The notes under the pieces were generated by a model. That model was not told where the DNA came from, did not search any database, and was given only the letters and a program-made list of their open reading frames with translations. Below, one piece after another: positions 1-64,000 of a stretch of 64,000 nt of DNA (position 1 is the first letter of the stretch; every line of letters begins with the position of its first letter). Origin of the DNA: Centipeda artemidis DSM 19719 (lineage in GTDB: Bacteria > Bacillota > Negativicutes > Selenomonadales > Selenomonadaceae); assembly GCF_000426665.1 (NCBI RefSeq), contig NZ_AUFU01000007.1, forward strand, positions 1-64,000. The letters run 5' to 3'. The position numbers and the translations under genes are program-made.

Positions 1-224
1 CTTGCCGTATATTGTGGAGACCGCCCGCGAGCAGCTTGGCGTTCGGGTGTCCCCCGCTTAAGCTCATAGTGGATCGCCGTGTGCGAGCATCCAACCCGTG
101 CGGCTATGGCGCGAAGGGAGAATCCTTCGCGGTGAAGTGCCTGTATTTGCCCCCTTTCGTCAAGGGTAAAGTGCTTTCCCGATTTACGAACAGCTTCCAT
201 TGTGGTAGAATGGGGGTAATCCAT
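1..224 (-). CDS. IS30-family transposase, N-terminal 74 residues (partial)
   Basis: This is the N-terminus of an IS30-type DDE transposase, which cuts and joins the ends of its own element. The reading frame opens with ATG at 224, preceded by AAAGGAG. Residues about 20-60 read as the family's helix-turn-helix (FTLDERGQIQALHREGFSLR, then AIAARVGCSHTAIHYELKRG), the part that binds the inverted repeats. The DDE catalytic core would lie beyond position 1 and is not visible, so activity cannot be judged. The 5' leader can pair with the start-codon region (see 218-289). A relative deleted after codon 13 lies at 7560-7723. Confidence 0.85.
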   Translation of the reverse strand, partial: MDYPHSTTMEAVRKSGKHFTLDERGQIQALHREGFSLRAIAARVGCSHTAIHYELKRGTPERQAARGRSPQYTA

Positions 225-289
225 AGTGATTGCTCCTTTGCTGATGTTTTGTAGCAGAACCATTATAGCACGGGATGTCACTATGGATT
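218..289 (-). promoter_or_regulatory. IS30 leader: extended -10 promoter plus start-codon-sequestering inverted repeat
   Basis: On the minus strand TGCTATAAT (262-270) is an extended -10 box. A perfect 12-bp inverted repeat, AATCCATAGTGA (278-289) and TCACTATGGATT (218-229), lies on either side of it. The second arm contains the transposase ATG. Only transcripts begun outside the element would carry both arms and fold over the start codon. Protection of this kind from outside transcription is known for IS10 and IS50. Confidence 0.6.
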
Positions 290-334
290 TTGTTTTTGTT
301 TAGCTGTTCAACTTCATTTTACAACGAACCGATT

Positions 335-1636
335 TCATTTTATCCTTTCATTTCGTTCTGTCATAGCTGCTGCGAGTGCTGCGCCGAGGGCGGAGCCGGT
401 GTTTTCGAGGATGATCTTGACGTTGACCGCCTCGTCCAAGAGCAGCGTGTCGAGTGCACCACGCAGATGATGCGCGACAAGCGGGACTTTCTCATAGACG
501 GAGCCGTCGACGGCGACGAACTGGTCCTCAAGCGCGTTTTCACCCATGCGGTGCTGAATGATGGCGACGTAGGTCGCCGCAACGATGCGTGCAGAGCGGA
601 CGATGACTGCAGTCGCGAGCTCCTGCAGAAGGGCACGCTCGGAGGCGGTGAAGGTCATGCCCGTTTTTGCCTCGATGACGGCGCCCGCCGAATGGCGGTC
701 GAGATAGGCATCTGCGATGATCTCGGAGAGTTCAATGCTCGAAAAGGGGTAAACCCCGTCCGTACCGAGGAGGTCGGCAAGCGCCGCACCGTAGAGCGAC
801 CCGAGGTAGCGTCCCGACACCATCTTCTCAAGACGCTGTGCGCCGGGCTGCTCGGACTCCCTGTCCAGAATCTCATCGTATTTGGAGAAGGGCAGTTTTC
901 CGAAGCCGCCCGACTCCATGTTGATGACGGTAGGCGGCTCGCTGCCGTCCGCGAACTCCTCGTAGTAGCAGGTGTTCTGCCCCGTGGCGTAGATGGAGCC
1001 GATGTAGGTGTGCTCGTGCTTGTATGCCGCCGCGAGCAGGACTGCGACCGTGTCATTGATGACTGCGACGGGTTCGACGTTCCTCATGCCGCGCCGTGCG
1101 AGTGCCTCTTTGAGGAGGTCGTTGACGACCTTACCCTCGACCCCCTGCGTGGCGAATTCCTTCGTCCATACAATCAGCTTCGCATTGTAGAGGTCGGTCT
1201 GCTGCGAGGGGAAGGAGAAGGTGTGTCCGAGCAGGTATTTCGTTGTGCGATTTCCCTCGATCGCCTCATCGATGATCTCAGCGAGGAAGTCAAACATTTC
1301 TTCCGCCGTTGCATCCGCGCTGACGTAGTCATAGACACCGGGGAGGGTGAGCGGCTTTGCGACCTTGCTCAGTACCTCATATTCGCCGCCGCCCTTGAGG
1401 AGGATGCGAAGTGCTCGTACATTTGTGCCGCCGAAGTCGAGCGCGAGGAAGGAGCCGTGCTCCTTTCCGCTTGGAAGTCCTGCGTAGGAGCGGAGCATAC
1501 GAAGCGTTGCACCCTTTTCACCCGAAAGCCCCGCGCACATATTGGCGCGGAAATCATCGGCGATCCTGCGGAGCGTATCGTCGTCTATGGTGAAGGCAGC
1601 CTTTGTCTCGTCAAATCGTTCACGATCAAAACCCAT
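335..1636 (-). CDS. hexokinase, eukaryotic-type family
   Basis: Phosphorylates glucose or related hexoses with ATP in the cytoplasm. It belongs to the eukaryotic-type hexokinase family (small plus large domain), not the bacterial ROK or Glk groups. Visible motifs are the phosphate-1 loop LALDFGGTNVRA (about 65-76), LGHTFSFPSQQ (136-146), VINDT with the likely catalytic Asp (about 195), ATGQN (217-221) and a C-terminal ENTGSALGAALAAA adenosine-site segment. At 433 residues it matches single-domain hexokinases. I chose ATG 1636 because GGGAGGAG precedes it by 5 nt; an upstream in-frame TTG (1651) overlaps that ribosome site. It is the last gene of the alpha-glucoside operon, where it would capture the free glucose released by the GH13 enzyme. 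The IS30 end begins 4 bp after its stop. Confidence 0.9.
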   Translation of the reverse strand: MGFDRERFDETKAAFTIDDDTLRRIADDFRANMCAGLSGEKGATLRMLRSYAGLPSGKEHGSFLALDFGGTNVRALRILLKGGGEYEVLSKVAKPLTLPGVYDYVSADATAEEMFDFLAEIIDEAIEGNRTTKYLLGHTFSFPSQQTDLYNAKLIVWTKEFATQGVEGKVVNDLLKEALARRGMRNVEPVAVINDTVAVLLAAAYKHEHTYIGSIYATGQNTCYYEEFADGSEPPTVINMESGGFGKLPFSKYDEILDRESEQPGAQRLEKMVSGRYLGSLYGAALADLLGTDGVYPFSSIELSEIIADAYLDRHSAGAVIEAKTGMTFTASERALLQELATAVIVRSARIVAATYVAIIQHRMGENALEDQFVAVDGSVYEKVPLVAHHLRGALDTLLLDEAVNVKIILENTGSALGAALAAAMTERNERIK

Positions 1637-1663
1637 GGTAACTCCTCCCAAGAAAAGTTGTGG

Positions 1664-1742
1664 GGACGCCCCTATCGGTTCGCCCTAGTCTCCCCCGTTC
1701 GAAACGGGGGAGGGGGACCGCGTAAGCGGTGGAAGGGGCGCC
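1664..1742. repeat. GC-rich intergenic hairpin repeat, copy 1
   Basis: About 79 bp between the HAD gene and hexokinase. It is bounded by near-inverted ends (GACGCCCCTAT at 1665 and AAGGGGCGCC at 1733-1742) and contains the hairpin CTCCCCCGTTCGAAACGGGG and a GACCGCGTAAGCGGT stem. The same modules occur at 4216-4357, so this is a repeat family placed between genes of the same operon. Confidence 0.65.
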
Positions 1743-1758
1743 ACTTATCAGTGATAGC

Positions 1759-2532
1759 TTAGCAAAAGTGATCGAGCATCGCGCCGACGCTCGGGAACAC
1801 CTGCTTCGCCTGTGCTTGTATCTCGGGACGTGCGGTCGTAAGCGAGTAGCCTCCCCATGCCTTCAGCATCGGCAGGTCGTTCGTCTCGTCGCCGATGGCG
1901 AACACCTCCACGCCATCCCATCCCATGACGGAGAGGAGTGTGCGGATGCCCTGATCCTTGCTGATGCCGGCGGGCGTGATGTCAAGGCTGCACGCATTTG
2001 GGAACGCATGAATCTTGTCACTGAGCTTTGCGTTCAGCACCGCCGCACATTCTTCCGAGAGAGCAGGTTCATGAAAGCCGAGCGAGAACTGCTGAATCCC
2101 CGTCAGTCCTCCGATCTCGCTCTCCTCGATGTAGACGATGGGGAAATCCCAGTCCTTTGCCTCGCGCTCGATCCACGAACCCTCGGAGTGGTGGCAGAGA
2201 TAGGTCACATCTGCTGCAGAGAAGGCGAAGTGGAAGGATTTCTGTGCGCTCGGCTCCGACGCAATCGCCGTGAGCGCGCGAGGATCAATCTCCGCCTGAA
2301 ATCGGACGGCTGCATCCGCACCCCGTATGATGCCGCCGTTGTTGCAGACGGTGTAGTCGAACTCCACGCCGTATTCCTCAAGCTGCGGGACAAGCATCCC
2401 ATAGTCGCGTCCCGAGATCACACCGAACTTGTGCCCTGCGGCACGCCAGCGGGCAATGCCCTCCTTCGTCTCCTCGTCGATTTTGCCGCCCCGGAGGAGC
2501 GTGCCGTCGTAATCGCTTGCCGCTACCTTCAT
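1759..2532 (-). CDS. HAD-superfamily hydrolase, Cof/IIB type (sugar phosphatase-like)
   Basis: A cytoplasmic phosphatase of the HAD superfamily, Cof-like subfamily IIB. These enzymes dephosphorylate sugar phosphates and similar small molecules; the exact substrate is not predictable. Motif I is DYDGT with nucleophile Asp7 and Asp9, motif II is VISGRD around residues 38-43, and motif IV is GDETNDLPML near residue 220. The length of 257 residues and the cap inserted between motifs II and III fit the family. The start overlaps the stop of the GH13 gene as ATGA, which indicates translational coupling. In this operon it may remove excess sugar phosphate (inference). Confidence 0.85.
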   Translation of the reverse strand: MKVAASDYDGTLLRGGKIDEETKEGIARWRAAGHKFGVISGRDYGMLVPQLEEYGVEFDYTVCNNGGIIRGADAAVRFQAEIDPRALTAIASEPSAQKSFHFAFSAADVTYLCHHSEGSWIEREAKDWDFPIVYIEESEIGGLTGIQQFSLGFHEPALSEECAAVLNAKLSDKIHAFPNACSLDITPAGISKDQGIRTLLSVMGWDGVEVFAIGDETNDLPMLKAWGGYSLTTARPEIQAQAKQVFPSVGAMLDHFC

Positions 2533-4193
2533 TTTACTTCCTCCTCATAGACAACCGCCTCGAGCGGACGGAGCGCAGCCTTTGGCGCATCCGCATAGCT
2601 GCCGATGAGCCGCACGCCCCTCAAAAATCCTGCGGGAAGCTGTGCCTCCTCTGCGGAAAAGTTGACTGCCGTAACGATGCGGCGATTGCCTTCCGTACGA
2701 GAGAATGCGTAGATCTGCTCGTTTTCGGCAAGCAGTTCCTCATAGACCCCGTTGAGCAGTACGGGATTCGTCTTGCGCAGACGGATGATCTGCTTGTAGT
2801 AATTGAGCACGGAGTCCGCATCCGCTTCCTCTGCCGCCGCATTGATTGTGTGATAATTCTCGTTTGCGGGCAGCCACGGCGTACCTGTGGTGAATCCTTC
2901 GTTCGCCGTATCGTTCCACTGCATCGGCGTACGCGCATTGTCACGGCTGTTGAAGTGGACAAAGGACAGTGCCTCTGCGGGCGAGAATCCTTCCTTCAGT
3001 GCAAGCTCGTATTGCCCGTGGGAGGAGATGTCATCGTATGCGTCGATCGTATCCCATTTGACGTTTGTCATGCCGAGCTCTTCGCCCTCGTAGATGAAGG
3101 GCGTGCCGCGCAGAGTCATGAGAATGGTCGCGAGTGCCTTTGCCGCAAGGCGTGCATCGCCGCCCTTCGGGAAGAAGTAGTTCACCGAGCGTGCGCGGTC
3201 ATGGTTCTCGAAGTAGATCGGATACCAGCCCTCCTTGGCAACACCCTCCTGACTCGCGGAGAGTGCGCCCTTGAGCTTTGTGAGCTTCCACGGAACCATC
3301 TTCGACCAGCATTCGCCCTCCTCGTAGGGGACGAGGACGTGCGCAAACTCGAACAGCATCGAGAATACGCCGTTCTCGCCGACCCAGTCGGGCAGCTCCG
3401 CCACGCTGACACCGTTCGCCTCGCCGACGGTGAAGATGTCGTGCCCGTCAAAGACCTCCCTGCGGAACTCGTGGAGGAAATCGAGGATGCCGGGCGTGTT
3501 CGCCGTCATTGTGTGGACGCTCACCATGCCGTCCGCCGCGTCGGGCGTGCCGTCCTCGAAGACGGCGGGTTTCTTGATGTAGGTGATCGCGTCAATGCGG
3601 AAGCCGCCGACGCCCTTGTCGAGCCAGAAGTTCGCCGCTGCAAAGAGGGCTGCACGTACCTCTGGATTCTCCCAGTTGAGATCTGGCTGCGCCTCGGCAA
3701 AGGTATGGAGGTAGTATTGATCGCGTTCCGCGCAGTACGTCCACGCGGAGCCGCCGAAGATGCCGCGCCAGTTCGTCGGCGCACTGCCGTCGGGTTTCGC
3801 GTCGCGCCAGATGTACCAGCCGCTCTTTGCGTTATTGCGGCTGGACTTCGACTCGATAAACCACGGATGCTGATCGGAGCTGTGGTTGTAGACGAGATCC
3901 ATGACGATGCGCATATCGCGCTTCTTTGCTTCGGCGATCAGCTCCTCCATGTCGGCGAGCGTGCCGAACTGGGGATTGATGCCCGTGTAGTCGCTGATGT
4001 CGTAGCCGTTGTCGACCATGGGCGAGGGATAGACGGGGGTGAGCCAGAGCGCACCCGCGCCGAGATCCTTCAGATAGTCGAGCTTTTCCGTGATGCCGCG
4101 CAGATCGCCTGTGCCGCTTCCCGTCGTGTCATTGAAGCTCTTCGGGTAGATCTGGTAAACGGCGGTGTTCTGCCACCATTTCGTTGCTTTCAT
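2529..4193 (-). CDS. GH13 alpha-glucosidase (GH13_31/oligo-1,6-glucosidase group)
   Basis: A cytoplasmic alpha-glucosidase that cleaves short alpha-glucosides or their 6-phosphates. The (beta/alpha)8 barrel motifs are DLVYNHS (99-105), GFRIDAI with nucleophile Asp201, VGEA with acid/base Glu258, and ENHDRAR with Asp332. The residue after the nucleophile is Ala, as in alpha-1,4-active members; strict alpha-1,6 enzymes usually have Val here. The family also includes trehalose-6-phosphate hydrolase, so the substrate is open. ATG 4193 with AAAGGAAC upstream is the start; an in-frame extension to 4298 reads into a repeat and is rejected. It lies between the PTS gene and the HAD gene. Because the PTS delivers phosphorylated disaccharide, glucose plus glucose 6-phosphate are the likely products (inference). 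Confidence 0.88.
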   Translation of the reverse strand: MKATKWWQNTAVYQIYPKSFNDTTGSGTGDLRGITEKLDYLKDLGAGALWLTPVYPSPMVDNGYDISDYTGINPQFGTLADMEELIAEAKKRDMRIVMDLVYNHSSDQHPWFIESKSSRNNAKSGWYIWRDAKPDGSAPTNWRGIFGGSAWTYCAERDQYYLHTFAEAQPDLNWENPEVRAALFAAANFWLDKGVGGFRIDAITYIKKPAVFEDGTPDAADGMVSVHTMTANTPGILDFLHEFRREVFDGHDIFTVGEANGVSVAELPDWVGENGVFSMLFEFAHVLVPYEEGECWSKMVPWKLTKLKGALSASQEGVAKEGWYPIYFENHDRARSVNYFFPKGGDARLAAKALATILMTLRGTPFIYEGEELGMTNVKWDTIDAYDDISSHGQYELALKEGFSPAEALSFVHFNSRDNARTPMQWNDTANEGFTTGTPWLPANENYHTINAAAEEADADSVLNYYKQIIRLRKTNPVLLNGVYEELLAENEQIYAFSRTEGNRRIVTAVNFSAEEAQLPAGFLRGVRLIGSYADAPKAALRPLEAVVYEEEVK

Positions 4194-4215
4194 GCTTGTT
4201 CCTTTCGTTATATGA

Positions 4216-4357
4216 GCTTCCCCCGTAGCAACGGGGGAAGTGGCGAGCATGCGAGCCGATAGGGGCGCCGGTGACGATACTCGGACCCTGTCGTTCAAAG
4301 CGCCCCTTCCACCACGCTGCGCGTGGTCCCCCTCCCCCGTTTCGACGGGGGAGGCTT
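4216..4357. repeat. GC-rich intergenic hairpin repeat, copy 2 (compound)
   Basis: Between the PTS and GH13 genes. It contains the hairpin CTTCCCCCGTAGCAACGGGG (4218 onwards), a GCGAGCCGATAGGGGCGCC block, about 29 bp of unrelated sequence, then GCGCCCCTTCCACC, a CCACGCTGCGCGTGG stem and the hairpin CTCCCCCGTTTCGACGGGGG. The modules match copy 1 at 1664-1742, but here two partial elements abut. It could fold in the mRNA and lower distal gene expression (inference). There is no T-run, so it is not a standard terminator. Confidence 0.6.
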
Positions 4358-4364
4358 TTCTTCA

Positions 4365-6476
4365 TCAGAACGTCAGAACCGTCGTCTCGCCGGCTTTTGC
4401 ATCCATGCCCGTCATCTTCTTCATGAGCGGGTACTCGCCGGAGTTCGTGACTGCCATGATGACGGTGTCCTGATAGCCCGCCGCATGAATCACATCGCGG
4501 TCGAACTTCACGAGCGGCGCACCCGCCTTAACGCGATCGCCCATCTTGACGAGCAGTTCAAAGCCCTCGCCCTCGAGTTTCACTGTGTCCACACCGATGT
4601 GGATGAGGAGTTCCGCGCCGTTGTCCATACGGAGACCGACCGCATGGCGGCTGTCCTCCATGACCATCGTGACCTCAGCATCCGCAGGAGCGGCCACAAT
4701 GCCCTCCGTCGGCTCGACCGCAACGCCGTCGCCCATCATCTTCTGCGAGAACATCTCGTCCTTGACCTCGCTCATATCGATGATATGACCCGTTGTAACA
4801 GCCGTAATGGCAAAGGATTTCTCCGTGCCGACGGCGACCTCGTCCACATCGGAGGCAGGGGCGGTCATGAGTGCCTCGAAGCGCTCGCGGATCTGCGGGA
4901 CGGAAAGTCCCACGATGACTTGGAATGCGTGACCGTTGCGGACAAGCCCGTGTGCGCCCGCCTCGGTGAATGCGCCCGTCGGAGCGACGAGTTCGGGATC
5001 GTTGACCGTGACGCGCAGACGCGTTGCGCAGTTCGTCACGTCCTTGATGTTTGCCGCGCCGCCGAGACCGTCGAGGAAGGCGCGCGCCTTGACATCGCGC
5101 TCATCGAGCTTCATGCCGGGAGCGGCTGCCGCAGCACCTGCTGTACCCGCCTGTTTTGCCTTGTAGTCCGCCTTCGTGAAGAGCTTGTCCTCTACGCCGT
5201 CGTCCGTGCGGCCGGGGGTCTTGTAGTCCTTGAGCTGAATGACGAAGCGGAACACGAAGAAGTAGATCGCGGTGAAGCACAGACCAACGGCGATCTGCAT
5301 GAGATACGTCGCATAGTGATACGAGAAGAGCGGAATCCAGTTCTGCACGAAGCAGTCGATCAGACCGCCGCCGAAGTTGCCCGAGAGCCCGATTGCATAG
5401 AGCGTTGCGGAAAGCGTTGCCGAGAGGACGGCGTGCAGGAGATAGAGAAGCGGTGCGACGAAGAGGAAGGTGAACTCGATTGGCTCTGTGATGCCGCAGA
5501 GCACCGCCGTGATCGTTGCGGGGATGAGGAGCGCCGCTGTCTTCTTGCGCTTCTCAGGCTTCGCACACATATAGATCGCGAGTGCCGCGCCCGGCAGACC
5601 GAACACCTTGCCGCTGCCGTGGAGGGCAAAGCCGCCCTCGGGGAAGAGCTCACGGAGCGACTGCCCGCTGACCATGAAGTCATTGATGTGGCTAAGCCAA
5701 TATGCCTGAATGCCGCCGTCTACGACCGCAGGGCCGAAGATGAACGGGAGATAGATGAAGTGGTGGAGACCTGCGGGAAGGAGCATTTTCTCCGAGAACG
5801 TGTATGCCCAGACACCGAGGATGCCGCTGGTCTTGAGGAAGAACTGGAACTGCTCGATGGCGTGCTGAACGGCAGGCCAGACGATGCAGAAGAGAAGTGC
5901 CATCGGGATCATGACGACGAAGCCGATCGCCACGACGAACGCAGGTCCTTTGAAGATGCCGAGCCAATCGGGGATGTTCGTGTCATAGAAACGATTGTGC
6001 AGGAATGCCGTGCAGCAGGCGATGAAGATCGCACCGAGCATGCCCATGTCGAGCGTCTTAACGTTCGCGATCATTGCAAGGCCTGTGCCGGGACCCGCCG
6101 GCTGGCTGTAGTCCACACCGAACGCGCTGCCGTGGAGCGTGAGGAATGCGGAGATGAAGTAGTTGAAGAGCATATAGATGACGAAGGACTCCATCGCGCA
6201 GCGCGCCGGTTCCTTCTTGGCAAAGCCGATCGGCACGGCGATGGCAAAGAGAATGGGCATCTGGGCGAACACCGTCCATGCGCCCTGTTCGACGACGAAC
6301 CAGAAATCATACCAGAGTGTGCCAGGTGCGGCGAGACTGCCGAGCAGCCCCTCGTTCTTGCAGACAATGGACACTGCCACCGTCAAACCGAAGAATGCAA
6401 ACAGAATGACGGGCGTATACATCGCACCGCCGAACCGCTGCATATTTTGCATGATGACATCCTTACTGAGTGCCAT
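4365..6476 (-). CDS. PTS system alpha-glucoside-type EIICBA permease
   Basis: An inner-membrane phosphotransferase permease that imports a sugar, probably an alpha-glucoside such as maltose, and phosphorylates it. Domain order is EIIC (about 1-430, many membrane segments, with the GITEPIEF sugar-site motif at 328-335), EIIB (about 460-540, phospho-acceptor Cys483 in TNCATRLR) and EIIA (about 575-703, His626 in LLIHIGVDT). All three modules sit on one 703-residue chain, so only EI and HPr are needed from elsewhere. The EIIC resembles the alpha-glucoside branch of the glucose/glucoside superfamily. The start ATG 6476 has GGAGGAA upstream. It heads the operon PTS-GH13-HAD-hexokinase and follows a terminated regulator gene. 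Confidence 0.9.
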   Translation of the reverse strand: MALSKDVIMQNMQRFGGAMYTPVILFAFFGLTVAVSIVCKNEGLLGSLAAPGTLWYDFWFVVEQGAWTVFAQMPILFAIAVPIGFAKKEPARCAMESFVIYMLFNYFISAFLTLHGSAFGVDYSQPAGPGTGLAMIANVKTLDMGMLGAIFIACCTAFLHNRFYDTNIPDWLGIFKGPAFVVAIGFVVMIPMALLFCIVWPAVQHAIEQFQFFLKTSGILGVWAYTFSEKMLLPAGLHHFIYLPFIFGPAVVDGGIQAYWLSHINDFMVSGQSLRELFPEGGFALHGSGKVFGLPGAALAIYMCAKPEKRKKTAALLIPATITAVLCGITEPIEFTFLFVAPLLYLLHAVLSATLSATLYAIGLSGNFGGGLIDCFVQNWIPLFSYHYATYLMQIAVGLCFTAIYFFVFRFVIQLKDYKTPGRTDDGVEDKLFTKADYKAKQAGTAGAAAAAPGMKLDERDVKARAFLDGLGGAANIKDVTNCATRLRVTVNDPELVAPTGAFTEAGAHGLVRNGHAFQVIVGLSVPQIRERFEALMTAPASDVDEVAVGTEKSFAITAVTTGHIIDMSEVKDEMFSQKMMGDGVAVEPTEGIVAAPADAEVTMVMEDSRHAVGLRMDNGAELLIHIGVDTVKLEGEGFELLVKMGDRVKAGAPLVKFDRDVIHAAGYQDTVIMAVTNSGEYPLMKKMTGMDAKAGETTVLTF

Positions 6477-6552
6477 GTGCGTTCCTCCTTAAATCCCAAC
6501 CTTGCAACTGTGTGTGAAACAAACCTGAAATCTGATGACTCAACGATAGCGC

Positions 6553-6583
6553 AAAAAAGCCGCGAATGCAATAGTTTCGCGGC
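6553..6583 (-). terminator. rho-independent terminator after the RpiR-type regulator
   Basis: On the minus strand GCCGCGAA pairs with TTCGCGGC (8 bp, 9-nt loop) and is followed by TTTTTT. It separates the regulator gene from the PTS operon, so the operon should have its own promoter in 6477-6552, where I could not pick a clear one. Confidence 0.85.
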
Positions 6584-6686
6584 TTTCGGGCAGAATGTAC
6601 GGAGACTGTATCACGGTACATTGGATGAAATTTGTTACAGCAGCGGATGATTCGTATAGCCCTCAAAAACGCTGGAGGGGACATTT

Positions 6687-7457
6687 CTAATCCATCTCCT
6701 GCTCCTGTACATACAGGCGGTAGTGCACATACCAGATCTCGAGCAGGAGGAAGTAGGCAAGCATGGATTTGAACTGGAGGCGCTGTTTGTTCTCGGCGAG
6801 TCCAATCTCTGCGGGCATGACGTAGAGATTCTCTGTCGATTGGGCGGCGAGCGTGTTGTGCCGCATCTCTGTAATTGAGAGGATGGGGACGCCCTTGAGA
6901 TGGAGCTGATCTGCGAACTCTACGACGCGCTCGGACTCGCCCGAGAGCGAGATGAAGATGAAGAGGTCGTCGGGCCCCGCCGTCTGGTAGACCGAGTAGA
7001 ACTCCTCGCGACCCGCGATCTCGTAGATGAGGATGTTGTCATAGACGAATAGCCGCTTCATCTCCTGCATGACGTTCGTCTGCACATAGCCCGAGGCGTA
7101 GGCAAAGATGCGGTGCGCCTCGCGGATGAGACGGCTCGCGCTCGTGTAGTCACGCCGCATGAGTGTACGCCATGTCTGATCGTAGAAGCTGCCGAGCGTG
7201 GCTGTCACATCGCGGCGGGGCGACACCATCTCCGCTGCCTCCATACGCATGACCGCCTTCAGCTCGCCGAAGCCGTCGAAGCCGAGCTTCTGCGCGAAGC
7301 GCACGACGGACGCACTTGAGACGGCGCACGCGCGCGCGAGTTCGTGGATGGATATACGGCTCGCCGCCGTACGGTTGCTGTCGATCCAGCGCCAGATACA
7401 CTTGTCTGCATCGCTGAGATCCCTAAGATGTGCGTTGATTCGTTCCGTGAGCCGCAT
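6687..7457 (-). CDS. MurR/RpiR-family transcriptional regulator
   Basis: A cytoplasmic DNA-binding regulator that senses a phosphosugar. Residues 1-77 form the RpiR helix-turn-helix domain (AASRISIHELARACAVSSAS, then VVRFAQKLGFDGFGELK). Residues about 110-230 form a SIS sugar-phosphate-binding domain (SGYVQ, ISLSGESERVVEFADQL). The length of 256 is typical. GAAGGTGA precedes the ATG. It lies directly upstream of the alpha-glucoside PTS operon on the same strand and is the obvious candidate regulator, comparable to GlvR/MalR-type regulators. A weak extended -10 box (TGCTATAAT, 7497-7505) lies about 40 bp upstream. The mini-IS30 at 7560 sits just behind this promoter. Confidence 0.88.
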   Translation of the reverse strand: MRLTERINAHLRDLSDADKCIWRWIDSNRTAASRISIHELARACAVSSASVVRFAQKLGFDGFGELKAVMRMEAAEMVSPRRDVTATLGSFYDQTWRTLMRRDYTSASRLIREAHRIFAYASGYVQTNVMQEMKRLFVYDNILIYEIAGREEFYSVYQTAGPDDLFIFISLSGESERVVEFADQLHLKGVPILSITEMRHNTLAAQSTENLYVMPAEIGLAENKQRLQFKSMLAYFLLLEIWYVHYRLYVQEQEMD

Positions 7458-7496
7458 CTCATTCTCACCTTCTTTTGCTGGATCCTATTCCGCGTT

Positions 7497-7505
7497 ATTA
7501 TAGCA
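7497..7505 (-). promoter_or_regulatory. extended -10 promoter of the RpiR-type regulator
   Basis: The minus strand reads TGCTATAAT about 40 bp before the regulator ATG, with no good -35 hexamer. The same nonamer occurs in the IS30 leader. The position suits a promoter, but the call rests on the -10 alone. Confidence 0.4.
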
Positions 7506-7559
7506 TAACTTGTAGAATATATTTGTAAAACTTCAAGAAATCAACACTTGATAGTATTC

Positions 7560-7723
7560 GGTTCGTTGTAAAATGAAGTTGAACAGCTAAACAAAAACAA
7601 AATCCATAGTGACATCCCGTGCTATAATGGTTCCGCTACAAAACATCAGCAAAGGAGCAATCACTATGGATTACGCCTATTCTACTACAATGGAAGCTGT
7701 TCAACTTCATTTTACAACGAACC
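7560..7723 (+). mobile_element. 164-bp mini-IS30 (MITE-like internal deletion derivative)
   Basis: Both ends are perfect 29-bp inverted repeats (7560-7588 and 7695-7723), identical to the IS30 end at 302-330. The first 143 bp match the leader and first 13 transposase codons of that IS with 4 mismatches by my count. The sequence then jumps into the right-end repeat at AGCTGTTC, an 8-bp microhomology shared by codons 11-13 and the repeat. It keeps both transposase binding sites but no transposase, so it could only move if helped in trans. Confidence 0.9.
7601..7672 (+). promoter_or_regulatory. IS30 leader copy: extended -10, Shine-Dalgarno and start-codon inverted repeat
   Basis: AATCCATAGTGA (7601-7612) and TCACTATGGATT (7661-7672) are perfect 12-bp inverted repeats around TGCTATAAT (7620-7628) and AGGAG (7653-7657). 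The start codon 7666-7668 lies in the second arm. The structure is identical to the leader in the larger IS copy. Confidence 0.55.
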
Positions 7724-7779
7724 GTCAATTTTTTTATCTCGCATCTACCGCCGTTTGGCAAAGTTTTGCGCAGATGTAA
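7666..7779 (+). CDS. chimeric small ORF reading out of the mini-IS30 (37 aa)
   Basis: The transposase start and ribosome site are intact. The frame runs through the first 12 transposase codons and the right inverted repeat, then exits into flanking DNA and stops at TAA 7777-7779. The product would begin MDYAYSTTMEAVQLHFTTNR and has no recognisable domain. It is probably an accidental product of the deletion, or the remnant of a transposase. It could be translated because the leader elements survive, but the leader repeat may suppress that. Function is unknown and a biological role is doubtful. Confidence 0.25.
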   Translation: MDYAYSTTMEAVQLHFTTNRQFFYLASTAVWQSFAQM

Positions 7780-7786
7780 GAATCCC

Positions 7787-7816
7787 TTGCAAAGGGCGTA
7801 CGAGATTCGATAGAAT
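7787..7816 (+). promoter_or_regulatory. promoter of mtnA
   Basis: TTGCAA (7787-7792), an 18-bp spacer and TAGAAT (7811-7816) lie about 43 bp before the mtnA start and outside the mini-IS30. No SAM-type riboswitch was seen in the short leader. Confidence 0.6.
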
Positions 7817-7858
7817 AAGGTTAGAACAAACGTCTATCATAGGAAATGAGGCAGGATC

Positions 7859-8935
7859 GTGGCGGAAAATATTCTTGACATGGAAACCATCGCCCTCGAC
7901 GATGCGGCGCGCGCGCTCGTCATCATCGACCAGACAAAACTTCCCGGCAGGGCGGAGTACCTGCATCTTAAGACACAGCGCGAGATTTGGGACGCGATCA
8001 AGGAGCTGAAGGTGCGCGGTGCCCCCGCCATCGGCGACGCCGCTGCAATCGGGCTCTACCTCGCCGCGTGTGAAATCGATACGGACGACCGCACGGTCTT
8101 TGCGCGCCGCCTGCACGACGCAGCGATCTATCTGAGTTCATCTCGCCCGACTGCGGTCAACCTCTCATGGGCGCTCACGCGCATGGAGCGCGTCGTGGCG
8201 GAACACGGCGCGGCATCCGTCCCTGAGCTGCGCATCCTCCTGCGTGACGAGGCACGCGCCATCGCAGAGGAGGACGCAGATATCTGCCGCCGCATTGGGG
8301 AACATGCTCTGCCGCTCGTCCTCCCCGGCGACGGTCTCCTCACACACTGCAACGCGGGGCAGCTTGCCACGGCAAAGTACGGCACCGCCACCGCCGTCAT
8401 GTATCTCGGTCACGCAAAGGGATATAACTTCAAAATCTACACCGACGAGACGCGTCCGCTGCTCCAAGGCGCGCGGCTCACCGCGTACGAACTCAGCGCC
8501 GCAGGCATGGATGTCACACTGCTCTGCGACAACATGGCATCCGCACTCATGGCGAGCGGAAAAATCCAAGCGGTCTTTGTTGGGTGCGACCGCGTCGCGG
8601 CGAACGGAGACACGGCGAACAAGATCGGCACGTCGGGCGTCGCCATCCTCGCCAAGCATTACAACATCCCGTTCTATGTCTGCGCGCCGAGTTCGACCAT
8701 TGATCTGTCGACGTCGACGGGCGCGAACATCGAGATCGAACAGCGCCCGCCCGAAGAGGTCACGGAGATGTGGTACAGCAGCCGTATGGCGCCGAAAGGC
8801 ATTAACGTCTACAATCCCGCCTTCGACGTCACCGACCACAGCCTCATCACCGCATTCGTCACAGAGCACGGCGTTCTGCGCGCACCGTATGCGGAATCGC
8901 TGCGGACAGTACACCGAAACAGCCCCACTTATTAG
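7859..8935 (+). CDS. mtnA: S-methyl-5-thioribose-1-phosphate isomerase
   Basis: Converts methylthioribose 1-phosphate to methylthioribulose 1-phosphate in the methionine salvage pathway. It belongs to the eIF2B-related aldose-phosphate isomerase family. Diagnostic segments are RGAPAIG (53-59), HCNAGQLATAKYGTA with catalytic Cys164, GCDRVAANGDTANKIGT with Asp244, and APSSTIDLSTSTG. The length of 358 is normal. The start is GTG 7859 with GAGG upstream; an internal ATG eight codons in lacks a ribosome site. No other salvage gene (mtnK, mtnB, mtnN) is nearby. An 11-nt gap separates it from a 27-codon ORF with a strong ribosome site. Confidence 0.93.
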   Translation: MAENILDMETIALDDAARALVIIDQTKLPGRAEYLHLKTQREIWDAIKELKVRGAPAIGDAAAIGLYLAACEIDTDDRTVFARRLHDAAIYLSSSRPTAVNLSWALTRMERVVAEHGAASVPELRILLRDEARAIAEEDADICRRIGEHALPLVLPGDGLLTHCNAGQLATAKYGTATAVMYLGHAKGYNFKIYTDETRPLLQGARLTAYELSAAGMDVTLLCDNMASALMASGKIQAVFVGCDRVAANGDTANKIGTSGVAILAKHYNIPFYVCAPSSTIDLSTSTGANIEIEQRPPEEVTEMWYSSRMAPKGINVYNPAFDVTDHSLITAFVTEHGVLRAPYAESLRTVHRNSPTY

Positions 8936-8947
8936 GAGATAGGAGCA

Positions 8948-9031
8948 ATGCCAAATGCCGCCGATAAAATTTTACAGGAAATTGAAGCGGAGCGAATACG
9001 CCGTATGAACCTTACAATAGAAAATAAATAA
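8948..9031 (+). CDS. 27-residue small ORF behind mtnA, unknown
   Basis: Begins ATG 8948 after TTAGGAGATAGGAGCA, an excellent ribosome site, and ends TAA 9029-9031. The peptide MPNAADKILQEIEAERIRRM followed by NLTIENK is helical and highly charged, with no known domain. It may be a genuine small protein co-transcribed with mtnA, or the leftover N-terminus of a gene whose remainder was deleted. Its codons are more AT-rich towards the end than mtnA. I do not recognise it. Confidence 0.4.
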   Translation: MPNAADKILQEIEAERIRRMNLTIENK

Positions 9032-9070
9032 GTCTTGATGGACTTCTCCTCATGACATTTCCTCTATCGG

Positions 9071-10033
9071 TTAAATGTGCGTAAGCAGCAACGTGCCGCG
9101 CCCCGCCACGTCGTACGCGCCGAGTCCTGCGGGGATGAACGCCGTCTCGCCGCGCGCCAGGGTGAGCCGCTGTGCGCCCCGCGTCAGCGTACACATGCCG
9201 TCCGTGACGACGAGCGCGTGGAACGAGGCATCGTCCGCCGCAAAGGAAAGGTTCTCTTTGACTGTAAATTCATAGACGGTAAAATACTCCGTTGCCGCGA
9301 GCAGGCGCCCCGCTCCTCCGCGCAGGAACCCGAGCCGCGCCATGCCGCCGAGTGAGATCTCCGACGGGACGAGCGATGCGACCTCCCGCGCCTTTTCGAT
9401 GTGCAGGTCACGCGGTTTGCCGTCCGCGCCGACGCGTCCGTAGTCGTAGACGCGATAGGTAACATTCGACGACTGCTGTATCTCGCAGATGAGGACGCCC
9501 GCACCGATGCCGTGCAGTGTTCCCGCGCGCACGAGCAGCGCGTCGCCGCGGCGCACCGGCACATGCCGGAGCGCGGAGACGATCGAGCCGTCCGCCGCCT
9601 TTGCCGCGAGTTCCTCTCGTGAGAGCTCCTCTGCAACGCCGCAGATCACCTCCGCACCCTCCGCCGCGTCGAGAATGTACCACATCTCGGTCTTGCCCGC
9701 GTCACTCTCCACACGGCGCGCATAATCGTCGTCCGGATGCACCTGCACGGAGAGGTTCTGCGCGGCGTCGATGAGCTTAATGAGGATCGGCATGTCCGTG
9801 CGTCCGCCCGCGCGTGTGCCGAGCACCGCCGGATGATCCGCAAGCCACGCGGCGAGCGTCTCGCCCGCCGCCGTACCGCTCGCAATGCGGCAGAACCCGT
9901 CCGGATGCGTCGAGAGCTCCCAGCTCTCCGCCGTGATGCCCGTGCCGCAGTCCTTGCCCAGCTCGTCATGCAGCCGATGCCCGCCCCAAAGATAGTCCTT
10001 GAACACGGGCGAAAGTTTCATTATATGAGACAA
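9071..10033 (-). CDS. manA: mannose-6-phosphate isomerase, class I
   Basis: A zinc enzyme interconverting mannose 6-phosphate and fructose 6-phosphate, linking mannose use and GDP-mannose synthesis to glycolysis. This is a cupin-fold type I PMI of the short Firmicute form (320 residues). Visible are YLWGGHRL (14-21), QVHPDDDYA with zinc-binding residues (97-105), KTEMWY (114-119), GTLHGIGAGVLICEIQQSSN with His174 and Glu184, and TYRVYDYGR (192-200). The start is probably TTG 10033, 10 nt after AAGGAG; ATG 10021 is an alternative without a close ribosome site. The gene is divergent from the esterase gene and has its own promoter. Confidence 0.93.
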   Translation of the reverse strand: MSHIMKLSPVFKDYLWGGHRLHDELGKDCGTGITAESWELSTHPDGFCRIASGTAAGETLAAWLADHPAVLGTRAGGRTDMPILIKLIDAAQNLSVQVHPDDDYARRVESDAGKTEMWYILDAAEGAEVICGVAEELSREELAAKAADGSIVSALRHVPVRRGDALLVRAGTLHGIGAGVLICEIQQSSNVTYRVYDYGRVGADGKPRDLHIEKAREVASLVPSEISLGGMARLGFLRGGAGRLLAATEYFTVYEFTVKENLSFAADDASFHALVVTDGMCTLTRGAQRLTLARGETAFIPAGLGAYDVAGRGTLLLTHI

Positions 10034-10061
10034 ATATCATGCACTCCTTTTCGTTTGTCCC

Positions 10062-10090
10062 ATTATCCTAAATATTCTCGAAAAAAGCAA
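10062..10090 (-). promoter_or_regulatory. promoter of manA
   Basis: On the minus strand TTGCTT (10085-10090), a 17-bp spacer and GATAAT (10062-10067) lie about 28 bp before the TTG start. It is back to back with the esterase promoter at 10109-10137. Confidence 0.6.
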
Positions 10091-10108
10091 GCGGACGTCC
10101 TCTTCCAT

Positions 10109-10137
10109 TTGACAAAAACGGCGCGATTCGATAGAGT
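10109..10137 (+). promoter_or_regulatory. promoter of the esterase/ATP-grasp operon
   Basis: A consensus -35 TTGACA (10109-10114), a 17-bp spacer and TAGAGT (10132-10137). The start codon at 10176 is preceded by ACGGAGG. Confidence 0.7.
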
Positions 10138-10175
10138 AGCATTGTATTGAAAACTACAAATGCACGGAGGTCTTT

Positions 10176-10931
10176 ATGATAGACTGCAAAGAAATCAACT
10201 GGCACAGCGCGCGCCTCGACCGCGTGATGAACATCCGCGTCTACGGGAGCGGGGGCGCCGCCCCCATCCTCGTATTCCCGACGCAGGACGCGATGAGCGA
10301 CAACTTCGAGAACTTCGGCATGATCGAGGCGATGTCGGGCGACATTGCGCGCGGGCGCATTCAGCTCTTCTGCGTGGATACCGTCGACACGGAAACGTGG
10401 TCGAACATCTGGGGCAATAAGCCGTGGCGTGCGCGCCGCCAAGAGCAGTACTACGCCTACATCGTCGATGAGGTCGTTCCCTTCATCCGCAGCGAGAACA
10501 CGAGCGGACGCCTCCCCGTCGCTGCCGGGTGCAGTCTCGGCGGACTCCACGCCGCCATTGTATTCTTTCGCCGTCCGGATCTCTTTGACGGCGTGCTCGC
10601 CCTCTCGGGTGTCTACGATGCGAAGTTCTTTACCGACGGATGGATGGACGGCGTGCTCTACGACAACTCCCCGCTCGATTTCCTCTCGAATATGTCTCCC
10701 GATCACCCCTACATAGACCTCTACAACGACCGACGGATCGTGCTCTGCGTCGGACAGGGCAGCTGGGAGGAGGAGGGACGGCGCACGACCGCGCTCATGG
10801 GCGACGTGCTCCACAGCAAGGGGATTCACGCGTGGGTGGATTTCTGGGGCTACGACGTCGACCACGATTGGGACTGGTGGAAAAAGCAGTTCCCCTATTT
10901 CCTCCCGTTCGTGCTGCGTGAACAGGTCTGA
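10176..10931 (+). CDS. esterase-family alpha/beta hydrolase
   Basis: A 251-residue alpha/beta hydrolase of the putative esterase (esterase D/antigen 85-like) family. The nucleophile elbow is GCSLGG (118-123) with Ser120. A C-terminal WGYDVDHDWDWW segment supplies the likely catalytic His, and an Asp in the preceding strand would complete the triad. There is no signal peptide, so it should act in the cytoplasm. It is followed after 22 bp by an ATP-grasp gene on the same transcript, which suggests that one enzyme makes and the other breaks (or prepares) the same ester or amide. The substrate is unknown. Confidence 0.78.
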   Translation: MIDCKEINWHSARLDRVMNIRVYGSGGAAPILVFPTQDAMSDNFENFGMIEAMSGDIARGRIQLFCVDTVDTETWSNIWGNKPWRARRQEQYYAYIVDEVVPFIRSENTSGRLPVAAGCSLGGLHAAIVFFRRPDLFDGVLALSGVYDAKFFTDGWMDGVLYDNSPLDFLSNMSPDHPYIDLYNDRRIVLCVGQGSWEEEGRRTTALMGDVLHSKGIHAWVDFWGYDVDHDWDWWKKQFPYFLPFVLREQV

Positions 10932-10953
10932 CCAAGAACAATGAGGTGATTGT

Positions 10954-12147
10954 ATGAATTTTATCTTCATTTCGCCGCAGTTTCCGCGTGTCTATTGGAA
11001 TTTCTGCGATCGTCTGAAAAAGAAGGGCGTCAACGTCCTCGGCATCGGCGACACGCCCTACGAGGCGCTCGCAGACGAGGTGCGCGAATCGCTCACCGAA
11101 TACTACTTCGTTCCCTCGCTCGGCGACTACGACCAAATGCTGCGCGCCGTCGCGTTCTTTACGTTCAAATACGGGCGCATCGACTGGCTCGAGTCGAACA
11201 ATGAGTTCTGGCTCGAGAGCGACGCGCGTCTGCGTACGGATTTCAACATCCGCACGGGCTGGCAGTTCGGCGACATGGATCACATCAAGAATAAATCCGC
11301 CATGAAGCCCTTTTATAAGAAAGCGGGTATCCCGACCGCGCGTCTGCGCCCTGTCACAACGCTCGCGGACGCCGAGGCATTCCTTGCCGAGGTCGGCTAT
11401 CCCGTCATCGTAAAGCCCGACACGGGCGTCGGCGCGACGGACACCTACCGCATCGACAGTCACGACGAACTGTGCCATTTCTACGCGTCAAAGCCCGAAG
11501 TCCCCTACGTCATGGAGGAGTTCGTCACGGGCGACATCTGTTCCTACGACGCCATCGTCGATTCGAACTCCGTGCCCATCTTCGAATCCATGACCGTGTG
11601 GCCGCCGTCCGTCATGGACATCGTGCTCTATCAGCTCGATCTGTCCTACTACACAGCGGATCGCGTACCGGATGCGCTCAAAAAAGCGGGGCGCGCCACG
11701 CTCAAATCGTTCGGCGTGCGCAGCCGCTTCGTCCATCTCGAGTTCTTCCGCCTGACGAAGGCAAAGAAAGGACTTGGGGACATCGGCGATTTCGTCGGGC
11801 TCGAGGTTAATATGCGCCCTGCGGGCGGCTATACGACCGACATGATGAACTTCGCCCACTCCACCGACGTCTATGAGATCTGGGCGGACATGATCACCGC
11901 CGACCGCCGTCTGCTCCCCGATCGGAATGAGCACTGCTTCTGCGCGTATGCGAGCCGCCGCGATTTCCACCGCTATGTGCACAGTCACGAGGAAATCCTC
12001 GAGCGCTATGCCGGCAAAATCGTCATGTGCGAGCGGATGCCCGAGATGATGTGGCCGCAGATGGGCAACCATATGTATACGGCAAAGCTCAAGGATCAAG
12101 CCGCGACGGACGAGTTTATCAAATTTGTCCACGAACAGGTCGAATAG
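10954..12147 (+). CDS. ATP-grasp domain protein (carboxylate-amine/thiol ligase-like)
   Basis: A 397-residue ATP-grasp enzyme of the carbamoyl-phosphate-synthase/biotin-carboxylase-like group, expected to join a carboxylate to an amine or thiol by way of an acyl phosphate. Residues 1-100 look like the pre-ATP-grasp fold (FIFISPQFPRVYWNFCDRL). The core shows GYPVIVKPDTGVGATDT (nucleotide-binding Lys and Gly loop), YVMEEFVTGDICSYD, and LEVNMRPAGGYTTDMMN with metal-binding Glu and Asn. A GAGGTG ribosome site precedes ATG 10954. It forms a two-gene operon with the esterase and ends at a strong terminator. The reaction cannot be named from sequence. Confidence 0.75.
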   Translation: MNFIFISPQFPRVYWNFCDRLKKKGVNVLGIGDTPYEALADEVRESLTEYYFVPSLGDYDQMLRAVAFFTFKYGRIDWLESNNEFWLESDARLRTDFNIRTGWQFGDMDHIKNKSAMKPFYKKAGIPTARLRPVTTLADAEAFLAEVGYPVIVKPDTGVGATDTYRIDSHDELCHFYASKPEVPYVMEEFVTGDICSYDAIVDSNSVPIFESMTVWPPSVMDIVLYQLDLSYYTADRVPDALKKAGRATLKSFGVRSRFVHLEFFRLTKAKKGLGDIGDFVGLEVNMRPAGGYTTDMMNFAHSTDVYEIWADMITADRRLLPDRNEHCFCAYASRRDFHRYVHSHEEILERYAGKIVMCERMPEMMWPQMGNHMYTAKLKDQAATDEFIKFVHEQVE

Positions 12148-12187
12148 GAACATCGCCGGGAATCAAACATCATATGCGAGACACAGC

Positions 12188-12216
12188 AAAAGCTCCCGCC
12201 ACGGCGGGAGCTTTTT
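12188..12216 (+). terminator. rho-independent terminator after the ATP-grasp gene
   Basis: AGCTCCCGCC pairs with GGCGGGAGCT across a 2-nt loop and is followed by TTTT. A-residues upstream could make it work in both directions. Confidence 0.85.
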
Positions 12217-12323
12217 GACGGTATGCGAAATGTCCTGGGATGGGGCTTCATGTGGGTCCCGCCATCACGAGCAGCGTAAAAATAAGCATTTGCTGAAAGA
12301 CGGCCACGTCAATCTATCGCCTT

Positions 12324-13175
12324 TCAGTCATGGATATGCCAACCGCTCAGCCACTTGACGGTCTCTGCGGTGCGATGATCAACGATCTCGCTGTGCCCCA
12401 GGTCAAGGCGCGAAACCTCAGCCATCTCGGCATCCGTCAACGAAAAGTCCCAAATATCGATGTTCTCTTCCATACGCTCCCGCCGTACGGATTTTGGAAT
12501 AATCACGACGCCGCGCTGCACGTTCCAGCGCAGGACGACCTGTGCCGGGGATTTCCCGTATTTTTTCGCGATGGCGACGATCTTTTCATTCGTAAAGATG
12601 CCGTGCTTGCCCTCGGCAAGTGGTCCCCACGCCTGCGGTACGACGCCGAACGCCTTCATTGTTTCGAGTGCCTTTTCCTGCGCGAAGAAGGGATGCAGCT
12701 CCACTTGATTGACCATCGGCGGAATCTTTGCATTGAGGCAAAGATCGGTAAGCCGATCCGGATAGAAATTGGAGACGCCAATTGCACGAATCTTGCCCGC
12801 CTTATAGAGTTCCTCCATCGCGCGCCATGCGCCGTAATAGTCGTTAAAGGGCTGATGGATCAGATAGAGATCCAGATAATCCAGCCCCAGCTTATCCATG
12901 GAAACGGCGAACGCCTTCTGCGCGCCCTCATAGCTCGTATCCTGCACCCATAGTTTCGTCGTGATAAAGAGTTCGTCGCGCGGGACGCCGGATGTGCGGA
13001 TTGCCGCGCCGACAGCCGCCTCGTTAAAATATGCTGCCGCTGTGTCGATCAGCCGATAGCCCGCCGCAATCGCATCCAACACTGCTCGCTCGCACTGCGC
13101 CGCATCCTCAACTTGAAAGACGCCGAATCCTTCCATCGGCATCCGAATGCCATTCTTCAATGTTACATATTCCAT
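12324..13175 (-). CDS. aldo/keto reductase
   Basis: An NADPH-dependent carbonyl reductase of the AKR superfamily (2,5-diketogluconate-reductase-like). The catalytic tetrad is visible as Asp44 and Tyr49 (RLIDTAAAYFNE), Lys74 (TTKLWV) and His107 (LIHQPF). The C-terminal IPKSVRRERMEEN is the NADP-binding loop. It has 283 residues when started at ATG 13175, which follows AGGAGG; a longer frame to 13229 overlaps the ribosome site and is rejected. It is the last gene of the LysR-linked operon. It probably detoxifies or reduces aldehydes, but the substrate is unknown. A weak CTGAAAG/CTTTCAG hairpin spans its stop. Confidence 0.9.
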   Translation of the reverse strand: MEYVTLKNGIRMPMEGFGVFQVEDAAQCERAVLDAIAAGYRLIDTAAAYFNEAAVGAAIRTSGVPRDELFITTKLWVQDTSYEGAQKAFAVSMDKLGLDYLDLYLIHQPFNDYYGAWRAMEELYKAGKIRAIGVSNFYPDRLTDLCLNAKIPPMVNQVELHPFFAQEKALETMKAFGVVPQAWGPLAEGKHGIFTNEKIVAIAKKYGKSPAQVVLRWNVQRGVVIIPKSVRRERMEENIDIWDFSLTDAEMAEVSRLDLGHSEIVDHRTAETVKWLSGWHIHD

Positions 13176-13238
13176 GGTATAATCCTCCTGTTTCCCAACA
13201 GAGTGCGGTGCCGTCTCCCGCCTTGTCAAGCCCCCTGC

Positions 13239-14078
13239 TCAGCTCCGCGGGTCTTGGCTGAGTTTCCCGTAGAAATAGGATGCCGTCGCGCCCCCGTCGA
13301 TGAGGAAATCCGCGCCCGTGATGAACGCGCCCTGCGGACTCAGCAGCAGCTCGGCGACGTTCGCGATCTCGTCCGACGTGCCGGGACGTCCCGCAGGGCA
13401 TTTGGCAAACATATTCTTGTAGAAGTCGCCGCGAATGCCGTTGAACTCGTCGATAGCGAGCGGCGTCACGACGATCCCCGGCGAGATCGAGTTGATGCGT
13501 GCGCCGCGATCGCTCCAGCGCCCCGCCGCCTCGCCCATGACGCGTTTCGCATTCGCGCGTTTGGAGAGCTGATAAGCATGGAGACTGTTTTCGATCCGAT
13601 CCGGCTGCAGGAAATCGAGCGCGAGCAGTTCCTCAGTCGGCGTCACGGCGAGCGCCTTGTCCTGCTCCGCCGTGAGCTGTGCCATGCGGTGCCCGGACTG
13701 ACTGGAGATCGTCACGCCTGTGCCGCCGCGCGCGATGACCTTGCCGACCTCCTCGAGAAGCACCGCCGTGCCGTAGAGGTCGACCTTCAGGATGGCTTCG
13801 ATGCTTGCCTGACTGGGCGAGAGCCCCGCGCCGTTGACGAGCATCTTGACCTCTCCGTATTCCTGTGCCTTTTCGATGAGGGTGCGGATGGAGGTGCGGT
13901 CGGAGAGATCCATCTCCATCGCCTCCGCATCAAAGCCCGCGTTCATCATAATCCCCACGATATTGTCCGCGTTCTTCCGGCTCTTATCGCCCACGACGAT
14001 CTTCATCTCATAGCCCATGCGGCGCGCAATCGCCATGCTCAGCTGACCGGCTCCCGTCACAATCATAACGTCTTTCAT
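13239..14078 (-). CDS. short-chain dehydrogenase/reductase
   Basis: A 279-residue SDR-family NAD(P)-dependent oxidoreductase. The Rossmann start reads TGAGQLSMAIA (8-18), missing the usual last Gly pair of TGxxxGxG, as in some divergent SDRs. VNGAG (81-85) replaces NNAG. The catalytic Ser lies in ISSQSG and Tyr169/Lys173 in YQLSK. A C-terminal GADFLIDGG is typical. GGGGAG precedes the ATG. It sits between the NTF2-like and aldo/keto reductase genes in one operon, so related carbonyl compounds are plausible substrates. The exact reaction is unknown. Confidence 0.85.
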   Translation of the reverse strand: MKDVMIVTGAGQLSMAIARRMGYEMKIVVGDKSRKNADNIVGIMMNAGFDAEAMEMDLSDRTSIRTLIEKAQEYGEVKMLVNGAGLSPSQASIEAILKVDLYGTAVLLEEVGKVIARGGTGVTISSQSGHRMAQLTAEQDKALAVTPTEELLALDFLQPDRIENSLHAYQLSKRANAKRVMGEAAGRWSDRGARINSISPGIVVTPLAIDEFNGIRGDFYKNMFAKCPAGRPGTSDEIANVAELLLSPQGAFITGADFLIDGGATASYFYGKLSQDPRS

Positions 14079-14121
14079 ATGTTCTCCCCGTTTCCTATGA
14101 TAGATTCAAAACGTCACCGGT

Positions 14122-14565
14122 TTATTTTCCAAGTGCGTGCGTATCGGAAAACATAAAATACTGCTCCCGTGCCGCAATGCGCCACCCCGCCGCAGTCCTC
14201 ACATAGCGATCCTCATAGCGCACGGCGTGCGTCGTCAGCATATCGGCACCGTCCTTCTCGTTGACGAGATGTGCCAGCGCATAGCAGGTTCCCGTGGCAT
14301 GCGTCTCGTCCTCGAAGGCGACCGTCTGCTGTCCGTTCATATGGAACGCCGCCTTCGCCGCGCCGAATCCCTTGTACGCCGCAATCAGATCATGCACATT
14401 CTTCAGATCCATACCGAGCTCGCCGTTAAAGTAAACACGCACCCGGCAGTCCTCGGTAAAAATGTTTACATAGTAGTCCTGATTGTTCTTGTCGGACTCG
14501 TTTGCGTAGGTATCGACAAGCTGTTTCAGCTCTTGGCTCGCTGCGATTTCTTCGATCATCGTCAT
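14122..14565 (-). CDS. NTF2-like/SnoaL-like protein
   Basis: A 147-residue small cytoplasmic protein of the NTF2-like fold (SnoaL group), a cone-shaped barrel used by isomerases, dehydratases and ligand-binding proteins. Supporting features are the N-terminal helix ELKQLVDTYANESDKNNQDY, the strand pattern (YYVNIFTEDCRVRVYFNGEL, GTCYALAHLV, RYEDRYVRTAAGWRIAAREQ) and the length. GGGGGG lies 6-7 nt before the ATG. It is in the middle of the flavodoxin-SDR-AKR operon. It could process the same substrate as the neighbouring oxidoreductases, which is inference from position only. Confidence 0.75.
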   Translation of the reverse strand: MTMIEEIAASQELKQLVDTYANESDKNNQDYYVNIFTEDCRVRVYFNGELGMDLKNVHDLIAAYKGFGAAKAAFHMNGQQTVAFEDETHATGTCYALAHLVNEKDGADMLTTHAVRYEDRYVRTAAGWRIAAREQYFMFSDTHALGK

Positions 14566-14598
14566 TGTAATCCCCCCGTTTTCATGGTCAATAAATTT

Positions 14599-15114
14599 TT
14601 ATTCTGAAAAGCTTTCGATCCAACTGCGGATGATCGGCTCCGACGCAGTGACACCGGCGCCGTGAATCGGCAGCCCCTTTGCAACGTGCGCACCCGGGCA
14701 AAGGCGCGCGATGTCCTTTTCGCTCGCGCCCATGCCGCTGCCCTCGTGCGTGCAGAACGGTCGGATCGTCTTTCCTTTGAAGTCAAAATGCTCGAGAAAG
14801 GTGAACACCGCCATCGGCATCGTCCCCCAATAATTGGGGAATCCAAGATACACGACGTCATAGCCGTCGAGGCTCTCCGGATATTCCTTCAGTGCGGGGC
14901 GGGCATTGTTCCGCCGATCGGCGCGCGCCTCCTCGATGCAGGTGTTGTAATCCGCGGCATATTCCCGAACCGGATCGATGCGGAATATGTCCGCCCCCGT
15001 CAACTTCCGGATGATGCCCGCGGCGACTTCCGTATTCCCTACCGGCAGTTCCTTGAGTGTGCCGCTCACATAGTTCTCGTGTGCGCGGGAAAAGTACGCA
15101 ATCAACGCTTTCAT
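14599..15114 (-). CDS. flavodoxin-family protein (Flavodoxin_4-like)
   Basis: A 171-residue FMN-binding flavodoxin-like protein. The N-terminal strand and insertion ALIAYFSRAHENYVSG...VGNTEVAA is characteristic of the Flavodoxin_4 group, and GFPNYWGTMPMAVFTFLE and FCTHEGSGMGASEKDI supply FMN-ring contacts. Such proteins act as electron carriers or small flavin reductases. ATG 15114 follows GGAGG; a longer reading to 15204 runs into the promoter region and is rejected. It is the first gene of a four-gene operon (flavodoxin, NTF2-like, SDR, AKR) transcribed away from a LysR regulator. Confidence 0.85.
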   Translation of the reverse strand: MKALIAYFSRAHENYVSGTLKELPVGNTEVAAGIIRKLTGADIFRIDPVREYAADYNTCIEEARADRRNNARPALKEYPESLDGYDVVYLGFPNYWGTMPMAVFTFLEHFDFKGKTIRPFCTHEGSGMGASEKDIARLCPGAHVAKGLPIHGAGVTASEPIIRSWIESFSE

Positions 15115-15158
15115 TCTGTGTGCCTCCGTTCTCGTTTCTGTACCTATCATACAGCAAG

Positions 15159-15175
15159 ATTCGTTGACACGGAAT
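15159..15175. promoter_or_regulatory. candidate LysR operator (T-N11-A palindrome)
   Basis: ATTC, 9 bp, GAAT lies in the divergent intergenic region and overlaps the -35 box of the LysR gene. The T-N11-A core and the position fit a LysR autoregulatory site. Confidence 0.45.
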
Positions 15176-15192
15176 CTCCGATATGTTACAGT
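15164..15192 (+). promoter_or_regulatory. promoter of the LysR-type gene
   Basis: TTGACA (15164-15169), a 17-bp spacer and TACAGT (15187-15192), about 35 bp before ATG 15227. The candidate operator covers the -35 hexamer. Confidence 0.6.
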
Positions 15193-15226
15193 CACTTTAA
15201 CCAAAAGTTCAAAGCGGAGGCATCAT

Positions 15227-16111
15227 ATGATCAGCACACAGTTATCGGTATTTTTAACGGTCGCGAACTGCGGCAGTTTCAGCAAGGCAGCCGAGCGGCT
15301 CTTCATCTCTCCCACGGCGGTGATGAAACAGATCAATACGCTCGAGAGCCGCCTTGCACTTCCTCTCCTCACGCGCAGCTCGCACGGCGTCCGTCTGACC
15401 CCGGCGGGCGAAATCATCTGCAAGGACGCACAGTTTCTGACGGACTATGCCGCTCAATCGGTTGAAAACGCGCGCCGCGCCATGACCGAAGAACCGAAGG
15501 TGTTTCGCGTGGGAACCTCGATGCTCAACCCGGCAAAGCCGTTCATGGATCTCTGGTACCAAATGAGCGAGGCGTTCCCGAACTACGCGCTGAATCTCGT
15601 TCCCTTCGAGGACGATCACAACGGCATTCTTGCGGAGATTGTGCGCATTGGCGAGAAATACGATTTCCTCGTCGCGGCGTGCGATTCCGATGCATGGCTG
15701 GAAAAATGCAATATGCTCATGCTGGGACGCTATGAGATCATGTGCGCCGTTCCCCGCGGGCATCGCCTTGCGCAAAAGGAGCTGCTCACGCCGTCCGACC
15801 TCCGCGGCGAAACGGTGCTCATGGTCGCCGCGGGCGACTCCGCGAGCAACGATGCCGCGCGCCGCACATTAGAAGAGGATCTGCATATCCGGATCGAGGA
15901 TACCGCGCATTTTTACGATATCTCGGTGTTCAACCGCTGTGCCGAAACGGGCAGCGTACTGCTGACGCTCTCTTGTTGGAAGGATGTGCATCCCGCGCTC
16001 GTGACGATTCCCGTCGATTGGGCGTACGCCGTCCCCTATGGACTCCTCTATGCGCAGCATCCGCCCGCGCACATCGAGAGATTCGTCCGCACGCTCGCGC
16101 AGCATAGATAA
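15227..16111 (+). CDS. LysR-family transcriptional regulator
   Basis: A 294-residue LysR regulator. The N-terminal winged helix-turn-helix reads FLTVANCGSFSKAAERLFIS (about 9-28) followed by PTAVMKQINTLESRLALPLL and RSSHGVRLTPAGE. The remainder is a periplasmic-binding-like effector domain. ATG 15227 follows AAAGCGGAGG; the in-frame upstream extension contains the promoter. It is divergent from the flavodoxin-NTF2-SDR-AKR operon, the usual arrangement for a LysR protein and its target genes. The effector is unknown. Confidence 0.88.
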   Translation: MISTQLSVFLTVANCGSFSKAAERLFISPTAVMKQINTLESRLALPLLTRSSHGVRLTPAGEIICKDAQFLTDYAAQSVENARRAMTEEPKVFRVGTSMLNPAKPFMDLWYQMSEAFPNYALNLVPFEDDHNGILAEIVRIGEKYDFLVAACDSDAWLEKCNMLMLGRYEIMCAVPRGHRLAQKELLTPSDLRGETVLMVAAGDSASNDAARRTLEEDLHIRIEDTAHFYDISVFNRCAETGSVLLTLSCWKDVHPALVTIPVDWAYAVPYGLLYAQHPPAHIERFVRTLAQHR

Positions 16112-16165
16112 GGGAGTCGGTTATACTTATGCGTACAGTGCATAAGTATAACCGACTCCCTTTAT
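16110..16165. terminator. very long bidirectional terminator hairpin
   Basis: A perfect 23-bp stem (16110-16132 with 16140-16162) and 7-nt loop overlaps the LysR stop codon and lies 2-5 bp from the methyltransferase stop. TTTATTTTA follows on the plus strand. The genes converge here, so one hairpin ends both transcripts. Confidence 0.85.
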
Positions 16166-16166
16166 T

Positions 16167-16817
16167 TTATCGCCTTCCGACCACGGCGATCCAATATTCA
16201 CCATCCATAAAGTGCGTCTCGACTTGAGCGAATCCCGCTGCGCGGAAAAGCCGCTCAAACTCCTCGGGCGTCGGATTCGTCAGCTCGTATGCCTCAACCT
16301 TTTCCCGTATGCCCACGGGCAGGTCGGGGCGCTCATAGATCTCCGCGAGCAGGAGAAACGTCCCGCCCGGTTTGACCACGCGCGCGACTTCCTTCAAACT
16401 CTCCGAAGGATTCGGCCAAAAGTAGAAACTCTCAACGGTCACAACTTTATCAAAATGCGCGTCGGAAAACGGCAGAGACTCCACTGATCCCGGGAGAATC
16501 TCCATACGCCCCGCTGCCACGAGCATGCTGTTGAATGCCCGCGACGCCTCGACCGACGTCTCGGAATAATCAATGCCGACGAGATGTCCCTCTGTCACAC
16601 GCTCCGCCATGCGTGCGAGCGTATTGCCGCCGCCGCAGCCGACGTCGAGCACGGTATCATTCGGTACGAAGGAGAGGAGGCTCAGCCCCCACGCCGTGAG
16701 CTTCGCATGACTCTCGTTCATGCGCGTGAGCATCGCACGCCCTGCTGCGCCCTCAGGGCGGCGCGGGTTCCCCTCCGCCGTCTCGCGGTCGCGCTCCGTC
16801 CAATCCTTTTCCGCCAT
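16167..16817 (-). CDS. class I SAM-dependent methyltransferase
   Basis: A 216-residue methyltransferase with the SAM-binding motif VLDVGCGGGNTLARMAE (about 56-72), acidic motif II GIDYSE, and motif VKPGGTFLLLAEIY of the Methyltransf_11 type. The length is normal for a stand-alone small-molecule methyltransferase. The acceptor cannot be predicted. Its ATG overlaps the stop of the upstream membrane-anchored gene as TAATG, so the two are translationally coupled and may act together. The C-terminal FRAAGFAQVETHFMDGEYWI is the usual final strand region. Confidence 0.82.
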   Translation of the reverse strand: MAEKDWTERDRETAEGNPRRPEGAAGRAMLTRMNESHAKLTAWGLSLLSFVPNDTVLDVGCGGGNTLARMAERVTEGHLVGIDYSETSVEASRAFNSMLVAAGRMEILPGSVESLPFSDAHFDKVVTVESFYFWPNPSESLKEVARVVKPGGTFLLLAEIYERPDLPVGIREKVEAYELTNPTPEEFERLFRAAGFAQVETHFMDGEYWIAVVGRR

Positions 16818-17452
16818 TACTCCGCTACCCCCATCGTCTGTTTCGAGAGATCAAAGCCAAACTGCATCGGATCGGCAGGATCCCAAATGCGCGTCTTTTC
16901 GTTATAGCGCACGGGCACATAGAACGTTACCGTACCGGCAGGCTGCAGCTCGCGATATGCCTCCGCCGTCGCCTCCACGGCGACGCGTCGAATCTCCTCG
17001 GGCGAGGCGTCGAGCTTCATGCGCCGGCGCAGAAGCGAGGACGCCTTTTCCTTTGCCCCCTGCATATCGAACCGCGTGATCGTCACTTCGACCGTTGCCT
17101 CATCCTTGCCCTGCTCCGAGACCATCGTCTCGACCGTGGCGCTGCGCAGCGACTCCATGTACGCGTCGCCGAGCTGTGCCGCCTCCTCGGGCGAGAGCAC
17201 CGCCCCCGTTGTCTGGAGGGCATTCTCAAACGCCGACTTCATATTGAACGACTCCGTCGGGGCTCCGTAGGACGCAAGCTGTTTCTGCGCCGCCTCGTCC
17301 TGCCGCACGAACGCATCACAGTAGAGCTTGATGCTCTCGGCAGCGTTCGCCTTCTCCATGCGCCCAATCGTCGAAACGTAAAGCGCCGCAAGAATCGCCG
17401 CCGTAAAGATCCCGATAAAAATCATCGGAAATCGAATTTTAGAATTTTTCAC
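16817..17452 (-). CDS. membrane-anchored hypothetical protein
   Basis: A 211-residue protein I do not recognise. Residues 8-30 form one hydrophobic segment (FPMIFIGIFTAAILAALYVS), followed by a soluble domain rich in helices and then strands (TVEVTITRFDM, TVTFYVPVRYNEKTRIWDP). It looks like a signal-anchor protein with an extracytoplasmic NTF2/DUF5105-like domain, but that assignment is a guess. It overlaps the methyltransferase start. The promoter probably lies in the 130-bp AT-rich gap 17453-17580. Confidence 0.65.
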   Translation of the reverse strand: MKNSKIRFPMIFIGIFTAAILAALYVSTIGRMEKANAAESIKLYCDAFVRQDEAAQKQLASYGAPTESFNMKSAFENALQTTGAVLSPEEAAQLGDAYMESLRSATVETMVSEQGKDEATVEVTITRFDMQGAKEKASSLLRRRMKLDASPEEIRRVAVEATAEAYRELQPAGTVTFYVPVRYNEKTRIWDPADPMQFGFDLSKQTMGVAE

Positions 17453-17561
17453 AATAAAATTCCCCCTACCTACTTAATTTATCGGAAGGATCTTACAGGA
17501 ACTTAGCGGATTTCTCCCGCGCAATATTACAAATAGGTAAAGGATGCAAACCAAAATCTAC

Positions 17562-17584
17562 GATGCGCCAAAATCGCACATCAC
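17562..17584 (-). repeat. REP-like extragenic repeat at the MBL-hydrolase stop codon
   Basis: The plus strand reads GATGCGCCAAAATCGCACAT then CAC. It shares the 13-mer ATGCGCCAAAATC with the repeats at 58858 and 58994. On the minus strand it starts at the TGA stop codon of the upstream gene, as the other gene-linked copies do. Confidence 0.5.
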
Positions 17585-18711
17585 GTCATCCCTTCCCACC
17601 AGTGCGGGTAGTCGGCCGGAGAAGCGATATCCACCGCCTCACCGATACGCGGCGTCACAACACGATAGGGACGCCCTGCACTCTCACGCAGAAGCTCCGC
17701 ATAGGGTTCCTGCCATTTGTGCAGAGCAAGCGCAAATTTCCCTCCATGTGCGGGAAGAATGGCACGTGCGCACACATCCTCCGCCGCCTGCGCCGTCTCG
17801 GCAGGCAGCATGTGGATCGGGTGCCACTGCATGTTATACTGCCCGTTTTCCATGAGTGCGAGATCAAATCCGTCGAACCGCTCGCCGATGGTGCGAAAAT
17901 GCTTCCCATAGCCGCCGTCTCCGCTGATGTAAACACGCCGCTCCGGCGCAACGATGGCAAATCCGCACCACTCGGTGTTGTTGCGCGTCAGGAAGCGTCC
18001 GGAGAAATGCTGCGATGGCAAAATATGGATGTGGAAATCATCGGCGAGCGCAATGTCCGTATCCCAATCCTCTTCGTGCAGATGCGCAAGGTCAAATCCC
18101 CATGCCTCAAAGAACTCGCCGACGCCGAGCGGACAGATGATCTCCTTGATTTTGGGCTTCAACGCCATGACGGTCGCGTAGTCGAGATGATCCCAATGGT
18201 CGTGCGTCATGAGGAGGACGTCGAGTTCGGGAATATCCGCCGCCGTATAGACGTTGCTCCCGCGAAAGGCGCGGTTGATGAAAAAGACGGGCGATCCGTA
18301 TGCGGAAAAGACGGGATCGATGAGAATGCGCCGCCCCGCAATCTGAAGATAAAAGGTCGAGTGCCCCATCCATACGGCAATATCCTTCTCGCGCGGGATC
18401 GCGGCGAGATCTGTTTTATTGCTTGGAATAAGTTCCTTTGGAATGCGGCCGTCGTCCGTGTCAAAGAGAACGCGCCACAGGGTCTCAATACGTCCGGGGC
18501 GCTCCTCGTCGGGCAGCTTGTCATTCATGTATTCCACGGGTTCGAGGCAGACGAATTGTCCGTTCACATAATGCGGCGACTGCTTGATGCGTTTGAGGCG
18601 CGCGCCCTGCGGGGCACGGCCGAATTTTTCCTGCGAGACGAAGAGTCCCGCCCCACCCGCGAGCGCCCCGATCCCCGCGAGCACGCCAAGCAGGAAGTTT
18701 CTGCGTTTCAT
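17581..18711 (-). CDS. membrane-anchored MBL-fold metallo-hydrolase (NAPE-PLD/RomA-like)
   Basis: A 376-residue metallo-beta-lactamase-fold hydrolase. The metal motif THDHWDHLD (169-177) provides HxHxDH. Further ligands are expected in LPSQHFSGR, ISGDGGYG and LPAHGGKFAL. The region WMGHSTFYLQIAGRRILIDP is typical of the NAPE-phospholipase-D/RomA group, which cleaves phosphodiesters. MKRRNFLLGVLAGIGALAGG is a twin-arginine-like signal or anchor, so the enzyme probably faces the periplasm. ATG 18711 follows GGGGG. It lies 91 bp after the flavodoxin-like gene on the same strand, with a GCGCGCCC/GGGCGCGC hairpin between them. Confidence 0.82.
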   Translation of the reverse strand: MKRRNFLLGVLAGIGALAGGAGLFVSQEKFGRAPQGARLKRIKQSPHYVNGQFVCLEPVEYMNDKLPDEERPGRIETLWRVLFDTDDGRIPKELIPSNKTDLAAIPREKDIAVWMGHSTFYLQIAGRRILIDPVFSAYGSPVFFINRAFRGSNVYTAADIPELDVLLMTHDHWDHLDYATVMALKPKIKEIICPLGVGEFFEAWGFDLAHLHEEDWDTDIALADDFHIHILPSQHFSGRFLTRNNTEWCGFAIVAPERRVYISGDGGYGKHFRTIGERFDGFDLALMENGQYNMQWHPIHMLPAETAQAAEDVCARAILPAHGGKFALALHKWQEPYAELLRESAGRPYRVVTPRIGEAVDIASPADYPHWWEGMT

Positions 18712-18730
18712 AGTTCCCCCATAAGTATAA

Positions 18731-18750
18731 TGCGCGCCCAAGGGCGCGCA
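18731..18750. other. intercistronic hairpin between flavodoxin-like and MBL genes
   Basis: TGCGCGCCC and GGGCGCGCA pair perfectly around AA. On the minus strand it is followed by TTATACTTATG with no clear T-run, so it is more likely a processing or pausing hairpin than a full terminator. Confidence 0.45.
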
Positions 18751-18781
18751 TGAATTGAATCTGTTTGAGATGACGACGCCG

Positions 18782-18802
18782 GGCGCGAAAATCCCGCGTC
18801 AC
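18782..18802 (-). repeat. REP-like extragenic repeat directly after a flavodoxin-like gene
   Basis: The plus strand reads GGCGCGAAAATCCCGCGTCA then C. It matches the 3' part of the 27-bp repeats at 58847 and 58983 with two differences over 20 bp. On the minus strand it begins with GTGA immediately after the TAG stop codon. Confidence 0.45.
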
Positions 18803-19291
18803 CTAAATGCCCAAGGAGGCAATCCACGAATTAATCGCCATCGGCGTCTCCCCCATCTCAAACCGCCGCCCCTCTTTGACGAGGGCGCCCGGCGCCGAAG
18901 GACGCAGGTGTGCTGTGGTCTGTCCCATAGGGCTGCCTCCGGAGGTAGAAAACGGAACGACGGTCTTATCCTTCAAGTCACAGCTCTCAAGGAACGTATT
19001 GATAATATGCGGTGCAATATACCACCAAATCGGGAATCCCACAAAGACGGTCTCATAATGCGAAATATCGGGCAGTTCACCCGCGATCTCCGGGCGGCTT
19101 GCCGGGTCGTTCATCTCAACGCTCGAACGGCTCTTTTCATTATTCCAATTGAGATCGTCCTCGGTATAGGGAACGGCGGGCACAATCTCATAAAGGTCTG
19201 CCCCTATCACATCCGCAATTTTTTCGGAAATTTTCTCTGTCCGCCGTGAAGGAGAGGCAGAAAAATACGCGATCAGATATTTTCGATACAT
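18803..19291 (-). CDS. flavodoxin-like protein with altered phosphate loop
   Basis: A 162-residue flavodoxin-fold protein, possibly an electron carrier or flavin reductase. YLIAYFSASPSRRTEKISEK (5-24) is the first strand and phosphate loop. The usual S/T-x-T-G-x-T is replaced by SASPSRRT, so FMN binding may be changed. GFPIWWYIAPHIINTFLES and FSTSGGSPMGQT match the second and third flavin-contact regions. ATG 19291 follows GAGAGG and overlaps the stop of the DUF4127 gene, so it is the last gene of a coupled operon. A REP-like repeat follows its stop directly. Confidence 0.78.
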   Translation of the reverse strand: MYRKYLIAYFSASPSRRTEKISEKIADVIGADLYEIVPAVPYTEDDLNWNNEKSRSSVEMNDPASRPEIAGELPDISHYETVFVGFPIWWYIAPHIINTFLESCDLKDKTVVPFSTSGGSPMGQTTAHLRPSAPGALVKEGRRFEMGETPMAINSWIASLGI

Positions 19292-19292
19292 A

Positions 19293-20936
19293 TCATTGGC
19301 CTCTCTTTGCAAGAAAATCATAGGCAAAGCCGCGTTCACCGCGCAGAATATCGGACTCAAACATGCGGTTCCATGGGAACGTGACCTCTACGGTATCAAT
19401 GTCCGCAAGCGGCGGCAGATTCTCCTCAATGAAGCGGTTCATCATACGTGTAGAGCGCGCACTGACCGCATCCATCTTCGAGCCGAGGCTGCCATAGAAG
19501 CCATCGCCGCGCAGCCATGTGAGCTGTCGTGCAATGGTATTGCGCACGTTTGCCTGGTACGCCCAGTCGTCGAGATAGCGTGTCGTGAGCAGACGATCGG
19601 CAGCATCACCGCTCATATGACGGACAAGCATCCCCTCGCCGATGGCGAAGCCGGAGCTGTTCGTCGGTGTATTCCAGCCCGCATAGGCGCGAATCTTATA
19701 GAGCAAACCACGCTTTTGCAGCTCCGCCATGAGCGCGTTATCGGAACCGTTGGCAAAGGCAACGTCAGCAATTGCAACGGGGTAGCCCTTCCCCACGTAG
19801 TCGGAGACAATGTCGGCAAAATATGTTGTTCCTTCGCGCGGTGTCCCGTCATTCAGTGCCGCATTCGCCTCATAGGTTCGCCCGTCGGGATTTGTGTTCA
19901 CCGTGAGTACGACGTCTGCTTTTTCGGGTGCACGCACGACCATACCGCCCGCTGCGAGAACAGCGTCGCTGATGGAGGTGCCGATTTTTTCATCCGAGTA
20001 GGCGGGTACGGTCTCTTCCCCGCGTCCCCAATTGTAACGCGGATAGACGAAGGGAATTTCATGACGCTGCTCATTAACGGCGCGCGTAAGCATGAGAAGC
20101 GCGATCTCGTCGATGCCCGCCATCGTCTGAAAGCGTGTCTTGCCAAGATCCGCGCCTTCCTGTGTAAGGTGACGGCTCTCGAGATGGGTCTGCGAGAACG
20201 GCGCGTTATCGTCGCGCCCAAGCGCAAGGTACCGGAACGTACCTTTTTTTCGCATGAGCTCAATCATGTAGGAGTTCACTGCGTAGTTCTTCTCGCGGCG
20301 TCCCATCCAATCGGCGAGTGCTTCTTTCGGGATCAGCCGTTCAAGAAAAGCATATTCCTTTTTCTCGCGGCGTGTGAGTCCTTCAACCTCATCCTTGTCA
20401 CGCAGAACCGTGTAGCGGAAGATATCGGCGCCGTAGCGGCGGTAGTACTCCGGTTCCTCGTGTCCAGACGCCTCGGCAGTACGCGGTGTACGCATGATTG
20501 AGCCGAACACGTAGAGCGGCACCTTCGGCTGCTCATGCTGGAGTTCTGCAAATCGCGCGGCGCGTGCCATGACCTCATCGCGCGAATACGCATGCTTGCG
20601 CGAGCCGACAAGGCTGCCATAGATCATGGCGTCCGAGGAGATGACAGCCCCCTTCACCCCAGGCTGCGCGATATTCGTCCGCACCCATGCCCACAGTTCA
20701 TCCGGATGCCCGAGATCCTCGCGGTTGCCGAGGAGGTCATTCGGCGGTACGACAATGTCGTAGCCGAGCTGTGCCACGACATCCGCCGTCTGTTTGCTCG
20801 AGATGGGGCGGCTGTCATGCGGGATGAAGAGAATTTTCTCGGTCACGGGAGCCGACTTTGCCGCCTCCGTTATCTGCGGGAACAATCCCAGCACCAAAAC
20901 AAAACAAAGTATACGAATGAGCATATTCCTTCTCAC
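19293..20936 (-). CDS. DUF4127-family secreted protein
   Basis: A 547-residue protein with an N-terminal signal peptide (about 5-26, LIRILCFVLVLGLFPQITEA). It matches DUF4127 in its hallmark segments ILFIPHDSRPISSKQTADVV, VISSDAMIYGSLVGSR, NWGRGEE and ADVAFANGSDNALM. The family function is not established; the fold is thought to be chelatase- or phosphatase-like, and I do not assign a reaction. The start is GTG 20936, with GGAGG 6 nt upstream, overlapping the previous stop (GTGA). ATG 20924 is an alternative. It sits in the operon DUF2225 - unknown - DUF4127 - flavodoxin-like. Confidence 0.82.
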   Translation of the reverse strand: MRRNMLIRILCFVLVLGLFPQITEAAKSAPVTEKILFIPHDSRPISSKQTADVVAQLGYDIVVPPNDLLGNREDLGHPDELWAWVRTNIAQPGVKGAVISSDAMIYGSLVGSRKHAYSRDEVMARAARFAELQHEQPKVPLYVFGSIMRTPRTAEASGHEEPEYYRRYGADIFRYTVLRDKDEVEGLTRREKKEYAFLERLIPKEALADWMGRREKNYAVNSYMIELMRKKGTFRYLALGRDDNAPFSQTHLESRHLTQEGADLGKTRFQTMAGIDEIALLMLTRAVNEQRHEIPFVYPRYNWGRGEETVPAYSDEKIGTSISDAVLAAGGMVVRAPEKADVVLTVNTNPDGRTYEANAALNDGTPREGTTYFADIVSDYVGKGYPVAIADVAFANGSDNALMAELQKRGLLYKIRAYAGWNTPTNSSGFAIGEGMLVRHMSGDAADRLLTTRYLDDWAYQANVRNTIARQLTWLRGDGFYGSLGSKMDAVSARSTRMMNRFIEENLPPLADIDTVEVTFPWNRMFESDILRGERGFAYDFLAKRGQ

Positions 20937-21652
20937 TCTGTACCTCCTTCCGGTGTCCCTGTCTGCACCTTGTCCTTCAAAATGTTTCTCAGTGCGTCCT
21001 TCACATCATCCGGTACGTTCAGTTTTGTATCAAACATGATGCCGCCGTCGCGCACCTGCGCCCCCTCGATCTCAATCATATCGATGAGTCGGTGCCCGCG
21101 GAACTCTGTCTGCCCAAAACGAGACGCCGCCAACACCTCGTGGAAATCAACGCGCACCGTATTGCCGCGCACATCAACGGGGACGCGATCCGAGACGTCG
21201 AGATGTCCGACCATGCGCTCCACCATAGAGAGCGAAACACGCGCGAAAATCCACGAGACAAGCCCGTGATTGGGAACTTTCTTCTTGCGTACACGGTAGA
21301 CGGCGTACGATTTCTCACCGTCATGCACCATTTCCTCGATCGTGCCGGACAACTCGATGCGCTTATATTTTTTTGCCGTTGTGCATACGATATCGAGCGT
21401 TCCATTCGCGTGCGATGTGAGTGTGATGCCCGTGATGCTCCCGTCTGTACCGAGATTTTTTGCGATCGCCTCGTTCATCGTCGCATCGCGCACAAAGAGA
21501 TGTCCGTCCGCGATTTCCGTCAGTGTCTCGCGATCCCATGTGTCGCGAAGTGCTGTCAATACAGGCGTATAGTCCTGCACCGTCTCCCGGATCGTGCTCC
21601 AATCGAAGCTGCGCAAATCCTCAATGAAATGCGCCGGAATATCAATAACCAT
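20933..21652 (-). CDS. conserved hypothetical protein (possible LmeA/DUF2993-like)
   Basis: A 239-residue protein without a clear signal peptide. The second half alternates amphipathic strands (TLDIVCTTAKKYKRIELSGT, GNTVRVDFHEVL, VRDGGIMFDTKLNVP), reminiscent of lipid-binding LmeA/DUF2993 proteins, but the match is weak. It is translationally coupled to both neighbours: its ATG overlaps the stop of the DUF2225 gene and its stop overlaps the DUF4127 start. No catalytic motif is apparent. Function is unknown. Confidence 0.6.
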   Translation of the reverse strand: MVIDIPAHFIEDLRSFDWSTIRETVQDYTPVLTALRDTWDRETLTEIADGHLFVRDATMNEAIAKNLGTDGSITGITLTSHANGTLDIVCTTAKKYKRIELSGTIEEMVHDGEKSYAVYRVRKKKVPNHGLVSWIFARVSLSMVERMVGHLDVSDRVPVDVRGNTVRVDFHEVLAASRFGQTEFRGHRLIDMIEIEGAQVRDGGIMFDTKLNVPDDVKDALRNILKDKVQTGTPEGGTE

Positions 21653-22350
21653 TAACCGTTCGCTTTCTCTGCCGCGGCCTTCCTCTCACGCAGCTCAAGC
21701 CACAGGTTCTGCGTGCGCTCGAAGAGTTTTGCATCGTTCTTACGCACTTCCTGATCGCTCATGATCTGCGAAAGCATCTGCGTCGCCTTTTCATAATTCT
21801 CAAGACGGTAGTATGCCGCCCCCGTCATATAGATTGCCATCATATCACTCATACCGTTGATCGGGTAGTGCTCCGTCATAACGGATTTCTCGTAGAGTTC
21901 CGCTGCGCGCAGCAGCGCCTCGTTCTCCTTATCGCGATCATCCGTATCGCGGTAGACCCACGCCATGCCCATGCAGTAGCCCGCCTGTTTTTGCAGCGGC
22001 CAGCCGAGCCGCTCGGCGAAGTAGATGCCGAGCTTGTACGCGCGGATTGCCTCTTCCACCGTACGCTCCTCTTTGTATGGAAGATTGACCTTATGCCCCG
22101 CAAGAAGCTCCTTGATCTTATCCTTGTCACGCGCCTTCAGAGGCTCGCCCGTGAACTGCTTTTCATCGGCGGCAAAGCCGCAGTGTTCGCACATCCATAC
22201 GCGATAGCGGTAAGGGTTCACTCCCTCATAGTGAACGCAGTAGTCCTCATCAGTCTCAAGCGTGATCAGGCGCGCTTTCATCTTCGTCACGTGCGTCTCT
22301 TCCCCACAGACCGGACACGGTTTTTCCACCGTATATGTATACTCTGACAT
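21652..22350 (-). CDS. DUF2225-family protein (zinc ribbon plus helical repeats)
   Basis: A 232-residue cytoplasmic protein. An N-terminal zinc ribbon (CPVCG at about 12-16, then MCEHCGFAA) is followed by helical TPR-like repeats (AIRAYKLGIYFAERLG, AAYYRLENYEKATQMLSQIM), the DUF2225 architecture. Family function is unknown. ATG 22350 follows GGAGGAAGGG; the longer frame to 22425 is rejected because it overlaps this site. It is the first gene of a tightly coupled operon. Zinc binding and protein-protein contacts are predicted from motifs only. Confidence 0.8.
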   Translation of the reverse strand: MSEYTYTVEKPCPVCGEETHVTKMKARLITLETDEDYCVHYEGVNPYRYRVWMCEHCGFAADEKQFTGEPLKARDKDKIKELLAGHKVNLPYKEERTVEEAIRAYKLGIYFAERLGWPLQKQAGYCMGMAWVYRDTDDRDKENEALLRAAELYEKSVMTEHYPINGMSDMMAIYMTGAAYYRLENYEKATQMLSQIMSDQEVRKNDAKLFERTQNLWLELRERKAAAEKANG

Positions 22351-22429
22351 AATGCACCCTTCCTCCCTGTCAAAAAGACTATATGTAGGATACCATAAAA
22401 CGTGCGAAAAAGAAAATTTTTCCACATAA

Positions 22430-22459
22430 AAACACGCCCGGCCACATTAAATTGGCCGG
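22430..22459 (-). terminator. terminator after the toxin-antitoxin pair
   Basis: On the minus strand CCGGCCA pairs with TGGCCGG across 8 nt, followed by GCGTGTTTTT. It lies 45 bp downstream of the toxin stop. Confidence 0.75.
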
Positions 22460-22503
22460 ACTCCTCAAAGTGAGACGCGCGGATAAGAGCATGTTTTTTC
22501 AGG

Positions 22504-22785
22504 TTACTCATCAAATACGTCTGCATGGGTGCCCGTATTCGTAAGCGTAAGGGTCAGTATATCGTCTTCAACGAGATATATAAGCAGCCAGTCGGGCTGA
22601 ATATGACATTCCCGAAATCCCGCCCAATTCCCTTTGAGTTCATGATCCCGATGCTTTGCAGGAAGCGTGTGACCTTGCCGCAGCTCATCGACAACAGCAT
22701 CTAAAAGCCCAATATCAAGCCCCCGCTTCTTGGCACGTTTGTAATCCTTTTTGTAGGCTGATGTGAATTTTACTCGGTAGGTCAT
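22504..22785 (-). CDS. type II toxin, YafQ/RelE-family mRNA interferase
   Basis: A 93-residue ribosome-dependent endoribonuclease of the YafQ group. It follows the family pattern YRVKFTSAYKKDYKRAKKRG at the start. The active-site residues known in YafQ are present: His in HRDHELKG, His-x3-Asp-Trp in CHIQPDWLL, and His-x3-Phe in GTHADVFDE. Its ATG overlaps the antitoxin stop (ATGA), the usual order with antitoxin first. With all catalytic residues intact it is probably an active toxin. Expression should be repressed by the antitoxin-toxin complex at the operator upstream. Confidence 0.88.
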   Translation of the reverse strand: MTYRVKFTSAYKKDYKRAKKRGLDIGLLDAVVDELRQGHTLPAKHRDHELKGNWAGFRECHIQPDWLLIYLVEDDILTLTLTNTGTHADVFDE

Positions 22786-23054
22786 TCTTCGAGCGCCCTC
22801 TTCAAATCATCCATGCGATCAAAACTCGGAACGCCGGGATCGCGTGAGATACGCCTCGCTTCCTCCATCGCGGATAGTGTACGCGCGTTATAGTGCGGCA
22901 TCTCTATGCTGAACGGAATGCCGCCGCGCAGGACGCATTGATGCAGGAACATGTTGACGGCGCCGGACATATCAAGTCCCAGTCTCGAGAAGAGAATACC
23001 TGCCTGTTCTTTGACGTCACGGTCGATTCTTATTTGTGTCGGCACTGTTGCCAT
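22782..23054 (-). CDS. type II antitoxin, RelB/DinJ family
   Basis: A 90-residue DinJ-like antitoxin. The N-terminal VPTQIRIDRDVKEQAGILFS is the ribbon-helix-helix DNA-binding part, and LGLDMSGAVNMFLHQCVLRG is the DinJ signature. The C-terminal half (MPHYNARTLSAMEEARR...FDRMDDLKRALEE) would wrap and block YafQ. ATG 23054 follows AAGGTGG; a GTG 4 codons earlier overlaps that site. The gene pair lies between the DUF2225 operon and the complex I operon with its own terminator. Confidence 0.88.
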   Translation of the reverse strand: MATVPTQIRIDRDVKEQAGILFSRLGLDMSGAVNMFLHQCVLRGGIPFSIEMPHYNARTLSAMEEARRISRDPGVPSFDRMDDLKRALEE

Positions 23055-23073
23055 GATGAACACCACCTTTTAC

Positions 23074-23105
23074 TGTATTTTACATATTTTGATTTACAAT
23101 GTAAA
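23074..23105 (-). promoter_or_regulatory. candidate DinJ-YafQ operators
   Basis: Two adjacent palindromes precede the antitoxin: TGTA-TTT-TACA (23074-23084) and TTTACA-A-TGTAAA (23093-23105). Ribbon-helix-helix antitoxins bind such short paired repeats for autorepression. Confidence 0.5.
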
Positions 23106-23119
23106 GCGAAGTATATATA

Positions 23120-23155
23120 AAAGCGGAGTCGAGGTACAAATGCACCACGACTCCG
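23120..23155 (-). terminator. terminator of the complex I operon
   Basis: CGGAGTCG (23124-23131) pairs with CGACTCCG (23148-23155). The minus strand continues CTTTTATATA and the plus strand TTTTC, so it may act both ways. It lies 16 bp after the nuoN stop. Confidence 0.75.
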
Positions 23156-23170
23156 TTTTCGTATGAGGTT

Positions 23171-24625
23171 TCACCGCATAAAGGTATAGACCGCGATATT
23201 GCTGAGGATCGAGAGGGGCTGCGCCCAGATGCCGACGATGAGGGTGCAGAGGACGGCGAGAACGCCGACGGCGGATGCGGGCAGGGGCAGTACGAGTTTA
23301 CTTTTGACCTCTTTCTCTCCTAGCTCGACGTCGCGGTACATCTCCTTGATGACGAGGAGGTAGTAGTAGACGGATGCCATAGACATGACGAACCCGACGC
23401 CCGCGAGCCAGAGATAGCCCGCGTCGATGACGGCGGAGAAGATATAGATCTTCCCGACGAAGCCTGCCGTCGGCGGCAGTCCCGCCATCGTGAGAAGGGC
23501 GACCATGAGAAGCCCCGCGGGGAGCAGAGATTCCTTTGCCAACCCGCGCACGGTGTCAAAGTCCGCCGCGCCGCGTTTCATCTCGAGATAGGTGACGGTG
23601 ACGAACGCGGCGACGTTCGCGAATACGTAGGTCATCGCGTAGAAGAGTACCGCCTTGATGCCCGCCGCGTTCGTGGCGACGAGCGCGCTCATCATGTATC
23701 CTGCCTGTGCGATGGAGGAATACGCGAGCATCCGTTTGATATTCGTCTGCCGGAACGCCATGAGGTTGCCGCCGACCACGGAGACCGCCGCGAGCACGGC
23801 AATCAGGTGCGCCCAATATGCGGCGAGCACGGGGAACGCGACGAAGAGGACGCGCAGGAGGACGGCGATGCCCGCCGCCTTCGAACACATGGCGAGCAGT
23901 CCCGTGACGGGCGCGGGCGCGCCCTCGTAAACATCGGGCGCCCATAGGTGGAACGGGATGATCGAGAGTTTGAAGAAGAATCCCGCGAGCATCAGCACGA
24001 CGCCGATGAGCCCGAGCGGAAAGAGCATCCCGTAGCCCTGTGCGATCCCCTGAAAGAGCATCGTCCCCGTCATGCCGTAGACGAGGCTCATGCCGTAGAG
24101 CAGCGCCGCCGTCGAGCCCGCGCCAAAGACGAGGTATTTCATCCCCGCCTCCGCCGAGCGCGGCGCATCCGTCCGCAGTGCGACGAGCGCATAGAAGGAG
24201 ACGGTCATGAGCTCCAGCCCGACGAACGCGGTCATGAGGTCGTTCGCCGAGGCGAGCGCGCACATGCTGAGGAGCACCGCGAGGAGCAGCACATAGTATT
24301 CGCCGCGGTGCGGCAGAACCTCTTCGGCGTAGTCCATGGAGAACAGGACGGTGGAGAGTATGCCCGCGATGAAGAGCATCTTGAAAAATACGGAATAGCC
24401 GTCCACGATGTAATGTCCGGCATAGAACGCGACCGCGCCGCCGTCCGGCGGATACATGCCAACCGCGCCCGCGAGTACGGCAAGCAGTCCGACGGCGGTC
24501 ACGCCGCCGAGAATCCGGCGCGGCGCATTTTTTTCGAGAATCAAATCGAGGAGGAGCACCGCCGCCATGAGTACGGCGATGCCGATCTCAACGGAGAGCG
24601 CTGCAAAATTCATGTCCGCCATCAT
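23171..24625 (-). CDS. nuoN: NADH-quinone oxidoreductase (complex I) subunit N
   Basis: Antiporter-like proton-channel subunit of complex I in the inner membrane. About 484 residues form roughly 14 membrane helices. The conserved Mrp-type region includes FVGLELMTVSFYALVA with the key Glu, FFFKLSIIPFHLWAPDVYEG with the conserved Lys, and AYSSIAQAGYMM. Its ATG (24625) overlaps the TGA of nuoM; a GTG one codon earlier is also possible. It is the last gene of the operon, with a terminator following. The protein is normal in length and motif content. Confidence 0.94.
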   Translation of the reverse strand: MMADMNFAALSVEIGIAVLMAAVLLLDLILEKNAPRRILGGVTAVGLLAVLAGAVGMYPPDGGAVAFYAGHYIVDGYSVFFKMLFIAGILSTVLFSMDYAEEVLPHRGEYYVLLLAVLLSMCALASANDLMTAFVGLELMTVSFYALVALRTDAPRSAEAGMKYLVFGAGSTAALLYGMSLVYGMTGTMLFQGIAQGYGMLFPLGLIGVVLMLAGFFFKLSIIPFHLWAPDVYEGAPAPVTGLLAMCSKAAGIAVLLRVLFVAFPVLAAYWAHLIAVLAAVSVVGGNLMAFRQTNIKRMLAYSSIAQAGYMMSALVATNAAGIKAVLFYAMTYVFANVAAFVTVTYLEMKRGAADFDTVRGLAKESLLPAGLLMVALLTMAGLPPTAGFVGKIYIFSAVIDAGYLWLAGVGFVMSMASVYYYLLVIKEMYRDVELGEKEVKSKLVLPLPASAVGVLAVLCTLIVGIWAQPLSILSNIAVYTFMR

Positions 24626-26157
24626 CACATCCCCCCTCCGAGTATCGTCGGCGCATCGTTCAGCAGCTCAAAGAGCGGCACGAGCGGCGCGACGCCGCTG
24701 TCAACGACGTTCATCAAGAGCCCCGGGAACACGCCGAGTCCGACGAGGAACACACCGAGCACGAAGAGCGGCGCGAGGTCGATTTTCTGGGTGTCCGGGA
24801 TGGCGGTAAAACGCTCCGTGCGTGGGCCAAAGAGCACGCGCGCGAGCATCCGCAGCACATAGAACGCGGTAAATACGATGCCGCTCACGGAGACGACGGC
24901 GATGACGGGGTAGACCTCCATCACGCCGACAAAGATCGTGAACTCGGGAATGAAGCCGATCAGTCCCGGCAGTCCGAGCGAGCAGAGCCCCGCGAGCATG
25001 AACCCGACCGTGATGTGCGGGCGGTGATGCGCGAGCCCCCACAGATCGCCGATGCTGCGGAGATCCGTCTTGTCGTAGATGTAGCCGATCTGCGAGAAAA
25101 AGAGCGCGAGCATGATGCCGTGCGCCACCATATACGCGACCGCGCCGCTGACGCTCACGGCGTTCAGCGCCGCAAAGCCGAGCAGGACATAGCCCATATG
25201 GGAGACGGACGAATAGGCAATCATGTACTTGATGTCGCGCTGCGCGAGCGCGATGTAGGAGGCGTAGACGACGTTGATCATCGCGAGCACGGCGATGACG
25301 GGTGCCCAGAACTTTGCGCCGAGCGGCAGGATAAAGATGCCGATGCGGATGAGCGCGTAACCGCCTATTTTTTTCAGCACGCCCGCGTTGATCATGGAGA
25401 TCGCGGTGGGCGCGCCCGCATAGCCGTCGGGCGACCAGATGTGCAGCGGGAACATCGAGAGATGCGAGCCGAAGCCGACGAGCAGGAGGAGGAACGCGGT
25501 GACCTGCACCTCCCATGGAATATAGCCCGCCGTCGCCGCCATCGCGAGCGCCTCGAAGTCGAACGTGCGCATCCCCGTCTCGTACGCGCTCACATAGAGG
25601 AGGAGCACACCGAGCAGCATGAATGCCGAGCCGACGAGGAGGAACACCGTCATCTTCATCGCCGCGTGCTCCTTCGAGACGCGTTCCGACGAGCCCCAGA
25701 TGAGCACCATCAGGTACGCGGGCACGACGACCATCTCGCAGAGCACGAGAAAGAGGAACATGTCGCGCACGAGGAACGCCCCCGTAACGCCCCCGATGAC
25801 GATGAGGAGGAGGACGAAATACTCCTTGACGCGTTTCTCGACGTGCCACGAGCTAAAGACCGCCGCGAGCCCGACGACGCCCGAGAGAAGCAGCATGGGC
25901 AGCGAGATGCCGTCCACGCCGAGCGCATAGGCGACGCCGAGGTCGGTGACCCACGGAACGTACTCCGTGAACTGCATCCCGCCCGGCATGAGGTCGTAGT
26001 TCGCATAGACGTGAAGGATGAGCAGCAGCGTGAGTGTCATCGCCGCCGCCGAGAGCCGCCGGATCGTACTGTGCAGCCCGCCCGGCAGGAGCGCGATGAT
26101 GCACGCCGCCGCGAGCGGCAGCCATAGAATGATCGAAAGAACGGGAACCGCCGTCAT
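24625..26157 (-). CDS. nuoM: complex I subunit M
   Basis: Second antiporter-like membrane subunit, 510 residues, about 14 membrane helices. Characteristic segments are LFLVLCEMVVVPAYLMVLIW with the pumping Glu, LLLVGFGSHLSMFPLHIWSP around the conserved Lys-site helix, and AYSSVSHMGYVLLG. ATG 26157 overlaps the nuoL stop as ATGA; a longer reading to 26217 lies inside nuoL and is rejected. In the usual Lys position of helix 7, sequence reads VGFGSHLSMFPLHIW with Ser-His in place of the common Lys, worth an alignment check. Confidence 0.93.
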   Translation of the reverse strand: MTAVPVLSIILWLPLAAACIIALLPGGLHSTIRRLSAAAMTLTLLLILHVYANYDLMPGGMQFTEYVPWVTDLGVAYALGVDGISLPMLLLSGVVGLAAVFSSWHVEKRVKEYFVLLLIVIGGVTGAFLVRDMFLFLVLCEMVVVPAYLMVLIWGSSERVSKEHAAMKMTVFLLVGSAFMLLGVLLLYVSAYETGMRTFDFEALAMAATAGYIPWEVQVTAFLLLLVGFGSHLSMFPLHIWSPDGYAGAPTAISMINAGVLKKIGGYALIRIGIFILPLGAKFWAPVIAVLAMINVVYASYIALAQRDIKYMIAYSSVSHMGYVLLGFAALNAVSVSGAVAYMVAHGIMLALFFSQIGYIYDKTDLRSIGDLWGLAHHRPHITVGFMLAGLCSLGLPGLIGFIPEFTIFVGVMEVYPVIAVVSVSGIVFTAFYVLRMLARVLFGPRTERFTAIPDTQKIDLAPLFVLGVFLVGLGVFPGLLMNVVDSGVAPLVPLFELLNDAPTILGGGM

Positions 26158-28058
26158 CGCAGGGCACCTCCTCCCCAATACGCAAGCACCTGCACTGCCC
26201 AATAGAGCGCATAGCACAGGAGTATCAGCACACCCGTGTAAAAGACCACGACGTAGCGCTGCGCCTGCCCGTTCGCGGACTCCGTGAGGAGGTCGCTTGT
26301 CGCGAGCGCATAGCCGCCGAGTCCGTACATCGTGCCGTCGAAGATCTTCTCGTCGATCCAGCGCAGAACGACCGCCGTTCCGTAAACGAAGCGCGTGCGG
26401 ATATGCGCATAGAGCTCGTCGATGTAAAATTTATTGTAGACGATGCGATAGGCGAGGCCGAACCGCTTCCGCTCCATCGAGGCGCGGAAACTGTGCCTCC
26501 CGTAGATTTGGTACGCGGCGGCAAAGGCAAGAAGCGCGAGCGCGGTGCTCGTTCCTGCCACCGTCCAATCGATGGCCTCTTGATGCGGCACGCCCGCGTG
26601 AACCCACTGCGAGAACCCGCCGAAATAGCCCCACAGACCGCTCCCGATCGTGAGCAGAGCGAGCGCCATCATCGGCAGCCACATGCGGGCGTCGACCTCG
26701 TGCGCCTCGTGTTCGCTCCGATTCTCTCCGAGGAACGCGAGGATGAGCAGGCGCGCCATGTAGAACGCCGTGAGGAAGGACGTCGCCGTCGCCATGACGT
26801 AGAGCGGCGTGCTCGCGTGCATGACCGCCGCGAGGATTTCATCCTTGGAGAAAAAGCCCGACAGCGGCGGGATGCCCGCGATGGCAAGCACGCCGATCAC
26901 CATTGCCGCGAAGGTCAGCGGCATCTTTTTGTAGAGCCCGCCCATCTTCGTGATGTCCGTCTCGTCGTGCAGCGCGTGCATGACCGCGCCCGCGCAGAGG
27001 AAGAGCATCGCCTTGAAGAACGCGTGCGTCATGAGGTGAAACATCGAGGCGGAGAACGCGCCGACGCCGACCGCCATCATCATGTAGCCGAGCTGACTGA
27101 TCGTCGAATACGCGAGCACCGCCTTGAACCGACGCTGCGTCACGGCAATGACCGCGGCGAAGAGCGCCGTGAACGCCCCCAGCCCCGCGATGAAGTCCAT
27201 CACGACGGGCGACGTGCTGAAGATGAAGAATGCACGCGCCACGAGGAACACGCCCGCCGCAACCATCGTTGCCGCGTGGATGAGCGCCGAGGTCGGCGTG
27301 GGGCCTTCCATCGCGTCGAGCAGCCACACATGGAGCGGGAACTGCCCGGATTTGCCGATCGCGCCCATGAAGAGCAGGAATCCAATGAGCGTGAGCATCC
27401 CCGTCCCTGCGGCAATCGCGTAGGGCGGCACCATCATGCGCAGCTCGACGAAATCCATCGTGCCGAATGTGATCTGCACGAGCAGAATGCCGAGCAGCAT
27501 TCCGAAGTCGCCGATGCGCGTTGTGATGAACGCCTTTTTCGCCGCCTCGCGCGCCGCCACCTTTTGATAGTAAAAGCCGATCAAGAGGTACGAGCAAAAC
27601 CCGACGCCCTCCCAGAACACATAGAGCTGGAGGAAGTTAAGCGCGACCACGAGCCCGAGCATCGCCGACGAGAACAGCGACATGAATGCGAAGAACCGCC
27701 CCATGCCCGCGTCGTGTTCCATGTAGCCGGCGGAGTAGATATAGACGAGCAGGGAGACGAGCGTCACGATGACGAGCATCATCGCCGTGAGCGGGTCGAT
27801 GAGCACGCCCATCTCGAGCGCAACGTCGCCGACCTTTGCCCACAACGTTTTCATCACATAGGGATCGGACATCGTGATTTGGTAGTCCACGACCGCAAAC
27901 GCGACGCAGACGGAGAACACGAACGCCGCCGCCATCATCGCGATCGCAATCGCCGCGGAGAGATTCTTCTTTGACCGCGTAAAGGGCGCGATGATGAGGA
28001 ACGCGATCGCCGGGAAGAGCGGGATGAGATAGGCATGGGTCAGTACGAATGTATACAT
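26154..28058 (-). CDS. nuoL: complex I subunit L
   Basis: The distal antiporter-like proton-pumping subunit, 634 residues with about 16 membrane segments and the C-terminal amphipathic lateral helix region that braces nuoM and nuoN. Motifs include YVFWEGVGFCSYLLIGFYYQ, GAIGKSGQFPLHVWLLDAME with the conserved Lys, GPTPTSALIHAATMV, and AYSTISQLGYMM. The ribosome site GGGAGGGAAGG precedes the ATG. The C-terminus (YRIVYNKFYIDELYAHI) is typical. It lies between nuoK and nuoM. Confidence 0.95.
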   Translation of the reverse strand: MYTFVLTHAYLIPLFPAIAFLIIAPFTRSKKNLSAAIAIAMMAAAFVFSVCVAFAVVDYQITMSDPYVMKTLWAKVGDVALEMGVLIDPLTAMMLVIVTLVSLLVYIYSAGYMEHDAGMGRFFAFMSLFSSAMLGLVVALNFLQLYVFWEGVGFCSYLLIGFYYQKVAAREAAKKAFITTRIGDFGMLLGILLVQITFGTMDFVELRMMVPPYAIAAGTGMLTLIGFLLFMGAIGKSGQFPLHVWLLDAMEGPTPTSALIHAATMVAAGVFLVARAFFIFSTSPVVMDFIAGLGAFTALFAAVIAVTQRRFKAVLAYSTISQLGYMMMAVGVGAFSASMFHLMTHAFFKAMLFLCAGAVMHALHDETDITKMGGLYKKMPLTFAAMVIGVLAIAGIPPLSGFFSKDEILAAVMHASTPLYVMATATSFLTAFYMARLLILAFLGENRSEHEAHEVDARMWLPMMALALLTIGSGLWGYFGGFSQWVHAGVPHQEAIDWTVAGTSTALALLAFAAAYQIYGRHSFRASMERKRFGLAYRIVYNKFYIDELYAHIRTRFVYGTAVVLRWIDEKIFDGTMYGLGGYALATSDLLTESANGQAQRYVVVFYTGVLILLCYALYWAVQVLAYWGGGALR

Positions 28059-28071
28059 GTCCTTCCCTCCC

Positions 28072-28377
28072 CTAATCTCTCAGCGTATCGAGTTCGTCGA
28101 CATTGGTCGTGAACCTGATTTGATACAGACGGAACGCGAGCGCAAGCCCGACGGCGATCTCGGACGCCGCCACCGCGATGGAAAAGAGCGCCATGAGCTG
28201 CCCCTCCGTGTTGTGCGCATAGAAGCGATCAAACGCAACAAGGTTGATGTTGACCGCGTTCAGCATGAGCTCCACGCACATGAGGATGGGGATGAGACCG
28301 CGCCGCGTGAGCAGTCCGTAAAGTCCGATGCAAAAGAGCAGTGCGGACACAAAGAGCAAATCGGACAGTCCGATCAT
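28072..28377 (-). CDS. nuoK: complex I subunit K
   Basis: A small membrane subunit, 101 residues, three helices. It carries the conserved GLYGLLTRRGLIPILMCVEL with its buried Glu, and LNAVNINLVAF. In complex I this subunit, with A and J, forms part of the proton path next to subunit H. Its ATG overlaps the nuoJ stop as ATGA. Length and motifs are standard for the family. Confidence 0.95.
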   Translation of the reverse strand: MIGLSDLLFVSALLFCIGLYGLLTRRGLIPILMCVELMLNAVNINLVAFDRFYAHNTEGQLMALFSIAVAASEIAVGLALAFRLYQIRFTTNVDELDTLRD

Positions 28378-28868
28378 GCGGCATCCCCTCCTCTCGCAAG
28401 CATCAGCGCGCCGATCATCGCCGCGAGGAGGAGCACCGCGCCAATCTCAAACGGCAGGACGTACGTGCCGAGCATCAGCGCGGCGATCTCATGCGCGCCC
28501 GTCGATGCACCGAGCATCCCGTCCGGCATGGGAGCGAGCACAATGCCGAGCCCCATGAGGAAGAAGAATCCGCCCGCGAGCAGTCCCGTCACAACGCACC
28601 GAAAGAGTTTCTGCGACGGATTCGAATGCTGCATCGAGTCCCGCCGCGTCAGCATGATCGCCATGACGATGAGCACGGCGACCGCCCCACTGTAGACCAT
28701 GAGCTGCACCGCGCCGAGGAACTCCGCACCGATGTAAAAGTAGATCGACGCCACGCCGATGAACGACACGACGAGGAAGAGCGCGCTGTGCACGACGTTC
28801 GGCGAGAGCACAACGCCGAGTGCGCCGATGACGGTGATCGCCGCGAGCACATAGAAGATGAAACTCAT
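28374..28868 (-). CDS. nuoJ: complex I subunit J
   Basis: A membrane subunit of 164 residues with five predicted helices. It contains NVVHSALFLVVSFIGVASIY and YIGAEFLGAVQLMVYSGAVA, the conserved helix-3 region where a pi-bulge occurs in solved structures. Its start overlaps the nuoI stop and its own stop overlaps nuoK, so I-J-K are translationally coupled. Nothing unusual was noted in the sequence. Confidence 0.94.
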   Translation of the reverse strand: MSFIFYVLAAITVIGALGVVLSPNVVHSALFLVVSFIGVASIYFYIGAEFLGAVQLMVYSGAVAVLIVMAIMLTRRDSMQHSNPSQKLFRCVVTGLLAGGFFFLMGLGIVLAPMPDGMLGASTGAHEIAALMLGTYVLPFEIGAVLLLAAMIGALMLARGGDAA

Positions 28869-29551
28869 GACGCGCCCCCTTCCTGTGCCGCGTTGTTAGG
28901 CGGTTCCACGATTTTTTCTGCGGACTTTTCCGCAGTTTTTTCAGCCGGCGCAGCTTGTACCGCCGCACTTGCATTCGCCTGTGCCGCAGGTTTTTCCTCC
29001 GCAGGTGCATCCTGCCCCGCCGTCTTCGCGGCGGCTTCCGCAGCCTTTGCTTCCGCCTCCGCTTTGGCTTTTGCCGCAGCCTTTGCCGCCGCTTCGGCTT
29101 CCTTCTTCGCCTTTTCCTCCGCCGCCTCGATCTCGACGCGTGCGAGGAACTCCGCAAGATCGGCGCGGTCTTTATCGGTCATCGCGTCGTGGGTCATCGT
29201 CTCCTTGCTCCATGTGGAGATGGCATAGTCCTTGTCCCACACGAGCGTCTTGACGGGGCAGACTTCCACGCACAGATTGCAGTAGAGACACCGCCCGGAT
29301 TTATGAATATAGTATTGCATGTGACGCTTTTTCTTCGCATCCTGCACGATCGTCAGATCGAGCGCCTTGTTCGGGCACGCGTTCGCGCACATGGAACAGC
29401 CGATGCAGACGCGCCAGTCCATCGCGAGGTTGCCCCCGCGGAAATTCTCCGTCATCGGCAGCTTCTCTTCGGGGTAGCAGAACGTCTCCTTTTTCCCCCA
29501 GAGATGCTTCCATGTGACGCTCATTCCGGTCAGCAGACCTTTTCCAAACAT
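28865..29551 (-). CDS. nuoI: complex I subunit I (two [4Fe-4S] ferredoxin) with Ala/Lys/Glu-rich tail
   Basis: Peripheral-arm subunit carrying two [4Fe-4S] clusters that hand electrons towards subunit B. The cluster motifs are CIGCSMCANACP (Cys49, 52, 55, 59) and CLYCNLCVEVCP (Cys88, 91, 94, 98). The core ends near residue 140. It is followed by about 88 residues of low-complexity sequence rich in Ala, Glu and Lys (EAAEEKAKKEAEAAAKAAAK and similar), then a Pro/Ala/Gln-rich end. The usual family length is about 140-180, so the tail (nucleotides about 28868-29134) is an addition. The subunit sits where the NADH module would dock; that module is absent from the operon. Confidence 0.93.
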   Translation of the reverse strand: MFGKGLLTGMSVTWKHLWGKKETFCYPEEKLPMTENFRGGNLAMDWRVCIGCSMCANACPNKALDLTIVQDAKKKRHMQYYIHKSGRCLYCNLCVEVCPVKTLVWDKDYAISTWSKETMTHDAMTDKDRADLAEFLARVEIEAAEEKAKKEAEAAAKAAAKAKAEAEAKAAEAAAKTAGQDAPAEEKPAAQANASAAVQAAPAEKTAEKSAEKIVEPPNNAAQEGGAS

Positions 29552-29563
29552 GTCGGCGCCTCC

Positions 29564-30607
29564 TTAGACCATCCCAAAGACATACATCGCGACGCCCGTC
29601 AAAAAGACGTTGATCATCGAGAGCGGCACAAGTACCTTCCATCCGAAGGTGAGAATCTGATCCACGCGCGTGCGCGGGAACGTCCAGCGGAACCACATGA
29701 TGAGGAACACCATGACGAGCGCCTTGAGTCCGAACCACACGAAGCCCGGCAGGAAGGAGGGGCCGCTGTAGCCGCCGAGGAAGAACGTCGTCGCGAGAAT
29801 CGCCGCCGTCAGCAAATTCGCATACTCGGCGAGGAAGAACAGCGCCCAGCGCATCCCCGAATACTCTGTAAACGGGCCCGCGATGATCTCCGACTCGCCC
29901 TCCACGAGGTCAAACGGCGTGCGGTTCGTCTCCGCGACCGCCGCAATCAAAAAGATGACGAACGCAAGCGGCTGCACGAAGATGAACCACGCGTTGTGCG
30001 CCTGCATCTGCACGATGTCGTCGAGCCTCAGCGATCCCGTCAGCATGACGACGCCGAGCAGCGAAAAGAGCAGCGGCGCTTCGTAGCTGAGCATCTGCCC
30101 CACGATGCGCATCCCGCCGATGAACGAATATTTATTGTTGGACGCATAGCCGCCCATGAGGAACGGCAGTACCGCCTGTCCCGACACAGCGAAGAGGAGG
30201 AACACCCCGACGTTCACGTCGGCGAGCACCGCGCCCGCATCGAACGGGAAAAAGGCATAGACAAGCGCCGCAGGTACGAAGAGCAGCGCGGGCGAGAGCG
30301 CCCACACGACCTTGTCCGCACCTGCGGGCATGATGTCCTCCTTGCTCATGAGTTTGAGCATGTCCGCGATCGGCTGGAGGAGACCAAAGCGACCGCCGAC
30401 CCTGTTGGGGCCGAGACGCACCTGAATGAACGCGCAGATTTTACGCTCGGCATAGGTAAAGACGATCGCCGCCATCGAGATGATGCCGAGGAGCGCCGCA
30501 ACGCCGACGACCGTCATGACGAAATCCACGACGAGCGGCACGGGCACGATCGCATAGATGAGTTCACGCATCCACGCTGCCAAAGCGGCAAGCAGAGAAA
30601 GTTCCAT
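29564..30607 (-). CDS. nuoH: complex I subunit H
   Basis: Membrane subunit at the junction of the peripheral and membrane arms, forming most of the quinone-binding chamber. About 347 residues, eight helices. Conserved segments are AERKICAFIQVRLGPNRVGG, EDIMPAGADK, TNRTPFDLVEGESEIIAGPF and EYSGMRWALFFLAEY. Two adjacent ATGs follow AGGAGG; the second (30607) has the better spacing, the first is at 30610. It lies between nuoD and nuoI, since nuoG, often found here, is missing. Confidence 0.95.
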   Translation of the reverse strand: MELSLLAALAAWMRELIYAIVPVPLVVDFVMTVVGVAALLGIISMAAIVFTYAERKICAFIQVRLGPNRVGGRFGLLQPIADMLKLMSKEDIMPAGADKVVWALSPALLFVPAALVYAFFPFDAGAVLADVNVGVFLLFAVSGQAVLPFLMGGYASNNKYSFIGGMRIVGQMLSYEAPLLFSLLGVVMLTGSLRLDDIVQMQAHNAWFIFVQPLAFVIFLIAAVAETNRTPFDLVEGESEIIAGPFTEYSGMRWALFFLAEYANLLTAAILATTFFLGGYSGPSFLPGFVWFGLKALVMVFLIMWFRWTFPRTRVDQILTFGWKVLVPLSMINVFLTGVAMYVFGMV

Positions 30608-30622
30608 CATCCCCCTCCTTTC

Positions 30623-31720
30623 TCAGCAGTCCACTTCGCCCATGATGGGGTCGATGGACGAATACGCGGCGACCGAGTCGCCGATGAGCATCCCACGGCA
30701 CATCGCGTCGAGCCCCTGCATATTGACGAACGAGGGGCGGCGAATGTGGATGCGGTAGGGCTTCGGCGTGCCGTCGCTGACGATGTAGAACCCGAGCTCC
30801 CCGCGCGTCCCCTCCGTGCGGCTAAAGACCTCGCCCTTGGGCGGCTTCACGACCTTCGGTACCTTGCCCATGAAGTCGCCCTCGGGCAGTCCCTCGATCG
30901 CCTGCCGGATGATGCGCGCACTCTGCGCGATCTCCCCGAGCTTCACTTGGTAGCGATCCCAGTTGTCGCCGTGCGCTCCCACGGGAACGTCGAACTCGAA
31001 CTCATCGTAGACGCTGTAGCCGTCGACCTTGCGCAGGTCGAACGGCAGCCCCGTCGCGCGCAGATTCGGCCCCGTCATGTTGTAACGCAGGGCTTCCTCC
31101 GTCGTCATCGGGGACGTCCCCACGATGCGGCGGACAAAGATTTCGTTGCCCGTGAGGAGCTTATTGTACTCGTCGAGGAAAATAGGAACCTCGTCGAGGA
31201 ATGCACGGATCATCGTCACCGCCTCGGGCGAAAGATCTTCCTTCACCCCGCCGATGCGGATGTAGTGAAACGTCTGACGCGCGCCGCAGACGAGGTTAAA
31301 GATGTCGAGAATCTTCTCGCGGTCGCGGAAACAGTAGAGCATCCCCGTCGACGCGCCGAGATCGTTCGCGAGCGTCCCGATGAAGATGAGATGACTGTTG
31401 ATGCGGTTCAGCTCCGCCATAATGACGCGGATGTACTCCGCGCGCCGCGTCGTCTCGATGCCCGCCAGCTCTTCAACTGCGAGCGCATAGCCGAAATTAT
31501 TGTTCATCGAGGACACATAGTCGAGCCGATCCGTATAGGGCAGCCCTTGGATGTACGTCCTGTCCTCAAGCAGTTTTTCAATCCCGCGGTGGAGATAGCC
31601 CATGACGGGCGTCGCCTTTAGGATGCGCTCGCCGTCTAGCTCGAGCTGCACCTGCAGGACGCCGTGCGTCGAGGGGTGCTGCGGTCCCATGTTGAGCGTA
31701 TAGGTCTCCGTTCTCGGCAT
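30623..31720 (-). CDS. nuoD: complex I subunit D (49-kDa)
   Basis: Peripheral quinone-site subunit, distantly related to the large subunit of NiFe hydrogenases, 365 residues. It shows NMGPQHPSTHGVLQVQLELD with the quinone-site His, HRGIEKLLEDRTYIQGLPYT, and a C-terminal SIDPIMGEVDC. It is separate from nuoC rather than fused as in E. coli. The ATG at 31720 overlaps the nuoC stop; a GTG one codon upstream (31723) is possible. No hydrogenase-type CxxC nickel ligands are present, so it is a true complex I subunit and not a hydrogenase. Confidence 0.95.
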   Translation of the reverse strand: MPRTETYTLNMGPQHPSTHGVLQVQLELDGERILKATPVMGYLHRGIEKLLEDRTYIQGLPYTDRLDYVSSMNNNFGYALAVEELAGIETTRRAEYIRVIMAELNRINSHLIFIGTLANDLGASTGMLYCFRDREKILDIFNLVCGARQTFHYIRIGGVKEDLSPEAVTMIRAFLDEVPIFLDEYNKLLTGNEIFVRRIVGTSPMTTEEALRYNMTGPNLRATGLPFDLRKVDGYSVYDEFEFDVPVGAHGDNWDRYQVKLGEIAQSARIIRQAIEGLPEGDFMGKVPKVVKPPKGEVFSRTEGTRGELGFYIVSDGTPKPYRIHIRRPSFVNMQGLDAMCRGMLIGDSVAAYSSIDPIMGEVDC

Positions 31721-32208
31721 CACGGCGCCTCCTTTCGAATGCGCGGAATCTCGGGCGGCGGAGGGGCCTTGAAATCCTTGCGCAGCGGATGTCCCGCGAA
31801 ATTCTCGGGCAGGAACACGCGCCGCAGGTCGGGATGCCCCGTGAAGGCAATGCCCATGAGATCATAGACCTCGCGCTCTTCGAACTCCGCGCCCGGGAAC
31901 ACCGCCGTCGCGGACGGCACGCGCGGCGCATCGTGCGGGAGCGTGACCTTCACCGTCAGCCAATGCTCCGATGCGGGCGCAAAGAGATGATAGACCGTCT
32001 CGAAGCGATCCTTCCAATCGACCGCCGTCAGATTTTCAAGGCGCGTAAAAGCGAGCGCCGCATTGCCGCGCAAATAGGTCAAAAACGATATGAGTTCATC
32101 CGCGCCGATGTAGACCGCAGGACGTACCGCTTCCGCGTCGTATTCCGCCGCCGGAAATTGCTCCTTGATTGCCGCAAGCGTTTCGGCGGGTGCATATTCT
32201 TTTCTCAT
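31720..32208 (-). CDS. nuoC: complex I subunit C (30-kDa)
   Basis: Peripheral-arm subunit of 162 residues. The family signature is near the C-terminus ([20 protein letters not shown], then [18 protein letters not shown]). The correct start is ATG 32208, which overlaps the nuoB stop; a much longer in-frame reading to 32619 lies inside nuoB in another frame and is rejected. The N-terminal domain ([20 protein letters not shown]) is complete, so this is not a fragment. It is a separate gene from nuoD. Confidence 0.92.
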
Positions 32209-32741
32209 GCTGTCACCGCCGCTTTCTCCTTTGCCGCCCACGCCGCGCGCTCTGCCGCGACGCGTTCGGGATGCAGGATCTTTTCCCGCAGCTTCAGCAT
32301 CCCGTCCATCAGCGCCTCGGGACGCGGCGGGCAGCCCGGGATGTAGACGTCCACGGGCAGGATGTCGTCGATGCCCGGGACGACGGAATACGAGTCGGCG
32401 AAAGGGCCGCCCGCAATCGTGCATGCGCCCATCGCAATGACGTATTTCGGCTCGGGCATCTGCTCGTAGAGCCGCACGATCGGCTCCGCCATCTTCCACG
32501 TCAGTGTCCCCGCCACGATGAGCAGATCCGCCTGCCGCGGGCAGGGACGGAACACCTCGTAGCCGAACCGCGCGAGATCGAACCGCGCCGTCGCCGTGCT
32601 CATCATCTCGATCGCACAACAGGCAAGTCCTGAGGACAGCGGCCAGATGGAGCTTGCGTGCGCCCAGCGAAAGAGCTGATCGATTTTTACGACGAATACA
32701 TTGTGCCGCAGCGATTCCGGCACGCGCTCCGCTATCTCCAT
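32205..32741 (-). CDS. nuoB: complex I subunit B (N2 [4Fe-4S] subunit)
   Basis: Holds the terminal cluster N2, which reduces quinone. The four ligands are Cys41 and Cys42 ([10 protein letters not shown]), Cys107 (GACTIAGG) and Cys137 (PGCPPRPE). 178 residues from ATG 32741, chosen because AAAGGGGG precedes it; the upstream extension lies inside nuoA. It overlaps the end of nuoA by 10 bp. The C-terminal 25 residues ([19 protein letters not shown]) are Ala/Lys rich, echoing the nuoI tail. Confidence 0.95.
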
Positions 32742-33085
32742 GTCAGATCCCCCTTTCGCCACGCATAGCCGAGTCCGAGCGCGAGAATGCCGACGAATAC
32801 GAACATCTCTATGAGCGCAAACACTCCGAGCATCCGGAACTCGACCGCCCATGGATAGAGGAATACCGTCTCGATGTCAAACACGATGAACAGCAGCGCA
32901 TAGAGGAAATATCCCGCGCGGAACTGCACATACGGCGACCCGACCGGATCGACGCCGCACTCATACGGAATGTACTTCTGCGGCGACGGACGGCGCGGCT
33001 GCAAGAGGAACGCAGGCCCCAGCGCCATCACGGGAAACGCGAGCGCAACCAAGAGGAAAACACCAAGACTCCCATACTCTCCCAT
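32732..33085 (-). CDS. nuoA: complex I subunit A
   Basis: A small membrane subunit of 117 residues with three helices. The conserved loop reads [20 protein letters not shown] with the quinone-site Cys, followed by [28 protein letters not shown] precedes ATG 33085. It is the first gene of the 11-gene complex I operon A-B-C-D-H-I-J-K-L-M-N, read on the minus strand to 23171. The likely promoter lies about 150 bp upstream. Confidence 0.95.
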
Positions 33086-33235
33086 ACACAGACCCTCCTT
33101 GTATTAAGATATAAAATAAATACATAGGAAAAACAAATAATCATAAACAATACACAACGGATAAAAAATTATGCTGAAACCGTTCATTCTAAATCAGATT
33201 TATAACAGGCGGCTGCAACAATAAAGTCCATGTAT

Positions 33236-33264
33236 AATATACCGAAAAAAATCTATATTGACAA
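33236..33264 (-). promoter_or_regulatory. candidate promoter of the nuo operon
   Basis: On the minus strand TTGTCA (33259-33264), a 17-bp spacer and TATATT (33236-33241). The untranslated leader would be about 145 nt and AT-rich, with no riboswitch I recognise. Confidence 0.55.
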
Positions 33265-33293
33265 GGATAATTCATGAGGAAAGTATTATTTAT

Positions 33294-33306
33294 AATGAAT
33301 CTCATT
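33294..33306. promoter_or_regulatory. palindrome upstream of the nuo promoter (possible regulator site)
   Basis: AATGA-ATC-TCATT is a perfect 5-bp inverted repeat 30 bp upstream of the -35 box. It shares the half-site TCTCATT/ATCTCAT with palindromes before tonB and ndh. Confidence 0.3.
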
Positions 33307-33566
33307 CATGTATATTAACTGTGTAAATATTCCTTCACAAACGTTATTCCGTCATAAATCGTTAAGAGGAGTGCATAAGTCGATACAATCACAAAGATGT
33401 ACATGCCAAATCCGCACGGAACGACTTGTTGAGCCGCAAACGATGTGCCGTTTGGTATCCGCCGCAGCCATTTTTAAGCCCCGCTTTTTTGGCAAGGCGG
33501 ATGCCGAAGCGGCGTTAAACATATCCGAGGGGATATATTTCCCCATAAGCTGTGCAGCTCTTACAA
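33307..33566. other. intergenic region between nuoA and trpA; possible decayed transposon protein end
   Basis: The 548-bp gap 33086-33633 holds the nuo promoter, this stretch and the trp terminator. The plus strand at about 33390-33530 reads SQRCTCQIRTERLVEPQT and then ADAEAALNISEGI, faintly like the zinc-ribbon end of TnpB proteins. There is no intact gene, and I see no ribosome site worth naming. Confidence 0.25.
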
Positions 33567-33616
33567 TAAAAAAGGCTTACCGTACGAATATGTTAAAACA
33601 TATTTGTACGGCAGCC
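33567..33616 (-). terminator. terminator of the trp operon
   Basis: On the minus strand GGCT...CCGTAC(A)AATATGTT pairs with AACATATT(C)GTACGG...AGCC, about 19 bp with one wobble and a 2-nt loop, followed by TTTTTTATT. It lies 18 bp after the trpA stop. Confidence 0.88.
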
Positions 33617-33633
33617 CCGGTTCAATTTTTTAT

Positions 33634-34419
33634 TTATGCATCCAATGCCTTTCGCATCTCGGCGATGAGACGGATGCCGCCGTCAATATCGCCCTCGATG
33701 ATGCGCTTTACGACTGCGCTGCCGACAATGACGCCGTCCGCCTGCCTGGCAGCGCGCACCGCAGCGTCAGGCGTACCGATGCCGAACCCGATCGCGAGCG
33801 GCACATTCGTATAGCGGCGCGCCGCCGCGCAGACGCGCCCGATGACGCAGTAATCGATCTCCTTTACCCCCGTGACGCCGTAGTTCGAGACGCAGTAGAC
33901 GAACCCCGCCGCGTCCCTGCACGTCTCCTCCATGCGCTCCTCGGTCGTGCCGGGCGTGATGAATTCGGTCAGCGTGAAATCATGCGCCGCACAGACCGCG
34001 CGCATCTCGGCGGACTCCTCGTGCGGAACATCGGGGAGAATCACGCCGTCCATGCCCGCCGCGCTGAAATCCGCAACGAATTTTTCAAATCCATAGTGAT
34101 GCACCATATTGATGTAGCCCATGCCGATGAGCGGGATCTCCGAGTGTTTCCGAATCTCCTTGACAATATCGAGCGCCTTTTTCAGCGTCATGCCCTGTTT
34201 GAGCGCCATGACGCTCGCCTCTTGGATGACGGGGCCGTCCGCCATCGGGTCGGAGAACGGCAGACCGAGCTCGATCACATCCGCGCCCGCTTCCTCTGCG
34301 CGGCGGATAATATCGACGGTCTCCTCCGCATTCGGGCAGCCCGCCGTGATGTAGATATAGAGTCCCTTGCGCCCCTCTTTGCGCAGCTTCGCTAGTTTTT
34401 CATTCAGACGCTTGCTCAT
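33634..34419 (-). CDS. trpA: tryptophan synthase alpha chain
   Basis: Cleaves indole-3-glycerol phosphate to indole, which tunnels to the beta chain. A 261-residue TIM barrel with catalytic Glu50 and Asp61 in [30 protein letters not shown] and [10 protein letters not shown] form the phosphate-binding end. Its ATG overlaps the trpB stop (ATGA), so the two subunits are coupled. It is the last gene of trpF-trpC-trpB-trpA and is followed by a strong terminator. Confidence 0.96.
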
Positions 34420-35603
34420 GCGATGTCCTCCCCCAGCTCCTTTGCGACCATTTGGACGTCCTTATCGCCGCGTCCCGAGAGACAGACGACGACGTTCTCG
34501 CCCGCCTTCGTCTGCGGCATCAGCGTCTCGAGATAGGCGAGCGCGTGCGAGCTTTCGAGCGCAGGGATGATGCCCTCGATGCGCGAGAGCCTTTGGAACG
34601 CCGCGAGCGCCTGTGCATCCGTCACTGAGACGTAGGTCACGATGCCCTGATCCTTGAAAAAGGAATGCTCGGGACCGACGCCCGGGTAGTCCAGCCCCGC
34701 CGAGATGCTGTATGCCTCGACGACCTGTCCGTCATCGTCTTGGAGGAGGTAGCTGTATGCGCCGTGCAGGATACCGGGCGTGCCCGCGCCGCTGAGCGTC
34801 TTGGCGTTGTCGCCGTCCTCATCGCCGCGTCCGCCGCCCTCCACGCAGAACTTCTTCACATTCGCGTCGCCCCGGAAATCATAGAACGTCCCGATGGCAT
34901 TGCTTCCGCCGCCGATGCACGCGACGAGATAGTCGGGCTTTGCATCGAACGCCTCCGCCGACTGCGCGCGAATCTCCTCGCCGATGACCTTTTGGAAGTC
35001 GCGCACCATCTCCGGATAGGGGTGCGGCCCCACGGCAGAGCCGATGACGTAGTAGGTATCCGTGATGTTTGTCGCCCAGTAGCGGATCGCCTCGCTCGTC
35101 GCGTCCTTCAGCGTGCCCGTGCCGCTCGATACGGGGATGACCGTTGCCCCGAGGAGACGCATACGGAACACGTTGAGCCGCTGACGCTCCACGTCTAGCT
35201 CTCCCATAAAGATGTGGCACTCCATACCGAAGAGTGCCGCTACCGTCGCCGTCGCGACGCCGTGCTGCCCCGCGCCCGTTTCCGCGACGATGCGCTTCTT
35301 GCCCATGCGCTGTGCGAGGAGCGCCTGGCCGAGCGCGTTGTTGATCTTGTGCGCCCCCGTGTGCAGCAGATCCTCACGTTTGAGGTAGATGTTCGCCTTG
35401 CCGTAATGCTTCGTCAGACGCTCCGCGAAATAGAGATTCGTCGGACGCCCCGCGTAGTTCGTCAGATATTTCTGGAACTCGGCGCGAAATTCCGCGTCCT
35501 CGCGGTATTTCAAATACGCTTCTTCCAGCTCGTTCAGCGCGGGCATCACGATCTCGGGTACATATTGTCCGCCGTATGCGCCGAATCTTCCCTTTTTACT
35601 CAT
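34416..35603 (-). CDS. trpB: tryptophan synthase beta chain
   Basis: PLP enzyme that joins indole and serine to make tryptophan, 395 residues. The PLP lysine is Lys86 in [13 protein letters not shown]. The active-site Glu lies in [10 protein letters not shown] and the PLP-phosphate loop is GGGSNAIG. N-terminal [20 protein letters not shown] marks it as the TrpB1 form that pairs with TrpA. Its start overlaps the trpC stop as ATGA. The protein is complete and ordinary. Confidence 0.97.
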
Positions 35604-36391
35604 AGCTCATGCTCCTTTGTCCCCAATGTGCTCAGTTCTTTCGCAAATGCCCCGACATCCGCCGCCTTCACCAGTCCCTCGCCGACGAGCACGCCGCGGC
35701 AGCCCGCATCACGCACTCGTGCGGCGTCCTCCACGTTGAAAATGCCGCTCTCGCTGATGAGCGTGCGCGCCGTATCCGCGTATGGGAGGAGGTCGATCGT
35801 CGTCTGCACGCTCGTCTCGAACGTCACGAGGTTGCGGTTGTTGATGCCGATGAACTCTGCGGGCGTCTCCTGTGCCGCCGCGAGATCCGCGCGGTCATGC
35901 ACCTCGACGAGCGCGTCCATGCCGAGACTCCATGTAAGGAAGAGCAGTTCCTTCAGCGCCGCGGGCGTCAGGATGCGTACGATGAGGAGCACGGCGTCCG
36001 CCCCAAGCGCCCTTGCTTCATATACTTGATAAGGGTCGATGATAAAGTCCTTGCGCAGGAGCGGCGTATCGACGAGCGCGCGCACGGCGGCAAAATCCGC
36101 GTTGCTCCCGAGGAAATGCGGGTCGGTGTGCACCGAGAGTACCGCCGCCCCTGCCGCCGCGTATATCTCGGCGAGCTCCGTCACCGTGTGCGCCGTCGTC
36201 AGGCGTCCCTTTGCGGGCGACTGTAATTTGCACTCGGCAATCAGCCCCCACCCGTGCCGGCGAAAATGCTCCGCCATACGGAACGTCCCGCACTTTATAT
36301 CTTTCTTGAGCGTTTCGAGCGGCACATCGCGCTTTGCCGCCGCGACGATCCCGCGTTTTTTTTCGACAATCTCAGCCAATAGGTCACGCAT
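35600..36391 (-). CDS. trpC: indole-3-glycerol-phosphate synthase
   Basis: Closes the indole ring from carboxyphenylamino-deoxyribulose phosphate. 263 residues, TIM barrel. It shows [12 protein letters not shown] (family ECKxxSPSxG, here with Ala in place of Ser), [20 protein letters not shown] with catalytic Lys, NNRNLVTFE and ISESGIF. ATG 36391 follows GGAGG; the in-frame extension to 36466 overlaps trpF and is rejected. A 71-bp gap separates it from trpF, the widest in this operon. Confidence 0.95.
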
Positions 36392-36462
36392 GAACGTACC
36401 TCCTCTGCGAATCCTCCGAAGCGCGGCGCGCCCCTCTATCTTAGTGGAGTTGCGCATATTTG

Positions 36463-37095
36463 TCAATCATGCCCACGGGATTCGGACGCGCCCGCGCGTA
36501 CCGCCGCCATGAACACTGCGATTTTTGCGATAGATTTCTCCCCGTTTTCTTCCAGACCGCCCGACACGTCGAGACCGAACGGATGAAAGATCTCGATCGC
36601 CGCGCGCGCATTCTCCGCTGTGAGCCCGCCCGCGATGAGGACGGGCTTTGTCACGCGCGCGATCTCACGCGCGGCATCCTCCCACGCGAACGCCGCGCCC
36701 GTTCCGCCCGCCGCCCCCGGCGCGTAGCTGTCCACGAGGATGATCTCGGCGGGATAGGCGTTCGCCGTGTCCGCGTCGAAGTCGTCGCCATAGCGGTACG
36801 CCTTGATGACGGGGCGCTCCACCCGGCGCGCCGTCTCCGCAGGCTCATGCCCGTGGAGCTGTATGTAGTCCAGCCCGCAGTACGCGGCGATCTCGTTCAT
36901 CTCCGCGGGGTCGGTATCGACAAAGACGCCGACCTTCTTCACCACGTCCACCGCCGCGCAGATCGAGCGCGCATCTTTGGGCGTGATATACCGCCTGCTC
37001 TCCCGCGCAAAAATAAATCCGATGTAATCCGCACCCGCATCACGCGCCGCGCGCGCCGCCGCAAGCGACCTCATCCCGCACATCTTGACCCGCAT
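36463..37095 (-). CDS. trpF: phosphoribosylanthranilate isomerase
   Basis: Isomerises phosphoribosylanthranilate, the step before TrpC. 210 residues, TIM barrel. The start MRVKMCGMRSLAAARAARDA carries the catalytic Cys (VKMCG, the family KICG). GADYIGFIFARESRRYI, VGVFVDT, DYIQLHGHE and the C-terminal GLDVSGGLEENGEKS follow, with the catalytic Asp in the LDVSGG region. ATG 37095 follows GGAGG. It is the first gene of the operon. trpE, trpG and trpD are not in the window, so the pathway is split. Confidence 0.95.
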   Translation of the reverse strand: MRVKMCGMRSLAAARAARDAGADYIGFIFARESRRYITPKDARSICAAVDVVKKVGVFVDTDPAEMNEIAAYCGLDYIQLHGHEPAETARRVERPVIKAYRYGDDFDADTANAYPAEIILVDSYAPGAAGGTGAAFAWEDAAREIARVTKPVLIAGGLTAENARAAIEIFHPFGLDVSGGLEENGEKSIAKIAVFMAAVRAGASESRGHD

Positions 37096-37118
37096 CGCGA
37101 TAACCTCCTCACGTCTCC

Positions 37119-37147
37119 ATCTTAAAGACGTCCGGCACATTTGTCAA
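37119..37147 (-). promoter_or_regulatory. promoter of trpFCBA
   Basis: On the minus strand a consensus TTGACA (37142-37147), a 17-bp spacer and TAAGAT (37119-37124). Transcription would begin about 17 nt before the trpF ATG, which leaves no room for an attenuator or T-box. Confidence 0.75.
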
Positions 37148-37200
37148 ACAAGCGCGCCCCGTAACATACCGGCGGCAATGTATGAAAAGGATTTCCATAG

Positions 37201-37240
37201 AAAAACGGGGGCACTGCATATTCTTTATGCAGTGTCCCCG
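37201..37240 (-). terminator. terminator after the secreted Met/His-rich protein gene
   Basis: On the minus strand CGGGGACACTGCATA pairs with TATGCAGTGCCCCCG, with one bulge, followed by TTTTT. It lies 22 bp after the stop codon. Confidence 0.85.
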
Positions 37241-37262
37241 CAGCCGGGCATCCTTGGAAGGA

Positions 37263-37940
37263 TTATTTCTTCACCGGCATATCACGCATCGGCGGGAAGT
37301 CCGGTCGATCCGACTTCAGCATATTCTTATCGACGCCGAACTCATCGGCAATCTCTCCCCACCCCTTATTGTCCTTCTTTTGGTTCAGTACGGACAGGAT
37401 ATCCTTGTGTGCGGCTTTCGCAATCACACCTGCCATCTCGATGTCATGCGGCTCATAGCCCTTCTGCAGAAGGTCGCGCGCCGTATTTTCATCTACATCG
37501 CCGCGCATACTGATGTGCAGTACCGCCATGTCCATTAGTCCCGCTTGGAGCTGTTTATCCGTGATGCCGAGGGTGTCGACGATCTGCGGCCAGTCCTTCC
37601 CCTTTGCCTTCATCTGCATAATACTCGGGAACGGTTTTCCGGAGAGCTTTGCAAGCATCGCTCCCTGCCCGATGTCAAAGAGATCCGTCTTCTTCGCAAT
37701 CTCCTGTTTGACTTCCGTTTCACTGACGCCAAAGACCTCCGAAACATATTTTGCCTGCTCATCCGCAGACATTTGAACCTGGGGGTGTTTGTCCATCTTC
37801 ATCTCTGTCTGCTGCGTCGGCATTCCATGCCCCCCTTGTTCGGTACTGTTCGCGTACGCGAGCGAGCCGAAACTTGCGCTGAGAATCGCAGCGCCGAGCG
37901 TCATGCCAATCAAGTTTTTTCTTACAGATCTCTTCATCAT
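37263..37940 (-). CDS. secreted protein of unknown function with helical repeats
   Basis: A 225-residue protein with a signal peptide (MMKRSVRKNLIGMTLGAAIL through an AYA-like cleavage site near residue 30). The mature N-terminus is rich in Met, His and Gln (HGMPTQQTEMKMDKHPQVQM), which might bind metal (inference). Three similar helical units follow: SEVFGVSETEVKQ, DWPQIVDTLGITDKQL and GWGEIADEFGVDKNML. I do not recognise a named family. ATG 37940 follows AAAGG. It lies between the trp operon and the siderophore-uptake operon and has its own terminator. Confidence 0.7.
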   Translation of the reverse strand: MMKRSVRKNLIGMTLGAAILSASFGSLAYANSTEQGGHGMPTQQTEMKMDKHPQVQMSADEQAKYVSEVFGVSETEVKQEIAKKTDLFDIGQGAMLAKLSGKPFPSIMQMKAKGKDWPQIVDTLGITDKQLQAGLMDMAVLHISMRGDVDENTARDLLQKGYEPHDIEMAGVIAKAAHKDILSVLNQKKDNKGWGEIADEFGVDKNMLKSDRPDFPPMRDMPVKK

Positions 37941-38075
37941 AAACCACACCTTTCTGCGGAAATCTCCGATGGGATCGAAGGATCTCCGTCATTCCTTGTA
38001 TGGTATTAGTATAGAAACCTGTTGTTAAGGGCGCTTGAAGGGGGCATTAAACTTTAATTGAACGTCTGCGCCGTA

Positions 38076-39182
38076 TCATTGCCGTTCCATATCCTCCGCG
38101 AGGGCATCCATCGCCCGCTCGCGCGAGATGATGCCATGCGCGTTCCAGATCATCGAGTCCACCTCGAGCATATGCCCCGCGCGCACGGCGGGCACGCTTT
38201 GCCACAGGGGATCGAGCCGCATCGCCGCAAATCGTTTTTTCGCAATCGCACTGCTCTGTCTGCTGCTCGGGCCGAATCCCGCGCTGATGAGCAGGTAATC
38301 CGTTTGCAGATCGGGCAGGAGCTCGAGCGAGATCGCGTTGTTCTGCTCGTTCCCGTCGATGTCGATCACCATCTGCGGCGGGCGCAGGTTCAGCAGCTCG
38401 TACATGAACCTGTTGATGTCGTTCGTCGCATACGGATAGAGCCGCACTTCCTTGTTCATGATGCGCAGGAGCGCGACCGTCGCATCGCCGATATGCCCCT
38501 TGATGCGGATGCGGTCGCGCTTTGCCGTATCGTAAAATTGCCGCAGGCGCACCTCGCCGTCCGCGGGACGCGCGAGGACGAGCGAGAGCGCGAGCAGGGT
38601 ACGCTCGTAGTCGCGCAGGTCAAATGCCGCGACGGGCGCGATCTTCGAGAGGTCGTCGTAAACTCCCTTGCCGAAGCTGTCGCGCATGACGATGAGATCG
38701 GGCTTCGCCGCCTGCACCTGCTCAAGGTTGATCGTCTTGTTCTCGTCGTTGATGCTGATGCGCATGACGCCGCGCGCCGCGAGCTCCTCATGCAGATAGT
38801 ACGCGGGAAAATCGTAGGCGGCGGCCATGGGCGCGTCGAGCGCGAGCATGGGATCTTCGAGGCGGATGCAGACGATGCGCAGGGGCGCGTCCGGCAGTAC
38901 CGTCTCGCCGAATTTATGCTTTAGAATGCGCCGTCCGTCCTCAACGCGGTAAAGCTTTTCCGCCGCCTTGCGTTTGTCTGTGAGCCGCGCGGCAAATTCC
39001 GCGTCGATCGCCGCCGGCGTATCGGCGCGCAGCACGGCGGGATCGAACCGGCGCAGTTTTTTCACCGTCTCCTGCGCCTTTTCCGATTTCTCCCCGCGAA
39101 TATCGGGCTGTCCACACCCGGACGCCGCAAATAGAGCGAGGACGCACAGACCTGCCGCAAGCAATTTTCTCCCGCGCATCAT
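38076..39182 (-). CDS. iron-siderophore ABC transporter, substrate-binding lipoprotein
   Basis: Periplasmic binding lipoprotein for an iron complex, 368 residues. MMRGRKLLAAGLCVLALFAA then SGC is a lipoprotein signal with the acylated Cys. The body is of the FecB/FepB type (PDLIVMRDSFGKGVYDDLSK, SIAPVAAFDL-like clamp). It binds the ferric complex released by the TonB-dependent receptor. ATG 39182 overlaps the ATPase stop (ATGA); a much longer frame to 39536 lies inside the ATPase gene and is rejected. It is the last gene of the operon, an unusual place for the binding protein, which often comes first. Confidence 0.88.
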   Translation of the reverse strand: MMRGRKLLAAGLCVLALFAASGCGQPDIRGEKSEKAQETVKKLRRFDPAVLRADTPAAIDAEFAARLTDKRKAAEKLYRVEDGRRILKHKFGETVLPDAPLRIVCIRLEDPMLALDAPMAAAYDFPAYYLHEELAARGVMRISINDENKTINLEQVQAAKPDLIVMRDSFGKGVYDDLSKIAPVAAFDLRDYERTLLALSLVLARPADGEVRLRQFYDTAKRDRIRIKGHIGDATVALLRIMNKEVRLYPYATNDINRFMYELLNLRPPQMVIDIDGNEQNNAISLELLPDLQTDYLLISAGFGPSSRQSSAIAKKRFAAMRLDPLWQSVPAVRAGHMLEVDSMIWNAHGIISRERAMDALAEDMERQ

Positions 39183-39979
39183 GCTCCGTGCTCCTCCGAT
39201 TCCATGAAATACGGGATACACAGAGGTCGCCCGCCGCGCGGATCGTTCATGATCTCCGCGTCGATGCCGAACACATCGCGCAGCATCTCCCGGTGAAACA
39301 CCTCCGCGGGCGTGCCGCAGTAGAGAATCTCCCCTTTGCACATGCCCACGAGATAGTCCGCGTACCGCGCCGCTTGGTTCAGCTCGTGCAGCACCATGAC
39401 GACCGTCTTGCCGTACGCCTCGTTCAGATGCTTGACGAGGCGCAGCACCTCCATCTGATGCGCCACGTCGAGGAAGCTCGTCGGCTCGTCGAGGAAGAGG
39501 ATCTCCGTATCCTGCGCGATCGCCATCGCGATCCACGCGCGCTGCCGCTGCCCGCCCGACATCGCGCCAATGGGACGCTGCGCGAACGCCGTCATGTCCG
39601 TCTCGGCGAGCGCCCAGTCGATTATCTCCGCATCCTTCTTCATCGTCCGTGAGAAAAAGGACGTCTTGTGCGGCGCGCGGCCATAGGAGACGAGTTCGCG
39701 CACGGTGAGTCCGTCGGGCGCCGTAGGATTCTGCGGCAGGATCGCGATCGTCTTCGCGAGCTCCCGCGGGTTCGCCGTATGCACGTCCGCCCCATCGAGG
39801 AGCACGCGCCCACCGAGCGGCGCTTGGATGCGACAGATCGTCTTGAGCAGCGTGGATTTCCCGCAGCCGTTCGCACCGATGAGCGCCGTGATCTTCCCCT
39901 CGGGAATTTCGAGCGAGAGATCCTCGATGATAACGGCGGTATCATAGCCCGCCTTTAGATGTTCTATCGTGAGTTTCAT
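39179..39979 (-). CDS. iron-siderophore ABC transporter, ATP-binding protein (FecE/FhuC-like)
   Basis: Drives import of the ferric-siderophore complex. 266 residues. Walker A is GANGCGKS (about 35-42), the Q-loop is ILPQNP, the signature is MSGGQRQRAWIAMAIAQD, Walker B is ILFLDEPTSFLD, and the switch His is in VMVLHELNQAARYAD. The C-terminal GTPAEVFHREMLRDVFGIDA is typical of the FecE/FhuC group. GGAGG precedes ATG 39979. It follows the second permease by 18 bp. Confidence 0.93.
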   Translation of the reverse strand: MKLTIEHLKAGYDTAVIIEDLSLEIPEGKITALIGANGCGKSTLLKTICRIQAPLGGRVLLDGADVHTANPRELAKTIAILPQNPTAPDGLTVRELVSYGRAPHKTSFFSRTMKKDAEIIDWALAETDMTAFAQRPIGAMSGGQRQRAWIAMAIAQDTEILFLDEPTSFLDVAHQMEVLRLVKHLNEAYGKTVVMVLHELNQAARYADYLVGMCKGEILYCGTPAEVFHREMLRDVFGIDAEIMNDPRGGRPLCIPYFMESEEHGA

Positions 39980-39997
39980 ATATTTTCACCTCCGCGC

Positions 39998-41005
39998 TCA
40001 ACCCTTGGCGCGCGCCAAGACAAATAGGAAATACGGCGCGCCGACGAGCGCGATGACGATGCCGAGCAGCATCTCCTCGGGCGCAATCACGACGCGTGCG
40101 AAATAATCCGCCGACACCACGAGCAACGCGCCGACGAGCGCCGTCATGGGGATGCTGCGCGCGTGCTGCACGCCGACAAGCCGCCGCGCGATGTGCGGGC
40201 AGAGCAGCCCGACAAAGCCGATGCTCCCGCCGATCGCAACGCATGACGCCGCGAGCGCGACCGCCGCCATCAGATACACGAATCGCGCGCGGTTCAGCGG
40301 CACGCCGAGCCCGATCGCCGTCTCGTCCGAGAGCGCGAGCACATCGAGATCCGTCCGCCGCACATAGAAAAAGAGCGTCAAAAAGAGGACGATCGGAAAG
40401 AGGAGCGCCGCATGAGACCATGTGCTGCCGAAGATGCTGCCGATGATCCACGTGTTGACCTGACTGAATTTCTCCGGGTTCAGTCGCACGATCAGCATCA
40501 TCTCGACGGCGTGAATCCCCGCTGTCAGCGAGATGCCCATGAGGACAAGCGTATGCGTCGAGAGCGTATGCCCCCGCTCATAGCTCATGCGGTAGATGAA
40601 TACCGCTGCGAGTGCCGCGCCCACGGTTGCAACAAGCGGCTGCACCCAGAGCGACGCGCTCCCCGCCGTGTCCGAAAAATAGACCAAGAGGAGAATCGCA
40701 AAGCCCGCGCCCGCATTCACGCCGAGGAGACTCGGGCTTGCGAGCTCGTTGCGCGAGATCGTCTGAAAGACCGCGCCCGAGACCGCCAGTCCCGCGCCGA
40801 TGACGACGGCGAGCACGGAGCGCACCATGCGGAAGTCGAACACCGTCAGATTCTCCTCCGCCGTCCCGCCGCCGAGCAGGATGCGCGCGATGTCACCGTA
40901 GCCCAGCTCCGTAAATCCCGAACCGAGATGCACAACGAACATAACGGCGAGGAGCACCGTGCAGCACAGGCTGTACAGATAAAAACGCTTTTGCAGTACG
41001 CTCAT
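39998..41005 (-). CDS. iron-siderophore ABC transporter permease (FecCD family), second copy
   Basis: Inner-membrane permease of the BtuC/FecCD family, 335 residues and about 10 helices. GYGDIARILLGG, ISRNELASPSLLGVNAGAGF, RLNPEKFSQVNTWIIGSIFG and GSIGFVGLLCPHIARRLVG (the cytoplasmic coupling region) mark the family. It overlaps the first permease by 4 bp (ATGA) and precedes the ATPase. The two permeases differ, so they should form a heterodimer, as in Fec/Fhu-type systems. Confidence 0.92.
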   Translation of the reverse strand: MSVLQKRFYLYSLCCTVLLAVMFVVHLGSGFTELGYGDIARILLGGGTAEENLTVFDFRMVRSVLAVVIGAGLAVSGAVFQTISRNELASPSLLGVNAGAGFAILLLVYFSDTAGSASLWVQPLVATVGAALAAVFIYRMSYERGHTLSTHTLVLMGISLTAGIHAVEMMLIVRLNPEKFSQVNTWIIGSIFGSTWSHAALLFPIVLFLTLFFYVRRTDLDVLALSDETAIGLGVPLNRARFVYLMAAVALAASCVAIGGSIGFVGLLCPHIARRLVGVQHARSIPMTALVGALLVVSADYFARVVIAPEEMLLGIVIALVGAPYFLFVLARAKG

Positions 41006-42033
41006 CGCCTGTTCCTCCCCCTGCGAATCAAATAGAGGAAGAACGGCACGCCGATGAGCGCCGTCACCGCGCCGAGCGGCGTCTCGAACGGCGGGTGAAT
41101 CGTCCGCGCCGCGATGTCCGCGAGCGTGACGAGAAGCGCGCCGAGAAGAGCCGAGACAGGGATCACCTTCCGATAGTCGATGCCCACGATTTTACGCGTG
41201 ATATGCGGCGTCACGAGCCCGACGAAGCCCACGGGGCCCGCCACTGCCACGGCAGAGCCCGCAAGCAGGAGCACCGTCACGCCCGCGACGAGGCGGATGC
41301 GCCCGATCTTGCTCCCGAGCCCGACGGCGACCTCCTCGCCGAACGAGAGCAGCGTCACCGAGCGCGCAATGCTCATCGCAAGCGCAAGCCCCGCGGTCGT
41401 CCACGGCAGGAGAAAGAGCGCCTGCTCCATGCGCACGCCGCTGATGCCGCCCGCCGTCCAATACGAGAGATCCTGCGCCACCTCGAAATACACCGTCATC
41501 GCCTGCGTCACCGCGCCGAACACCGCGCCGATCGCCGTCCCCGCGAGCGCGAGAAATACGGGGCCGCGTCCCGCGCCCTTTGCCTGCGCGAGGAAAAAGA
41601 TCGCGAGCGTCGCAAGCCCCGCCCCCGCAAGCGAAAAGAGGAGTGATAAACTCAGTCCCCCCTGCGGGAAGAGAATCATAAAGACGGCAAGCCCGAAGCC
41701 CGCCCCGGCGTTGATGCCGAGAATGGAGGGGCTCGCCATCGGGTTGTTCGTCACGCCCTGCATCAGCGCGCCTGCGACCGCAAAGCTCGCACCGCACAGG
41801 AGCGCCGCGAGGAGTCGCGGCAGGCGCAGCGTCCGAACGATCATCTCCTGCACGTTCGCCGGATCGTACGCCATGAATGACCGGAAAATCGTCGCAACAG
41901 ACACATCCTGCGCGCCAATATAGAGCGACATGAGACACGCCGCAAAGAGTCCGCCGCAGAGCAGCAGGGAGATGGCGAGCGCAAGAGATACGCCGCCGCC
42001 CGCCGCCCGCACCGGAGCCGTATTGCCTTCCAT
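41002..42033 (-). CDS. iron-siderophore ABC transporter permease (FecCD family), first copy
   Basis: Inner-membrane permease of the FecCD family, 343 residues and about 10 helices. Key segments are QEMIVRTLRLPRLLAALLCG, GVTNNPMASPSILGINAGAG and GPVGFVGLVTPHITRKIVGI. ATG 42033 follows AAAGGGGG; a longer frame to 42111 runs into an intercistronic hairpin and is rejected. It is the first ABC gene after the TonB-dependent receptor and pairs with the next permease. Confidence 0.92.
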   Translation of the reverse strand: MEGNTAPVRAAGGGVSLALAISLLLCGGLFAACLMSLYIGAQDVSVATIFRSFMAYDPANVQEMIVRTLRLPRLLAALLCGASFAVAGALMQGVTNNPMASPSILGINAGAGFGLAVFMILFPQGGLSLSLLFSLAGAGLATLAIFFLAQAKGAGRGPVFLALAGTAIGAVFGAVTQAMTVYFEVAQDLSYWTAGGISGVRMEQALFLLPWTTAGLALAMSIARSVTLLSFGEEVAVGLGSKIGRIRLVAGVTVLLLAGSAVAVAGPVGFVGLVTPHITRKIVGIDYRKVIPVSALLGALLVTLADIAARTIHPPFETPLGAVTALIGVPFFLYLIRRGRNRR

Positions 42034-42085
42034 AGTACCCCCTTTGACGATATGCACGACATAATAACGCACGTATAAACGACGA

Positions 42086-42108
42086 GAGGCACGGCGACGC
42101 CGTGCCTC
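42086..42108 (-). other. intercistronic hairpin between receptor and ABC genes
   Basis: GAGGCACGGC and GCCGTGCCTC form a perfect 10-bp stem with a 3-nt loop, 65 bp after the receptor stop. There is no T-run on the minus strand. It may stabilise the receptor message or reduce expression of the ABC genes. Confidence 0.5.
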
Positions 42109-42172
42109 CACCGAACGCGCATGATACGCCGGTCATCATGGAAACGATATGATGCTGTCCCGGCGTTCTATG

Positions 42173-44341
42173 TTAGAAATCCGCCGTCATGGAGAGCATG
42201 AACGTGCGCGGCGCACCGAGGTATACCGCGCCGCGATCAAGCGCGTGCCAGTAGTTCCGGTTGAACACATTGTAGACATCCGCGCGCACCGTCACGGGCG
42301 TACCGCCAGCCTTGAACCGATAGCGTGCGCCCACATCGACACACGTCCACGGTGCGACGCGGAACGTATTCGCATCATTGGCATAGGTCGAAGAGTTATA
42401 CGTCATACGCGCTGAGAGCGAAAGCCCCGGGACGCCGTGAATATCCTGCTCGAGTCCGAGCACCGCCGTCATGCGCGGGCTGCCGCTTTGAATTTTCCCG
42501 TCATTAACGCCGCCGCTTGTCTTTTCAAAGCGCGCGTTCAGCCACGTCATACCGCCCGTGATGCGCGTCCCCGCCTTCGGCTCGCCGAAGAACGTCCACT
42601 CCAGCCCACGGTTGCGCACCTCGCCGTCCGCAGATTCTATCAGCGTGACGGGATCCCGTACGATCGCCGCATTCTTGATGGAGAACGCGCTGAGCGTCGT
42701 CGCAAATTTGCCGAAGTCATATTTTGCGCCGATCTCGTACTGCTTGGCGACAAACGGCTTCATCTTCTCTCCGGCATTCGCGGCATTACTATTCGCCTCA
42801 TCGCCATCCTTGAGCCCCTGAATATAGTTCGCATAGAGAGAAAGCCGCTTCGTCGGTTGATGCACGAGCGCAAAGGCGGGCGAGAATTTCGACTCCTCAT
42901 AGGACTTCCTGGGCCTATATTCCTCGATGATGATCTGCTGCAAACGTCCGCCGACAATGAACGTCCAGCGTTTGTCCTTCGTCGTCATCACATCGGAGAG
43001 CGCGATGCTGCGCAGCGTCTCCGAATCGTTCAGCGGCAGGCGTTTCGTCAAGGGGCCGAGAAAGCTGTCAAGATCCCTCCACTGGAGATGATACAAATTC
43101 GTATTATATTCTTTTCCCGTAAGAGAGTTCTGGAACATATAGCGGTCATAGTGCATGAGACTTGCCGCGAGCGTCATCTCATGATCGATCGCCCCCGTTT
43201 CAAATTTCCCCTTGAGGCCGACTTCCGCACTCTTTGCCTTATTGATCTGATTGTTGTAGCGGTGGACAACGCGGAGCGATCCGTTGGCATTTCGGAGCGA
43301 TACCTGGCTGCTCAGCGTATCCTGATGCGTGATGCGCATACCGAACGCCGCATACCCCGTGATATTCTTATCGATGTCATACTCGGTACGCAAGAGCCCG
43401 AACTTCTCGATGACCTTGCGGAACGTGCCGGGTGCGCCAAAGTTTGTGTTGATATCTACACGCGGTGCACTTCCACCAAGCGCTCGAATGACGTTGTCGG
43501 ATATTTGCAGACGATACTGCGCATTCTCCACGCGGTTGCTGATGATGCCGGCGTCAAACGTCGTGCGGCTGCGGTCGGTATTGTAGTCCACGCCGATAAA
43601 TCCCGTATGCGTCTTGATGCGCTCGCGGTCATACTGACCATCGCCGTTGTTGTGGAGAAGATTGACGCGCACGCCGAGCTTATTGTCTGCGGAGCGACGG
43701 CTGATGTCGATGTGCTGCGTGAACTGCCCCCAGTTGCCATAGGAAAGCGTCACGCTTGCCTTGTTCCCCTCCGCACGCTTCGTGACGAAGTTGACCGTGC
43801 CGCCGAGCGATCCGTTCGGCGCCATACCGTTCAGCAGCGCCCCGACCCCCTTGAGGAGTTCGACGCGATCCACATACTCGATGCCGCCGTAGAATCGCGG
43901 CGCGACGCCGTAGATCCCGTTGAGCTGCGTGTCCTGCTGCTGTGCCTTGAACCCGCGGATCATCCACGCCTGCGACACCGACGAGAGCGTCAGATCGGAG
44001 ACCGACGGATCATTCGCGATCACGTCGACGACGGAGCTTGCCTGTTGGTTCTCGATCATTTGACTGTTGAACGTTGTCACGTTAAACGGCACGTCCATGA
44101 AGTCGCGCTCGCCGAGCACACCGAGGTGGCTCGTGCGTGCAATTTGACCTCCTGCATAGACGGACGGCTGTTCACTTTCTCCGGATGCCGCCGTCTCGTG
44201 TACCCCGACAACCTCAACTTCCTCGAGGTCGTAGACCTCCGGCTCATCCGCCGCCGCAAACGCCGTCATCGGCAATGCGGCAATCGCCGTCATGAGTGCG
44301 AGGCGGATGCTGCTCTTTAATCTTTTCGTCTCGTAACGCAC
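42173..44341 (-). CDS. TonB-dependent siderophore receptor
   Basis: Outer-membrane 22-strand beta barrel importing a ferric siderophore, 722 residues. The signal peptide ends near AFA (LALMTAIAALPMTAFAAADE). LEEVEVVGVHE is a TonB-box-like segment, followed by the plug (PFNVTTFNSQMIENQQASSV...MIRGFKAQQQDTQLNGIYGV). The end (YNVFNRNYWHALDRGAVYLG, then TFMLSMTADF with terminal Phe) is the FhuA-type barrel finish. The start is GTG 44341 with GGGGAGGG 7 nt upstream; the longer frame to 44416 is rejected because it runs through that site. It lies between tonB and the ABC genes. Ligand is unknown; the FhuA/FoxA-like form suggests a hydroxamate. Confidence 0.9.
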   Translation of the reverse strand: MRYETKRLKSSIRLALMTAIAALPMTAFAAADEPEVYDLEEVEVVGVHETAASGESEQPSVYAGGQIARTSHLGVLGERDFMDVPFNVTTFNSQMIENQQASSVVDVIANDPSVSDLTLSSVSQAWMIRGFKAQQQDTQLNGIYGVAPRFYGGIEYVDRVELLKGVGALLNGMAPNGSLGGTVNFVTKRAEGNKASVTLSYGNWGQFTQHIDISRRSADNKLGVRVNLLHNNGDGQYDRERIKTHTGFIGVDYNTDRSRTTFDAGIISNRVENAQYRLQISDNVIRALGGSAPRVDINTNFGAPGTFRKVIEKFGLLRTEYDIDKNITGYAAFGMRITHQDTLSSQVSLRNANGSLRVVHRYNNQINKAKSAEVGLKGKFETGAIDHEMTLAASLMHYDRYMFQNSLTGKEYNTNLYHLQWRDLDSFLGPLTKRLPLNDSETLRSIALSDVMTTKDKRWTFIVGGRLQQIIIEEYRPRKSYEESKFSPAFALVHQPTKRLSLYANYIQGLKDGDEANSNAANAGEKMKPFVAKQYEIGAKYDFGKFATTLSAFSIKNAAIVRDPVTLIESADGEVRNRGLEWTFFGEPKAGTRITGGMTWLNARFEKTSGGVNDGKIQSGSPRMTAVLGLEQDIHGVPGLSLSARMTYNSSTYANDANTFRVAPWTCVDVGARYRFKAGGTPVTVRADVYNVFNRNYWHALDRGAVYLGAPRTFMLSMTADF

Positions 44342-44440
44342 GGGTATTCCCTCCCCTGTCTCTATTCCCAAATTTTCCCAAAAATTTCCCAAGACCTTCT
44401 TTCCAAGAAGGAGCATAAACGTTTATCGCGGTATCCCCGC

Positions 44441-45157
44441 TTATTTAAGATTGAACCTAACCGGTATCCTCGTATAGGCGGAAACCGGCTCGCCTTCTTC
44501 GTTCTGGGCGGGTGAAAACGGCGTGTTATAGATCGCCGCGATCGCCGCCTGATCCATCTCCGGATAGCCCGAGGACTGTTCTGCTGTTGCGTCCTGCACG
44601 CTGCCGTCCGCCGTCACAACGAACCGGACAACGACGACGCCCGTAATTCCCTGACTGCGAAGTGACTCCGGATAGACCGGTTGAGGCGTTGAAAGATTGC
44701 GCGGAGGTACTTTCGGTCGTTTTGACGATTGCGAGTTTCCCGCAGGGGCATTGCTGTCGCTCCCACCGCCGTTGTTCGCATTGCTGTTCGTCGACGCATT
44801 GTTCGCTCCCGTATCCGTCGACGAGGTGCTGCTCGCGTTCGTATTCGCCGCTGCGCTCTGCCGCGGCGTCTCGCGCGGCTGCTCCTGCTGCGGCTGCGGT
44901 TCGGGCTCCTTCTTCGGCTTTTCAAATTGGATGTCGTCAATGCTCGGCGGCGGCGGAGGCGGTGCCGCAGCCTGTGCCGCCGCTGCCGGCGCGCTTGCAG
45001 GAGCGGCAGTATCATAGATCTCCACATCGATCGGACGTTTATCCGGTGTCGCAGCCACGGCAAACAAGCCCATTGCCGCCGCCGCGATCAACAGACCAAA
45101 ATGAATCCCGATAGATGCGCTCCACGAGATAACTTTTTCTTTCCCCGCTATATCCAT
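44441..45157 (-). CDS. tonB: energy transducer TonB
   Basis: Couples the proton motive force to the outer-membrane receptor. 238 residues: an N-terminal anchor helix (SASIGIHFGLLIAAAAMGLF), a proline-rich linker starting PPPPPPSIDD, a long Asn/Ser/Thr/Gly-rich stretch (about 105-150) and the C-terminal TonB domain (TPQPVYPESLRSQGITGVVV with the conserved YP, then SSGYPEMDQAAIAAI). I chose ATG 45157, 8 nt after GGGGG; ATG 45163 is too close. No exbB or exbD lies nearby, so those partners are elsewhere. It is first in the operon, behind a palindromic operator. Confidence 0.9.
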   Translation of the reverse strand: MDIAGKEKVISWSASIGIHFGLLIAAAAMGLFAVAATPDKRPIDVEIYDTAAPASAPAAAAQAAAPPPPPPSIDDIQFEKPKKEPEPQPQQEQPRETPRQSAAANTNASSTSSTDTGANNASTNSNANNGGGSDSNAPAGNSQSSKRPKVPPRNLSTPQPVYPESLRSQGITGVVVVRFVVTADGSVQDATAEQSSGYPEMDQAAIAAIYNTPFSPAQNEEGEPVSAYTRIPVRFNLK

Positions 45158-45183
45158 AGCCATACCCCCATAAAATGACAGAC

Positions 45184-45202
45184 TTATCTCATAATGAGAA
45201 AC
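45184..45202 (-). promoter_or_regulatory. Fur-like palindromic operator before tonB
   Basis: TCTCAT-A-ATGAGA is a perfect 6-1-6 palindrome in an AT-rich context, 27-45 bp before the tonB start. An upstream minus-strand promoter TTAGCA, 18 bp, TATTAT lies around 45220-45250. Given the iron-uptake genes, an iron regulator is the natural candidate. Confidence 0.5.
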
Positions 45203-45255
45203 ACTATCACTTTTAACGTGGTCATAATACCACATAATTACATCTTTTGCTAATT

Positions 45256-45299
45256 AAAAATAAAAAGGAGCGCCCGCATCCTGTTCAATCGGTCGCTCC
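45256..45299 (-). terminator. terminator after glyS
   Basis: On the minus strand GGAGCG pairs with CGCTCC (outer stem 45267-45272 with 45294-45299) and is followed by TTTTTATTTTTAAT. It separates glyS from the upstream-reading tonB promoter region. Confidence 0.7.
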
Positions 45300-45324
45300 G
45301 TAATCATTCTGTATGTTGTGTCCT

Positions 45325-47388
45325 TTAATTGAGGACGATCTTGCTGAAATCCGCCGTCTCGAGCAGATAGTCGTCGATCGATTTCAGCAGCGACAGTCGG
45401 TTCGCCTTGATGCGCTCGTCCTGATCCATGACCATAACGGCGTCAAAGAACGCAGCGATGGCAGCGGCAAGACGGCGTTCCACCGCTAGTGTCCCATCAT
45501 CGTCGCTCCCGGACGCGCGCAACTCCACTGCAGTTTCATATGCCGCCAGCAAGATACGTTCCTCATCCGCCGCAAAGAGCGCAGAATCCACAGCGCCCGT
45601 GGACGCACTGCGCGCAATGTTGCCCACACGGACGAAGGACTGCACGATCGCCGCCGCATCGTCCGCCGCGAGCAGGTGCTCCACATGGGCGGCACGTACC
45701 GGCACATCCGCAACGGTATCCACATCGCTGAGCACGGCCTCCTGCACATCATAACGCACGCCGCGCTCCGTGAGGACGTTCTTCAGGCGCAGGCGAATGA
45801 ACTCCGCGACATCGACCTGCATCTTGCTCCGCGCCGCATCGTCCAAATCATAGAGATCACACGCCTCGTCTATGAGATCGGAGAGCAGAATGCCGCTCTC
45901 ATGGAGGATGAGCATGTTGACGAGCCCGAGCGCCTGACGGCGCAGACCGAACGGATCCTGCGACCCCGTCGGGATCTTGCCGCGGCTGAACGTGCCGACA
46001 ATGTTGTCGATCTTATCCGCAACGCTGAGTGCAAAGCCGAGATCGCTCTCCGGCAGCGCATCCCCCGCAAAGCGCGGCATATACTGCTCGTCGATGGCAC
46101 GCGCGACCTCCGGCTTCTCTCCGTCGAGGAGGGCATATTCGCGTCCCATGATCCCCTGCAGCTCGGTGAACTCCGTCACCATGCCCGTCACGAGATCCGC
46201 CTTCGAGAGCTCCGCCGCCCGGCGCGCATCCGCCGCCATGGTCTCATATGCTGCGTCGTCGCCCGCGGTCATATCCTCGACAACCGACGCCGCCAGTTGT
46301 GCAAGGCGTTCCGTCTTTTCATACATCGAGCCGAGCCCCTGCTGGAACACGACCGTGTGCAGCTTCTCGCGATGCTCCGCGAGCGATTTCTTCCGATCCT
46401 CGTCAAAGAAGAACTGCGCGTCCGCGAGCCGCGCGCGCAGGACACGCTCATTCCCGTGCGCCACTACGTCAAGGTACTCTCTGCCGCCGTTGCGCACAGT
46501 GATAAAGACGGGCAGGAGACTGCCGTCCGCCGCCTTCACCGGGAAATACCGCTGATGGTCGCGCATCGGGGTAATGACCGCCTCGGCGGGCAGCGCGAGG
46601 TATTTCTCCTCAAACGATCCGCTGAGCGCTGTCGGGTATTCCACGAGGTACAGCACCTCCTCGAGGAGGTCGGGCGTGATCTCCGCCGTGCCGCCGCACG
46701 CCTTTGCCACATCTGCAATCTGCGCAGAGATCATCGTACGCCGCCGCACGGGATCCGCGATGATGTACGCCGCTTCGCACGCCGTCTCGTAATCTGCCGC
46801 ACAGGAAATCGTAAAGTCCTCCGGTGCGAGCGTCCGATGCCCGCGCGAACGGTTGCCGCTCGTCACTTCGGCAAGTGTAAACGGTACGACGTCCGTGCCA
46901 TAGAGCGCGACGATCCAACGAATCGGGCGGATGAAGCGGAAGTCGAGATCGCCCCACCGCATACTGTTCGGCAGGGGAATCGCACGGATGAGCGCGGGCA
47001 GGAGTTCCTTTAGGATCTCCGCCGTCGGCGCGCCCGTCTCGTGCACCGCCGCATAGACGTAGCCGTCGCGGCGGATGAGGTCTTCGGGCGCGACGTGCTG
47101 CCCGCGCGCGAAGCCCGCGCCTGCCTTGGTCGGGTTGCCGTCCGCATCAAACGCGATGGAGATCGCGGGACCCCGCGTCTCCGTATTGACGTCCGCCTGC
47201 CGCTCCGCCGCGCCCGTCACGATGAGCGCCATGCGGCGCGGCGTGCCGAGCGTACGAATCTCATCATAGGAAATACGCTGCTCCGTGAGCATTTCACCCG
47301 CGAGACGCTTCATCTCACGCAGAAGGTTCGGCATCGCATGTGCGGGGATCTCCTCCGTCCCGATTTCAAGCAGTAAGTCTCTCTTCAT
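45325..47388 (-). CDS. glyS: glycyl-tRNA synthetase beta subunit
   Basis: Beta chain of the bacterial alpha2-beta2 glycyl-tRNA synthetase, 687 residues, recognising tRNA-Gly. It starts [20 protein letters not shown], with [30 protein letters not shown], and an HD-like then C-terminal helical anticodon-binding part ([20 protein letters not shown]). Its ATG overlaps the glyQ stop (ATGA), which keeps subunit amounts balanced. The length and all recognisable blocks are normal. A terminator follows. Confidence 0.97.
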
Positions 47389-48266
47389 GCCTTCGCCCCC
47401 TTCTTCAGCATCGGATAGCCGAGCGCCTCACGCTGTGCCAGATACGCCTCGGCGCAGAGCCGCGCGAGTTTCCGCACGCGCCCGATGAACGCCGTACGCT
47501 GCGACACGCTGATGGCACCGCGCGCGTCGAGCAGGTTGAACGTATGCGAGCATTTCAGCACATAGTCGTGCGCCGGATGCACATGCCCCGCGCCGATAAC
47601 GCGCACCGCTTCCGCCTCGTATTTATCGAACAGCTCAAAGAGCAGATCCTCATCCGAGAGGTCGAACGCATAGGTGGACTGCTCGAACTCATTCTGCCGA
47701 AATACGTCGCCGTAGGTCACATCGTCCGTCCATGCGATATCATAAACGTTCTCCACGCCCTGAATATACATCGCAAGGCGCTCGAGCCCGTAGGTGATCT
47801 CCACCGAGACGGGCTTCACATCGTGACTGCCGACCTGCTGGAAATAGGTGAACTGCGTGATCTCCATGCCGTCCAGCCAGACCTCCCAGCCGAGCCCCCA
47901 CGCGCCGAGCGTCGGTGACTCCCAGTTGTCCTCGACGAACCGGATGTCATGCTCCTCGGCGCGGATGCCGAGCCGTGCAAGACTTTCAAGATAAAGCTCC
48001 TGAATGTTGTCCGGCGAGGGTTTCATGATGACCTGGAACTGATGGTGCTGATAGAGACGGTTCGGGTTATCCCCATAGCGGCCGTCCGCGGGGCGGCGCG
48101 ACGGCTCGACATAGGCGACATTCCACGGCTCGGGGCCGAGCACGCGCAGGAACGTCCACGGGCTCATCGTTCCCGCGCCTTTCTCCACATCGTACGGCTG
48201 CGCAAGGATGCAGCCCTGCCCCGACCAAAACTCCTGCAGTGCGAGGATAACCTCTTGGAATTTCAT
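47385..48266 (-). CDS. glyQ: glycyl-tRNA synthetase alpha subunit
   Basis: Catalytic alpha chain, 293 residues, class II aminoacyl-tRNA synthetase fold. It shows [40 protein letters not shown] with [17 protein letters not shown] (motif 2 area), and [27 protein letters not shown] precedes the ATG. Only 67 bp, largely filled by a terminator, separate it from the upstream small gene, so no T-box leader is present here and the promoter must be very close. Confidence 0.97.
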
Positions 48267-48283
48267 ACAAACAACTCCTCCAA

Positions 48284-48316
48284 TAAAAAACCGCGATCCT
48301 TCATAGAATGCGCGGT
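48284..48316 (-). terminator. terminator between the small membrane protein gene and glyQ
   Basis: On the minus strand ACCGCG pairs with CGCGGT (15-nt loop), followed by TTTTTTATT. It ends the exonuclease/small-protein transcript 18 bp after its stop. Confidence 0.75.
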
Positions 48317-48333
48317 TTCGCTCCCGTCAAATA

Positions 48334-48573
48334 CTATTTGAAATTCTCCTCCAAACTTTGAAGAATCTTCGACTGTCTGTCGTTCACGGGCTTCTCCCAA
48401 CGTCCCTCATAGGCGGCATCGTCGCCGGGAAGCAGTGCACAGACGATGATCAGTATGATGAACATCACCACCGCCGTACCGATGATCTTGCGCTGGCGGG
48501 AACTGCGCTGCTGCTTCACACGTTGAAGCCCGCGCTCGAGTTCCTTGTTTTTCTCCGCTCTCGTCTTTCCCAT
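48334..48573 (-). CDS. small single-pass membrane protein, unknown
   Basis: A 79-residue protein: a charged N-terminus (MGKTRAEKNKELERGLQRVK), one membrane helix (IIGTAVVMFIILIIVCALLP, about 31-50) and a short outside or inside tail ending in EENFK. ATG 48573 follows GGAGG at a long spacing; an in-frame ATG at 48594 would put that site inside the gene and is less likely. It follows the exonuclease gene by 33 bp on the same strand and ends at a terminator. I do not recognise a family. Confidence 0.65.
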   Translation of the reverse strand: MGKTRAEKNKELERGLQRVKQQRSSRQRKIIGTAVVMFIILIIVCALLPGDDAAYEGRWEKPVNDRQSKILQSLEENFK

Positions 48574-48606
48574 GATGCACCGCCTCCTGCCCATTAGGAA
48601 ATTCTG

Positions 48607-49146
48607 CTAAAAGAGACTTTGCTCCTCATACACCGGCTGCCGCATCTGATCATAGCAATACAGCGTCGCAAGCGTATCGGCGAGAGCTCCGTGTGCCTCG
48701 GTCGTCCCCCAGTTGTAGCGGTAGTACTCCGCGCACTCCGTGAGCTTCCACCAGCGATAGCCGCCGCGCCGCGCATCCGGCACCTTGCGCATCTCCGAGA
48801 ACGCGAGCATCACATCGTGCCGGTTTGGATTCGTAATGCGGATGCCCGACTGCCCCAAAAGGCGAATGTCAAACTCAATGTTATAGCCGACGAGCAGGGT
48901 CTCCGGATCGTTGAAAAGCCGTTCCAGCTCCGCCCGGTGCGTAAGAATCGGCGCACAATCCGCCACCATCGCAGGCGAAATGCGGTTCACCTTCTCCGCG
49001 TCCGGCCACTCCTTCTTGGATACGGGCGCATACATCCCGTCCACCACGGTTTTGCCCGCACCGTCCACCACAGCGAGCGTCAGCACCTCATCGTCACTCC
49101 GAAAGCCCGTCGTCTCGGTATCAAAGACCAGAATTTTTTCCAACAT
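48607..49146 (-). CDS. DnaQ-like 3'-5' exonuclease
   Basis: A 179-residue DEDD-family exonuclease. ExoI motif is FDTETTG (8-14) with Asp and Glu, ExoII is VGYNIEFDIRLL, and ExoIII is AHGALADTLAT with His and Asp (DEDDh type). It could be a proofreading-like or RNA/DNA 3'-end trimming enzyme; stand-alone members of this size have varied roles. ATG 49146 follows GGAAGG; an upstream extension to 49170 is rejected for that reason. It is divergent from the flavodiiron gene. Confidence 0.85.
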   Translation of the reverse strand: MLEKILVFDTETTGFRSDDEVLTLAVVDGAGKTVVDGMYAPVSKKEWPDAEKVNRISPAMVADCAPILTHRAELERLFNDPETLLVGYNIEFDIRLLGQSGIRITNPNRHDVMLAFSEMRKVPDARRGGYRWWKLTECAEYYRYNWGTTEAHGALADTLATLYCYDQMRQPVYEEQSLF

Positions 49147-49289
49147 GCAGGTCCTTCCTTTTCTAGTCATTTTCTCCCAATTTTACACAACTTTCGTTAT
49201 AAATATTATACATTACGCAAAATCATCTGTCAAGAAATCGGGATGCGCTGCACCCCGACAAACAGAGGATTTTCCCGCATAATTTACTA

Positions 49290-49318
49290 TTGCAAAAGTA
49301 CGCTTTTTCGGCTAGAAT
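49290..49318 (+). promoter_or_regulatory. promoter of the flavodiiron protein gene
   Basis: TTGCAA (49290-49295), a 17-bp spacer and TAGAAT (49313-49318). The leader of about 75 nt is AT-rich and contains TTCTCATTTATAG, resembling a half-site of the operator before tonB. Confidence 0.6.
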
Positions 49319-49399
49319 ACACCTATGAATATAGTTCTCATTTATAGCTAATATCTATAGGAAATACAAATCAGCCTATGAGCGAAAGGAGCCTCATTC

Positions 49400-50560
49400 A
49401 TGAACGCCATCAAAATCCGGGATGATATTTACTGGGTCGGAGCCATTGACTGGTCGATGCGCAGCTTTCACGGCTACGACACGCAGCGCGGTTCCACCTA
49501 TAATGCATACCTCATCCTCGACGAGAAGATCACCCTCATCGACACAGTGAAGCGCGGTTTTGACGACGAACTGCTCGCGCGCATCTCCACAGTCATCGAT
49601 CCCTCGCGTATCGATTACATCATCTCCAACCACGTCGAGCCGGATCACTCGCACACCGTTCCCATCATCTCGCGGCTCGCCCCGAACGCGAAGGTCATCA
49701 CGAGCGCGCCGAATGGGCTCAAGGGGCTCAAGGCGTACTACGGCGACCTCCCCTACGAGACGGTCAAGGCGGGTTCTACGCTCTCCATCGGCAAGCGCAC
49801 CCTGCAATTCATCCCGACGCCGATGCTCCACTGGCCGGACAGTATGGTCACCTACTGCCCCGAGGAAAAAATTCTGTTCTCGAACGACGCGTTCGGTCAG
49901 CACCTCGCGAGCGGCACGCGCTACGATGACGACACTGATCTCGCCATCGTCTGCGAGGAGGCGAAAAAATACTACGCCAACATCCTTTTCCCCTATGGCA
50001 ATCAAGCACAGGCGGCGCTCAAAGCGCTCCACGGGCTCGATATGGAGCTCATCGCCACGGGACACGGCATCATCTGGCGCTCGCATATCCCCGAGATCAT
50101 CAAGCACTATAAGCAGTGGTCGACGGGCGAGACCGAGGATCGCGCCGTCATTGTCTTTGACACCATGTGGCACTCCACGGAGATGATGGCGCACGCCATC
50201 GCCGAGGCATTCATCGACAAGGGCATGTCCGTCGGTTACTACGACATCAAGTGCAACACACACGCGGACATCATGACCGACGTCCTCACGAGCCGTTACC
50301 TCGCCGTCGGCTCCCCTACGCTCAACAACAACATGCTCCCCACCATCGGCGGCTTCCTCTGCTACATGAAGGGGCTTGCTCCAAAAGGACGCAAAGCCTT
50401 TGCCTTCGGCTCGTACGGCTGGGGCGGGCAGAGCATTGGGCAGATAGAGGATGAGCTCAAGGGCACAGGCTGCGAAATCGTCCTCGACAAGGTACGCATG
50501 CTTTACGTCCCCTCGAGCGAACAGCTCGCTGCCCTGCGCGATCAGATTCTCGCATTGTAA
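49400..50560 (+). CDS. FprA-family A-type flavoprotein (flavodiiron protein)
   Basis: Reduces oxygen to water or nitric oxide to nitrous oxide, protecting an anaerobe. 386 residues: an N-terminal beta-lactamase-like diiron domain and a C-terminal flavodoxin domain from about 250. Diiron ligands are in NHVEPDHS (His78, Glu80, Asp82, His83), with later His and Asp in PTPMLHWPDSM, FSNDAFGQHL and ATGHGIIW. The FMN loop is VIVFDTMWHSTEMMA, followed by GSPTLNNNMLP and GSYGWGGQS. AAAGGAG precedes the ATG. It is a single-gene unit with its own promoter and terminator, and rubredoxin or another donor is encoded elsewhere. Confidence 0.93.
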   Translation: MNAIKIRDDIYWVGAIDWSMRSFHGYDTQRGSTYNAYLILDEKITLIDTVKRGFDDELLARISTVIDPSRIDYIISNHVEPDHSHTVPIISRLAPNAKVITSAPNGLKGLKAYYGDLPYETVKAGSTLSIGKRTLQFIPTPMLHWPDSMVTYCPEEKILFSNDAFGQHLASGTRYDDDTDLAIVCEEAKKYYANILFPYGNQAQAALKALHGLDMELIATGHGIIWRSHIPEIIKHYKQWSTGETEDRAVIVFDTMWHSTEMMAHAIAEAFIDKGMSVGYYDIKCNTHADIMTDVLTSRYLAVGSPTLNNNMLPTIGGFLCYMKGLAPKGRKAFAFGSYGWGGQSIGQIEDELKGTGCEIVLDKVRMLYVPSSEQLAALRDQILAL

Positions 50561-50587
50561 AATGGAAGCCTAAATTGAAGATCCGAA

Positions 50588-50629
50588 CTGCTGCACAAAC
50601 GCATTGGCCAACGTGCAGCAGTCTTTTTA
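50588..50629 (+). terminator. terminator after the flavodiiron gene
   Basis: CTGCTGCAC pairs with GTGCAGCAG across 16 nt, followed by TCTTTTTAT. The hsdR stop lies 12 bp further, read from the other side. Confidence 0.85.
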
Positions 50630-50640
50630 TGTGAGATTTC

Positions 50641-53600
50641 TCAAGATCGCTTGCCGAACCTATCCTCGCGATCCGCCGCTTCTCTGCTTTGCTCCGCGTA
50701 GGGCGCGTAGCGCTCCGGCTCGTGCGGATCGTAGGGTAGCGTCGGCACGCGCGGCACGCCGCCACCGTTGTAAGTCGTATCAAATACAAAATCTCTCAGC
50801 CGATCCTCAAATCCCGGCGTCGACTGCATATGTAGGATGAGTTTCAAATAGTCCTCAATGTTCTTATAGATAATGTCTTGAAGGACGCGGTCGCTCTCCG
50901 TGCGCGCATTCTGCGCATCCGAGTTTTTCATCGCGTTCCGATAGGCTCTGTCCTGCGCCACCTGTACTGGCAGCGAATAGATCTGCCGCCGCACCTCGTC
51001 GTCCTCCGTCCATACGATATTGCCGAACGACTTGTTAAACGCCGCCACGATCTCAGAGAGCGGATCGAGCTCCGGCGCCGTCGGATGCGCCGCAGATCCC
51101 GTCGGCACGGGCGAGAGCACTGCATCCTCATCCGCACAGAGGATCGCGATCGCCTCCCGCGCCGCGTTCCGATAGCTGCCGAGGTCAACCGTCTCTAGAA
51201 TGCCCTCCGCGAGATCTTCCTCCGGGGGCGAGGGCAGCTTTGGCACGAGCAGATGCAAAAAGATGGACATCTTCTCCCACGCCGCATTGCTGGAGGAGAG
51301 AATCATCGCGAGGAACTGATAGGTGCGGACAAAATTCTTTGCCGCCGACTTAAACGCGATCTGCTCCCCCACCTCTAGCTCCATATAACGCGCGGCACAC
51401 GCATCAAGCGTCGGATCGAGCAGCGGGCGTTCCGCTCCCTCAAGGAAGCGCCGCACGACGCGCTCCACATCGCTCCCCGCATAGACCTCATAGCCCTCCA
51501 TCACCGCGATCAGATCGTGGAGCTTATTCGGATCGGTCTCCCCTGCGAGCAGCGTCGTCCGATAGTACTTTGCAAAAGCGTCGGCGACGTCCCCCTCGTT
51601 ATTCGCAAAGTCGAGCACACAGACCTCGCGCTTGCCGGGATATGCCCGGTTCAGCCGTGAGAGCGTCTGCACCGCAGAGATCCCCGCGAGCTTCTTGTCC
51701 ACATACATCGCCGTCAAGAGCGGCTCGTCAAATCCCGTCTGGAACATGTCCGCCACAACGAGAATGCGATAGGGATCTTCCTTGAACCGTGCGGGAATAT
51801 CCGTATCGGGGAAACCGTTCATCTCGGCGCAGGTCACGCCCTCATGCTCCCCCGAGAACGCGATCAGCGCACGATAGGAACGTCCCTCCGCTGCGAGCGC
51901 ATCGTTCACCGCCCGATAGTAAGCGGCGCAACACTCGATGCTGCTTGTCACGATCATCGCGCGCGCCTTACCCCCGAGCCGCCGCGCCACCGACGCGCAA
52001 AAATGCTCCGCCATCACCGCCGCTTTTTGCGCGATAACATTCCTCTTTCCTTCGACGAATGCGCGCAGCTTCTTCTGTGCGCGCCTCGTATCAAACATCG
52101 GATCGTCCTCAACCGTCCGGACGATACGATACCAGCTCTCAACCGTCGTGTAATTCTTCAGCACATCGAGGATAAAGCCTTCCTCGATCGCCTGCTTCAT
52201 CGTATAGACATGGAACGGACGGTGCATCATCGCGCCGTCCTCCTCATAGCGCATCCCAAATAGCTCTTCCGTCTTATTCTTCGGCGTCGCCGTGAATGCA
52301 AAATAGCTCGCATTCGGGAGGAGTCTCCGAGACTCCATCAGTTCATTGATCTTGTCCTCATCGTCGGTCGCGAGAGCGCCCTCGCCGCCCGCGAGCGTCC
52401 GATTCATCTGCGCCGCATTGCGCCCCGTCTGCCCCGCGTGCGCCTCGTCGATGATGATGGCAAAATGCCGCCCTGCAAGAGACGCGTTCATCGCCTGCGC
52501 GATGTAGGGGAACTTCTCGATCGTCGTCACGATGATCCGCTTGCCGTCCGCGATCGCCTTGCGCAGCGTAGAGGAGCGCTTCGCCCACGTAAAAGTACTC
52601 CTCACCTGCATGAACTGCTTCACCGTCTCGCGAATTTGCCGATCAAGAATCCGCCTATCCGTCACCACGAGCACCGAGTCCACCATCGGACGCCCGTCCC
52701 GCATCAGACCGACCAGCCCGTGCGCGAGCCACGCGATCGAGTTCGACTTCCCGCTCCCCGCACTGTGCTGCACGAGATACCGCCTACCGATCCCATGCGT
52801 GCGCACATCCGCGAGCAGACGCTCCACACAGTCGAACTGATGATAGCGCGGGAAGATCATCTTCTCCCCCTTGCCTTCCCCCGTCTCTTTCACGAGCTGC
52901 GCATAGCCCTCGATGATGCGCGAGAGCTTCGCGCGCGTTAGAATATCCTGCCACAGATAGTCTGTCATCAGCCCCGCGGGATTCGGCGGATTGCCCGCGC
53001 CCCCTTGATATCCCTTATTAAACGGCAGGAACACAGACGCCTTACCCGTAAGCTGCGCCGAGAACATGACGGTGCGGTCGTCCACGGCAAAATGCACCAT
53101 GCATCGCTTGAACGAAAAGAGCAGATCGCGCGGCGAGCGATCCTCCCGGTACTGCCGCACCGCGTCCGCCGTCGATTGCTTCGTCAGACTGTTTTTTAGC
53201 TCCATCGTGATGAGCGGCAGCCCGTTGACAAAGATGCAGAGATCGAGCGCGAGCCGCGCCCCCGCCGTATAGCGGAGCTGACGTGTCACGCTGAAAATAT
53301 TCTCATCATAGAGTGCCTTTGCCTCGGCGTTCCCCTCCGTTGGCGTCACATAGTAGAACGTGAAGTGTGCGGCGCGATCCTTGATGCCGCGGCGCAGGAC
53401 ATCCACGATGCCGCGCTTTGCGATCTCTGAGGAGAGCCGCCCTAGGAAGGCACGCCGCCCCCGCTCGTCCGCGAGACCGCCGAGCTTTTCCATCTCCGCC
53501 GCCTGCGTCTTCCGAAGGAAGCGAAAGAGCCGCGTCTCATCGACCGCGAACGCCTCGTTGTAGTCGGCGTTCGTCCCCTCCTCATAGCCGTTCCGGTCGG

Positions 53601-53658
53601 TGAGATATGAAACAATCAGCGACTCCAGCCCGCTCTCCTTCGTATTCGTGCAGCTCAT
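50641..53658 (-). CDS. hsdR: type I restriction enzyme R subunit
   Basis: Motor and nuclease subunit of a type I restriction-modification system, 1005 residues. The nuclease PD-(D/E)XK core lies around Asp139 and MELKNSLTKQ (Glu153, Lys155). Walker A is HSAGSGKS (298-305), the helicase DEAH box is at 404-407 (IIIDEAHAGQ), and SYFAFTATPKNKTEELFG and QTLSRLNRAYPGKREVCVLD are later motor motifs. ATG 53658 follows GGAGG just after the hsdS stop; a longer frame to 53769 is inside hsdS. All motifs are intact, so it should be active. It is third in hsdM-hsdS-hsdR. Confidence 0.94.
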   Translation of the reverse strand: MSCTNTKESGLESLIVSYLTDRNGYEEGTNADYNEAFAVDETRLFRFLRKTQAAEMEKLGGLADERGRRAFLGRLSSEIAKRGIVDVLRRGIKDRAAHFTFYYVTPTEGNAEAKALYDENIFSVTRQLRYTAGARLALDLCIFVNGLPLITMELKNSLTKQSTADAVRQYREDRSPRDLLFSFKRCMVHFAVDDRTVMFSAQLTGKASVFLPFNKGYQGGAGNPPNPAGLMTDYLWQDILTRAKLSRIIEGYAQLVKETGEGKGEKMIFPRYHQFDCVERLLADVRTHGIGRRYLVQHSAGSGKSNSIAWLAHGLVGLMRDGRPMVDSVLVVTDRRILDRQIRETVKQFMQVRSTFTWAKRSSTLRKAIADGKRIIVTTIEKFPYIAQAMNASLAGRHFAIIIDEAHAGQTGRNAAQMNRTLAGGEGALATDDEDKINELMESRRLLPNASYFAFTATPKNKTEELFGMRYEEDGAMMHRPFHVYTMKQAIEEGFILDVLKNYTTVESWYRIVRTVEDDPMFDTRRAQKKLRAFVEGKRNVIAQKAAVMAEHFCASVARRLGGKARAMIVTSSIECCAAYYRAVNDALAAEGRSYRALIAFSGEHEGVTCAEMNGFPDTDIPARFKEDPYRILVVADMFQTGFDEPLLTAMYVDKKLAGISAVQTLSRLNRAYPGKREVCVLDFANNEGDVADAFAKYYRTTLLAGETDPNKLHDLIAVMEGYEVYAGSDVERVVRRFLEGAERPLLDPTLDACAARYMELEVGEQIAFKSAAKNFVRTYQFLAMILSSSNAAWEKMSIFLHLLVPKLPSPPEEDLAEGILETVDLGSYRNAAREAIAILCADEDAVLSPVPTGSAAHPTAPELDPLSEIVAAFNKSFGNIVWTEDDEVRRQIYSLPVQVAQDRAYRNAMKNSDAQNARTESDRVLQDIIYKNIEDYLKLILHMQSTPGFEDRLRDFVFDTTYNGGGVPRVPTLPYDPHEPERYAPYAEQSREAADREDRFGKRS

Positions 53659-53669
53659 CGCGCATCCTC

Positions 53670-54341
53670 CTATTCCATGGACGGATTTGTCGGGATCTCG
53701 GCGTCCCGAACGTCGATCTTTCCGGTGACGACATCGGAGATCAGTGTTGATTTGAGTTCTTTCAAGCATTTGATTTGTTCTTCCAGCTTTGAAATCCCCG
53801 CATCTATCGCAGATATTTTCGAATCCAAATAGCGCACGATTTGATCCTGCTCGTCACGTGGCGGGACAACAATTTTTATGTTCAACAAGTCATTCGCGGA
53901 TAGGGTTTGACGTACACCTGCCCCAAGACCATTAAAGATTTGTCTCAACCACAAGTCATAGTATTGAAAATAAAAATATCTTGTATTAATATCGCATTTT
54001 GCAGACAGACGTATATAGGCAGAACTCATGATTCCCCGCTCAGGAACAAGTCCCACCCTGCTGGTAGAAATATTTTCAAGGTCAATGAGCTTAAATACCA
54101 AATCATCTTTTTCAAAGATTTGATAGGTTCGGTAATCACTTGGACTTAATCCAATAGGTTTCTCCCTATTATTTCGGACGACGCCTTGCAGTGTCAATGA
54201 CAGTATATTTCCTTCTTCATTATTTTTATTTTTCTCTGTTTGCGTTGCAAATAGTGTTTTACACTTCACATATCCCCAATGCTTTGGCACATTTGTCAAC
54301 CACGATTGATCTGTTGTTTTATAGGTTTTGTATCGCTTCAT
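53670..54341 (-). CDS. hsdS: type I restriction specificity subunit, half size
   Basis: DNA-recognition subunit with a single target-recognition domain. At 223 residues it is about half the usual 400. It starts SWLTNVPKHWGYVKCKTLFA, typical of an HsdS first conserved region, has one variable domain (about 20-160) and one coiled-coil spacer (PPRDEQDQIVRYLDSKISAI followed by DAGISKLEEQIKCLKELKST). The end VTGKIDVRD is normal and there is no sign of a frameshift, so a second half is absent rather than broken here. The DNA is clearly more AT-rich than hsdM and hsdR, which suggests replacement by transfer. Two copies could pair to read a palindromic site. Confidence 0.88.
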   Translation of the reverse strand: MKRYKTYKTTDQSWLTNVPKHWGYVKCKTLFATQTEKNKNNEEGNILSLTLQGVVRNNREKPIGLSPSDYRTYQIFEKDDLVFKLIDLENISTSRVGLVPERGIMSSAYIRLSAKCDINTRYFYFQYYDLWLRQIFNGLGAGVRQTLSANDLLNIKIVVPPRDEQDQIVRYLDSKISAIDAGISKLEEQIKCLKELKSTLISDVVTGKIDVRDAEIPTNPSME

Positions 54342-54353
54342 TCTATCATTTCC

Positions 54354-56342
54354 TCAATAGTTGAGTACAGCGTTAAGTAGTCTATTGCTTGCATCTTCCA
54401 CAACACGAATATCATGAACAATCTCATCAATTTTCCTTAGCTCCAACGGTCGATAAAAATACTTCGTGAAGCTAATCTCATAGCCGATCTCAGTTTTCTT
54501 CTCGTCGATATAGGCGTCGGGCGCATAGGGGCGCACTTCGTTCTCGATGAACGCCGCAATCCCGCCCGGATAGTTCAGCGGGACGTTCTCGGTATCGCGG
54601 AGCGCGGAGTCGGCTTCGCCCGCGACAGGCTGTGCCGCAGGATCTTTAACGGTGATATGGGGACGCAGTTTTTTCAGCAGGGCGGGCTTCAGTCCCGTCG
54701 CCTTTGCAAACGCCGTCCAGTCGTCAAGCGGCGCGGTATCGAGCGCCCTTTGGTAGGCGGCGCGCTCCTCGGCAGTGCCGAACAGTCCCGCGGGGAGTGT
54801 GCGCTCCCGTTCGATCCGCAGACGCAGGGGACGCTCCACGGTCACCGACCAAAAGCCGAACTCTTTGCCCTCAAATATTTTGCTGACGTCGCTTTCTTCA
54901 TATGCCAAAAAGATGCGCAGTATCTCCGCACGAAGCTCGGGAGTAAATTCGCAGTTTTTCTTGCCGAGATTTTTCCTGAGCGGCGACTTCATCGCGGTCG
55001 CGTCGATGAGTTGTATCTTCCCTTTGCGACGCTTTTCTTTTTTGTTCGACAGAATCCAAATGTAGGTGCCGATGCCCGTATTGTAGAACATATTCTCCGG
55101 CAAGGCGATGATCGCCTCAACAAGGTCGTTCTCGATCATAAAGCGGCGCGCGTTGCTCTCGCCGCTGCCTGCATCCCCGGTAAAGAGGGACGATCCGTTG
55201 TGCACCTCGGCGATACGGCTGCCGAGCTTTGTATTTTGCTTCATCTTCGCGATGTTGTTCAGCAGGAAGAGGAGCTGTCCGTCACTCACGCGCGGGAATG
55301 CGGCAAGGCGTTCTCCGTCCGCGAGTGTGACGCGAAACCGCGGGTCTTTGATGTCCGATTTCCCGCCCATTTTGGTAGCGTCGGCTTTCCAATTTTTACC
55401 GTAGGGCGGATTGGACAGCATGAAGTCAAAGTACATCTTTGCGTGATGATCCTCGGAGAGCGTCGAGCCGTATTTGATGTTTCCCGCTTCAGCGCCGTCC
55501 CCTTTGAGCAACATATCCGCGGTGCAGATAGCGTAGGTCTCAGGGTTCACCTCCTGTCCGTAGAGGTGGATGGAGACTGCCTTGCCGTGCTCCTCGGCAA
55601 GCTCCTGCAGACGTGCCTGCGCGACGGTGAGTATTCCGCCCGTACCGCTCGCGCCGTCATAACAGGAATACGTTGCGTCTAGGAGTTCATGACGGATGGG
55701 GACGAAGATGAGATCTGCCATGAGTTCTACGACATCACGCGGCGTCCAGTGCTCGCCCGCCTCTTCATTATTGTCTTCGTTGAATTTGCGGATGAGTTCT
55801 TCAAAGATCGTACCCATGCTGTGATTGTCAAGCCCCGGGTGCAGGACATCTTTTTTCTCCGCGTCCTTATAGATCGGATAGGGGCTGAGGTTGATGTCCG
55901 AGGCGGTGAATTTTTCGATGACTGCGCCGAGGATGCCCGCGTCGTCCATGGTATCAATCTGCGTGCGGAATTTGAATTTATCCAAAATCTCCTGTACGTT
56001 CGGAGAGAAGCCGTTGAGATACGCAATGAAATCAGCTTTCAGGTTCTGCTCGTTTGTACGGCTCGTGAGATCCTTGAGCAAAAAGGGAGAGTCGTTGTAA
56101 AACGCCTGTCCCGCTTTGATGCAGAGGGTTTCCGGCGGGACGTCCACATGTGCGTCCTCGAATTTGCGCTTGGCCGCGAGCACCGCTCCCTTCGTCTCCT
56201 CGAGTACGCTGTCGAGCCGGCGAATGACGGTCATCGGCAGGATGACATCGCGGTACTTCCCGCGCTGATAAATATCGCGCAAACATTCGTCTGCGATCCC
56301 CCAGATAAAACTGACGATTGCGTTGTGCGTTTGATGATCCAT
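54354..56342 (-). CDS. hsdM: type I restriction-modification methyltransferase subunit
   Basis: N6-adenine methyltransferase of the type I system, 662 residues. An N-terminal helical HsdM_N domain is followed by GEHWTPRDVVELMADL (196-211), the SAM motif DGASGTGG (229-236) and the catalytic NPPY (311-314). After the catalytic core a long C-terminal region (from about 520) carries the coiled coil that contacts HsdS. AGAGGAA precedes the ATG. It is the first gene of hsdM-hsdS-hsdR, with 12-bp gaps, and has a good promoter upstream. Confidence 0.94.
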   Translation of the reverse strand: MDHQTHNAIVSFIWGIADECLRDIYQRGKYRDVILPMTVIRRLDSVLEETKGAVLAAKRKFEDAHVDVPPETLCIKAGQAFYNDSPFLLKDLTSRTNEQNLKADFIAYLNGFSPNVQEILDKFKFRTQIDTMDDAGILGAVIEKFTASDINLSPYPIYKDAEKKDVLHPGLDNHSMGTIFEELIRKFNEDNNEEAGEHWTPRDVVELMADLIFVPIRHELLDATYSCYDGASGTGGILTVAQARLQELAEEHGKAVSIHLYGQEVNPETYAICTADMLLKGDGAEAGNIKYGSTLSEDHHAKMYFDFMLSNPPYGKNWKADATKMGGKSDIKDPRFRVTLADGERLAAFPRVSDGQLLFLLNNIAKMKQNTKLGSRIAEVHNGSSLFTGDAGSGESNARRFMIENDLVEAIIALPENMFYNTGIGTYIWILSNKKEKRRKGKIQLIDATAMKSPLRKNLGKKNCEFTPELRAEILRIFLAYEESDVSKIFEGKEFGFWSVTVERPLRLRIERERTLPAGLFGTAEERAAYQRALDTAPLDDWTAFAKATGLKPALLKKLRPHITVKDPAAQPVAGEADSALRDTENVPLNYPGGIAAFIENEVRPYAPDAYIDEKKTEIGYEISFTKYFYRPLELRKIDEIVHDIRVVEDASNRLLNAVLNY

Positions 56343-56374
56343 TGCCGTTCCTCTTTCATCTTGGTATACGTTTT

Positions 56375-56402
56375 ATTATACAGATTAGGCGAAATAAAAC
56401 AA
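56375..56402 (-). promoter_or_regulatory. promoter of hsdMSR
   Basis: On the minus strand TTGTTT (56397-56402), a 16-bp spacer and TATAAT (56375-56380), about 33 bp before the hsdM start. Confidence 0.65.
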
Positions 56403-56529
56403 TCCTAAATTGTGCGATGCAGTCGATATATCTAGCGAGGCGGCGCGATTTATGGTAAAATTGGTACGAGGAGGGATGCCCCTTGATGCAGCGTAAAAAT
56501 GGCGGGATCTGACCATCACCGACGACTAT

Positions 56530-57318
56530 ATGTTCAAGCTCATCATGAGTTACAAACGTATTTGCAAGCACCTCATTGAGCGGGTACTCGGCATCGAGGT
56601 GAAAGATATTGCCTACATCGAAAACGAATATCCACTCAAGAGCACACATGAGAGCAAGGGCGTTCGTCTCGACGTATTCGTCGCCGATACTGCCGGCTCG
56701 CGGTTCGTCCTAGAGATGCAGGTGCGCAATTACGGCGCACGGGAAATCGGCAGGCGCAGCCGTTTTTATCAAACGACCATCGATTTTGACTTCCTCACGA
56801 CGGGGGAAGCATACAAAGACCTCGGCGATGCCTATGTGATTTTCTTCTGCCCTTTCCCGCTGTGGGGCGGCGAGCGGCGCGTCTATACGTTTGAGAATAC
56901 CTGCCGCGAGGATAAAAATCTGACCTTACAGGACGGCATGACGAAGGTATTCCTCAGTTCCGCCGGAAAACCGACGGACGATATTGATCCCGAGGTCAAC
57001 GATTTCCTGAACTACATGAACGGCATCCTCGGGGACAGCCCCTTTATTCGGGAAATCGACGAAGAGATCCGACGACTCAAGGAAAACGGTGAAAAGGAGG
57101 AGCTATATATGAATTTCCTAATGAGCATCAATGACGACCTGATCGAAGCCCGCGCCGAAGCGCGCAAAGAAGGCAGAGCCGAAGGTACAGAAAAGACACA
57201 AATATCCGCGCTCAAAAACCTCATGAAGGACCTAAATCTGTCTCTTGAAAAAGCAATGGACGCTTTGGGGATTCCGTCAAACGACCGCGCAAAGTATGCG
57301 GCGATGATACAGAATTGA
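56530..57318 (+). CDS. PD-(D/E)XK nuclease-family (Rpn/PDDEXK_2) protein, N-terminus interrupted
   Basis: 262 residues from ATG 56530. The core has the Rpn/PDDEXK_2 transposase-like nuclease pattern: ESKGVRLDVFVADTAGSRFV then LEMQVRNY (catalytic Asp and Glu-x-Gln), then RSRFYQTTIDFDFLTTGEAY. The C-terminus is charged and helical (ARAEARKEGRAEGTEKTQ). Conserved family residues LTITDDYMF straddle the proposed start. In frame upstream lie ATG 56476 with GAGGAGGG and then a TAA at codon 7 (56494-56496). So the original start appears cut off by a nonsense codon, and ATG 56530 has no ribosome site. It may be a recent pseudogene. It is divergent from hsdM, and Rpn proteins often accompany defence or mobile loci. 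Confidence 0.75.
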   Translation: MFKLIMSYKRICKHLIERVLGIEVKDIAYIENEYPLKSTHESKGVRLDVFVADTAGSRFVLEMQVRNYGAREIGRRSRFYQTTIDFDFLTTGEAYKDLGDAYVIFFCPFPLWGGERRVYTFENTCREDKNLTLQDGMTKVFLSSAGKPTDDIDPEVNDFLNYMNGILGDSPFIREIDEEIRRLKENGEKEELYMNFLMSINDDLIEARAEARKEGRAEGTEKTQISALKNLMKDLNLSLEKAMDALGIPSNDRAKYAAMIQN

Positions 57319-57351
57319 CGCTGTTGAACAGCCCGGCAAATTTTAACAAGT

Positions 57352-57393
57352 AAAAGAGACTGATGCACAAATATCTGTGCATCAGTCTCTTTT
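57352..57393. terminator. bidirectional terminator between the Rpn-like gene and tsaC
   Basis: AAAAGAGACTGATGCACA pairs with TGTGCATCAGTCTCTTTT, an 18-bp perfect stem with a 6-nt loop, A-rich on one side and T-rich on the other. It serves both convergent genes. Confidence 0.88.
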
Positions 57394-57408
57394 GTTGATA
57401 AGTTTTCT

Positions 57409-58476
57409 TTAGGATACGTATTCTCCTACAATGATTATATTTCCTCCGCTCGCTTTGCGCAGGCGGTTCATGACGGCAAGTCCAAGCCCGTGTTCGTCCG
57501 TCCCCTCGGCGAGGAGCGCCCCGGCGTCCGTATTGTCAAACCGGCGGAGTGCATCGTAAAGACAATTCGCATACGCGGCATCATCGCCGCGTGCGCCGCA
57601 GGCGTAAACATACGCGGGCGATATGAGGCCCGTGAGCGCGGCACAGGTCTCCCGAGATGCAATCAGCCCGACCTGCGTCCCCTCCGCCCTGCGCCGCAGA
57701 ATCTCTGCGCGGAGCGCCGCCGTCACGGTATCGGGCGCGCCCGTATAGACGGTGAGTGATGCGCGCGGCGCATAATGTCGGTACTTCATGCCCGGGGCAC
57801 GCGGCACGGCATCCGCCGCCGTGAGCGCAGGATCGACGCGCACCTCCATCTGCGGCAGTTCCGCCGCAATCATCTCACGCGTGACGGCGCCCGGGCGCAG
57901 GACGGTCACGATCCCGTCCTCCGTACAGTCCACAATCGTGGACTCGACCCCCCAGCGGCACGCGCCGCCATCGAGGATGCACGGAATGCGCCCCGCAAGA
58001 TCGTCTGAGACCATCGCCGCCGTCGTCGGACTGGGACGCCCCGAGGTATTCGCGGACGGCGCGGCGATGGGAACGCCCGCCGCACGAATGAGGGCGCGCG
58101 CAATGTCATGGTCGGGACAGCGCACGCCGACGGTCGAGAGCCCCCCCGTCACGATGTCCGGAACATGCGCCGCCTTTGGCAAAATCACGGTGATGGGGCC
58201 GGGCGCAAACGCCGTGAGAAGATGCGCCGCGGCGGGTGTGACGATGCGCGCCGCATCCGCCGCCATGGAGAGGTCGGCGATATGCAGGATGAGCGGGTTA
58301 TCGGAAGGACGCCCCTTCGCCGCGTAGATGCGCGCACAAGCCGCCACGTCCAACCCGTTCGCCCCGAGCCCGTAGACCGTCTCGGTCGGAAATGCGACGA
58401 GCGCGCCGTCACGAATCATCTGCGCGGCATGTGCAATGTCCGCATCGCGTACGGGAGATATGATTTGCGTTTGCAT
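57409..58476 (-). CDS. tsaC: L-threonylcarbamoyladenylate synthase (Sua5 type)
   Basis: Makes threonylcarbamoyl-AMP from threonine, bicarbonate and ATP for the t6A37 modification of tRNAs reading ANN codons. 355 residues: the YrdC-type catalytic domain (DGALVAFPTETVYGLGANGL, AAKGRPSDNPLILHI, TVGVRCPDHDIARALI, APSANTSGRPSPT) plus the C-terminal Sua5 domain (from about 215, GMKYRHYAPRASLTVY), so it is the long Sua5 form. A GGAGG ribosome site precedes the ATG. It is usually grouped with prmC and prfA as here, but a 535-bp non-coding island separates it from prmC. Confidence 0.94.
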   Translation of the reverse strand: MQTQIISPVRDADIAHAAQMIRDGALVAFPTETVYGLGANGLDVAACARIYAAKGRPSDNPLILHIADLSMAADAARIVTPAAAHLLTAFAPGPITVILPKAAHVPDIVTGGLSTVGVRCPDHDIARALIRAAGVPIAAPSANTSGRPSPTTAAMVSDDLAGRIPCILDGGACRWGVESTIVDCTEDGIVTVLRPGAVTREMIAAELPQMEVRVDPALTAADAVPRAPGMKYRHYAPRASLTVYTGAPDTVTAALRAEILRRRAEGTQVGLIASRETCAALTGLISPAYVYACGARGDDAAYANCLYDALRRFDNTDAGALLAEGTDEHGLGLAVMNRLRKASGGNIIIVGEYVS

Positions 58477-58597
58477 GGCGCGTTCCTCCTTTCCGAATGT
58501 GTTGCTGTGCGCATAAAGCGATGCAGTTTCTTAATTATCGTTCGGCGTACATATTACGAGGGCATTGTCATACATACGTTGATAGCGAGGGAGAATT

Positions 58598-58651
58598 ATG
58601 TATATGGCGTTCCCCGGAAGCGGCGAAGGTGTGTGCTCTCGCGACGCCTAG
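58598..58651 (+). CDS. 17-codon ORF with ribosome site, unknown
   Basis: GAGGGAG lies 5-6 nt before ATG 58598. The peptide MYMAFPGSGEGVCSRDA ends at TAG. It falls inside the structured region upstream of tsaC on the other strand. It could be a leader-type peptide or chance; nothing else supports translation. Confidence 0.15.
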   Translation: MYMAFPGSGEGVCSRDA

Positions 58652-58990
58652 CATCACCCGAAGGGGCGGGGCGGCACGATAACCGGACGAGAGATGCGAA
58701 GATGTGAGAACGCCGTCATACGGCTCTTAGAGCAGAGCTACGCAGAGCCGTGGCGGTGTACTTTCTAAAAATCGTTTATGGACTGCCGTCCCGTTTGCGC
58801 CGCGGAGTGAAGTACACACCTGAGCTGCAAGGTAAACGTAAACGCCGTGACACAGCTATGCGCCAAAATCCCGACTCATACCGATACCTGAGTGACACGG
58901 AAGTTTGGATGCAGAGCAAGGAACAAGAGAAATACAAGCGAAGGTGTAGTTAAGAGCTACGTCGAGCGCAGTATTTCTCGCAGTGACACA
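58615..58990. repeat. structured non-coding island with nested inverted and direct repeats
   Basis: The 535-bp gap 58477-59011 holds no convincing gene. It contains three GCGAAG(G/A)TGT modules (58623, 58695, 58938), a CGGCTCT/AGAGCCG hairpin (58721-58750), inverted GTGTACTT/GAAGTACAC (58756, 58808) and inverted GAGAAATAC/GTATTTCTC (58927-58935, 58971-58979) with inner GTAG/CTAC and GCG/CGC stems. Two similar AGAGCTACGnnGAGC blocks and two copies of a 27-bp repeat also occur. It looks like duplicated structured elements, possibly RNA. Confidence 0.5.
58847..58873 (-). repeat. 27-bp REP-like repeat, copy away from a gene
   Basis: Plus-strand sequence GTGACACAGCTATGCGCCAA then AATCCCG, identical over 27 bp to 58983-59009, 136 bp away. 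This copy is not at a stop codon. Confidence 0.7.
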
Positions 58991-59015
58991 GCTATGCGCC
59001 AAAATCCCGTGTCAC
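58983..59015 (-). repeat. 27-bp REP-like repeat at the prmC stop codon
   Basis: Identical to 58847-58873 for 27 bp. It ends TGTCAC, which pairs with its own GTGACA to form a hairpin. On the minus strand the repeat starts at the prmC TGA stop. Related sequences sit at stop codons at 17562-17584 and 18782-18802. Confidence 0.7.
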
Positions 59016-59899
59016 GCCCCGTAGGCAATAACAACTCGCTCCACCCCCGCAAGGTCTTTTTTTAGCTCCGTCCGCACGATCCGCGGATGCTGCTCCGCAA
59101 GCGCGGCAACATCCGCCGCCTGCCCGATGCCGACCTCAATGGCGATTGCGCCGCCCGCTTTCAGCATCACGGGGGCATCCGCCATAATGCGGCGGTAAAA
59201 ATCGAGCCCGTCCGCGCCGCCGTCCAGCGCGAGATGCGGTTCATAGGTGCGCACGTCGGTCATGAGTCCCGCGATGTCAGCCGCAGGGATATAGGGCGGA
59301 TTCGACAATATCATATCATAGCTGCGTCCCGCGAGAGGGGCGAGCAGATCGCCCTCATGCACAGTGCATTTCTCCGCAAGACCTAGCTGCGCCGCGTTCT
59401 CCCGTGCGACGGCGGCCGCGCCGGGCGAGATGTCGACGGCATCGGCGTGCAGCTCCGCCACATCCGCATGATGCAGGACAGAGAGCGCAATTGCGCCCGT
59501 TCCCGTGCCGAGGTCGGCAATGCACATATCTTCCGCCCCCGCCGCATGCCGCGCGCACAGGAAATCCACGGCGCTCTGCACGAGGATTTCGGTATCGGGG
59601 CGCGGGACGAGCGTGTCGCGCGTGACGCGAAACACCAGCCCCATGAACTCCCGCCTGCCGAGCACATATGCCGTCGGCATATACGCGCCGCGCTCTTTGA
59701 CATAGCCGCGAAACGTGCTCAGCTCCGCAGGCTCAAGCGGTTCGTCAAAATGGACGTAGAGATACATGCGGTCTTTGCCGAGGACGGCGGCGAGCAATAC
59801 CTCGGCGTCAAGGCGCGGGCTCTCGATGCCGCGCGTCTTAAAAAAATCCGCCGTCCATGTGAGCAGACGGCGGATCGTCCAAAGTTCACGCTCCGCCAT
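59012..59899 (-). CDS. prmC: peptide chain release factor N5-glutamine methyltransferase
   Basis: Methylates the Gln of the GGQ motif in release factors RF1 and RF2. 295 residues: an N-terminal helical domain (TWTADFFKTRGIESPRLDAE), the linker FMGLVFRVTRDTLVPRPDTE, SAM motif DLGTGTG (129-135) and the catalytic NPPYIP (200-205). ATG 59899 overlaps the prfA stop (TGATG); a GTG one codon earlier is possible. It directly follows its substrate gene, prfA, and a REP-like repeat covers its stop. Confidence 0.95.
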   Translation of the reverse strand: MAERELWTIRRLLTWTADFFKTRGIESPRLDAEVLLAAVLGKDRMYLYVHFDEPLEPAELSTFRGYVKERGAYMPTAYVLGRREFMGLVFRVTRDTLVPRPDTEILVQSAVDFLCARHAAGAEDMCIADLGTGTGAIALSVLHHADVAELHADAVDISPGAAAVARENAAQLGLAEKCTVHEGDLLAPLAGRSYDMILSNPPYIPAADIAGLMTDVRTYEPHLALDGGADGLDFYRRIMADAPVMLKAGGAIAIEVGIGQAADVAALAEQHPRIVRTELKKDLAGVERVVIAYGA

Positions 59900-60963
59900 C
59901 ACTGCACCTGTTTCAGACGTTCCGCCTGATCCGCCGTGATGAGCGCGGCGAGGAGTTCTTCGAGCTCCCCGTCCAAAACGGCGTCGATCTTGTAGAGTGT
60001 CAGCCCGATGCGGTGATCCGTGACGCGCCCCTGCGGGAAATTGTAGGTGCGGATGCGTTCGCTGCGGTCGCCCGAGCCGACCTGACTGCGCCGGTCGGCG
60101 GCAACGGCATCCGCCTGCTCCTGCTGCGCGCGGTCGTAGATGCGTGCGCGGAGCACCTTCATCGCCTTTTCCTTATTCTTGAGCTGCGACTTTTCATCCT
60201 GACACTGCACGACGATGCCCGTCGGCAGATGCGTGATGCGGATGGCAGTCTCCGTACGGTTGACGTACTGCCCGCCCGCGCCCGAAGCGCAGTAGGTATC
60301 GATGCGCAGGTCGTTCGGGTCGATCGTGACCTCGACGTCCTCCGCCTCCGGCAGGACGGCGACCGTGACCGCCGAGGTGTGAATGCGCCCGCCGGACTCG
60401 GTGACGGGGATGCGCTGTACGCGATGTGTGCCGCTCTCGTATTTCAGCTTGCTGTATGCGCCCGCACCCGTCACGAGAAACGAGATTTCCTTAAATCCGC
60501 CGATCTCCGTCTCGTTGCTGCTGAGGATCTCCGTCCGCCATCCCTGCCGCTCGGCATAGCGCGCGTACATGCGGAAGAGACTTGCGGCAAAGAGCGCCGC
60601 TTCCTCGCCGCCGACGCCGCCGCGAATCTCGACGATGACGTTCTTGTCGTCGTTCGGGTCACGCGGCAGGAGGAGGATCGGCAGCTCTTTTGCAAGGCGT
60701 TCGCGCTCCGCCTCCGCCGCGGCGATCTCTTCGAGCAACAGTTCCTTCATCTCGGCATCCGCCTCGGCGAGCATTTCCTTGTCCTCGGCGACGGTTTCCT
60801 CCGCCTTGCGGTACGCTTCGTATGCGGTCACGATGGGCGTCAGCGCGGCGTGCTCGCGCGTGTACCGCTGCCAGCGCGCCATATCCGCCATGACGGTGGG
60901 ATCGCTGAGGAGCGCTTCGAGCTCTCTGTATTTGTCCGCGACTGCGGTGAGTTTGCTTAACAC
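59899..60963 (-). CDS. prfA: peptide chain release factor 1
   Basis: Reads UAA and UAG in the ribosomal A site and triggers peptide release. 354 residues. Recognition tripeptide PVT (186-188, RF1-type PxT, within [20 protein letters not shown]) and catalytic GGQ (230-232, [20 protein letters not shown]) are both present. The start is GTG 60963 with AAAGGAAG upstream; the in-frame extension to 61092 overlaps the DUF1385 gene and is rejected. It overlaps that gene by 7 bp. Together with prmC it forms the standard release-factor pair. Confidence 0.96.
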
Positions 60964-61871
60964 GATGCTTCCTTTCGGTAATTCCCGCTGCCTGCGGGGA
61001 TTTGATCGGGCGGCAGTACCGCCTTGAGCGACTCGATCGCAACCTCGACCATCTCGTCCGCGGGCGGGCGCGTCGTGAGGTACTGCAGCCACAGCCCTGG
61101 CGTGATGAGGATGCGGACGAGACGGCTTTCGCTGCGCCCCGCAAAGCGGATGATCTCGTACGAGACGCCCGCAACGACGGGCAGAATCGCGAGACGGCTC
61201 AGAATGCGCAGCCAGAGGTCTGGCCAGCCGAAAAAGACGTGGAACACGATGGCGACGATCATGACGATGAGAAGGAAATTCGTGCCGCAGCGCGGGTGCA
61301 GGCGCGTGAACTGCTGCACGTTTTCAACCGTCAGCGGCAGCTCCGCCTCATAGCAGTGGATGGTCTTGTGCTCCGCGCCGTGGTATTGAAAGACGCGGTG
61401 AATGCCGTCCATAAACGAGATGCCCCAAATGTAGAGCAGGAACACGGTGAGCCGGATGCCGCCCTCGATGAGGTTGAACACGACGGGATCGTTCGTATAA
61501 GCCGCCGCGAGGTGCGCCGCCCCCGTCGGGATGACGATGAAGAGAACGCTTGCAAGTACGAGCGCAAAGCCGATCGTCATGGCGAGCTCCTTCTTCGTCA
61601 TCTGCTCGTCCTCCTCGCCCGCCGCCTGTGCGGAAAAAGAGAGCGCGCGCATCCCGATGACGAGGGACTCGATCATGATGACCGAGCCGCGGATGAGCGG
61701 CAAATTGAGGATTGGATAGCGGTCGCGGATGGACGTGACGGTATGCGTCTCGACCTCGATCTCGCCGGTCGGCAGTCGCACCGCCGTCGCCGTCCGATCC
61801 GCATCGCGCATCATGACGCCCTCGATGACTGCCTGCCCGCCAACGGCAAGATCGGTGATTTTTTTTGACAT
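60957..61871 (-). CDS. DUF1385-family membrane protein
   Basis: A 304-residue membrane protein of the DUF1385 (YqhQ-like) family. It begins with [14 protein letters not shown], the family hallmark, and has about 4-5 membrane segments. The metal-binding-like [20 protein letters not shown] and [12 protein letters not shown] are also conserved. Function is not established. ATG 61871 follows GAGGAAA; a longer frame to 62138 overlaps rpmE and is rejected. Its place between rpmE and prfA is a common Firmicute arrangement. Confidence 0.88.
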
Positions 61872-61888
61872 AAATTTTTCCTCTATAT

Positions 61889-61927
61889 GAAAAAGGACTG
61901 CCACACGATCTCTCGTGCAGCAGCCCT
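61889..61927 (-). terminator. terminator after rpmE
   Basis: On the minus strand GGGCTGC pairs with GCAGTCC (one G-U), enclosing inner CACGAG-type pairing, and is followed by TTTTT. It lies 54 bp after the rpmE stop and 18 bp before the DUF1385 start, so some read-through is likely. Confidence 0.65.
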
Positions 61928-61981
61928 TCCTGTTATGCGCAGACAAAAACAGGCAAGGTGCGGCGCACCTCACCGGTTTTA

Positions 61982-62182
61982 CTACTTCTTCGCGTAGCGC
62001 TTTTGGAACTTCTCGATGCGTCCGCCCGCCTGAACGTCGCGCTGACGTCCCGTGAAGAACGGATGGCATTTCGAGCAGACATCGACGCGGAGATCGCCCT
62101 TGGTCGAGCCGGTCTTGAACGTGTTGCCGCAGCCGCACGTCACCGTCGCCTCAAAGAACTCCGGATGGATACCCTCTTTCAT
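61982..62182 (-). CDS. rpmE: 50S ribosomal protein L31 (zinc-binding form)
   Basis: A 66-residue ribosomal protein bL31. Zinc ligands are TCGCGN (Cys pair) and CSKCHPF, so this is the C+ form used when zinc is available. [20 protein letters not shown] and [14 protein letters not shown] are standard. ATG 62182 follows GAGGTG; the longer frame to 62215 is rejected. Its leader of about 110 nt can fold into three hairpins, and a clear promoter lies at 62301-62329. Confidence 0.96.
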
Positions 62183-62294
62183 TCCGATACACCTCGTTTC
62201 TTTTGCCGGATACAAGCCCGCTTGTGCGCGCTTGGTTGAACTCGACGAAGCCGTCGAGAACGAGTCTTGGAAACGGACGCCCTGCGTCCATTAC
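62183..62294 (-). promoter_or_regulatory. structured 5' leader of rpmE (candidate L31 autoregulatory leader)
   Basis: On the minus strand GGACGC/GCGTCC (62275-62289), CTCGACG/CGTCGAG (62241-62258) and CAAGC/GCTTG stems follow the promoter in order. L31 leaders that bind L31 have been described in several bacterial groups; whether this matches a known class is not tested. Confidence 0.45.
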
Positions 62295-62300
62295 CGCCGT

Positions 62301-62329
62301 AGTATAACACAAACGCACGCGGTGCGCAA
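62301..62329 (-). promoter_or_regulatory. promoter of rpmE
   Basis: On the minus strand TTGCGC (62324-62329), a 17-bp spacer and TATACT (62301-62306). The -35 box is 4 bp from the ndh stop, so no ndh terminator fits between. Confidence 0.65.
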
Positions 62330-62332
62330 GTC

Positions 62333-63613
62333 CTACTCCATCTTCGTAAGGATGATGCGCGCGAGGCGTTTGCCCAAAATATAATTCCAAATCCACTTCA
62401 TCATGACGGTGAAGTTTGCATATTTCCCCGCCAGACGCATGAGATGGACGAACATCCACGCCGTCCACGCGATAAAACCGCTCGCCTTCATATTGATGCC
62501 GATCACAGGGATGGGACCGTTCATGACCGCCTCGCCGCGCGCGATCGTCGCCATCGCGCCGAGATCTTGATAGACGAATCGTCCAAGCTCTTCCGGCTTT
62601 TTCCCATGAATCAGTGCCATGATGTTCCGCCCCACCTGCAGAGCCTCCTGCGTTGCCACGGGCGCGACGGTCGGGAGTGGGCGCTCCGTGCCGTGCTGGA
62701 AGTTCGCGCAGTCGCCGATGGCAAAGACGCAGTCGCTGCCGCGTACGAGCAGGTTCTCCTCGACAATGATGCGCCCCGCGCGGTCGACCTCGCCGCCGCA
62801 GTCTTTGATGAAGTCCTGCGCGCGCACGCCCGCCGCCCAGATCACAGTCTTGGTCGGGATCACGTCGCCGCCCTTGAGGCTGAGCGTTGATCCGTCATAG
62901 TCCGTCACGGCGGTATTGAGCCGGACATCAACGCCCTTTTTCCGCAGAACATCGATGGTTTTCTGTTGGAGGTCGGGCGGTACCATCGGCAGGACGGAGC
63001 CCATCGCCTCGAGCAGGATCACGTGAACTCTGCTGAAATCAAGACTATGGTATTCCTTCTTAAACACATCGATAAGTTCGATGATGGCGCCCGCCAGCTC
63101 AATGCCCGTCGCGCCGCCGCCGACGATGACGAAGTTGAGATGACGCTGACGTTCGTCATCGTCGGTCTCATTCACTCTTGCCGCTCGTTCAAATTCATGA
63201 ACGAGATGGCTGCGCAGCGCGATCGCCTCTTGGAGGCTCTTCATCGGATAGGAGTTCTGTGCGACGCTCTCGTTGCCGAAGAAATTCGTCGTTGCGCCCG
63301 CCGCGAGTACGAGGTAATCGTACGCGATCTCACCGTGATTGGTCAGGAGTACCTTGCGTTCCTGATCGACCCCCTCCGCCGAGGCGAGTTGGAACTCCAC
63401 ATTCTTGTTGTGCTTGAAGAATGCGCGCGTCGGATATGCAATTTCCGGCACGGCGAGCACAGCGGTCGCTACCTGATAGAGGAGCGGCTGAAAAAGATGA
63501 TAGTTGTGCCGATCGACAAGCGTGATGCGGACATTTTCTTTTGCGAGTTCCTTGGCGAGACAAACCCCTCCAAAACCGGCGCCGACAATAACAACGTGCT
63601 TCTGCTCCGCCAT
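62333..63613 (-). CDS. ndh: type II NADH dehydrogenase (NDH-2)
   Basis: A single-subunit, non-pumping NADH:quinone oxidoreductase on the inner face of the membrane. 426 residues. FAD-binding VVIVGAGFGGVCLAKELAKE (7-26), the quinone-side region HLFQPLLYQVATAVLAVPEI, NADH-binding FVIVGGGATGIELAGAI, and FAIGDCANF with the flavin-contact Asp are present. The C-terminal membrane-anchoring helix region (AWTAWMFVHLMRLAGKYANF) fits. AGAGGGGAA precedes the ATG. It could take over NADH oxidation, since the nuo operon lacks nuoEFG. Confidence 0.93.
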   Translation of the reverse strand: MAEQKHVVIVGAGFGGVCLAKELAKENVRITLVDRHNYHLFQPLLYQVATAVLAVPEIAYPTRAFFKHNKNVEFQLASAEGVDQERKVLLTNHGEIAYDYLVLAAGATTNFFGNESVAQNSYPMKSLQEAIALRSHLVHEFERAARVNETDDDERQRHLNFVIVGGGATGIELAGAIIELIDVFKKEYHSLDFSRVHVILLEAMGSVLPMVPPDLQQKTIDVLRKKGVDVRLNTAVTDYDGSTLSLKGGDVIPTKTVIWAAGVRAQDFIKDCGGEVDRAGRIIVEENLLVRGSDCVFAIGDCANFQHGTERPLPTVAPVATQEALQVGRNIMALIHGKKPEELGRFVYQDLGAMATIARGEAVMNGPIPVIGINMKASGFIAWTAWMFVHLMRLAGKYANFTVMMKWIWNYILGKRLARIILTKME

Positions 63614-63683
63614 GATATTCCCCTCTCATTGACATAATAGTGAAAAAAATCACATAGTTGAATCAAATGATCCTATAAATCCA

Positions 63684-63695
63684 TCTCATATGAGA
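63684..63695. promoter_or_regulatory. palindrome upstream of ndh
   Basis: TCTCATATGAGA is a perfect 12-bp palindrome, the tonB operator without its central base. A further half-site ATCTCA lies 15 bp away. No clear promoter was picked in 63614-63776. Confidence 0.4.
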
Positions 63696-63776
63696 AAGTT
63701 TATCTCACAGCGTTTATCATACCACGTTTCAGGAGAATTTCAATATTGATTTTTTTCATAAGCAGCGGCAATATGT

Positions 63777-64000
63777 CTATACTTCGGATATCGCCGCATT
63801 TCTCTCGTTTTCCCGCCGCATCCGGTTCTCGATGACGCGCAGGCGGATCATGAGACAGACGGCGCCAAAGATGATGCCGCCGTTGAGCCCCGCCCAGTAG
63901 CCGTATGGTCCCAGCTCCGTCATCCGTGCGAGCAGGTATCCTGCAGGCAGTCCGATCCCCCAGAAGGAAAGGACGGCGAGCCAGAATGTAACCGTGACAT
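63777..64000 (-). CDS. MATE-family efflux transporter, C-terminal 74 residues (partial)
   Basis: The 3' end of a gene reading in from the right edge. The last part of a multidrug and toxic compound extrusion (MATE) protein is visible: FWLAVLSFWGIGLPAGYLLA, then GPYGYWAGLNGGIIFGAVCL and MIRLRVIENRMRRENERNAA, ending at TAG 63777-63779. These are the final two membrane helices and the charged tail typical of NorM/DinF-type exporters. The substrate and the rest of the gene cannot be seen. A 163-bp gap separates it from ndh. Confidence 0.8.
   Translation of the reverse strand, partial: VTVTFWLAVLSFWGIGLPAGYLLARMTELGPYGYWAGLNGGIIFGAVCLMIRLRVIENRMRRENERNAAISEV

Follow-up and report, generated by a model that had tools for sequence, protein, structure and literature searches.

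The inverted repeat over the transposase start of an IS30-family element is probably the closing stem of a predicted cis-antisense RNA

It is proposed that the inverted repeat over the transposase start codon of an IS30-family element in Centipeda artemidis DSM 19719 closes a short cis-antisense RNA, as its stem, and that this RNA represses the transposase, a reading of the sequence that we regard as probable. An antisense promoter in transposase codons 5-8 would start an RNA at about position 218 of the plus strand, exactly at the edge of the repeat; this RNA would run past the start codon and the Shine-Dalgarno sequence and on through the sense promoter, would then close a 12-13-bp stem, and probably ends in a U-rich tract past position 289. 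Its loop would be complementary to the transposase mRNA leader, with an overlap of roughly the first 37 nt, so that the antisense RNA should bind the mRNA and block ribosomes in an RNA-OUT-like manner. Because the repeat is strand-symmetric, an RNA entering from outside could fold as well and hide the start codon, and one stretch of DNA may serve both the antisense RNA and a lock against read-through.

The transposase leader and its inverted repeat

The window, by which we mean the whole stretch of 64,000 nt that was analysed, begins inside the transposase gene. The features of the gene start and its leader are as follows.

3..224, minus strand: 5' portion of the IS30-family transposase gene, of which the window contains 74 codons, the gene continuing past position 1
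218..229, minus strand: 3' (downstream) arm of the inverted repeat, over the transposase start codon, AATCCATAGTGA; on the plus strand, 5' end of the predicted antisense RNA
233..238, minus strand: Shine-Dalgarno AAGGAG of the transposase, read directly from the sequence
262..270, minus strand: predicted sense promoter with extended -10 TGCTATAAT, from sequence and conservation, no clear -35, predicted start at about 255
278..289, minus strand: 5' (upstream) arm, upstream of the internal -10, TCACTATGGATT; on the plus strand, 3' side of the antisense stem
302..330, minus strand: left terminal inverted repeat of the element, from its match to the ends of a mini-copy

The element belongs to the IS30 family by its transposase: a near-identical full-length relative, 97% identical to the window protein over the N-terminal 74 aa, matches NF033563 (transpos_IS30) with 228 bits against a cut-off of 80. 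A repeat search of the window returned two arms of 12 nt each, 100% complementary and 48 nt apart, with the transposase ATG (224-222, minus strand) inside the 218-229 arm; the perfect 12-bp repeat of the original prediction, its arms placed around the predicted -10 and one of them over the start codon, is thus confirmed at 218-229/278-289. Since the extended -10 TGCTATAAT sits between the arms, an RNA started internally (predicted at about 255) would lack the 278-289 arm. None of 200 dinucleotide shuffles of the window leader pairs as well, and the 141-nt repeat region folds with z = -3.0.

Conservation and co-variation of the arms

Relatives were searched in the same host family, class and phylum, giving 99 distinct leaders, of which 98 have a usable -10, from elements whose N-terminal identity to the window protein runs from 97% down to less than 40%; a handful of leaders were excluded because their start codon was missing or doubtful or had an early stop after it. 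The sampling of species and clades is uneven, and the P values given here take related elements as independent unless clusters are stated. In 82 of the 98 leaders the pairing between the upstream segment and the start region beats all 200 dinucleotide shuffles (mean z -5.0); 25 large genes of the window, used as a control, have no such pairing (mean z +0.12). Native arm pairs are also better than arms swapped between elements, a result equalled in 0 of 100000 permutations over 20 groups and again in 0 of 100000 over 35 elements picked for diversity among the positives, where the native mean is 26.3 and the swapped mean 14.2.

The arms change together. Among 62 distinct arm pairs, 616 Watson-Crick cells were observed and 441 ± 8 expected, with all four pair types found at most of the variable arm positions, and in a 23-sequence alignment both sides have changed in seven of the 12 pairs (20 such cells, 5.5 expected). 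Arm sequences are unrelated between lineages, yet complementary within each pair, and the gap between the core arms ranges from 39 to 59 nt. The inverted repeat is therefore real, conserved across many IS30-family elements and under selection, and the compensatory changes across IS30 relatives that the original prediction had called for are present. That prediction had also named relatives with unpaired arms as evidence against it, and a few exist: E. coli IS30, IS1394, ISPsp8, ISCfr4 and one Acinetobacter element have neither the repeat nor an antisense -10. Arm pairing does not differ between intact and broken transposase copies, so recent decay is not visible in it. In three distant elements (L178, L181 and L100) the stem is longer, 15-17 positions, and entirely different in sequence.

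An antisense promoter within the first transposase codons

A promoter scan found TTTACG-17-TAGAAT, preceded by TG, at 183-211 of the plus strand, within and antisense to the transposase gene. The features predicted on this strand are the following.

183..188, plus strand: -35-like TTTACG of the predicted antisense promoter, 17-bp spacer
203..211, plus strand: predicted antisense promoter, extended -10 TGGTAGAAT (TGNTANNNT), in transposase codons 5-8, ending at +14
218..301, plus strand: predicted antisense RNA of inferred extent, whose 5' end is flush with the stem and whose loop is complementary to the Shine-Dalgarno and leader of the transposase
290..301, plus strand: U-rich tract TTGTTTTTGTTT immediately following the antisense stem, perhaps a terminator tail; on the sense strand, A-rich bases beside the arm

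With starts placed at a fixed distance from the -10, the predicted antisense start (about 218) coincides with the edge of the inverted repeat. The position of the antisense -10 is conserved: among 88 distinct leaders, the highest-scoring antisense extended -10 of the first 14 codons has its end at +14 in 76 cases and at +17 in another 10. Scored with a simple custom weight table, the best sites of these 88 leaders average 9.24 (maximum 10.4); synonymous recoding lowers the mean to 6.96, and windows elsewhere in these genes give 5.33. When the elements were clustered at 70% N-terminal identity, 38 of the 50 cluster representatives carried the same exact site, which occurs at 24 of 9004 (0.27%) background sites of the same phase. 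As many as 28 different peptides (HSTT, NFNT, NYIT, NHNT, DHTT, HLTI etc.) encode the antisense -10, their amino acids differing mainly at nucleotides that the promoter motif leaves free. Low scores for the motif were obtained for ISApl1 (7.3), IS1062 (6.0) and a dozen or so further leaders.

At their free positions, the sense and antisense -10 boxes of one element match each other more often than boxes of different elements do (117 vs 96 ± 5; P = 5e-5 over 48 clusters and 0.03 over 16), which perhaps comes from a host or lineage preference. A pseudoknot between the two boxes was considered and rejected; their flanks do not agree, and no RNA helix is claimed.

The predicted antisense RNA, its stem edge and its U-tract

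The predicted antisense RNA is 84 nt long and folds with -30.4 kcal/mol (z = -5.4; 0 of 200 shuffles as good); with both ends placed by prediction, it would overlap the gene from about -31 to +7. From element to element, the outer stem edge shifts together with the predicted antisense start. With the stem edge taken from the ungapped helix, the predicted antisense start and the stem edge correspond as 0 and +2 (ISLpl1), 6 and +5 (ISLsa1), 7 and +6 (median, n = 82), 10 and +9 (n = 10), 16 and +14 (ISApl1), and 23 and +21 (ISAs2 and an Alteromonas element), with a Spearman coefficient of 0.55 over 98 elements (P = 6e-9, related elements not being independent). In ISAs2 and the Alteromonas element the ungapped stem occupies +8 to +21 and leaves the ATG outside. 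Edges taken from an unrestricted duplex fold were two-peaked and uninformative.

A second feature is registered to the stem edge. The sense strand beside the upstream arm is 80-91% A over four bases, falling to about 35% by 13 bases, and on the antisense strand this A-run is a U-tract following the stem; alternatively, the A-run may serve the sense promoter as an UP element. Mismatches point the same way: at inner variable positions, sense A.C stands at 0.64 of expectation, G.U at 0.26 and the others at 0.18, and the smaller depletion of A.C than of G.U favours pairing on the antisense strand, where a sense A.C is a G.U, although the A/C-rich leader could account for part of the asymmetry and the sequences are not independent. 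The same comparison, tried as proof of a hairpin in the sense RNA, failed, with G.U depleted like other mismatches. With composition controlled for, folding is slightly better for the sense than for the antisense strand (z -5.97 vs -5.33; 63/92).

Taken as a whole, the repeat is better explained, as far as sequence can tell, as the stem of an antisense RNA than as protection from read-through. This preference is based on the outer edge, which follows the antisense promoter rather than the start codon, on the U-tract after the stem, and on sense mismatches tolerated as A.C rather than G.U. Against it count the slightly better sense fold, the weak antisense -10 of some elements, the stop codons ahead of the upstream arm, described below, which read-through protection predicts instead, and the 48-nt loop, which is large for an intrinsic terminator, none being found by a strict terminator scan of window positions 1-800.

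Read-through protection and other explanations

The original prediction held that the repeat blocks translation of read-through transcripts: RNA from a flanking gene would hide the ATG, and in the model considered here the Shine-Dalgarno sequence too, and internally started RNA would be translated. The layout is of the IS10/IS50 type, with arms on both sides of the predicted start and a start site predicted to be closed in the long RNA only. Opening positions -15 to +6 is calculated to cost 14.5 kcal/mol in the read-through RNA, 5.9 in the internal RNA and 6.8 when the upstream part is shuffled. Pairing with the upstream sequence is strongest at the AUG (0.96-0.97), reaches about 0.8 in a shoulder at -12/-11 over the Shine-Dalgarno region and falls to 0.25 by +7. 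Ahead of the upstream arm, every reading frame contains a stop codon in 68 of 75 distinct segments, where 28 would be expected. Read-through protection as the sole function nevertheless leaves the antisense -10, its coupling to the stem edge and the U-tract all unexplained, as it does the ungapped stems of ISAs2 and the Alteromonas element inside the coding region, and G.U pairs are depleted like true mismatches. As the only explanation it thus appears unlikely. The original claim survives insofar as the arms pair and co-vary and the start is predicted to be closed in the long RNA and open in the short one, but the antisense stem explains the repeat better; on the folding models, read-through protection may be a second function coexisting with the antisense RNA.

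The arms might also be half-sites at which a dimeric protein, the transposase or a host factor, represses the internal promoter; the palindrome does flank the promoter and half-sites would co-vary too, but a core-arm gap of 39 to 59 nt is out of helical phase, the arms are unrelated between lineages while each pair is complementary, and the edge of the arm goes with a predicted transcription start, all of which makes such a DNA site very improbable. Slightly less probable still is a mere terminator of antisense or outward transcription with no regulatory action on translation, which would fit the stem and, after it, the U-rich tract of the antisense strand but has a large loop, was not picked up by a strict terminator scan of window positions 1-800, and need not begin at a promoter edge or overlap the transposase start.

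The mini-copy and the element ends

A shortened copy of the element lies further along the window.

7560..7725, plus strand: mini-copy made of two left ends of the element, the second inverted, arms at 7601-7612 and 7661-7672

Over its first 137-143 bp it shares 97-99% identity with full copies of this genome, and its termini form 29 perfect pairs, the right end being the left end inverted; the real right end, which reads TGTTCAACTTGCTCTTGCAATTCACG in full-length relatives, is absent. The repeat was originally described as conserved in the mini-copy, and the same arms are indeed present there; since the mini-copy derives directly from the left end, they add no independent support. Its right end being an inverted left end, an origin by simple internal deletion was rejected. 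The inner junction falls on AGCTGTTC, a sequence present both in the transposase gene and in the inverted left end and thus suggestive of an origin by template switching. No 13-bp flanking duplication was seen around 7560-7725. The antisense -10 of the mini-copy lacks the G of the TG (TAGTAGAAT).

Target duplications in the IS30 family are typically 2-3 bp long and not strictly defining. Longer direct repeats of about 13-14 bp flank several close relatives (e.g. L057, L059, L060, L064 and L080); as family membership was decided by the transposase match, these repeats do not override it. In one copy, L052, the left end bears a terminal repeat of the right-end type (GTGAATTGCAAGAGCAAGTTGAACA), possibly by end conversion. 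The left terminal repeats of relatives, such as window 302-330, contain a -10-like TTGTA(A/T)AAT, and the right end carries a -35-like hexamer, TTGCAA. Joined ends could therefore create a junction promoter whose RNA would contain the upstream arm and hence be locked. The end junction of E. coli IS30 forms a strong promoter (PMC9333248).

Relation to known systems and significance

IS10 encodes RNA-OUT, a short antisense RNA with a single stem-loop, transcribed from pOUT, a promoter opposing the transposase promoter; RNA-OUT overlaps the first few tens of nucleotides of the transposase mRNA, including the ribosome site. By sequence, the system proposed here resembles it in an antisense promoter that opposes the transposase promoter near the 5' end and in a predicted short stem-loop RNA over the start of the transposase mRNA. 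It differs in belonging to another transposon family, in the location of the predicted promoter within the first nine codons and in having stem arms at the very ends of the RNA; an Rfam search of window 1-9000 and of ten relatives yielded nothing at gathering score. Antisense control of IS10 is cited in PMC8450116, PMC9330008 and PMC5006887, the first of which also cites inhibitory antisense RNAs for IS10, IS30 and IS200.

Protection of IS10 and IS50 from external promoters is credited to Davis, Simons and Kleckner 1985 in PMC2965389. The likeness lies in arms on either side of the internal start and in a long RNA predicted to fold over the start site; here, unlike in IS10/IS50, the arms coincide with a predicted antisense RNA gene, and the protection is itself a prediction. 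Within the IS30 family, the antisense RNA of E. coli IS30 is attributed to Arini et al. 1997 in PMC8450116, and its promoter is placed at bases 730-760, in mid-element, in PMC9330008. Both elements would thus share antisense control of the transposase, but the promoter of E. coli IS30 is far from the start, and that element lacks the repeat and the antisense -10. ISPpu9, as described in PMC8450116, has a leader hairpin that blocks the transposase ribosome site and an antisense RNA, Asr9, that overlaps the leader; the same pairing of a leader structure with an overlapping antisense RNA is predicted here, whereas in that other element Asr9 opens the leader and activates. The words hairpin, translation and start codon do not occur in a paper on ISApl1 transposition (PMC10916398), and no earlier description of a leader antisense RNA in the IS30 family was found in the literature covered, which took in few subscription papers; there, antisense RNA and the IS30 family came together in a paper on a fish-pathogen plasmid.

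IS30-family elements carry genes between many bacteria, and how most of them keep transposase low is, as far as we found, undescribed. Whether the proposal extends to much of the family, across several classes of Bacillota and in some Gammaproteobacteria, is in our judgement evenly balanced: such elements would encode an undescribed antisense RNA, with a promoter in the first nine codons that shapes the N-terminal peptide and a stem that doubles as a read-through lock. If so, a large part of the IS30 family would share one testable control, convergent with that of IS10. It would account for the fixed nucleotide pattern in the first codons despite varying amino acids, and would predict which members are under this control and which, such as E. 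coli IS30 and IS1394, are not.
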